Source: an uncultured Mucilaginibacter sp.
GTDB taxonomy: Bacteria; Bacteroidota; Bacteroidia; Sphingobacteriales; Sphingobacteriaceae
DNA: 36,685 nucleotides
Reading direction: 5' to 3'
Assembly: GCA_903915155.1 (NCBI GenBank)
Contig: CAIWRU010000083.1
Span: forward strand, 1-36,685
Under the pieces are notes generated by a model. That model was not told where the DNA came from. It saw only the letters and a program-made list of their open reading frames with translations, and searched no databases. Within the stretch, counting starts at the first letter, position 1; each line of letters starts with the position of its first letter. Made by a program: the position numbers and the translations under genes. Positions 1-36,685 of the stretch are shown in pieces.

Positions 1-207
1 TCTATTAAAATATTGATTATCAAATATTTAATGAATAAAAGAGTTAAATTGTGTAAACCATGTAATACGGCCCTTGTCCCGTCCTGAAATAGCTATACAG
101 ATTTGTGAGTAAATCCTTTAAAAGCTATACAGGGTCCTTTGGAGGGTAATAAAAAGCGAACTATCCAACCTGCGAATAATTAAATTTTATTCGCCTAACT
201 TTACCAT

Positions 208-738
208 GTGAGTATTGCAAAAGAATATAAGCTGCTGAACCAGGTACTGGATAACTACCGGGCGCAGCTGGATACTATTCCTGATGATGAGTTTGATGTT
301 ACGCCATCCAAAGGCGGCTGGTCGTACGCTGAAGTTTACTCGCATATTATGCAGGCTACGCTTTTGTCGTTTATAGCGATAGACAGATGCGTAATGGGCA
401 ACAAACCCACAAAAGATGGCCTTAATTTTTGGGGCCGCTATGTAATGCTTCTTCACCGTTTTCCGCCGGGAAAAATTAAGGTGCCCGAAAAGGCGTTATC
501 AAAAATGCCGGTGACCAAAATAAGCAAGGAAGAGGCCAAAAACCTGATCATCAAATGCCGCAAACGTGTTGAAGAAGCTTTCCCGTCTATCCATAACGTT
601 CCGCTGAAAAACCGCTCCAAACACCCCCGTTTGGGTATGCTGAATGCCGCGCAATGGCTAAAGTTTATCCGCATACATTTGCAGCATCACCTGAAGCAAT
701 TGCAAAGGATAGATAGAAACTTTTCCACAAACGGTTGA
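208..738 (+). CDS. DinB-like / DUF1569-type putative metal-dependent hydrolase
   Basis: 176 aa ORF; N-terminal helix with 'GGWSYAEVYSHIMQA', typical of DinB-like four-helix proteins. GTG start; the ATG at 206 is immediately followed by TGA. Confidence 0.7.
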   Translation: MSIAKEYKLLNQVLDNYRAQLDTIPDDEFDVTPSKGGWSYAEVYSHIMQATLLSFIAIDRCVMGNKPTKDGLNFWGRYVMLLHRFPPGKIKVPEKALSKMPVTKISKEEAKNLIIKCRKRVEEAFPSIHNVPLKNRSKHPRLGMLNAAQWLKFIRIHLQHHLKQLQRIDRNFSTNG

Positions 739-935
739 TTTCACTTTAATTTCATAAGCTAAGACTATTTTCATAACATAATTTTAAGCTGGAGGCCGAC
801 ACTTCTCCGGGCTTGTTGATAACTGTGCTGTGGTTTTGCTATCTGTTAATAATTATAACGGTTAAACCATTGATAATTAATGCAGTCTTAATATTAAAAT
901 AATGTTTGGCTTGTAATTTTGTAAAAAGGTTAAAA

Positions 936-1046
936 ATGGACTTTCAATATTCATACCTGGTTGTAATTGGCATATTGTGTTTGTTGGCGATATTCTATTT
1001 TAGCCCTTACGAACTAAAAGTTAATGAAGAAGACGACAACGAATAG
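936..1046 (+). CDS. small single-TM membrane protein (36 aa), absent from the supplied ORF track
   Basis: Translation MDFQYSYLVVIGILCLLAIFYFSPYELKVNEEDDNE*; one hydrophobic helix with an acidic tail. Preceded by TAATTTTG (914-921), which matches TAnnTTTG, and a purine-rich stretch (AAAAAGG). Confidence 0.55.
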   Translation: MDFQYSYLVVIGILCLLAIFYFSPYELKVNEEDDNE

Positions 1047-1114
1047 TCGCCAAGTACAATCCCACACATATTACCGGTTTACATTGCCGGAAGGAACATT
1101 ATCCCCCAAATTTT

Positions 1115-1969
1115 ATGGCAAAGCGCGAAGTTGATATAGTAGTTATATCGGATGTGCATTTAGGTACTTACGGGTGCCATGCAAAGGAATTGCTTAAGTA
1201 TTTAAAAAGCGTAAAGCCTAAAATGCTGATACTGAACGGCGATATTATTGATATATGGCAGTTCAGCAAATCATACTGGCCCGAGGCGCACATGAAAGTG
1301 GTGCGCCGCATATTGAAATTTGTTACCGAGGGTATCCCGGTGTATTATTTAACCGGCAACCATGATGAAATGCTACGCAAATTCGCCGATTTTAACATGG
1401 GCAGTTTCCAGTTAATGAATAAACTGGTGCTGAATGTGGACGGTAAAAAAGCCTGGATATTTCATGGGGATGTGTTTGATGTTACCATGCAGCACTCCAA
1501 ATGGCTGGCAAAACTGGGCGCGGTAGGTTATGATACGCTGATCATGCTGAACAGCTTTACCAATTGGTTTTTAACAGCTATAGGTCGCGAGAAAATGAGT
1601 TTTAGCAAAAGAGTGAAGGCGAAATTTAAAGATGCGGTGAAATTCATCAACCAGTTTGAGCAAACCGCCGCCGACCTGGCGGTTGATAAAAATTACAGCT
1701 ATGTAATTTGCGGTCATATTCACCATGCGGAGATAAGAAAAATAGAATCGACCGAGAAGAGCGGCAGTGTTATTTACCTGAACTCAGGCGATTGGGTGGA
1801 AAATTTAACCGCGCTGGAATACAACGATAAAAAATGGACGATTTTCCAATATCGCCCAGAGGACTTTATAAAGGATACTGATGAAGAGGATAAGACTGAT
1901 GCTGAAGATTTGGAAGCTAAGTTGGATGTGAGGAGTTTATTGGAGAGGTTTAGGCAGGAGCCGGCGTGA
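1115..1969 (+). CDS. UDP-2,3-diacylglucosamine diphosphatase-like metallophosphoesterase (LpxH family)
   Basis: Calcineurin-like motifs SDVHLG, NGDIID, GNHDE, HGD, GHIHHAE. Confidence 0.85.
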   Translation: MAKREVDIVVISDVHLGTYGCHAKELLKYLKSVKPKMLILNGDIIDIWQFSKSYWPEAHMKVVRRILKFVTEGIPVYYLTGNHDEMLRKFADFNMGSFQLMNKLVLNVDGKKAWIFHGDVFDVTMQHSKWLAKLGAVGYDTLIMLNSFTNWFLTAIGREKMSFSKRVKAKFKDAVKFINQFEQTAADLAVDKNYSYVICGHIHHAEIRKIESTEKSGSVIYLNSGDWVENLTALEYNDKKWTIFQYRPEDFIKDTDEEDKTDAEDLEAKLDVRSLLERFRQEPA

Positions 1970-1979
1970 GGAATAATTT

Positions 1980-2363
1980 CTAATTTGCTTGTTCTCCAAA
2001 AGTGGCGATTTTGGAAATTGTATCTACTTGTATCGAATATTCAGTAAATTCTCGATTACCTACCTTTTTATTAAAAAAATAACCTCGTAATGATTTATAC
2101 CAATATTTGTTGTAGTAATCAGAATGTATTACACTATTGGTCAAATCTTTTGAACTATTCGGTGTGAGTTTTAGGACATAAAATATGGAGTAATCTGAAC
2201 CACTTCCTCTATAATCATCTTCAATAACGGTAACCTCATTTGGAATAGTTATGTGACAATTCTTTTCAAACCGCTCTTTGCTTGGTGTTCTTCCCCAATC
2301 ACATGCAGATAGTATTAGTGCAAACAATAGAAAAAAAGGATACAGTTTATTTATTTTAGACAT
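1980..2363 (-). CDS. small putative lipoprotein (127 aa), unknown function
   Basis: Start reassigned to M at 2363: MSKINKLYPFFLLFALILSACDWG... gives a lipobox. The longer 217 aa ORF overlaps the next gene and its extra N-terminus is non-signal-like. Confidence 0.65.
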   Translation of the reverse strand: MSKINKLYPFFLLFALILSACDWGRTPSKERFEKNCHITIPNEVTVIEDDYRGSGSDYSIFYVLKLTPNSSKDLTNSVIHSDYYNKYWYKSLRGYFFNKKVGNREFTEYSIQVDTISKIATFGEQAN

Positions 2364-2382
2364 TTGTGATGGTATTGTGACA

Positions 2383-2415
2383 CAAGGTACAAAATTTCCT
2401 AATCCTTTATCCAAA
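2383..2415 (-). promoter_or_regulatory. putative Bacteroidetes-type promoter for the lipoprotein gene
   Basis: Minus strand reads TTTGG, ~22 nt, TACCTTG, resembling the -33 TTTG / -7 TAnnTTTG pattern. Confidence 0.35.
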
Positions 2416-2474
2416 TTATAAACCTTTGCCACAACACCACTTTTCTTTACTAACTTTCCGCCGCATTCATCAAC

Positions 2475-3464
2475 ATGAAGATACTTTACGCCATACAGGG
2501 TACAGGGAACGGGCATATCAGTCGCGCACGTGAAATTGTGCCGCTGCTGCAGCAATATGGCGAGCTTGACCTGCTGGTGAGCGGTACGCAGGCCGAGGTG
2601 AGTTTGGTGCAGCCGCTTAAATACCAATATCATGGCTTTAGCTTTGTATTCGGTACCCAGGGCGGGGTTGATAAATGGGCCACCTTTAAATTAATGAACC
2701 TGCCGCAGCTGTGGAGAGACATGCACCACCTGCCGCTAAAACAATACGACCTTATTATCAATGATTTTGAGCCTGTTAGCGCCTGGGCGTGCAGGTTGCA
2801 GAAGATACCAAGCGTGTCGCTAAGTCACCAGTGTTCATTTGTGTCGCCAAATACACCGAGGCCTGAGAAGTGGAACTATGCCGAATGGCTGTTCAAATAT
2901 TATTCGCCCACCACTTACCATATCGGTTTCCATTTTGAGCGTTATGCCGATTTTATCCACACACCGGTTATCCGCAGCGAGATACGAAATTTAGAAACAT
3001 CAAACTTAGGCCACTATACGGTTTACCTGCCTGCTTATGACGATAAAATCTTGTTGAAGCATTTGGGTAAAGCCAAAGATGTGGAATGGCATATTTTCTC
3101 CAAACGGCAAAAAACGCCATACCGCGAAGGCAACGTGCAGATATGCCCGGTAGACAATGCAGAATTTAACAAAAGCCTGTCCAGCAGCGCGGGACTGCTT
3201 ACCGGCGGTGGCTTTGAGGGCCCTGCCGAGGCGCTGTTCCTGCAAAAAAAGGTGATGATGATACCTATGACGGGCCAGTATGAACAACGTTGCAATGCGC
3301 TGTCGGCCTCACGACTGGGGGTGCCGGTAGTAAACGAGATAGATGAACATTTTGACGCGCGTTTGAGCGGCTGGCTGAACGACGATACCCGCATACAGGT
3401 GGATTTCCCTGATGAGACGGCCAAGATAGTTGATGATATGATAAATAAATACGCAAAATCGTAG
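2475..3464 (+). CDS. glycosyltransferase family protein (MurG/GT28-like fold)
   Basis: 329 aa; 'MKILYAIQGTGNGHISRAREIVPLL' N-terminus and 'GLLTGGGFEGPAEALFLQKKVMMIPMTGQYEQRCNA' C-terminal nucleotide-sugar site. Confidence 0.8.
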   Translation: MKILYAIQGTGNGHISRAREIVPLLQQYGELDLLVSGTQAEVSLVQPLKYQYHGFSFVFGTQGGVDKWATFKLMNLPQLWRDMHHLPLKQYDLIINDFEPVSAWACRLQKIPSVSLSHQCSFVSPNTPRPEKWNYAEWLFKYYSPTTYHIGFHFERYADFIHTPVIRSEIRNLETSNLGHYTVYLPAYDDKILLKHLGKAKDVEWHIFSKRQKTPYREGNVQICPVDNAEFNKSLSSSAGLLTGGGFEGPAEALFLQKKVMMIPMTGQYEQRCNALSASRLGVPVVNEIDEHFDARLSGWLNDDTRIQVDFPDETAKIVDDMINKYAKS

Positions 3465-3519
3465 CTGTATTTCAGCCTTCGCGGTTTTTCTGCTAATATT
3501 GCCGACGCAATAATTTATA

Positions 3520-4506
3520 ATGATAGGTATATTCAGGAGTTTTAACCCGCTTAACGCTTTATGGCTGGCAATTATATTGTTTGCGCTGCGCGTTGGGTAT
3601 ATGTTGCACGCCCCTGCAAATATTGAATTTACGTTTGTCGAACCCTTTGCGCGTACGCTTGTGCCGTTGGATTACGAGCATTTTTTTTCGCCGGGAGCTA
3701 ACGTTTTTTTGGCGGCTGTATTGGTTTATATACAGGCACTGCTGCTCAATTACCTGGTTAACCGCGATAATTTACTAAGCAAGCCATCATTTTTACCTGC
3801 GCTGATGTATGTAACTGTGTCGGGTTTGTTTCCGCCCTTTTTAATGCTTAGTTCGCCGCTGATATGTAACTTTTTGGTAATATGGATGCTGTTTAAACTT
3901 CTTGATTTCTACAAAGGCGACAATGCCATGTCGAACGCTTATGATGTGGGCATGATCGTGGCGCTGGGTACGCTTATTTACCTGCCATTTATTTATATGT
4001 TTTTACTGATATGGATAGGGCTGGTAATATTCAGGCCGTTTAACTGGCGCGAGTGGGTAGCGGGTATCATTGGCTATGCCACTATATTTTTCTTCCTGGC
4101 GGTTATTTATTACATGAAGGATGAGATGGGCCAGTTTTACACCATATGGCTGCCGTTGGGTACAAAGTTCCCGAACAGTATTCATATCGATTATTATAAC
4201 TACTTAATACTCATTCCGGTAATAGCGATACTGGGGCTTTGCTTTATCACATTACGGCAAAACTTTTTTAAAAGCTATGTTCAGGTGCGCAAATCATTCC
4301 AGCTTTTATTCTGGTTCTTTATTATCGGCGGCTTGTCGTTTTATGTGAAGGAGCAGTTCAATTTGAACCATTTTTTGCTTTGCGCCGTGCCCTCTGCGGT
4401 GTTTTTTGCCTATTATTTTTTATATGCCGGTAAAAAGTGGTTTTATGAAACTTTGTTTCTTTTGTTATTGGCAGGTATAATTTACTTCCAGTTTAACACT
4501 TTTTAA
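3520..4506 (+). CDS. polytopic membrane protein, DUF6427-like
   Basis: 328 aa, many hydrophobic helices; 'MIGIFRSFNPLNALWLAIILFALR' typical of a Bacteroidetes-specific family. Confidence 0.7.
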   Translation: MIGIFRSFNPLNALWLAIILFALRVGYMLHAPANIEFTFVEPFARTLVPLDYEHFFSPGANVFLAAVLVYIQALLLNYLVNRDNLLSKPSFLPALMYVTVSGLFPPFLMLSSPLICNFLVIWMLFKLLDFYKGDNAMSNAYDVGMIVALGTLIYLPFIYMFLLIWIGLVIFRPFNWREWVAGIIGYATIFFFLAVIYYMKDEMGQFYTIWLPLGTKFPNSIHIDYYNYLILIPVIAILGLCFITLRQNFFKSYVQVRKSFQLLFWFFIIGGLSFYVKEQFNLNHFLLCAVPSAVFFAYYFLYAGKKWFYETLFLLLLAGIIYFQFNTF

Positions 4507-4539
4507 CTATTAAATTCGTCCTAATTTCAGCCGTTATGT

Positions 4540-4547
4540 TAGTTTTG
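4540..4547 (+). promoter_or_regulatory. putative -7 box upstream of purQ
   Basis: TAGTTTTG matches TAnnTTTG exactly; 71 nt before the purQ ATG. Confidence 0.4.
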
Positions 4548-4551
4548 TAGC

Positions 4552-4602
4552 ATGAATGGTTACGTGCTGCATTATAAGCACATAATTGCTCATCAACATT
4601 AA
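4552..4602 (+). other. candidate 16-aa upstream ORF / leader peptide, His-rich
   Basis: ATG...TAA gives MNGYVLHYKHIIAHQH*; begins just after the putative -7 box and ends 15 nt before the purQ start. Confidence 0.25.
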
Positions 4603-4617
4603 AAAACAAATAGCTCG

Positions 4618-5310
4618 ATGAAATTAGGAGTAGTGATATTTCCCGGTTCCAATTGCGATGAAGACACCATCTGCACACTGGAACGTTTGACCGGCGAACC
4701 GGTTGTAAAACTGTGGCATAAAGACCATGACCTGCAGGGTGTGGACTTTATAGTATTACCCGGCGGTTTCTCATTTGGCGATTATTTGCGCTCAGGTGCC
4801 ATAGCACGTTTTTCGCCTATTATGACCGAGGTGATAAAATTTGCCAACGATGGCGGCTACGTAATGGGAATTTGCAATGGTTTCCAGGTGTTGACAGAGG
4901 CGGGGCTTTTACCCGGCGCGCTGCTGCATAATGAGAACCGCAAGTTTATTTGCCGCAACATTTATTTAAAGGCCGAAACATCAAACTCGTTGTTAACATC
5001 GCTTATCGATCCGCAAAGGGCGTTGAAAATACCTATTGCGCATGGCGAGGGTAATTATTTTGCCGAACCCGATGTTTTGCAAAAACTAAAAGATAACGAC
5101 CAGATATTGTTTAGGTATTGCGATGAATTTGGTTTGGTTACAGCCGATGCCAACCCTAACGGTTCGCTTGAAAATATAGCAGGTGTATGTAATGAAAAGC
5201 GCAATGTGTTTGGCTTAATGCCTCACCCTGAACGCGCTGCCGACAGCTTATTGGCTAACGAAGACGGGCTGGCGATATTTGAATCGATATTATCATTGGT
5301 TAAAGCCTGA
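4618..5310 (+). CDS. purQ: phosphoribosylformylglycinamidine synthase subunit PurQ
   Basis: 'KLGVVIFPGSNCDEDT', 'PGGFSFGDYLRSGAIARFSP', 'GICNGFQVLTEAGLLPGALLHNENRKFICR' class-I glutamine amidotransferase. Confidence 0.97.
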   Translation: MKLGVVIFPGSNCDEDTICTLERLTGEPVVKLWHKDHDLQGVDFIVLPGGFSFGDYLRSGAIARFSPIMTEVIKFANDGGYVMGICNGFQVLTEAGLLPGALLHNENRKFICRNIYLKAETSNSLLTSLIDPQRALKIPIAHGEGNYFAEPDVLQKLKDNDQILFRYCDEFGLVTADANPNGSLENIAGVCNEKRNVFGLMPHPERAADSLLANEDGLAIFESILSLVKA

Positions 5311-6053
5311 TGGCCAACCTGGTTATTGATATTGGTAACACCTACGCAAAAATTGCTGTTTTTAAACAGAATGAGGTGGTTTTTACCAACCGGTACCAGG
5401 AGCCTGATATAAAAACAATAAGTGATTTACTGCAAAAGTATAGTGTTAACCGCACCATTATATCAACAGTAAAAAAGGAAAAAGGTGAATGGGAAACAGT
5501 ATTAAAAGACAAGACACGCTTAATTTATTTTAATGCTGATATGACCACGGGCATCAATAACCATTACCTTACCCCAAAAACTTTAGGCCTTGACCGGCTT
5601 GCAGGGGTTGTGGGCGCCAATTATCTGTATCCCCAAAAAAATAACCTGGTAATTGATGGCGGAACCTGCATTACCTATGATTATGTTGATGCCGGTGCAA
5701 ATTATTTGGGCGGCAGCATATCGCCGGGTTTAAAAATGCGTTATAAGGCATTAAATTATTATACCGGTGCTTTGCCTTTGCTAAATGAAGATGCCGGATT
5801 TAACAATACAACCGGGAACGACACCCAAAGCGCCATAACATCGGGCGTGCAAAACGGCATAAAATATGAATTGGAAGGCTTTATTGAAAGCTACCAACAC
5901 GATAAAAATGAACTGAATATTATACTAACCGGGGGCGATAGTATTTTTTTTGATACGCTGCTAAAAAATAGCATCTTTGCCCCCTATATAAAAATTGAGC
6001 CCCAACTGGTTCTAAAAGGATTAAACGCAGCTATACAAAAGCATAATGATTAA
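5310..6053 (+). CDS. coaX: type III pantothenate kinase
   Basis: 'MANLVIDIGNTYAKIAVF', 'LGLDRLAGVVGA', 'NLVIDGGTCITYDYVD', 'GGSISPGLKMRYKAL'; 1-nt overlap with purQ (TGATG). Confidence 0.95.
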   Translation: MANLVIDIGNTYAKIAVFKQNEVVFTNRYQEPDIKTISDLLQKYSVNRTIISTVKKEKGEWETVLKDKTRLIYFNADMTTGINNHYLTPKTLGLDRLAGVVGANYLYPQKNNLVIDGGTCITYDYVDAGANYLGGSISPGLKMRYKALNYYTGALPLLNEDAGFNNTTGNDTQSAITSGVQNGIKYELEGFIESYQHDKNELNIILTGGDSIFFDTLLKNSIFAPYIKIEPQLVLKGLNAAIQKHND

Positions 6054-7395
6054 ATTTACCAGATTTTTTATAACATTTTTACTTGCAATTATTGTTATCC
6101 AGGCCAGGGCACAATCAACTGCCACCACAAGCTCACCTTATTCGCGTTATGGTTTAGGCGACCAATACTCGCTGGCATTGCCGCAAACTATTGGTATGGG
6201 TGGCTTAGGGGCCGCTATAAACAGTTCAAACGGATACTGGTATTATAATATAAACCCGGTTAACCCTGCATCATACTCAACCTTGCACTTAACGGTAGTT
6301 GATATTGGTTTATATGGCAGCGCACTTACCTTAAACCAAACAGGGCAGGTAAAACAATCAAACGGTAATTTCAGGATCAACCACGTGGCGTTTGCTTTTC
6401 CGGTTACCAAGCGGTCGGCACTAAGCTTTGGTGTGCAGCCTTATACCCAGTTGGGCTATAATTACAAAACAACGCAAAAGAATTTTGGTACAGGTTCATC
6501 TGCCGATACAAACACGGTTAATTATATATATAGTGGCAATGGCGGCTTAACAAAAGCCTATATAGGTTATGGCTTTGGCATAGGCCACTTGTCGTTGGGT
6601 GGCAATGTTTCGTACATATTTGGTAAAACACAGCAATTCAGCTCAACCGAGGTGCCCGCCCTTTTCGGTACTTTAAATTCAACAGTTGAGAATACGTATT
6701 CAACAGGTGGCATTAATTATGATTACGGTGCGCAATATACTATCGACCTTAGTACTTCAAAACACATTGTTTTAGGGTATTCAGCATCGGCTAATACAAA
6801 ACTAACCAGCCAGTATTCATATGTAGTAAGCCAATATACTTATGATAACAGCGGGAACCAAAAACCGGCTTTAGATACGCTTATATATACAAAAAATCCA
6901 AAAACAAAAATTCAGCTTCCGCAAATAAACCACTTCGGTTTAACTTTTGTAAACGATGCCAAGTACATGGTAGGCGCTGAGTATACCATGTCGAACTGGT
7001 CGACCTTTTCAATAGGTGGTGTTAACCAGGGCTTACAGGATAGCAAAACCTATAATATAGGTGCCCAGATAACACCCAATATCAACGCCTTAAACAATTA
7101 CTGGGCTACCATTGATTATCGTATAGGCTTTATATATGATCAAAGCTATATCATAGTAAACGACCCTGCAACCAATACCAACACCAATATTAAAAGTTAC
7201 GCAGTTACTTTTGGTTTAGGCTTGCCTTTAAGGCCAAGCAACGACCATAACGGTTTTTATAAAATTAACTTTGCAGCAGAAGTTGGCAGGCGAGGCACAC
7301 TTGATAACGGCCTTGTGAAAGAAAACTATGTTAACCTGCACCTGGGATTTACCCTTAATGATGCCGGATGGTTTAGAAAATATAAACTTCAATAA
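6046..7395 (+). CDS. outer-membrane beta-barrel protein, putative
   Basis: Signal peptide then 'TSSPYSRYGLGD' and alternating beta-strand pattern; overlaps coaX by 8 nt. Confidence 0.75.
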   Translation: MIKFTRFFITFLLAIIVIQARAQSTATTSSPYSRYGLGDQYSLALPQTIGMGGLGAAINSSNGYWYYNINPVNPASYSTLHLTVVDIGLYGSALTLNQTGQVKQSNGNFRINHVAFAFPVTKRSALSFGVQPYTQLGYNYKTTQKNFGTGSSADTNTVNYIYSGNGGLTKAYIGYGFGIGHLSLGGNVSYIFGKTQQFSSTEVPALFGTLNSTVENTYSTGGINYDYGAQYTIDLSTSKHIVLGYSASANTKLTSQYSYVVSQYTYDNSGNQKPALDTLIYTKNPKTKIQLPQINHFGLTFVNDAKYMVGAEYTMSNWSTFSIGGVNQGLQDSKTYNIGAQITPNINALNNYWATIDYRIGFIYDQSYIIVNDPATNTNTNIKSYAVTFGLGLPLRPSNDHNGFYKINFAAEVGRRGTLDNGLVKENYVNLHLGFTLNDAGWFRKYKLQ

Positions 7396-7404
7396 TACTC
7401 GTGT

Positions 7405-7977
7405 ATGCTAAGTGTGGCAAAACATTGGTTAAAAATATGTTGGCCTGCACTCCTTACAGGCATGCTGTTATCAGCCTGCGAAAATGATTTGAATAAGGTG
7501 CGCGAGCTATCGGCCAACCAGGTGAACATGAATGTTGACACCATACATGGCGTTGATATGATCTTCAGCGATTCGGCCAAGGTGAAATTCAGGATACTGG
7601 CACCTTTATTATTGCAGTACGAAGGTAAAAAGCCATATAACCTGATGCCCAAAACGGTCAACGCAATTATTTTTGAAAACAACAGCCAGGAAGGTACCAT
7701 AACAGCAGATACCGGCATACAAAATGATCTTGAAAAAAACATTCAATTCCGCAAGAATGTGGTAGCTAAGAACGTTAAGGGCGAAACCTTTAAATCAGAT
7801 GAGCTGATATGGAACCAAACCACAAAAACTGTGTACTCAAATAAGCTGGTACAAATTACTATGGCCAACGGCGATATAATGAACGGAACCGGCTTTGTGA
7901 GCGATGCAAACATGAAGCATTGGACCATTAAACAATCAACCGGTATCTTCAATGTAACCGACGCGCCAACTCAATAA
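7405..7977 (+). CDS. lptC: LPS export ABC transporter periplasmic protein LptC-like
   Basis: Lipobox 'LLSACEN', 'GVDMIFSDSAKVKFRILAPLLLQY' and repeated OstA/LptC-like strands. Confidence 0.8.
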   Translation: MLSVAKHWLKICWPALLTGMLLSACENDLNKVRELSANQVNMNVDTIHGVDMIFSDSAKVKFRILAPLLLQYEGKKPYNLMPKTVNAIIFENNSQEGTITADTGIQNDLEKNIQFRKNVVAKNVKGETFKSDELIWNQTTKTVYSNKLVQITMANGDIMNGTGFVSDANMKHWTIKQSTGIFNVTDAPTQ

Positions 7978-8083
7978 TAATGACATTTTTAAGTAATTTT
8001 TTTTGTATGAAAAAATTTTGCTAAAAGTTGTATCTTGCGCCTCTTTTTTGAGTACTATTAATATTATATAAGATAAGTTTTTT

Positions 8084-10189
8084 ATGGGAGTAATGGGTTT
8101 TTTGCGTAACCGGATGGGACTGATCGTTGTGATCGTTATCGGGTTTTCGCTTTTTGCATTTATAGCGGGCGAGGTAATACACTACGGTAGTTCGTTTTTT
8201 CACGGTGACAGCAATACAATAGGCGAAGTGGATGGTGATAAAATTGCTTATGCCGATTTTAATACAAAGGTTGATGAGAATACGGCTAATTTTCAGCAGC
8301 AATCGCGCCAAACTGAAATAACACCACAAATAACCGGCTATATACAGGAAACTACCTGGAACGATATGCTGAGCCAGAAAATACTGGCTAAGGAAATAGA
8401 AAAGCTGGGCATAATTGTTAGCGATGACGAGATGCACTCGCTTATACAGGGTGATAACCCAAGCCCACAGATCGTACAGGCTTTCGGCGATCCGCAAACC
8501 GGCCAACTTGACCGGGCAAAGCTGAATAACTTTTTAGCCAACATTACCACCTCAAAAGCCGATACGGCAATGGTAAAAAGATGGGATACTTTTGTTGACC
8601 AGTTAAGAGATAACAAGCGTACCGAAAAGTACCTGGCTTTAGTTAGCAATGGCCTTTATGTTAACGCGCTTGATGCGAAAGATGATTATGAGGCTAAAAA
8701 TAAGCTGGCTAACTTTAAATATGTGAAGCTTGACTACTCATCAATACCTGATAATAAGGTAACCCCAACAGATGATGATTACCAAAACTATTATAACGAC
8801 CACAAGGGCGAATTTAAAAACCCAGCCGAATCAAGGAGTTTTGAATATGTTTCATTTGACGCGTCGCCATCAAAAGCCGACTCGGCTGCCATAAAAGCGC
8901 AAGTTGAAAAACTGGTTCCTCAATTTAAAGCCAGCACCAATGACTCTCTTTTTGTTGAAGTAAACGCCGATACTAAGGCGCCGATCGTATTCCAGCATAA
9001 AGGTTTACTCGATCCTAAAATAGATTCGATAATGTTTAGTGCCGAAAAAGGTTTTGTATATGGCCCTTATCTTTCAAACGGATCATACAAAATATCAAAA
9101 TTGATTGATGAAGTTACCGGGCCCGATTCGGTTACCGCAAGGCATATATTAATACAACCAACCAACGGCCTTGACAAAGCACTGGCAACGGCCGACTCAC
9201 TTAAAAAATTAATACAGGGCGGGAAACCATTCGCCGAGCTTGCTAAAATGTACTCGGTTGATAAAGGTTCGGCTGTAAAAGGTGGTGATTTGGGTACCTT
9301 TGGCCGTGGCTCAATGGTGCAAGCTTTTGATGAAGCTGTATTTAGCGGCAAAAAAGGTGACCTGAAAATTGTTACCACCCAATTTGGTGTACACCTGATT
9401 GAGATCGAGAACCAAAAGGGCTCGCAGAAAGTAGTAAAGGTAGCCACTATTGATAAGCAATTATCGGCCAGCTCATCAACGCAGTCGGCGGCATACAGCA
9501 AAGCACAGGCATTTTTAGGCGCGCTAAGCGGCGATAACTTCGACGCTGAAGCAAGCAAATCAGGTGTAAAAGTTCAGAATGCTGATAACATTACCGGCAC
9601 AGCATCGGCTTTCGGTACAACAACCAATGCCCGTGAAATAGTGAGATGGGCCTACAAGGCAGATGCAGGCGATTTTTCGAACCAGGTATTTACCGTAGGT
9701 AACCAGGATATTGTTGCCCGTTTAACACAGATAAGCCCTAAAGGTACATTACCACTGGATGCGGTGAAAAAACTAATAGCGCCACAGGTAATTTTAGCCG
9801 TTAAAGGTAAAATGCTTAGCGATAAGCTGCAGGCTGCCTTAAATGGTTCATCAACCATTGCACAGGTAGCACAAAAAGCAGGTACGTCGGTTAATCCGCT
9901 GCAAAACATAGTTTTTGCAAACCCTGTTATTCCCGGTTCATCGGCTGAATATAAGGTAGTAGGCGCTGTTTTTGGCTCGCAGCCAAACAAACTATCGAAA
10001 CCGATTGAAGGCCAGGCAGCAGTTTACGTATTTGCCGTTGATAATTTTATTAACCCGGCGCCGCTTGTAAATGCGGTTAGGCAGAAACAACAGATAGGCC
10101 AGGCGCTGTTACAACGCTCGGGCCAGCAGGTATTAGACGCCCTGAAAGATAAGGCGAATGTAAAAGATTACCGCGCTAAGTTCTTATAA
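8084..10189 (+). CDS. PpiD/SurA-like peptidylprolyl isomerase, membrane anchored
   Basis: N-terminal TM, SurA-N-like region, parvulin domain 'ARHILIQP...FAELAKMYSVDKGSAVKGGDLGTFGRGSMVQAFDEAVF...VTTQFGVHLIEI'. Confidence 0.92.
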   Translation: MGVMGFLRNRMGLIVVIVIGFSLFAFIAGEVIHYGSSFFHGDSNTIGEVDGDKIAYADFNTKVDENTANFQQQSRQTEITPQITGYIQETTWNDMLSQKILAKEIEKLGIIVSDDEMHSLIQGDNPSPQIVQAFGDPQTGQLDRAKLNNFLANITTSKADTAMVKRWDTFVDQLRDNKRTEKYLALVSNGLYVNALDAKDDYEAKNKLANFKYVKLDYSSIPDNKVTPTDDDYQNYYNDHKGEFKNPAESRSFEYVSFDASPSKADSAAIKAQVEKLVPQFKASTNDSLFVEVNADTKAPIVFQHKGLLDPKIDSIMFSAEKGFVYGPYLSNGSYKISKLIDEVTGPDSVTARHILIQPTNGLDKALATADSLKKLIQGGKPFAELAKMYSVDKGSAVKGGDLGTFGRGSMVQAFDEAVFSGKKGDLKIVTTQFGVHLIEIENQKGSQKVVKVATIDKQLSASSSTQSAAYSKAQAFLGALSGDNFDAEASKSGVKVQNADNITGTASAFGTTTNAREIVRWAYKADAGDFSNQVFTVGNQDIVARLTQISPKGTLPLDAVKKLIAPQVILAVKGKMLSDKLQAALNGSSTIAQVAQKAGTSVNPLQNIVFANPVIPGSSAEYKVVGAVFGSQPNKLSKPIEGQAAVYVFAVDNFINPAPLVNAVRQKQQIGQALLQRSGQQVLDALKDKANVKDYRAKFL

Positions 10190-10210
10190 GCAAATTAAAA
10201 GTATTTTTGT

Positions 10211-10250
10211 ATCCGGGAACAGCTTTAAATGTTGTTCCCGGATTTTTTAT
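10211..10250 (+). terminator. Rho-independent terminator after the PPIase gene
   Basis: ATCCGGGAACA (10211-10221) / TGTTCCCGGAT (10233-10243), 11-bp perfect stem, then a TTTTTATTTTT tract. Confidence 0.85.
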
Positions 10251-10260
10251 TTTTAAGGAT

Positions 10261-10776
10261 ATGGAAATACAGGAAAATATAATTAACAAGGTTGCGCAAA
10301 GCGGCCTGGTTACTTTAGACCCCGCAAGCTTTTACCCGCAGGGCGAACGTGTGGTATATGATATAAAGGATAACCTGTACATGGAGCTTATACTGCGCGA
10401 AAAAGATTTCCGCGAGTTTGTAAAAGGGCACGACTGGGCGCAGTATGAGGGCAAATATGTGGCTGTTACCTGTACCGCCGATGCCATTGTACCTGCCTGG
10501 GCCTATATGCTGCTGGCCAATCGCCTGGCACCGTATGCGAAAGAGGTTGTGTTTGGCGATGCCGAAGTTTTAGAAACCGTTTTATTTGTTAAAGAAATTG
10601 CAAAAAACGACTTTGAACAATATCGCGACCAGCGTATCGTTTTAAAGGGCTGTGGCGATATACCTGTACCGGTTTCGGCATATGTTGAATTAACTAAAAA
10701 ACTGACCCCTATTGCAAAAAGCCTGATGTTTGGTGAACCGTGTTCAACTGTGCCTATTTATAAAAGAAAAGATTAG
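10261..10776 (+). CDS. DUF2480 family protein
   Basis: Start set at ATG 10261 (MEIQENIINKVAQSGLVTLDP...), since the longer ORF from 10207 runs through the terminator hairpin. Confidence 0.8.
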   Translation: MEIQENIINKVAQSGLVTLDPASFYPQGERVVYDIKDNLYMELILREKDFREFVKGHDWAQYEGKYVAVTCTADAIVPAWAYMLLANRLAPYAKEVVFGDAEVLETVLFVKEIAKNDFEQYRDQRIVLKGCGDIPVPVSAYVELTKKLTPIAKSLMFGEPCSTVPIYKRKD

Positions 10777-10858
10777 TTTTGAGTCTTAAGTTTGTAGTCG
10801 TGACCCCGGAATTATAAACACAGGTTAAACTTACTGCTACAAATTCGGTCAAAATGAT

Positions 10859-11653
10859 ATGAATATAAATCCAAGGGTTTACTTAATAATTTTTGTTTGT
10901 TTTATTAGCCTGTTCGTCGTGAGAGCTTCGGCGCAGGAACTTCCCATAGGAGGCGAACCTGTTTTCAAGGCAGGTGAGCAATTAAGTTACAAATTAAAAT
11001 ACGGCATATTTACCGCCGCAGAAGCCGACCTTCGCGTGGAGAATACCAATATAAAATACAATGGCCACCCGGCCCTGCACATTATAGCCGAGGGAAGAAC
11101 CGCGGGATCATTCGATATTTTTTATAAAGTGCGTAACCGCTATGAGAGTTTTGTAGACGAGAAAACCCTGCAACCCTACTTTTATGCCGAGAATCGGCAC
11201 GAAGGGAGCTGGAAGCACAGCGATAAGGTAACGTTTGACCATGAAACGAATAAAATAACCGCCGGAAAAGGCCCATTCCCGTTTAAGGGGGATGTATTTG
11301 ATTTTGTATCGGCCTATTATTTTGCCCGCAATATTGATATGGCGAAAATAAAAGTAGGTGATAAATTCGAGCTGAGATACTTTTTGGATGATGGTATAAA
11401 CTCCCTTGGGATTACTTATGTTGGCAAAGAAAAGGTAACTTGTAGTATGGGTACGTTTAATTGTCTTAAATTTAACCCGACAATTATCCCCGGGCGTATT
11501 TTCAGGAAGGATAGTAAATTATATTTGTGGATAACAGATGATAATAACAGGATACCTGTAAAAGCGCATGTTGAAGTGGTGGTAGGCAGTTTGACCATGG
11601 ACCTTAGCAGCGCGAAAGGCCTTAAGTACCCGTTGAATCCCTTAAAAAATTAG
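10859..11653 (+). CDS. DUF3108 domain-containing exported protein
   Basis: Signal peptide; 'FKAGEQLSYKLKYGIFTAAEADLRVE' and 'VGDKFELRYFLDDGI...LWITDDNNRIPVKAHVEVVVGSL'. Confidence 0.8.
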   Translation: MNINPRVYLIIFVCFISLFVVRASAQELPIGGEPVFKAGEQLSYKLKYGIFTAAEADLRVENTNIKYNGHPALHIIAEGRTAGSFDIFYKVRNRYESFVDEKTLQPYFYAENRHEGSWKHSDKVTFDHETNKITAGKGPFPFKGDVFDFVSAYYFARNIDMAKIKVGDKFELRYFLDDGINSLGITYVGKEKVTCSMGTFNCLKFNPTIIPGRIFRKDSKLYLWITDDNNRIPVKAHVEVVVGSLTMDLSSAKGLKYPLNPLKN

Positions 11654-11655
11654 TT

Positions 11656-12219
11656 ATGATAGAAGTTGGCAACGTGCTGGTGCATGAGGATGTAGTGAAG
11701 AATAATTTTGTTTGCAATTTAAATAAATGCAAGGGTGCCTGCTGCCTGGAAGGCGACTCAGGTGCGCCGCTCAACGCCGATGAACTGGATACATTGAACG
11801 AGATATATCCCAAAGTGAAGCCCTACATGACCGCCAAAGGTATAGCTACTGTTGAAGAAGTTGGTACCTATGTAACCGATTTTGAAGGCGACTACACCAC
11901 CCCCTGTGTTGATGTAAACAAAGAATGCGCCTACGTAATATTTGAGAATGGCATAACCAAATGCGCCATTGAAAAGGCTTATGAGCATGGCGATGTTAGC
12001 TGGAAAAAACCGATATCGTGCCACCTATACCCTATACGCATAACCAAATACCCTGAATTTGATGTACTGAACTACGATCGTTGGAGCATTTGCAGCCCCG
12101 CCTGTACCTTTGGCGATGAACTGCAGGTGCGCGTACATGAGTTTTTGAAAGGGCCACTCATCCGCAAGTATGGCGAAGAATGGTACCAGGAACTGGAAGA
12201 CGCTGTGGCAGGACTTTAA
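11656..12219 (+). CDS. DUF3109 family cysteine-rich protein (possible metal/Fe-S site)
   Basis: 'FVCNLNKCKGACCLEGDSGAPL', 'GITKCAIEKAYEHGDVSWKKPISCHLYPIR', 'WSICSPAC'. Confidence 0.85.
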   Translation: MIEVGNVLVHEDVVKNNFVCNLNKCKGACCLEGDSGAPLNADELDTLNEIYPKVKPYMTAKGIATVEEVGTYVTDFEGDYTTPCVDVNKECAYVIFENGITKCAIEKAYEHGDVSWKKPISCHLYPIRITKYPEFDVLNYDRWSICSPACTFGDELQVRVHEFLKGPLIRKYGEEWYQELEDAVAGL

Positions 12220-12230
12220 ACTTTATTATA

Positions 12231-12290
12231 CATTTCGATATTCAGCGTTCGATATTTTAATAATGAACATCGAATGTCCAATATCGAATG
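12231..12290. repeat. imperfect inverted repeat, REP-like element copy 1
   Basis: CATTTCGATATTCAGCGTTCGATATT (12231-12256) versus AACATCGAATGTCCAATATCGAATG (12266-12290). Confidence 0.6.
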
Positions 12291-12308
12291 ATGAAGTAAA
12301 TATTTTAT

Positions 12309-12390
12309 GCGTTAAGGATGGCAGCGGATACCGGCCGGTGATTAATGCCCGTGTAGTATGAGCGTACAGCCTGACCCGATAGGGAAACGC
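12309..12390 (+). ncRNA. candidate structured RNA or dispersed structured element
   Basis: Closing stem GCGTT (12309-12313)/AACGC (12386-12390), inner GGC (12320-12322)/GCC (12369-12371), hairpins CGG-ATA-CCG (12325-12333), TGTA-9nt-TACA (12352-12368), CCC-GATA-GGG (12375-12384). Hand-folded only. Confidence 0.35.
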
Positions 12391-12486
12391 CCTAAAACAA
12401 TTCACCGTATCTTTTCTTTATACAATAACCGCTTTTGCAATTAAATTGATAATATTGTAATATTATAAGTATTGCACCATTTACTA

Positions 12487-13623
12487 ATGAAAACAGCTTT
12501 AATAACCGGTATAACAGGTCAGGATGGCGCTTATTTAGCTGAGTTTTTGCTAAAAAAGGGATATGAAGTGCACGGTATAAAAAGAAGGTCGTCCTTATTT
12601 AATACCGAACGTATTGACCATTTATACCACGATCCGCATGAGCCCAATGTGAAGTTTAAGCTGCATTACGGCGACCTGACGGACTCGACCAACCTGATAC
12701 GCCTGGTACAGGAAATACAACCCGACGAGATATATAATTTAGCAGCTCAAAGCCATGTAAAAGTGAGTTTTGACACCCCCGAATACACCGCCAACGCCGA
12801 TGGTGTAGGCGTATTGCGCATACTGGAAGCCATAAGGTTATTGGGCTTAGAAAAGAAAACACGGTTTTACCAGGCATCAACATCCGAACTTTATGGGTTG
12901 GTACAGGCGGTACCGCAGAGTGAAACTACGCCATTTTACCCGCGCTCGCCGTATGCGGTTGCTAAGCTGTATGGGTATTGGATTACGGTTAACTATCGCG
13001 AAGCATATAATATGTATGCCTGTAACGGTATATTGTTTAACCACGAAAGCCCGGTACGCGGCGAAACGTTTGTTACCCGCAAAATTACCAGGGCGGCTTC
13101 AAAGATAGCTTTGGGGCTGCAAAGCTGCCTGTACGTGGGTAACCTGTCGGCCCAACGCGATTGGGGCCACGCAAAGGATTATATTGAGGCCATGTGGCTG
13201 ATGCTGCAGCAGGATGTTGCAGAAGATTTTGTGATAGCTACAGGTGTAACTACTACGGTTAGGGAGTTTATAAAAATGGCTTTCGGCGAATTGGGGATTG
13301 AGATTGAGTTTAGCGGGAAAGATGAGTACGAAAAAGGCGTAATAATTGATATTGACCAGCAAAAGGTTGATGAGCTTGGATTGAACGCCGATGCTTTAAA
13401 GTTTGGCCAAACCGTTGTGAAGGTTGACCCTAAATACTTTAGGCCTACCGAAGTTGAGCTGCTATTGGGTGACCCTACAAAGGCAAAAGAAAAACTGGGA
13501 TGGGTGCCTAAATATGACCTTCAGGCATTGGTTAGCGATATGATACAATCGGACCTGCATTTGGTTAAAAAAGATGATTATCTAAACAAAGGCGGCTTTA
13601 AAACGCTTAACTATTTTGAGTAA
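12487..13623 (+). CDS. gmd: GDP-mannose 4,6-dehydratase
   Basis: '[46 protein letters not shown]', '[48 protein letters not shown]', '[19 protein letters not shown]'. Confidence 0.97.
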
Positions 13624-13650
13624 TAGCAAGAAATACTTTATTATTGATAT

Positions 13651-15261
13651 ATGAGAAAGATATTTAGCAGCATCATATTGTTAGTGGTTATCGCAGGAGC
13701 GGCCAGTGCGCAGTCGGAATATCAACCATACTCCTACCAGTTTTACCAAAAGCTTGATGCTGATGCTTATTCTACCTCAACCCGCGAACACACCTCATTA
13801 AAGCCATATTTTGTTGATGATTCCATACTAAAATTTCATTATGACTCATTAATGAATTATGGTGCCGGCAAAAACCACAGCGGTTTGTATAATAAATTAT
13901 TTAATGAGCATTTGATAGATGTTAAATCGCCCAATAGTACTTTTTATGCTGATTTGCTTCCCAACTTTACCATAGGAAAAAATTTGTCGGGTGGCAAGGA
14001 GAATACCTCGTTGGTTTCCTATGGTGCACAAATAGGCGGTACGGTAGGCAATAAGTTGTATTATAATGCCGCCTGGTATGGTAACCAGGGCAATTTTCCC
14101 GAATATGAATCAACCTATATAAACCAAACCGGGGTTATACCTGGCGAGGCCACTGCCAAAGTTTATGGATATAATAACTACGATTGGCAGTATTTTACCG
14201 CCATGGTATCATTTACGCCGATAAAATATCTGAATATTTCTGCCGGTAAAGACAAAACCTTTATTGGTGACGGCTACCGCTCGATACTATTATCGGATTA
14301 TGCAGCATCATACCCGTTCTTAAAATTAACCGGTACTTTGGGCAATGTGAAATACATGGTGATGTGGGCGCATTTTAACGACCCGCAAGACCTGGATTCG
14401 CTGGGGAACCAGCGTGGCAAGTGGGGTGTATTTCATTACCTCGACTGGAACGTGAGCAAACGCCTTTCATTTGGTTTCTTTGATTCGGTGATATGGTACG
14501 ATAAGGATAACCTAGGGCATGCGCGTGGGTTTGATGTTACTTATTTAAATCCTGTCCCTTTCCTGCGCCCGCTTGAGGCATCGAATGGATCGCCGGATAA
14601 TGCGGTGATAGGGCTTACCGGGAAATATAAAATCACAAACGGTATAACTGCTTACGGCCAGTTTTTACTGGATGAGTTCCAGGCTAAACAATTTTTTACA
14701 GATAATGGCAGCTCGCGCAATAAATATGGCTACCAGATCGGTTTCCGGGGGGCAAATTTGTTTGGGGTTGATGGGCTGAACTGGTTGTTAGAGACAAATA
14801 ATGTTAAACCGTACACTTATTCGGAGCGCGGCCCTATAATTAACTATGCCGCCAACGGCGAGCCACTGGCACAACCCTGGGGCGCTAATTACCGCGAAGT
14901 GGTTGGTTTGCTAAATTACAGCTACAAAAGGTTTGATTTCTCAGGCGAGGCTGACTACGGGCATTACGGCCTTGATGTTAACGGCTTGAACTATGGTAAA
15001 GATCCCTTCCAGGATTACACCACCCCGGCAAAAACTGAAGGCAATTACATAGGCCAGGGCCTTACTACCAATATGTATTATTTGGAAGGTAAAGTAGCCT
15101 ACGTGCTTAACCCGAAATATAACCTGCGCTTAGAAGTAAGCGGCATGGTGCGCAATGAAAAGAACGCCCAGTTTAACGATAAAACTTCATTGTTAACCAT
15201 TGGTATCCGCAGCTCATTCAGGCAGATATATGATGATTTGGCGAGTTATAAGACGCATTAA
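13651..15261 (+). CDS. capsule assembly Wzi / gliding-motility RemB-like outer-membrane protein
   Basis: 536 aa, signal peptide, 'GKDKTFIGDGYRSILLSDYAASYPFLKLT' and C-terminal beta-barrel pattern. Confidence 0.7.
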   Translation: MRKIFSSIILLVVIAGAASAQSEYQPYSYQFYQKLDADAYSTSTREHTSLKPYFVDDSILKFHYDSLMNYGAGKNHSGLYNKLFNEHLIDVKSPNSTFYADLLPNFTIGKNLSGGKENTSLVSYGAQIGGTVGNKLYYNAAWYGNQGNFPEYESTYINQTGVIPGEATAKVYGYNNYDWQYFTAMVSFTPIKYLNISAGKDKTFIGDGYRSILLSDYAASYPFLKLTGTLGNVKYMVMWAHFNDPQDLDSLGNQRGKWGVFHYLDWNVSKRLSFGFFDSVIWYDKDNLGHARGFDVTYLNPVPFLRPLEASNGSPDNAVIGLTGKYKITNGITAYGQFLLDEFQAKQFFTDNGSSRNKYGYQIGFRGANLFGVDGLNWLLETNNVKPYTYSERGPIINYAANGEPLAQPWGANYREVVGLLNYSYKRFDFSGEADYGHYGLDVNGLNYGKDPFQDYTTPAKTEGNYIGQGLTTNMYYLEGKVAYVLNPKYNLRLEVSGMVRNEKNAQFNDKTSLLTIGIRSSFRQIYDDLASYKTH

Positions 15262-15323
15262 TGGGAAGGGGTGTCTGTAAGGACACATACATCAGAGAAT
15301 TATAACACAAAGCTTTAATTAAT

Positions 15324-15331
15324 TATATTTG
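15324..15331 (+). promoter_or_regulatory. putative -7 box of the toxin-antitoxin operon
   Basis: TATATTTG exactly matches TAnnTTTG and ends 4 nt before the antitoxin ATG at 15336; no clear -33 TTTG seen. Confidence 0.4.
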
Positions 15332-15335
15332 TACC

Positions 15336-15554
15336 ATGAAAACACTTGTTGCTCATCCAAATACCGATGCTCAGTTAAAAGCTATCATGGCGATTTTTGA
15401 AGCTTTGCAAGTTCCATATTCCGAAGAAAATGAATTGGATGAAACCGAAGAGATAATGGCTAATCCCGCAATGGTTAAACACCTCAATGAAAGTATTGAG
15501 GAATTGAAAGAGGGAAAAACCGTTCGTGTTTCTTTGGATGATATATGGAAATAG
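15336..15554 (+). CDS. antitoxin (DUF2683-like) of a type II TA module
   Basis: 72 aa; 'MKTLVAHPNTDAQLKAIMAIFEALQVPYSEE'; overlaps the downstream toxin by 10 nt. Confidence 0.75.
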   Translation: MKTLVAHPNTDAQLKAIMAIFEALQVPYSEENELDETEEIMANPAMVKHLNESIEELKEGKTVRVSLDDIWK

Positions 15555-15805
15555 TATTCACCCAAAAGGCGATCAAAGACCTTGATCACTGGAAGAAAAG
15601 TGGAGATACTACCAAGTTAAAAAGAATACGTGCATTGATTGAATCTATTTCTGAAACGCCCTACACCGGTATAGGTAAACCCGAGGCATTAAAATATAAT
15701 TATTCTGGAATGTGGTCAAGACGAATAGATCAGGAACACAGATTGATTTATAAAGTTGAAGACTCCATACTCCAAATAATTTCCTTAAGAAAACATTACG
15801 AATAG
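15545..15805 (+). CDS. Txe/YoeB family mRNA interferase toxin
   Basis: 'GIGKPEALKYNYSGMWSRRIDQEHRLIYKVED...SLRKHYE' matches the YoeB pattern GKPExLK..SG.WSRRI..EHRL.Y and C-terminal HY. Confidence 0.92.
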   Translation: MEIVFTQKAIKDLDHWKKSGDTTKLKRIRALIESISETPYTGIGKPEALKYNYSGMWSRRIDQEHRLIYKVEDSILQIISLRKHYE

Positions 15806-15813
15806 CCAGGACA

Positions 15814-17742
15814 TTAAGACGCTATCGTATGCGCGTTTCTTTCCCCTAACAAAGCTTTAACTTTATCAGCTATTGATCTGGCATCGTAGCCGCATTCGGC
15901 CCATAGTTCAGGTTGTTCGCCGTGTTCAATTACTTTATCAGGTATGCCCAGGCGGGTAACATTAACGTGTATGTCATTATCCACCATAAATTCAATTACT
16001 GCGCTGCCCATGCCACCTTCCAAACAACCATCTTCAACGGTAATTACTTTCTTGAATTTTGCGAAAACATCGCGCAGCAAAGCTTCGTCCAATGGCTTTA
16101 CAAAACGCAGATCGTAGTGGGCAGGGTAATAGCCTTCGGCATTTAATTCGGCGGTAGCTTTTACCACTTCGTTGCCTATGGCGCCTATGGAAAGTATGGC
16201 TATCTCTTCGCCATCGCATATCTTGCGGCCCTTACCTACGGGTATAGCTTTCATTGGGCGTTGCCAATCCACCATCACGCCGTTACCACGCGGGTAGCGT
16301 ATCACAAACGGCCCCATGTCGTCCTGTTGGGCGGTGAACATCAGGTTGCGCAGTTCTTCCTCGTTCATAGGAGCTGATACCGTCATATTAGGTATGCAGC
16401 GCATAAAGGCCAGGTCGTACGCGCCGTGGTGTGTGGGGCCGTCGGCACCGGCAAAGCCCGCCCTGTCGAGGCAAAATATTACGTTAAGATTCTGTATGGC
16501 TACATCATGTATCACCTGGTCGTACGCGCGTTGCATAAAGCTGGAATAGATGTTGCAGAAAGGTATCAACCCTTGTGTAGCCAAACCCGCAGAGAACGTT
16601 ACGGCATGCTGCTCGGCAATACCTACGTCGAACGCGCGTTTTGGCATGGCCTTCATCATCAGGTTTAATGAGCAGCCCGATGGCATGGCCGGGGTGATAC
16701 CCATTATTTTAGGGTTGGCTTCGGCCAGCTCAATTATGGTATGACCGAACACGTCCTGGTATTTTGGCGGTTGCGGCTTATCGTACTTCGTTTTCTTTAT
16801 CTCGCCGGTTATCTTGTCGAATAAGCCGGGGGCGTGCCATTTGGTTTGGTCTTTTTCGGCCAGTGCATAGCCTTTACCTTTTGTGGTAACGCAATGTAAA
16901 AGCTTTGGCCCCGGTATATCGCGCAAATCGTTCAATACTTTTACCAGGTGTTTTACATCGTGACCGTCTATCGGCCCGAAATAACGGAAATGAAGCGCTT
17001 CGAAAAAGTTGCTGCGTTTAAGCAGGGTGCCTTTAATGCTTTTTTCTATTTTCTTGGCGAACTTAAAAGCATCGGGCCCCATGGAAGATATTTTGGCCAA
17101 TACGGTTCCAATATCATCCCTAAAGCGGTTATAAGGCTTTGAGGTGGTAATATCCGTAAGGTATTCCTTCAAAGCGCCCACGTTAGGGTCGATGGACATG
17201 TTATTGTCGTTCAATATCACCAGCAGGTTCGAGTTTTCGATGCCGGCATGGTTTAGCGCTTCAAAAGCTATACCGGCTGTCATGGCGCCATCGCCAATAA
17301 CGGCAACGTGCTGGCGGTCGGTTTCGCCTTTGTATTGCGATGCAACGGCCATGCCCAAAGCCACTGAAATAGAGGTAGACGAGTGCCCAACGCCAAAAGT
17401 ATCATATATACTTTCTGACCGTTTAGGGAAACCGCTTATGCCTTTATAAACACGGTTGGTATGGAAATTTTCGCGGCGACCGGTTAGTATCTTATGGCCG
17501 TAAGCCTGGTGGCCTACGTCCCACACCAATTGGTCGTACGGAGTGTTTAATACATATTGCAGGGCAACTGTTAATTCAACCACACCCAGGCTTGCGGCAA
17601 AATGCCCGCCGTTTACCGATACCACATCAATAATATACTGGCGTAGTTCCTGGCATACCTGCTCAAGTTGGTCTTCATTAAGTTGCTTTAAATCAGAGGG
17701 GTAGTTTATATTTTGAAGTAAATTTCCGGCCGGTACCTGCAT
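15814..17742 (-). CDS. dxs: 1-deoxy-D-xylulose-5-phosphate synthase
   Basis: 'WDVGHQAYGHKILTGRR', 'GVGHSSTSISVALGMAVA', 'VIGDGAMTAGIAFEALNHAG', 'DRAGFAGADGPTHHGAYDLAFMRCIPNM'. Confidence 0.98.
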   Translation of the reverse strand: MQVPAGNLLQNINYPSDLKQLNEDQLEQVCQELRQYIIDVVSVNGGHFAASLGVVELTVALQYVLNTPYDQLVWDVGHQAYGHKILTGRRENFHTNRVYKGISGFPKRSESIYDTFGVGHSSTSISVALGMAVASQYKGETDRQHVAVIGDGAMTAGIAFEALNHAGIENSNLLVILNDNNMSIDPNVGALKEYLTDITTSKPYNRFRDDIGTVLAKISSMGPDAFKFAKKIEKSIKGTLLKRSNFFEALHFRYFGPIDGHDVKHLVKVLNDLRDIPGPKLLHCVTTKGKGYALAEKDQTKWHAPGLFDKITGEIKKTKYDKPQPPKYQDVFGHTIIELAEANPKIMGITPAMPSGCSLNLMMKAMPKRAFDVGIAEQHAVTFSAGLATQGLIPFCNIYSSFMQRAYDQVIHDVAIQNLNVIFCLDRAGFAGADGPTHHGAYDLAFMRCIPNMTVSAPMNEEELRNLMFTAQQDDMGPFVIRYPRGNGVMVDWQRPMKAIPVGKGRKICDGEEIAILSIGAIGNEVVKATAELNAEGYYPAHYDLRFVKPLDEALLRDVFAKFKKVITVEDGCLEGGMGSAVIEFMVDNDIHVNVTRLGIPDKVIEHGEQPELWAECGYDARSIADKVKALLGERNAHTIAS

Positions 17743-17851
17743 TGCAATCGGGTAACATTGTTTTAACTTACAAAGTAATGGATTTTATTGTAAAAACAGG
17801 ACATAGTGGTGTAAATATTGTTTTTGGTTAAAACTGATGGGGGTAGCCTGT

Positions 17852-17920
17852 CGCGCTCCGTTTACCCACCCCGACTTTGCTTCGCTTGTCGGCCCTCCCT
17901 TTGCTGCGCACAAGGAGGGC
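17852..17920 (-). repeat. dispersed intergenic element, family C, copy 1 (hairpin plus 40-nt conserved block)
   Basis: 40-nt block CGACAAGCGAAGCAAAGTCGGGGTGGGTAAACGGAGCGCG (minus, 17852-17891) preceded on the minus strand by hairpin GCCCTCC/GGAGGGC (17892-17898/17914-17920). 34/40 identical to the block at 34693-34732. Confidence 0.75.
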
Positions 17921-18008
17921 GAAAATTATTCTCTCTTAACTTATTTATAGCCCTTTTATTTGCCTGCCTGCCATTTGCACATCCGCCCAATTAGCTTATT
18001 TTTGAGCT

Positions 18009-18758
18009 ATGACAACGGAAGAAGGCTTCGAGATAAAATTGCCCCAGTTTGAGGGGCCGTTTGACTTGTTGCTTTTTTTTATTGAGCGGGATGAGTTGGA
18101 AATTCACGATATACCCATTGCACGCATTACCGACGATTTTTTGAACTACCTGCACCAGATGGCGAGCCTGAACATGGAGATAGCCAGCGAGTTTATTTTT
18201 GTGGCGGCCACACTCATGCGCATAAAAGCTAAAATGCTCCTCCCGCGCTTTGAGGTGGATGAGGCCGGTAACGAGATAGACCATAAGGAAGACCTGATAC
18301 GCAAGCTGATAGAGTACAAAAAATTTAAAGAGGTATGTGAGGAACTGCGCCCCTATGAAGATGAACGTTTTAAACAGGAAAAGCGCGGCAACATTAAACA
18401 CGACCTGGAGCAAGTGGAGAAAGTGCCGCTGCCCGGCGAGGAGCTACAGGAACTAAGCCTGTACAAACTGATGATGGTTTACGAGCGCCTTACCCGCAAT
18501 TACGAGGAGCGCTCGCGCGAGGTTACGCATACCATAGTGCAGTATCCTTATACGATTGAGAAACAAAAGGCGGCCATAAACCAATTGCTTAAAATCAACA
18601 AGATGCTTGATTTTAAAGCCATCGCCCAAAATTCGGACAACAAGGTGCATTTTGTGTACAACTTTTTGGCTGTATTGGAAATGTTACAGCAGGAACTAAT
18701 AGATATACAGGTGGGCTTGGGCTTTAATAATTTTAGGGTGATGGCAAAGGGGGAGTGA
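18009..18758 (+). CDS. scpA: segregation and condensation protein A
   Basis: 'FEIKLPQFEGPFDLLLFFIERDELEIHDIPIARITDDFLNYL', 'FIFVAATLMRIKAKMLLPR'. Confidence 0.95.
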   Translation: MTTEEGFEIKLPQFEGPFDLLLFFIERDELEIHDIPIARITDDFLNYLHQMASLNMEIASEFIFVAATLMRIKAKMLLPRFEVDEAGNEIDHKEDLIRKLIEYKKFKEVCEELRPYEDERFKQEKRGNIKHDLEQVEKVPLPGEELQELSLYKLMMVYERLTRNYEERSREVTHTIVQYPYTIEKQKAAINQLLKINKMLDFKAIAQNSDNKVHFVYNFLAVLEMLQQELIDIQVGLGFNNFRVMAKGE

Positions 18759-18888
18759 GATGAGTTAATTGGTGATTAGAGATTAGTTTAGGTCAATTTA
18801 GACCCCATGTTGTTACAGCGGACATGAGGTGAAAAAAACTCCATAAATAACAATATTTAACAATTTCTGCCCTCGTTTTTTCCAATTC

Positions 18889-18911
18889 TATTTGTATTTT
18901 TAGTACAAATA
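18889..18911. promoter_or_regulatory. perfect 8-bp inverted repeat, candidate operator
   Basis: TATTTGTA-TTTTTAG-TACAAATA, 15 nt upstream of the permease ATG. Confidence 0.35.
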
Positions 18912-18925
18912 AATCCCCCTTTCGC

Positions 18926-21364
18926 ATGCTCAAAAACTACATCACCATTGCCTGGCGCAACCTTTGGAAACACAAGACTTTTTCGTTCATTAATATCTTC
19001 GGGCTCTCGGTGGGGATAGCGTTTACGCTGCTGATAGGGGCTTATGTTTGGGGTGAGCTTCAGGTGAACCATGATCTGAAGAATGCCGATAACCAATACA
19101 TTATCCTGAGCAAATGGAAGGATCAGAATTTGGGTGGCGAAATCCAAAGTATTGCCGAATTGCCTAAAGCATTGGCCGATAATTATCCTGGCCTGGTAAA
19201 AAACCATTACCGTACCGACCTGGCGACCACCGATGTATCCAGGGGCGATAAACATTTCCGCGAAAGCATACAGGTTGGCGATAGCTCCCTGTTACAGATG
19301 TACGGCTTCCCGCTTTTGTATGGCGATAATAGAACTGCCCTGAACGATCCCTTCTCGGTGGTGATAACCGAAGATATGGCATTGAAATATTTTGGCAGGA
19401 GTGATGTCATCGGTCAAACGCTCAATTTTGAAAGTATGAAGGGCGAACATCATGATTTTACTGTGAGTGGTGTTTTGGAGTCCATCCCGTTAAACTCAGT
19501 TATCGATATCAGTGGTGGCAACCGAAGAAAAGGTACCGAAATAAGCTCGAATTTCTTTTTTAATGCCGATGCCTCCAAATACTTCAAGCGGAACATTAGC
19601 GGTTGGGATAATGTGGGTACAGTTGATTACGTAGAGTTACGTGATGGCGTACGTCCGGAGGCTGTTAATAAAGCAATGCTCAACCTGGTACATAAGTACG
19701 AAACAGACGATGTAATCAGAACAAGCCTTACACCTTACCTCGTTAGCCTTGAAAATTATAACTTGACAGCGCACAACGGCATCATACAAAAAATGGTTTG
19801 GACACTATCGTGCATCGCGCTGTTTATTTTGCTGATGGCGGTTATCAACTTTGTGAATATATGTATCGGGCGGTCGTCGGGACGAATGAAGGAGATGGGT
19901 ATACGTAAAGTGATGGGTGGGCTGCGCAAACAACTGGTATGGCAGTTTTTAACCGAGTCGGTGTTAATGGTGTTACTGGCTACCGTGCTGGCATTGGGGA
20001 TATTTCTTATCATCAGGCCTTATTTCAGCAGTATATTAGGTGCGGATATTATGGGGTTGTTTGAATTTCCCCTGTATTTTATTCCTATACCATTCCTGTT
20101 CGCACTTATTGTGGGGGTGATAGCCGGGATATATCCCGCGCTGGTTTTATCAGCATTAAGATCGGTGGATTCATTAAAAGGGAAGTTAAACACTGTAAAA
20201 GAAAGCGTGTTGTTTCGCAAAACTTTGGTGGCTTTCCAGTTTACTACGGCGGCCATTGTATTTATAGGGGCGGTAATTGTATCGCAGCAGGTAAACTTGT
20301 TTTTTAACGGTAGCCTGGGTTATAACAAAGATTACTTAGTATATGCGCAGCTGCCCAGGGATTGGTCGCCACAGGGAGTTGCCAAAATGGAAAGCGTGCG
20401 CGCGCAACTTGCGCAAATGCCGCAGGTGAGCAACATAACACTTTCGTTTGAAATACCCGACGGCGGTAACGGCGGCAATTACCTGAATTACAGGCAGGGT
20501 GCCAATCCTTCACAATCCATTAGCGCTGAAGGTTTGGTTACGGATAACCAATACGCAGCCACATACCAGATACCTATAAAAGCAGGTACTTTCTTCAGGC
20601 CGGTGTTTGGCACTGCCGACAGCACACGTATAGTAATAAACGAAACCGAAGCTAAAGCCTTAGGATGGAAAACCCCGGCCGACGCTATAGACCAAAAAAT
20701 AATGATACCCGCCTATAGCGATACCAAACCATTTACAGTATGCGGAGTTACCGCCGATTTTCATTTTGGGTCCATGCAGCAAAAAATAATGCCGGAGATA
20801 TTTATGAATGTTAATAATTCTACCGCTTACCGCTTTTTCTCTATCAGGCTAAGATCAGGAAATGTGCAGGGGAGCATATCGGCACTGCAAAATAAATGGG
20901 CGCAGCTGTTGCCTGGTGCCCCGTTTGAATATCATTTCATGGATGACGCGCTGAACCGTATATACAACAACGAGGTGCAGCTGAAAAAAGCGGCCTATAT
21001 GGCAACGGTTCTGGCCATTATTATTGTACTGCTCGGCGTGCTGGGTTTAATATCATTAAGTATCCAAAAAAGAACCAAAGAAATAGGCATACGCAAGGTG
21101 CTGGGCTCATCGGTAGCAGGTATTACGGGGCTGTTTTTAAAGGATTTTTTAGGCGTGATACTGGTAGCCTGCTTTGTAGCCTGCCCGCTGGCTTATTTCA
21201 CCATGCAAAAATGGCTGGATGATTATGCCTATAAGATCAATATTTCTATATCGCCATTTGTTTTTTCCATCTCATTACTAGCCATTATAACCGCGGTGCT
21301 GATAGTTTTGCAAACTATAAAAGCAGCATTGGCTAACCCAATAAAAAGCCTTCGCTCAGAATGA
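18926..21364 (+). CDS. ABC transporter permease, MacB-like periplasmic core plus FtsX domains
   Basis: 'MLKNYITIAWRNLWKHKTFSFINIFGLSVGIAF' and two 'K.MGIRKVMGG / KEIGIRKVLGSS' FtsX signatures. Confidence 0.92.
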   Translation: MLKNYITIAWRNLWKHKTFSFINIFGLSVGIAFTLLIGAYVWGELQVNHDLKNADNQYIILSKWKDQNLGGEIQSIAELPKALADNYPGLVKNHYRTDLATTDVSRGDKHFRESIQVGDSSLLQMYGFPLLYGDNRTALNDPFSVVITEDMALKYFGRSDVIGQTLNFESMKGEHHDFTVSGVLESIPLNSVIDISGGNRRKGTEISSNFFFNADASKYFKRNISGWDNVGTVDYVELRDGVRPEAVNKAMLNLVHKYETDDVIRTSLTPYLVSLENYNLTAHNGIIQKMVWTLSCIALFILLMAVINFVNICIGRSSGRMKEMGIRKVMGGLRKQLVWQFLTESVLMVLLATVLALGIFLIIRPYFSSILGADIMGLFEFPLYFIPIPFLFALIVGVIAGIYPALVLSALRSVDSLKGKLNTVKESVLFRKTLVAFQFTTAAIVFIGAVIVSQQVNLFFNGSLGYNKDYLVYAQLPRDWSPQGVAKMESVRAQLAQMPQVSNITLSFEIPDGGNGGNYLNYRQGANPSQSISAEGLVTDNQYAATYQIPIKAGTFFRPVFGTADSTRIVINETEAKALGWKTPADAIDQKIMIPAYSDTKPFTVCGVTADFHFGSMQQKIMPEIFMNVNNSTAYRFFSIRLRSGNVQGSISALQNKWAQLLPGAPFEYHFMDDALNRIYNNEVQLKKAAYMATVLAIIIVLLGVLGLISLSIQKRTKEIGIRKVLGSSVAGITGLFLKDFLGVILVACFVACPLAYFTMQKWLDDYAYKINISISPFVFSISLLAIITAVLIVLQTIKAALANPIKSLRSE

Positions 21365-21445
21365 GCTATGGCTTTCGAAGAAAGTTTAAGAAACGAGTAA
21401 GTAAAAAGTTTAAACATCAACAGCGTATTCACACTAAAAGCAAAA

Positions 21446-21482
21446 AACCTTTAACCTTTCACCCTTAACCTTTTACCTTTTT
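21446..21482. repeat. degenerate 7-8 nt tandem repeat (AACCTTT-type, 5 units)
   Basis: AACCTTT AACCTTT CACCCTT AACCTTTT ACCTTTTT, directly before TATCTTAG (21485-21492) upstream of glyA. Confidence 0.7.
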
Positions 21483-21511
21483 GTTATCTTAGCGCCGATT
21501 TTAAGCACCAC

Positions 21512-22792
21512 ATGAAAAGAGACAAATTAATTTTTAAGCTGTTAGACGAAGAACAACAACGCCAGGAAGAAGGTATTGAACTTATCGCATCTGAAAACTT
21601 TGTAAGCCGCCAGGTTATGGAAGCTGCCGGATCAGTTGCCACCAACAAATATGCCGAAGGTTTGCCGGGCAAACGCTATTACGGTGGTTGCCAGGTGGTT
21701 GATGAAATTGAGACCATTGCCATTGAGCGTGCCAAACAATTGTTCAATGCTGAATGGGCAAATGTTCAGCCGCATTCAGGCGCGCAGGCCAACGCAGCAG
21801 TTATGCTGGCTTGTTTAAATCCAGGCGATAAAATTTTAGGTTTTGATCTTTCACATGGTGGCCACTTAACGCATGGTTCGGCTGTAAATTATTCCGGTAA
21901 ATTATACGAACCTCATTTTTACGGGGTAAGAAAAGATACCGGTTATGTTGACTACGACCAGCTTAAAGCAGTGGCTTTAAAAGAAAAACCAAAAATGATA
22001 ATTTGCGGCGCTTCGGCCTATTCGCGCGATTGGGATTATGAATTCATTCGCAAAGTGGCCGATGAAGTAGGCGCGCTGGTGCTGGCCGATATTTCGCACC
22101 CGGCAGGTTTAATAGCCCGCGGTTTGTTAACCGATCCGCTGCCGCATTGCCATATTGTTACTACTACCACTCACAAAACCCTGCGCGGCCCGCGCGGCGG
22201 TCTGATATTATTGGGTAAAGATTTTGAGAACCCATGGGGATTAAAAACACCAAAAGGCGAAGTACGCATGATGTCGAACTTGCTGGATATGGCAGTTTTC
22301 CCGGGCATACAGGGCGGCCCATTGGAGCATATCATAGCAGCTAAGGCAGTAGCTTTTGGCGAAGCTTTGAGCGAAGGCTACATGAAATACATTGTACAGG
22401 TTAAGAAAAACGCAGCTGCCATGGCCGCGGCCTTCACCAAACTGGGTTATGAAATAGTTTCGGGCGGTACTGATAATCATTTAATATTGATCGACCTGCG
22501 CAATAAGGGCGTAACAGGCAAGGCGGCTGAAAATGCGCTTGTTGCTGCTGATATCACCATAAATAAAAATATGGTGCCTTATGACGATAAGTCGCCTTTT
22601 GTTACTTCGGGCATACGTGTGGGAACGGCTGCTATTACCACCCGCGGTATGAAAGAAAAACAAATGGAGCAGATAGTAGAACTTATTGACGCCGTAATTG
22701 TTGACCCTGATAATGAACATTCTTTACGAAAAGTGCGTAAAAAGGTACATAAACTAACGGAAGGCTTCCCACTCTACAAGGGGACGGATTAA
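21512..22792 (+). CDS. glyA: serine hydroxymethyltransferase
   Basis: '[23 protein letters not shown]', '[16 protein letters not shown]', '[18 protein letters not shown]'. Confidence 0.98.
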
Positions 22793-22797
22793 TAACT

Positions 22798-25700
22798 GTG
22801 ATCGATAAGCATACTCTTTTACTCCACGATGAACAGGAGCGCGTAAAAGCGCTCAAATCGTATAATGTAATGGATACATTACCGGAGGAGGAGTATGATG
22901 CCATAACCCGCCTTGTAGCTTATATATGTAAGGTGCCGATGGTGCTTTTTTCGCTGATTGATGATGAGCGGCAATGGGGGAAATCTGCAGTTGGCCTTGG
23001 TTTTGAAGAAGGGCGCAGGGAAGACTCATTTTGCCAGTATACCCTCCTTGGCAATAAAATATTCGAAATACCCGATACACTTAAAAACGAGCTGGTTAAA
23101 GACCATCCTTCAGTTACCGAAGGTTTAAAATTGCGTTTTTATGCCGGTGCCCCGCTTATCGACCCGGATGGGCACCGCTTAGGTTCATTATGCGTGATGG
23201 ATACTGTGCCGCGCCAACTCTCGCCCGAACAATTGGACGCGCTACAAGTACTTGGCAACGAGATTATATCGCGCATGGTACTCAACAAGCAAAAAAGGGA
23301 ACTGGAAAAATCGCTCGCTGTACATAAAGATTTCTATGCTTTATTCAACAGCTCGCCCCTCATACATTTCATTGCCGATAAAGATTCAAACATCGAACTG
23401 ATAAATAATGCGGTGATGGATATTTTAGGCTATACACCGCAACAGGCTATCGGCCGCTCGATATGGGAATTTGTTGCCGGTAAAAACCGCGAACAGTTTG
23501 TGCCGCTTATTGAACAAGGTTTAGCAACGCAACACTCATTCGACCTTGAAACCGAAACGGTAACTGCAACAGGCGAAACCAAATGGATAGGCTGGTGCGC
23601 GATAAATAAAAGTGGGAAATGGTATGCCAGCGGGCGCGATATTACCTATCAGAAAAAGATATTGGCCGATCTGGAACAGCTTTCACTGGTTGCCAATAAA
23701 ATGATAAACGGTGTGGTGATAAGTGATGTTAACGATAAGGTAGTTTGGACCAATAATGCTTTTACTGAAATAACAGGCTACGACTTGGCCGATGTTGAAA
23801 ATGAACGCCTGCGCGATGTGATAGTAATAGAAGCAGATGGCCTTGTAGGCATTGAGGAGTATAACCACCTTATGGAGCAAAAGCAATCGTACCAGGTTGA
23901 TGTTTTGGCAAAAAGGAAGGATGGAACACAGTTATGGTTATCTATTATTAATTCAATTGTGTATGATAAGAATGGCGAAATTGAAAAATACATAAGGCTG
24001 CTGGTTGATATTACCGAGCGTAAATCGACTGAAAAAGACCTGGAGATATTATCATTTGCCGCGCGTAAAACTTCAACCGGCATGCTTATCCGAAATAAAG
24101 ATGGGGTAATCATCTGGATGAATGAGGCTTTAGAAGAGATTGTGGGTTATACTCTTGCTGAAATGAAGGGGCAGGTATTTGGCGACCGGCTTACAGGCCC
24201 TGATACTGATCTTGGCGTGTTTGCAAATGCTTCGGCCGCTATGAAGAATAATGTGCCTTACGAAATTGAAATGAAAATCTACAAAAAGGATCAAACTGCA
24301 TTGTGGGTATCAATTTCAAACAACCCATTAATAAATGAACTTGGCCAGGTTGAGCGCCAGGTAGGTGTAATTGTTGATATTGACAAGCGTAAACGCGCCG
24401 AAGAACAACTAAAGCTATTATCGCTTGTGGCAAGCAGCACTACCAGCGGCGTGGTAATAAATGATAGGGAAGGAAAAGTAGAGTGGATAAATACGGCTTT
24501 TGAAAAAATCACCGGATATAATATTGACCACGTAAAGGGTAAACATTTAGGCGATACCCTTAAAGGCGAGCTTACCGACGTGGCGATAATTGAAAGGGCA
24601 CGCCGCCTATCGCGCAATAAACAATCATTTGAAGTCGATCTGCTGGCTTACCGCAGGGATGGCCAACCGCTATGGATCTCGGTCATCAATTCAGTTATTT
24701 TAGGCAGCAATGGCGAGGTTGATAAATATATTGAGGTGATTATTGACATTACCTCTAAAAAAAGAGTAGAAATGGAACTGATAGCAGCGAAAGAAGAAGC
24801 GCTACAGTTAAACCGGGCTAAAGATATGTTCATATCGGTTATGAGCCATGAGATACGTACCCCGCTTAACGCGGTGATAGGCATGTCGCGCCTGCTTATT
24901 GATGATAACCCGCTTGAATCGCAAAAAGAAAACCTGGGCATACTTAAATTTTCGGCTGAAAATTTAATGACGCTGATAAACGATGTGCTGGATTTTACCA
25001 AGATCGAGACCGGCAACGTTGAGCTTGAAAAAGCAAATGTAAACCTGCGCGAAATGGTGCAGCGTATTACCAGCTCAATGCAATACCGGGCTTCAGAAAA
25101 AAATGTTTATCTTAAACATACAATTGAGGATGCTATTCCTGAATTTGTGATTGGTGATAGCGCGAGGCTGGTGCAGGTACTATTGAACCTGGTTAGCAAC
25201 GCAATTAAATTTACCGATACTGGTGGCGTGATTATTGATTTGAAGGTTTTGGAAGAAACGAATAATAACATTCGTATACGTTTTGCGGTAACAGATACAG
25301 GAATTGGTATTGCAAATGAAAAAATAAACACCATCTTTGAGTCATTCAAACAAGCCGAAGCAGATACTACCCGCAAATATGGAGGCACCGGTTTAGGACT
25401 GGCCATAAGTAAGAGATTAATTGAACTACACGATTCGAGGATAAATGTTGATAGTGTTTTGGGCCAGGGCTCAACCTTTTGGTTCACTGTTACGTTTAAC
25501 AAGTCCGATAACAATTCAATTAGTAACGATAATAAAATGGAAATAGGATTGCGCTTAAGTGTACTTGTAGTTGATGATAACCAAATTAACCGGATATTGG
25601 TTAATAAGGTATTGCAAAAATGGGGCACTACGGTTGATTTTGCAGAGAACGGTAAAGAAGCCGTTGACAAAATTTTAGCAAATAAAGAATATGATGTAGT

Positions 25701-25923
25701 GCTGATGGATGTGCATATGCCTATAATGGGCGGCCTTGAAGCAACCCAAATATTGCGCGCCCATCCTGAAACTTATTTCCAGCAATTGCCTATCGTTGCA
25801 TTAACCGCTTCAATGTTAAGCAGCGAAGTTAACCAAATGACTAACGCCGGCATGAATGATTTTATCCTGAAACCATTCGACCCAAAAACATTGTACGAAA
25901 AACTGGCGAGGTACCAGAAGTAA
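22798..25923 (+). CDS. hybrid sensor histidine kinase: GAF, four PAS domains, HisKA, HATPase_c, REC
   Basis: GAF 'YICKVPMVLFSLIDDERQW'; four PAS units with three repeating '(K/R)xDxxxLWxSI.N...VDIT.(K/R)' ends; 'SVMSHEIRTPLNAVIGMSRLL'; 'GGTGLGLAISKRLIELH'; 'DVVLMDVHMPIMGGLEATQILR'. GTG start. Confidence 0.93.
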   Translation: MIDKHTLLLHDEQERVKALKSYNVMDTLPEEEYDAITRLVAYICKVPMVLFSLIDDERQWGKSAVGLGFEEGRREDSFCQYTLLGNKIFEIPDTLKNELVKDHPSVTEGLKLRFYAGAPLIDPDGHRLGSLCVMDTVPRQLSPEQLDALQVLGNEIISRMVLNKQKRELEKSLAVHKDFYALFNSSPLIHFIADKDSNIELINNAVMDILGYTPQQAIGRSIWEFVAGKNREQFVPLIEQGLATQHSFDLETETVTATGETKWIGWCAINKSGKWYASGRDITYQKKILADLEQLSLVANKMINGVVISDVNDKVVWTNNAFTEITGYDLADVENERLRDVIVIEADGLVGIEEYNHLMEQKQSYQVDVLAKRKDGTQLWLSIINSIVYDKNGEIEKYIRLLVDITERKSTEKDLEILSFAARKTSTGMLIRNKDGVIIWMNEALEEIVGYTLAEMKGQVFGDRLTGPDTDLGVFANASAAMKNNVPYEIEMKIYKKDQTALWVSISNNPLINELGQVERQVGVIVDIDKRKRAEEQLKLLSLVASSTTSGVVINDREGKVEWINTAFEKITGYNIDHVKGKHLGDTLKGELTDVAIIERARRLSRNKQSFEVDLLAYRRDGQPLWISVINSVILGSNGEVDKYIEVIIDITSKKRVEMELIAAKEEALQLNRAKDMFISVMSHEIRTPLNAVIGMSRLLIDDNPLESQKENLGILKFSAENLMTLINDVLDFTKIETGNVELEKANVNLREMVQRITSSMQYRASEKNVYLKHTIEDAIPEFVIGDSARLVQVLLNLVSNAIKFTDTGGVIIDLKVLEETNNNIRIRFAVTDTGIGIANEKINTIFESFKQAEADTTRKYGGTGLGLAISKRLIELHDSRINVDSVLGQGSTFWFTVTFNKSDNNSISNDNKMEIGLRLSVLVVDDNQINRILVNKVLQKWGTTVDFAENGKEAVDKILANKEYDVVLMDVHMPIMGGLEATQILRAHPETYFQQLPIVALTASMLSSEVNQMTNAGMNDFILKPFDPKTLYEKLARYQK

Positions 25924-25965
25924 AGTCAAAAGTCAAAAGTCAAAAGGCAAAAGGCAAAAGGCAAA
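25924..25965. repeat. 7-nt tandem repeat: 3x AGTCAAA then 3x AGGCAAA
   Basis: Read directly: AGTCAAAAGTCAAAAGTCAAAAGGCAAAAGGCAAAAGGCAAA, starting right after the kinase stop codon. Confidence 0.95.
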
Positions 25966-25994
25966 ATTTCATTATGTTAAGCTAATGAATCGGC

Positions 25995-26030
25995 ATCCTG
26001 GAAATCTGTTTAATCTGATTAATCCCGGTT
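25995..26030. repeat. 9-nt degenerate tandem repeat, 4 units
   Basis: ATCCTGGAA ATCTGTTTA ATCTGATTA ATCCCGGTT, between convergent genes. Confidence 0.65.
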
Positions 26031-26035
26031 CAGAC

Positions 26036-26734
26036 TTACTCCGCATAAGCAATAGTTGCTATACTTAATTTCAATCCTTCAATTCTTAATAGCTGTACGG
26101 CACAGGCTTCCAGGGTCGATCCGGTTGTTACTACGTCGTCCACCAGCAAAACATGTTTATTTATTAATTTTTCAGGGTTGATAACTGCAAAAACTTCCTG
26201 CATATTCTCAAACCTCGAAAAGCGCGACTTATGGGTTTGTGTCTCAGTGGCTTTAGCGCGGATAAGGCTGCTTTCATCAACAATCGCATTGAGTTTCTGT
26301 GCCAACCCTTCGGCAAAACAGGTACTTTGGTTGTACCCGCGTTGTTTCAACCGCTTTTTATGCAGTGGCACGGGGATAATAACATCTACAGTTTTAAATA
26401 CTTCGTTCTTCGCTAGTTGCGCACCTGCAATATTCCCCAACAAAACACCTATTTGCTGCATCCCATTGTATTTAAAATGATGCATAAGGTTTTGCACCTT
26501 GCCGCCCTTGGCAAAATAATACAGCGCATAAGCGGCCTCTAAGTTTACCTTTCCCCAAAACTGCCGGGCAACAATATTATCGGGCTGCAAATGGAAATTG
26601 GTAAAAGGAAGGGTAAAACGACAATCGGTACAGATAACATACTCGCCGGCCATTAAACTCTCACCACAGGCAGGGCATAGCTGGGGGAACAGCAACGCGG
26701 CAAAATCGGCAAGATAGGTTTGGGCAAGTTTCAC
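26036..26734 (-). CDS. comF: ComF family protein (phosphoribosyltransferase)
   Basis: N-terminal zinc-ribbon 'LCPACGESLMAGEYVICTDC', 'IIPVPLHKKRLKQRGYNQSTCFAEGLA', PRPP loop 'VLLVDDVVTTGSTLEAC'. Confidence 0.92.
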   Translation of the reverse strand: MKLAQTYLADFAALLFPQLCPACGESLMAGEYVICTDCRFTLPFTNFHLQPDNIVARQFWGKVNLEAAYALYYFAKGGKVQNLMHHFKYNGMQQIGVLLGNIAGAQLAKNEVFKTVDVIIPVPLHKKRLKQRGYNQSTCFAEGLAQKLNAIVDESSLIRAKATETQTHKSRFSRFENMQEVFAVINPEKLINKHVLLVDDVVTTGSTLEACAVQLLRIEGLKLSIATIAYAE

Positions 26735-26862
26735 GGCTTTAAGTTAATGAGCGGAATTGAGAAAAGGAAATAATGAGTTACAGGATGAAAAGCGCGTTAA
26801 AAAGCGTTCAGCCAAAATGAACAGCGTAAAAAGTTAAGTAATTGATTTATAATTACGTAAGT

Positions 26863-26974
26863 GTTTGTGGGTGTATGGGTTGCGTTTGGGTTCGTATAGG
26901 TTTGTTTGGGCTTGTTTGGGCCCTGTTTATGGGGTGTTTAGGCCCTGTTTAGGTGCGTTTAGGCACAGTTTAGG
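26863..26974. repeat. helically phased array of 11 GTTTRGG units (CCYAAAC on minus strand)
   Basis: Units start at 26863, 26873, 26884, 26894, 26904, 26914, 26925, 26936, 26947, 26957, 26968; spacers 3-4 nt; mean period 10.5. Confidence 0.85.
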
Positions 26975-27026
26975 TTATGCCATTTGGCTGATATACAGCA
27001 AAATATGAACACAAAAAAGCATTAAT

Positions 27027-28085
27027 TTAAGCCCGGTTTTCTTCTTTTATGGCTAATTGGCCGCAAGCGGCGTCAATATCTTTACCGCGGCTACGGCGCA
27101 GGTTGGTGTTTATGCCCTGGCTGCGCAGGTAATCGGCAAAAATTTCTATCTTATCCTCGCCCGCGTTTATAAAGTCGGCAAATGCAATAGGATTATATTC
27201 AATAATATTTACTTTGCAGGGCAGGTGCTTGCAAAAGCGCGCCAGTTCAATAGCATCCTGTAGGGTATCATTAAACCCGTCGAACACAATGTATTCGTAG
27301 GTTACCGGGTTTTTTGTTTTGGCGTAGTAATATTTCAGTGCCTCGGCCAATGCCTTAAGCGAGTTTTGCTCGTTTATAGGCATTATGGTGTTGCGCTTTT
27401 CGTCGTTGGCGGCGTGGAGGCTTAGCGCCAGGTTAAATTTTACCTGGTCATCACCAAGTTTTTTTATCATTTTGGCTATACCGGCTGTCGATACGGTTAT
27501 TCTTTTGGCAGCCATGTTAAGCCCTTCTTCCGAAGTTATTTTTTCAACCGAATCCATTACATTCTTGTAGTTAAGCAGTGGTTCGCCCATGCCCATGTAT
27601 ACAATATTGGTTAATGGCTGGCCATAGTTTTCCATGGCTTGCTGGCTGATGAGCACCACCTGGTCGTAAATCTCGTCGGGATTAAGGTTGCGTTTACGCT
27701 CCATGTAGCCGGTAGCGCAAAATTTGCAGGTAAGGCTGCAGCCCACCTGTGATGATACACAAGCCGTCATACGGCCCGGTGTTGGAATTAAAACACCCTC
27801 AATCAGGTGTGTATCGTGTAAAATAAAAGAATTTTTTATAGTTTTATCGGCACTGAACTGTGAACTGTTGATTTTAACGTTGTTAATCACAAAATTTTCA
27901 TGCAGTTTAGTGCGTAGTTCTTTTGAAATATTGCTCATCACATCAAAAGAGAAACATGATTTCTGCCAAAGCCACTCGTAAACTTGCTTTGCTCTAAAGC
28001 CTTTTTCGCCCATTTGCGTAAAATGCTGCTGCAAAGCTGGCAAGCTAAGGCTGCGGATGTCAATTTTATCTTTTGTCGCGTTCAC
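27027..28085 (-). CDS. rlmN: 23S rRNA (adenine(2503)-C(2))-methyltransferase RlmN (radical SAM)
   Basis: 'SSQVGCSLTCKFCATGYMERKRNLNPDEIYDQV', 'NIVYMGMGEPLLNYKNV', 'TVSTAGIAKMIKKL', 'RRSRGKDIDAACGQL'. Confidence 0.98.
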   Translation of the reverse strand: MNATKDKIDIRSLSLPALQQHFTQMGEKGFRAKQVYEWLWQKSCFSFDVMSNISKELRTKLHENFVINNVKINSSQFSADKTIKNSFILHDTHLIEGVLIPTPGRMTACVSSQVGCSLTCKFCATGYMERKRNLNPDEIYDQVVLISQQAMENYGQPLTNIVYMGMGEPLLNYKNVMDSVEKITSEEGLNMAAKRITVSTAGIAKMIKKLGDDQVKFNLALSLHAANDEKRNTIMPINEQNSLKALAEALKYYYAKTKNPVTYEYIVFDGFNDTLQDAIELARFCKHLPCKVNIIEYNPIAFADFINAGEDKIEIFADYLRSQGINTNLRRSRGKDIDAACGQLAIKEENRA

Positions 28086-28236
28086 GCTGCAAAGATAAGG
28101 AAATTAAAATAGTAGCTTTTTTAAGATATTTCTTTTTATTAATTAAAAAACAATAACTTTAAGTTAATTGTTTTTAGGATGGATAAGATGGATTGGTTTC
28201 TTAAAGGGGATTTGTAGAAGATGCTTAGTTATAATA

Positions 28237-29403
28237 ATGAAAAGTTTTAAAGCCGATTATGTTTTTCCAGTCCATGCCGATCCAATAAAAAACGGAATTG
28301 TTACAGTTGATGATAAGGGAAAGATCGTCTCGGTTACGGCTAACCAGCCAGAAGGTACCCAGCCTCCGCAGCAGTTAAGTGGTATTATATGCCCCGGCTT
28401 TGTAAACACGCATTGCCATTTGGAGCTATCGCACATGAAAGATAAGATAGCCACCAAAACAGGGTTGGTTAATTTTATTAAAGATATCTTAAAGCATCGC
28501 GAAGCGGATGCTCAGCTTATTGCCGATAGCGCCGCGCAAGCCGATAGCGAAATGTATGAGAATGGCATTGTTGCCGTGGGCGATATTGCAAACACAAACG
28601 CCACCATAAAAATAAAGGCCGCCAGCAAAATACATTACCACACCTTTGTTGAATTGCTGGGGTTTTTGCCCGGGCGGTCCGAAGAGATATTTAACAATGG
28701 CCTTAAATTGTTGGATGAGTTTAAGCCGCAGTCTTGCTCCATAACCCCTCATGCTCCTTATTCGGTATCGAAGGAATTATTCAGACTGATAAAAAAATAT
28801 TGCGAAGACCACAACAATTTGCTCAGCATACACAACCAGGAATGCGATGATGAGAATAAGTTCTTCCGCTACAAGCTGGGCCAATTTATCGAACTCTATG
28901 AATATTTTGGTATGGACATTACCCATTTTAAGCCACAGGCCCGTAATTCCATGCAATCAATCGTTCCGTTGCTTACCAATAAGCAGGATATATTGATGGT
29001 GCATAATACCTGCACTAACTTAAAGGATATTTATTTCCTGAAGCGTTTCGACCGCAGGATAAACTGGTGCTTTTGCCCCAATGCTAACCTGTACATCGAG
29101 AATCGCCTGCCGAAGATCAATCTATTTGTCGACCAGGGTTTTAACATTACCCTCGGTACCGATAGTATGGCATCAAACCACGGCCTTAGCATATTGGGCG
29201 AAATGCAAACTATACAGCATAAGTTTAAGGCCATCAGCACCGCCAAACTTATTGAATGGGGCACTATAAACGGTGCCAAATTTTTAGGCATTGATGCCGA
29301 TAAAGGCACCCTTGAGCCCGGCAAAACACCTGGCCTTAACCTCATCACCGGGTTGGACGATATGCAACTAACCCCTGCATCAAAGGTAAAGCGGTTGATC
29401 TAA
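28237..29403 (+). CDS. amidohydrolase family protein (chlorohydrolase/deaminase type)
   Basis: Start set at ATG 28237 (MKSFKADYVFPVHADP...), since the ORF-track start is a TTG at 28168. 'GFVNTHCHLELSHM', 'SITPHAPYSVS', 'LGTDSMASNHGLSILGEM'. Confidence 0.88.
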   Translation: MKSFKADYVFPVHADPIKNGIVTVDDKGKIVSVTANQPEGTQPPQQLSGIICPGFVNTHCHLELSHMKDKIATKTGLVNFIKDILKHREADAQLIADSAAQADSEMYENGIVAVGDIANTNATIKIKAASKIHYHTFVELLGFLPGRSEEIFNNGLKLLDEFKPQSCSITPHAPYSVSKELFRLIKKYCEDHNNLLSIHNQECDDENKFFRYKLGQFIELYEYFGMDITHFKPQARNSMQSIVPLLTNKQDILMVHNTCTNLKDIYFLKRFDRRINWCFCPNANLYIENRLPKINLFVDQGFNITLGTDSMASNHGLSILGEMQTIQHKFKAISTAKLIEWGTINGAKFLGIDADKGTLEPGKTPGLNLITGLDDMQLTPASKVKRLI

Positions 29404-29419
29404 ATCGCCGCCACGCTAC

Positions 29420-29451
29420 CAATGAACTAATGAACCAGTGAGCCAATGAAC
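29420..29451. repeat. 8-nt tandem repeat, 4 units, last unit contains the acyP start codon
   Basis: CAATGAAC TAATGAAC CAGTGAGC CAATGAAC. Confidence 0.85.
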
Positions 29452-29736
29452 AAAAAACATCTCGAAATAACTGTAAAAGGCAAAGTACACGGCGTATTCT
29501 ACCGTGTTTCAACTAAGGCCGTCGCCGACCAGCTCGGCGTACGCGGCTATGTAAAAAATGGCGATAATGGCGAAGTCCTCATTGTTGCCGAGGGCGATAA
29601 TGCCAGTCTTGACATGTTTTTAGACTGGTGCCGCGAGGGCCCGGAACACGCCGATGTAATTTCTGTCGAATCGAATGAAGGTGAATTAAAAAACTATCGT
29701 AATTTTGAGGTAGTAAAAAAGAACTTCTTGTGGTAA
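29446..29736 (+). CDS. acyP: acylphosphatase
   Basis: 'KGKVHGVFYRVSTKAVADQLGVRGYVKNGDNGEVLIVAEG'. Confidence 0.95.
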   Translation: MNKKHLEITVKGKVHGVFYRVSTKAVADQLGVRGYVKNGDNGEVLIVAEGDNASLDMFLDWCREGPEHADVISVESNEGELKNYRNFEVVKKNFLW

Positions 29737-29766
29737 TAAGTTCTTTTATTAATTACACATATATCA

Positions 29767-31284
29767 TTGTCAACAGCTAAAAAATTCGCAGGCCAAACCG
29801 CTATATACGGGGTTAGCACCATTGCGGGCAGGGTGCTAAGTTTCTTTCTCACCCCGGTTTACACTGCAGCCTATCGCACCGGTGCTTACGGTATTTTAAC
29901 TACCATGTTCAGCTATGTATCCATTTTAAATGCGGTAATGGCTTTTGGTATGGAAACCACCTTCTTCAGGTATTTAAATAAGCATGCCGATAACAAACGG
30001 CAGGTGTATAACAACGCATTTGCGTCGGTATTTGCCATTACGCTTATTTTCTTATTGCTCACCCTGCCCTTCACCGGGCATATAGCCAATTTTATTAATG
30101 TGAGCACCCCGATAAAAGCCCACTCGGGTAATATTGCGGCGGTGGGTACTACGCATGCCGACTTTATAAAGTATGTCGATTATTTTATAGCGATACTGGT
30201 TATCGACGCATGGTGCGTTATCCCCTTCGCGCAGATACGTGCTGATGGTAAGCCGGGTCGCTACGCTGTTATAAAGCTCATTAACATATTCCTGTTTATC
30301 AGCCTCAACCTTATCTTTATTTGGGGCCTGCCATTCTGGATGAATCACAATTTACCCGGTTCAGGCTTTGTAGCGCAATGGTATGTTAAGGGGTGGGTAG
30401 GTTATGTTTTCCTGGCCAATCTTATTTCAAGCATTGTCACTTTCATTATTTTATTGCCCGAATTATTAAAAATAAGGTTTGATTTCAACGGGAAAATGCT
30501 GGCAAGCATGTATTCCTATAGCTGGCCTGTACTTATAGCAAATTTATCATACATTATCAATGAGAATATGGATAAGTTGCTATTAGGCAAATTATTACCA
30601 ACCGGCCATAGTTTAGATGATGTGGGTATTTACGGCGCTTGCGCCAAGATCTCTCTCTTTCTTAGCATATTCATTCAAGCATTTAGGTTAGGTGCCGAAC
30701 CTTTCTTTTTCAGCCATGCTAAAAACAAAAATGCGGGCCAAACCTACGCCCGTATTATGGATTATTTTGTAATAGCGATATGCGTGATTTTTGTCGGCCT
30801 TATAGCTAATATCGAAATACTAAAATATTTTATACCAAATAAAAGCTACTGGGTTGGTTTACCGGTAGTACCCCCGCTTGTTTTCGGCTATGTAAGCCTG
30901 GGTATCTATATGAATTTATCGGTTTGGTATAAACTGTCCGATCAAACTAAGTATGGCTTTTATATTTCGGGCGTAGGAGCCCTGTTAACCATCGTTTTAA
31001 ATGTTATGTTCATCCCAAAATACAGCTACATGGCATCGGCTTGGGTATCGCTTATCGCCTATGCTGTTATGATGGTGCTCTCTTACATTTGGGGACAAAG
31101 AAATTATCCCATACCCTACAATCTCAAAAAAAACCTGGTATATATCGTTTCGTCTATCATAGTCGTTTATCTGTCGTTCTATGTATTTAACCGCAATATT
31201 TATGTAGGCGATGCCATGTTATTAGTATATGTATCGGTTGCATTTTATTTTGAACGCGAAAACTTAAGGGCTATATTTAAATAA
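29767..31284 (+). CDS. flippase / polysaccharide biosynthesis (MATE/Wzx-like) protein
   Basis: '[32 protein letters not shown]', multiple TM helices; probable TTG start. Confidence 0.88.
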
Positions 31285-31718
31285 TGATTATAAGAATAAT
31301 AAACAAGTCGAAAAACGGCCTTCCGGCATACGAAACCATACACGCCGCAGGTATGGACCTGCGCGCCGACTTGGAAACAAGCATCACGCTTAAACCTTTG
31401 GAGCGCAAGCTTGTCCCAACAGGGTTACATATTGAATTGCCCGAAGGTTTCGAGGCGCAGATACGCCCGCGCAGCGGCCTGGCTTTTAAGCATGGTATAA
31501 GTATTGTAAACTCGCCGGGTACTATTGATGCAGATTACCGGGGCGAAATAAAAGTGCTGCTCATCAACCTGTCGACCGAAGATTTTGAAATAAATACAGG
31601 CGACCGCATAGCGCAAATGATAGTGGCGAAACACGAAACAGTAAACTGGCAGGAAGTGGAAGTTTTAAATGAAACTTCGCGCGGGGTTGGTGGTTATGGA
31701 CATACGGGGGTTAGTTAG
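31284..31718 (+). CDS. dut: dUTP diphosphatase
   Basis: 'AGMDLRADL', '[35 protein letters not shown]', 'GDRIAQMIV', '[10 protein letters not shown]'; 1-nt overlap with the flippase gene. Confidence 0.98.
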
Positions 31719-31747
31719 CCCCGGAGGGTAATGTCATTAAGTAATTG

Positions 31748-31835
31748 AATAATATCGAACACCGAATGCTGAACGCCCAATGATGAAGTTAAAACTTCGG
31801 TGTTCAAAATTCAGCATTCGGTGTTCGATATTATT
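31748..31835. repeat. REP-like element copy 2 with perfect 26-bp inverted repeat
   Basis: AATAATATCGAACACCGAATGCTGAA (31748-31773) / TTCAGCATTCGGTGTTCGATATTATT (31810-31835); inner GAAGTT-AA-AACTTC (31785-31798). Confidence 0.9.
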
Positions 31836-31879
31836 TTAACCCGCATGTTTGCTTAAATTAATGACATTGCCGTAAAGCA

Positions 31880-31944
31880 AACCCCGTAGGGGTTAAACCT
31901 TTGTAGAAAAATATTAAAAATATAGTCTCGTGCCGTAGGTACGA
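31880..31944 (+). repeat. twin-hairpin GTA-loop element, copy 1
   Basis: AACCCC-GTA-GGGGTT (31880-31894), spacer with CCTTTGTAGAAAAATATTAAA, TCGTGCC-GTA-GGTACGA (31928-31944). Confidence 0.7.
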
Positions 31945-31991
31945 AACTTAATGAAATAGATTTAACCGGCGTGGTTCAAGTGAAGCTAAGT

Positions 31992-33767
31992 ATGAAAAAA
32001 TATTTAAATAGGCTTTTAAAAAGTCTCTCCGTTAACCAGCGGAGGAGATTTAGAGGGGGCCTATTTGTTTGGTTGATGTTACCTGCGCTGGCTTCTTCAC
32101 AAAGCAAACCCGGCAACACTGTTGCGCAACCACGCGCTATGACCGGGCTCGACAGCCTTATGGTAAAGCAGCTTTTCTTTTCGGCAATGGATGCCAAAGT
32201 GATCGAAAATTATACCCAGGCCGCCGAATTGTTTAACCGCGTACTACAATCCGATCCGAATAACGATGCAGCCCTTTACCAGTTATCCATCCTTAAAAAA
32301 TTAAAGGGAAATTATACCGATGCCCAGGGCCTGCTTGAAAAAGCCGTCACCCTAAAACCCGATAATGAATGGTACTGGCTGGGCCTTGCCGAGTGTTATG
32401 AAAAAACAAATAACATAGGCTTGCTTGAACATGTTTTTTCAGAACTGATACGCCTCGACCCTGATAAACCCGAATATTATTTTGATAAAGCCAACGCCTA
32501 TTTTATCGAAGCTAAATACGATGATGCTCTACAGGTTTACACGCAGTTGGAGCAGCTAACCGGGCTTGATGATGATATACTCGCCGGCAAGCAAAAAATA
32601 TATCTGAAACAAGGCAAGGTTGATAAAGCTGCCTCGGATATTCAGGATATGATAAAGGCAAATCCTAATACCATTAGGTACTACCTGTTGCTTGCCGAAA
32701 TTTATAATTCAAACAACCAGGGCGATAAGGCGCTGAAAGTACTGGAAACTGCTCAAACTATTAACCCCAATGCCGGGCAGGTACATTTGGCTTTGGCCGA
32801 TATTTACCGCGATAAAAAAGATTATGAACGGTGTTATTACCAAATAACGCTGGCTTTTGCTTTGCCTGATGTGGTTATTGATCAAAAGCTGAAAATAATC
32901 TTAGGCTACCTGCCTAAGTTCCCCGACCCTAATGCCAAAGCCAGCGCGTTGGAGCTAAGTAAAATATTAACCACCGCCAATCCTGGCGATTACCGCTCAT
33001 GGGCTATGTATGGCGATATGCTGGCGCAAAATGCGAAGTTGAAAGATGCTGAAGGTGCCTATCGCCAGGCCTTACAAATAAACAACCAGAAATACGAGGT
33101 ATACGAGCAACTGGTACGGATTGAGGTAAGCCAGTCTGAAATTGCCGCCGCGCTGAAGGATGGCCAGGCCGCCCTCGAGCTTTTCCCCAATTCAGCATGG
33201 ATGAATTACCTGGTGGGCATAGCTTATTTGCAGCAGAAAAATTACAAGGCGGCTTTAAGCTATATAAAAAATGCCACCGATATGGAAACGGATGATAAAG
33301 ATTTATTATCATCAAGCTATACATCGCTGGGCGATTGTTACCATGAGCAGAAGGACGATCAAAAATCTGACGATGCTTATGAGAAAGCGCTTACCTATAA
33401 TCCCGATAATGCTTTTTGCTTAAACAATTATGCTTATTATTTATCGTTAAGGAATGAAGCTTTGGATAAAGCGGCGCAAATGTCGGCACACTCAAATGAA
33501 CTTCAGCCCAATACTGCATCGTTCGAAGATACTTATGCCTGGATACTGTTCAAGCAAAAAAAGTATGCTGACGCTAAGATTTGGATAGAGAAGGCCATAC
33601 TGCATGATAAAACCAACAGCGCCGTACAAACCGAGCATTACGGCGATATTATGTTTTATCTAGGTGATACCAATGCCGCAGTTGAAAGCTGGAAAAAAGC
33701 AAAGTCGTTTGGTGAGCAATCATCAGTTTTAGACCGAAAAATAAATGAAAGAAAATACATTGAATAA
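31992..33767 (+). CDS. tetratricopeptide repeat protein, probably exported
   Basis: Start set at ATG 31992 (MKKYLNRLLKSL...; GTG at 31971 also possible); multiple TPR units e.g. 'AAELFNRVLQSDPNNDAALYQLSILKKLKGNYTDAQGLLEKAVTLKPDN'. Confidence 0.88.
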   Translation: MKKYLNRLLKSLSVNQRRRFRGGLFVWLMLPALASSQSKPGNTVAQPRAMTGLDSLMVKQLFFSAMDAKVIENYTQAAELFNRVLQSDPNNDAALYQLSILKKLKGNYTDAQGLLEKAVTLKPDNEWYWLGLAECYEKTNNIGLLEHVFSELIRLDPDKPEYYFDKANAYFIEAKYDDALQVYTQLEQLTGLDDDILAGKQKIYLKQGKVDKAASDIQDMIKANPNTIRYYLLLAEIYNSNNQGDKALKVLETAQTINPNAGQVHLALADIYRDKKDYERCYYQITLAFALPDVVIDQKLKIILGYLPKFPDPNAKASALELSKILTTANPGDYRSWAMYGDMLAQNAKLKDAEGAYRQALQINNQKYEVYEQLVRIEVSQSEIAAALKDGQAALELFPNSAWMNYLVGIAYLQQKNYKAALSYIKNATDMETDDKDLLSSSYTSLGDCYHEQKDDQKSDDAYEKALTYNPDNAFCLNNYAYYLSLRNEALDKAAQMSAHSNELQPNTASFEDTYAWILFKQKKYADAKIWIEKAILHDKTNSAVQTEHYGDIMFYLGDTNAAVESWKKAKSFGEQSSVLDRKINERKYIE

Positions 33768-34533
33768 AATATTGATAGTTTGCTGCCTGCTGGCCATAGT
33801 AAGCTGTAAGGCAAAAAAACAAATTGTAGTGACAAGGCCCCCGGCACCTGTAACAAAACCCAAAAACGATCTTGAAGCTAAACTCAATGCCATCAGGTCG
33901 CAGCAGGTAAGTTTCAATTCGTTTTCGGCCAAAGCAAAAACCAATTTAAATATTGATGGCAATACCAATGATTGTACGCTAAACATCCGTATCAGCAACA
34001 ATAAAAAAATATGGGTGTCGGTAACCGCATTGTTGGGCATCGAGGTGGCCAGGGCCGTCATAACACCCGATAGTATTTTGGTTATTAACCGCCTGCAAAG
34101 TGTTTATCTGAAGAAACCATTCAGCTTTATTTACACCTACACCAACAGGCACGTTAACTACACCATGCTGCAGGCCTTGCTGGTAGGCAATGCCATACCA
34201 ACCTTGTTAAACGATAGTACAAAGTACGAGGCCGTTAACAACACCATAAACTTAAGCGGTAGTTTGCAGGATGTGCTATACAAACTGGCTTTAGGCGCTG
34301 ATTTTAAAGTTACCCAAACTAACTTAACAAATGATAGTCAGGGCCAGTCGTTACAGGTAAGCGATAATAATTTTATGGTATCGGGTAATCAAAAAGTGCC
34401 ATCGCAAATAGCCATCGCATCGGTAGCAAAAAACCGTAAGGTACAGGTAAACTTGCATTATGTTAAAGTTGATTTTAATTTGCCGCAGGATTACCCCTTC
34501 AATATACCTGATGATTATTCGGCGTCAAATTAA
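33745..34533 (+). CDS. DUF4292 family lipoprotein
   Basis: Lipobox 'LLAIVSCKAKK'; 'VSFNSFSAKAKTNLNIDG', 'IWVSVTALLGIEVARAVITPDSILVINRLQSVYLKKPF'; overlaps the TPR gene by 23 nt. Confidence 0.85.
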   Translation: MKENTLNKILIVCCLLAIVSCKAKKQIVVTRPPAPVTKPKNDLEAKLNAIRSQQVSFNSFSAKAKTNLNIDGNTNDCTLNIRISNNKKIWVSVTALLGIEVARAVITPDSILVINRLQSVYLKKPFSFIYTYTNRHVNYTMLQALLVGNAIPTLLNDSTKYEAVNNTINLSGSLQDVLYKLALGADFKVTQTNLTNDSQGQSLQVSDNNFMVSGNQKVPSQIAIASVAKNRKVQVNLHYVKVDFNLPQDYPFNIPDDYSASN

Positions 34534-34661
34534 ATTTTATTTTTAGGGCTAAGCGGGCGGTATTCAAAAACATATCCGATATATTTGCCAAGGCATAGCC
34601 TGTTTTTTAACAAAGGCGAAAATGTCCCATAGGGAAATGCCGTTAAGTTAAGTGATTTTTT

Positions 34662-34732
34662 ACCCTCTTTCCGCCGAAGGCGAAGAAAGGGTCGACAAGC
34701 GTAGCGATGTCGGGGTGAGTAGACGCAGCGCG
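34662..34732 (+). repeat. dispersed intergenic element, family C, copy 2
   Basis: Hairpin ACCC...GGGT (34662-34692) then CGACAAGCGTAGCGATGTCGGGGTGAGTAGACGCAGCGCG (34693-34732). Confidence 0.75.
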
Positions 34733-34770
34733 TTCATCACCGATATGATGCCCTCTTAACTTGGCGAAAT

Positions 34771-34831
34771 GACCTGTAGGGTCAACCTTTTTGTAGAAAA
34801 ATAATAAACATAATTATTGCCCCGTAGGGGC
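34771..34831 (+). repeat. twin-hairpin GTA-loop element, copy 2
   Basis: GACCT-GTA-GGGTC (34771-34783), spacer CCTTTTTGTAGAAAAATAATAAA, GCCCC-GTA-GGGGC (34819-34831). Confidence 0.7.
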
Positions 34832-34848
34832 TACCCTTAATTGCACGG

Positions 34849-36141
34849 ATGAGATTTTTAAAAATATTATTCTTTTTTGCGCTTGTTTTCTCGGTTTTGG
34901 GCGCACATGCCCAAAGCAGTACTGAACTTAAGCGCCGTAAGGACGAGTTGAACAAGCAATTGGAGCAACTAAACCAGGAATACCAGGAAACCGCGAGTAA
35001 TAAAAAGTCGACCAAAAAACAGCTCGACCTGCTGAAAGCCCAGATCAATCTGCGCGAAGAAAAGATAAGCAATATCAACTCCGAAATAAGAAATCTTGAT
35101 AATCAAATCTCCGAGAGTAATAATTCCGTACATAGTTTACAAAACCAGTTAACGCAACTAAAAAAGGAATATGGCGCAATGGTGCTGTTTGCATATCGCA
35201 ATCAAAGTGCCTATAATAAGTTAATGTTCATTTTCGCTTCGCAGGACTTTAACCAGGCTTATAAACGTTTAAAGTATTTACAGCAAATTGGTACTTACCG
35301 CCAGCGGCAGGCCGAATACATACAGGGAACCGAACAGGACCTGCATGTGAAAATAAACGAGCTTGATAAAACGAAGAAAGAAAAGGGCGATTTGCTTAAG
35401 GACCAGGAAAAAGAAGAGCAAACCCTGGGCGACGAACGTAAAAGCCAGGCACAGGTATTGGTTGGCCTTTCAAAACAGGAAGGGCAGCTAAAACAGCAGC
35501 AACGTGATGTGCAGCGCAAAATAGCGCAAACAAACCGGGAGATAGATGCCGCCATACGTAAAGAAATAGAAGAGGAAAGGCGCAGGCAGGAAGCCGCCGC
35601 AAGGGAGGCCGCCCGAATAGCCGCCGCAAAGGCCAAAGCCGAAAACCGCGATGTGGTAGTTCCAAAAACGAAGGCTATCAACGCCAACTCCAGCAGGAGT
35701 GAGGTGTTGAATGCTACGCCTGAATCAGCTAAATTGTCTAACGACTTTTTAGGCAATCGCGGGCGTTTACCGTGGCCGGTGGCAAATGGCTTTATAACCC
35801 AGGGCTTTGGTATTTATTATAACGAAGGTATAAAGAGCGAAAGCATGGGTGTTGATATAAAAAGCAACCCCGGCGCCAACGTAAGGGCGGTGTTTGATGG
35901 CGATGTGGTAAAAGTAATGGATATAAGTGGCACGTACCTGGTACTGATAAGGCATGGCGAGTATTTTACAGCATACTCAAACCTTAAATCGGCAAGCGTG
36001 TCAAAAGGGCAAAAGGTAAGCACCCGCCAGGCAATAGGCACAGCGGCTACCGACCCTACAACGGGCGAGACAAACGTGCACTTTGAATTAACCAAAGGCA
36101 TCAATTACCTCGACCCAAAAACATGGCTTACTCCTAATTAG
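34849..36141 (+). CDS. EnvC-like murein hydrolase activator: coiled coil plus degenerate LytM/M23 domain
   Basis: Signal peptide, long Gln/Lys/Glu coiled coil, C-terminal 'RLPWPVANGFITQGFG...SMGVDIKSNPGANVRAVFDGDVVKV...NVHFELTKGINYLDPKTWL'. Confidence 0.88.
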   Translation: MRFLKILFFFALVFSVLGAHAQSSTELKRRKDELNKQLEQLNQEYQETASNKKSTKKQLDLLKAQINLREEKISNINSEIRNLDNQISESNNSVHSLQNQLTQLKKEYGAMVLFAYRNQSAYNKLMFIFASQDFNQAYKRLKYLQQIGTYRQRQAEYIQGTEQDLHVKINELDKTKKEKGDLLKDQEKEEQTLGDERKSQAQVLVGLSKQEGQLKQQQRDVQRKIAQTNREIDAAIRKEIEEERRRQEAAAREAARIAAAKAKAENRDVVVPKTKAINANSSRSEVLNATPESAKLSNDFLGNRGRLPWPVANGFITQGFGIYYNEGIKSESMGVDIKSNPGANVRAVFDGDVVKVMDISGTYLVLIRHGEYFTAYSNLKSASVSKGQKVSTRQAIGTAATDPTTGETNVHFELTKGINYLDPKTWLTPN

Positions 36142-36148
36142 GATTAAG

Positions 36149-36177
36149 TTTTGTGATATTAAAAATGTTTATATTTG
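36149..36177 (+). promoter_or_regulatory. putative promoter of tatA
   Basis: TTTTG (36149-36153), 16 nt, TATATTTG (36170-36177), 21 nt before the ATG at 36199. Confidence 0.45.
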
Positions 36178-36198
36178 TAACCTTTAAATATAAAGTGT

Positions 36199-36642
36199 AT
36201 GTTTTGTTCGGTGTTGTTATTTTTTGAGTTTGGTGCGGGCGAAATAATGTTCATAGCCCTGGTGGCATTACTGTTATTTGGTGGCGATAAACTCCCTGAA
36301 CTGGCCCGTGGCCTTGGCAAAGGTATCCGCGATTTTAAAGATGCCACTGAAGGTGTAAAACGCGAAATAACCAACCAGATAGATAATTTCGAGAGCAAAA
36401 AAGCAGAACAAGCCGAGGTAGTTAAAGTAGAAACACCTGCCGCCGAAAGCGAAGCCGCCGTTTCTGGGAATGAAAGCCTGGTAACAACTGGTGAAAAACC
36501 AAAATTTGAACCACCGGCTAATACAGTGCCGATTTCAGAAATAAGCAGTACGTCCCAAGTTGAACCAGTTAAAACAGAACCCGAACATTTACGGGAAACA
36601 CCTATCGAACCACACGTTGAGTCATCAACCAAAGGATCATAA
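36199..36642 (+). CDS. tatA: twin-arginine translocase TatA/TatE family subunit
   Basis: 'FEFGAGEIMFIALVALLLFGGDKLPELARGLGKGIRDFKDATEG' plus a long acidic C-terminal tail. Confidence 0.92.
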   Translation: MFCSVLLFFEFGAGEIMFIALVALLLFGGDKLPELARGLGKGIRDFKDATEGVKREITNQIDNFESKKAEQAEVVKVETPAAESEAAVSGNESLVTTGEKPKFEPPANTVPISEISSTSQVEPVKTEPEHLRETPIEPHVESSTKGS

Positions 36643-36685
36643 ATTACTTATAATCAAATAGTATAATATAAATCATAATATAAAA

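Follow-up and report, generated by a model that had tools for sequence, protein, structure and literature searches.

A Dispersed MITE-Like Element with Helically Phased Heptamers in an Uncultured Mucilaginibacter Genome

The window, a stretch of 36,685 nucleotides from an uncultured Mucilaginibacter sp., carries comF (26036..26734, − strand; PF00156 and weak PF18912) and rlmN (27027..28085, − strand; PF21016 and PF04055), separated by 292 bp. Gene content and base composition likewise suggest that the host, one of the Bacteroidota, belongs to Mucilaginibacter or is closely related to it. Between them lie 11 heptamers of the GTTTRGG type (26863..26974, + strand), described in the initial annotation as an array phased at the DNA helical repeat. 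Direct reading reproduced the coordinates, and a free parse that allowed any step from 7 to 15 bp returned the same 11 units, with steps of 10, 11, 10, 10, 10, 11, 11, 11, 10, and 11 bp. The array stood as described, but its extent had to be revised: the 112-bp array is the body of a larger element of ∼210 bp (26804..27012, + strand; the sequence-model match spans 26790–27013). The alignment with other copies, together with the sequence, also defined its parts, all given here on the + strand. The element is bounded by 7-bp terminal inverted repeats, GCGTTCA (26804..26810) and TGAACAC (27006..27012). An internal inverted partner, TGAACAGC (26818..26825), pairs with the left end in a short palindrome, and the array is followed by a right arm, TTATGCCATTTGGCTGATATACAGCAAAATA (26975..27005), that includes a small palindrome, CTGATATACAG (26988–26998). 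The right end of the element is 14 bp from the rlmN stop codon, and the left end is 69 bp from the comF start codon; no match to a Bacteroidetes-type promoter was found at the element. Elsewhere in the window, the 7-bp unit AACCTTT is repeated five times in tandem (21446–21480), and a tandem 7-bp AAAGTCA/AAAGGCA repeat (25922–25966) directly follows the stop codon of a PAS-rich hybrid histidine kinase gene.

GTTTRGG arrays occur far beyond chance in the source genome: the pattern GTTTRGG-N(3,4)-GTTTRGG-N(3,4)-GTTTRGG gave 55 matches at ∼20 places, and the reversed control pattern gave 0. Using a sequence-only model and the stretches around the copies, we counted 24 full-length copies including that of the window, one truncated copy (C125), and one decayed, shortened copy (C18:20503–20649) whose remaining units still stand at 10- or 11-bp steps, a count that may miss some copies because the assembly is a draft of 222 contigs. 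Full-length copies are ∼210–235 bp long and non-coding, and they lie at unrelated loci, all between genes. Their left end, GYGTTCA, is followed within ∼20 bp by the inverted TGAACgC, then by TTAAGT, an array of 11–13 units, and TTATGCCAAAATGCTGATATACAG..AAAATATGAACRC; the 7-bp ends GYGTTCA...TGAACRC are present in most copies, and identity among copies just beyond the right end is 32%. Alignment showed that the window copy and two others are without an 11-bp unit found in most copies and that one copy carries an additional unit of 10 bp. The order of units by position (GTTTGGG, GTATGGG ... GTTTATG ... GTTTAGG) is common to the family. The left-to-right grade from GTTTGGG to GTTTAGG, previously read as suggesting growth by duplication at this site, therefore dates from the ancestor of the family and gives no sign of local growth. 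Whole-element pairwise identities of 61–84% indicate that the copies are old; at a divergence of 16–39%, they may belong to a family that has ceased to be active here. The element is MITE-like in structure, being short, non-coding, multicopy, dispersed, and bounded by terminal inverted repeats. Target-site duplication is frequent but not universal among MITEs; in the four families analyzed, matches of ≥4 bp did not exceed expectation, and the GTTTRGG family differs in this from most DDE-driven MITEs.

We compared the rlmN–comF gap across 21 relatives in which both genes lay on the fetched stretch. The distance was 5–196 bp in 19 of them (19–42 bp in 11 of these 19) and 665 and 728 bp in the remaining two. 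No array was present at this locus in the relatives compared. Among the genomes covered, those of the two closest relatives are incomplete assemblies (58% and 61%). Set against the 292 bp found here, the close spacing in the relatives indicates that the element is an insertion between otherwise closely spaced genes. The gap of three relatives (G009, G005, and G006; loci L002, L009, and L016) holds other repeat-like sequences, such as TCGACCCTCTCTTCGCC... and CCAAGAATCAAG..., which suggests that small repeats have landed in this gap repeatedly. A special link of the array to rlmN or comF, which had been considered on grounds of position, is rejected in view of the gap comparison and the 23 other full-length copies scattered elsewhere. 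The case is a caution that a gene-adjacent array need not concern that gene.

A role as RNA had also been raised. The written strand folded as an alignment had a consensus energy of −5.9 kcal/mol with double changes in 3 of 23 pairs; the absence of covariation in this fold and of any Rfam match for the element led us to reject a structured RNA. An origin from plasmids or phages was likewise rejected, with 0 plasmid matches and only four chance matches of 21–26 bases to phages.

Conservation within the family is concentrated in the heptamers. Mean pairwise identity by column was 89% in heptamers, 67% in spacers, 61% in the left arm, and 73% in the right arm (core versus spacer columns, Mann–Whitney p = 3.5e-9, treating sites as independent). 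Among 12 disjoint pairs of closest copies, heptamers diverged by 8.4%, spacers by 27.0%, and arms by 28.5%; even in the most similar copies, heptamer divergence is thus about one-third that of spacers and arms. Heptamers differ most often by A/G at position 5, a degenerate position of the consensus. Neither gene conversion nor a recent burst would spare the core relative to the spacer, and the numbers fit equally selection on each site and selection for transmission through successive copies. Steps of 10 or 11 bp make up 263 of 274, most exceptions being a weak extra match ahead of the array, and gains and losses of units in the aligned copies preserve the helical phase. The original view that this is no simple microsatellite, but conserved cores with varying spacers held in helical register through unit-sized indels, is borne out, and an array of protein-binding sites, for a protein that we infer, is its best reading.

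A search of related genomes for the GTTTRGG array (three units at 10/11-bp steps), as the initial annotation had proposed, returned no match across the genus (150 other genomes). Looser patterns revealed at least five same-genus genomes with multicopy families of their own, built on other words: TGTTCGGGnn in G010 (∼18 loci), TGTTCCGnnn in G019 (21 right ends), TGTTCmCynn in G143 (11 loci), TGTTGACnGG in G001 (3 loci), and TGTTTCAnnn in G014 (2 loci), where TGTTCGsGGG is a further array word. Single loci were present in G134, G130, and G133. The words of the five families all start with TGTT. Most of these elements begin at a unit, have ∼3–15 repeats mostly at a 10-bp step, and end in an inverted closing word (CGCGAACA, GTGGAACA, GTCAACA, or GTGAAACA), giving inverted AACA-type ends; a clear closing word is missing in 3 of 16 G010 copies. 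In the source genome, the array word GTTTRGG differs from the end word GTTCA, whereas the other families share one word for array and end. A strict four-unit TGTTC pattern occurred in 3 genomes, all of this genus, among 401 genomes of the order (control matches, 0). Some sister-family units are without an A/T tract (TGTTCGGG and TGTTCCGG), which makes intrinsic curvature, once proposed for the array, unlikely as a shared property.

In one G019 subfamily (L363, L373, L378, L379, and L382), some units are replaced by unrelated ..TTAACTATTATGG..-like sequence. The long gaps in G019 measure 21, 22, 31, or 41 bp, never 12–20 or 23–30 bp, and include two-turn gaps. These nine gaps, which are not independent because the copies are related, are the strongest sign that register, beyond mere tandem copying, is kept. 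They bear on the possibility that the array is a neutral minisatellite in a dead dispersed repeat, its phase merely inherited and its units spread by slippage. Single-unit gains and losses do occur, short tandem repeats are common in the window, and the BrickBuilt element of Porphyromonas gingivalis also holds a minisatellite (PMC4596501). We nevertheless regard neutrality as highly improbable: heptamers change about one-third as fast as the spacers of the same arrays, G019 units stay in register across unrelated sequence, and several families with different words share the period, the TGTT start, and the inverted end. The initial annotation had named orthologous loci lacking the array together with random spacing in related arrays, or spacers as conserved as cores, as marks of neutral tandem duplication. 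The array is indeed missing from orthologous loci; the spacing of related arrays, however, is non-random and spacers are less conserved than cores, which disfavors that explanation.

Several further observations concern the distribution and ends of such arrays. Of 18 mapped G010 copies, 11 fall within 1.1 Mb (C2, 1.92–3.02 Mb) of a 5.6-Mb contig, where skew in 20 samples was too weak to place origin or terminus. Two G014 loci (L357 and L359) have TGTTTCAnnn arrays that end in TGTTTCGGTGAAACA or TGTTTCGTGAAACA, resembling the ParB site parS (TGTTTCACGTGAAACA) minus 1–2 bp. A parS reading of the TGTTTCGTGAAACA ends was rejected on finding the exact 16-bp parS in none of the fetched loci, and the resemblance remains. 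A scan of other bacteria for GTTTRGG arrays gave, among the matches listed, mostly unrelated tandem repeats. Among these matches, GTTTGGG arrays with 10-bp steps occur in the Bacteroidetes metagenome-assembled genome (MAG) SZAS-11 (L158:1280–1386 and L183:1437–1463), and their common flank, AATGAAATAATTTGATAATTTGGAAATGAG, suggests that they are perhaps another dispersed family outside the genus. In Saprospiraceae DHS20C18, six or more contigs of a single MAG carry GGTTTAGG arrays with less regular spacing (L122, L163, L173, L189, L191, and L194).

We read the family, with a probability of roughly 0.6, as a non-autonomous MITE-like element whose phased heptamers seat a head-to-tail DNA-binding protein, most likely for mobilization. 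Each heptamer would be the binding site, one per helical turn, of a sequence-specific protein; asymmetric words placed head to tail once per turn suggest a directional oligomer, which would line up head to tail along the array DNA. In the other families, where the step is mostly exactly 10 bp, slight overtwisting of the bound DNA would be needed to keep a long array on a single face. The protein most likely recognizes the element for mobilization, much as the transposase of an IS607-family element coats the phased direct repeats close to the element's ends. If such a mover loaded on the array and then captured the inverted word at the opposite end, the end words, the asymmetry of the plan, and the slow heptamer change would all be accounted for. 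Parallel elements with their own words in other species suggest that word and reader protein probably change together.

The same conservation could be explained if the elements spread as mobile DNA and are now kept by the host as docking arrays for a chromosomal protein acting in nucleoid organization, segregation, insulation, or intergenic termination. Heptamers are conserved along the paths that separate even the closest pairs, all copies are intergenic, and by a simple ORF rule the right-hand neighbor gene is oriented toward the element for 17 of 24 copies here and for 29 of 48 copies in other species. We consider host maintenance unlikely, since this orientation bias is weak, the family is absent from 150 related genomes, the families are patchy with words that differ by species, and selection for element transmission accounts for the same conservation. 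If the protein does serve the host, the arrays would be a fast-evolving chromosomal site system. A more speculative variant, which we judge very unlikely, combines host service with spread: a species-private word in tens of arrays would be read by a coevolving filament protein serving chromosome organization or segregation, making a bacterial system that resembles satellites or centromeres and diversifies fast.

The search for a mover, under the preferred reading of mobilization, yielded no partner gene for the elements. No autonomous copy was matched by the sequence model or found among the 21 G019 right ends, although draft assemblies can miss one. An IS607-type mover needs a serine recombinase; the lack of any PF00239 match in G010, G019, and G001 counts against such a partner, and in the PF00239 protein of the source genome the catalytic domain comes first, a resolvase-type order. 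An IS607-type partner was rejected on these grounds. Mobilization could alternatively fall to a RAYT-like HUH (Y1) transposase acting on single-stranded end hairpins in the manner of REPINs, with the array secondary. Y1_Tnp proteins occur in 7 of 7 array genomes tested, target-site duplication is absent, and many elements end in a short palindrome, such as TGTTGACGTCAACA in G001. This route appears decidedly unlikely, as no phased array lies within ∼1.5 kb of the RAYT-like genes examined, which also led us to reject a RAYT-linked REP, no GTAG or CGTC tag is present in the aligned element ends, and it would be left unexplained why a long double-stranded array conserves its phase and its heptamers.

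Most small dispersed repeats of bacteria are hairpins or insertion sequences with deletions. The genus studied here has at least six families of similar plan, a phased array with an inverted end, and different words, which amounts to a natural experiment: the slow change of words relative to spacers is a direct measure of binding constraint, and shifts in the word would be expected to follow the specificity of the inferred protein. If that protein is the mover, it would dock on DNA in a mode not described in the open-access literature for small elements without target-site duplications.

Several known systems share parts of this plan. ParR/parC-type plasmid centromeres have 10–11-bp direct repeats bound by a filament-forming protein. 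They are single plasmid sites beside parMR, in contrast to the ∼24 chromosomal copies with inverted ends found here and the window array between rlmN and comF. BldC protomers, one for every 9 bp, assemble head to tail on direct repeats (PMC5859096); the BldC sites are likewise directional and variable in repeat number, but they are promoter operators of a regulator with 9-bp repeats of other sequence, not dispersed elements with inverted ends. REPs and REPINs moved by RAYT (PMC3116915, PMC8266576) are also short, intergenic, dispersed, and non-coding. REPs are hairpins of 20–40 bp with a GTAG or CGTC tag (PMC3733652), whereas our elements have a long phased array and no adjoining RAYT gene. 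In the IS607 family, a TnpA filament starts from dimers bound to four 9-bp direct repeats in helical phase and extends from there, and the elements move without target-site duplications (PMC6188088). Short, helically phased direct repeats near an end and the lack of target-site duplication are found here too, and the TnpA filament, at ∼10 bp per unit, is comparable to our array period. IS607 elements differ in being autonomous with tnpA and in having up to ∼5 motifs per end (in IS1535), and no IS607-type TnpA, with its N-terminal DNA-binding domain before the serine recombinase domain, was found in G010, G019, G001, or the source genome. The closest element described in the open-access literature is BrickBuilt, although a prior description elsewhere is possible. 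This MITE of P. gingivalis, also a member of the Bacteroidota, has a minisatellite body between a leader and a tail with inverted ends and 19 dispersed, non-coding, intergenic copies (PMC4596501). BrickBuilt has 23-bp units without spacers, IS5-like ends GAGACCTTTGCA, and putative short duplications of differing length; our elements have 10–11-bp units, each a 7-bp word plus a variable 3–4-bp spacer per turn, ends GYGTTCA/TGAACRC, and no duplications. By the tests made, the element is thus not a member of BrickBuilt, IS607, or REPINs, and by structure it is MITE-like.
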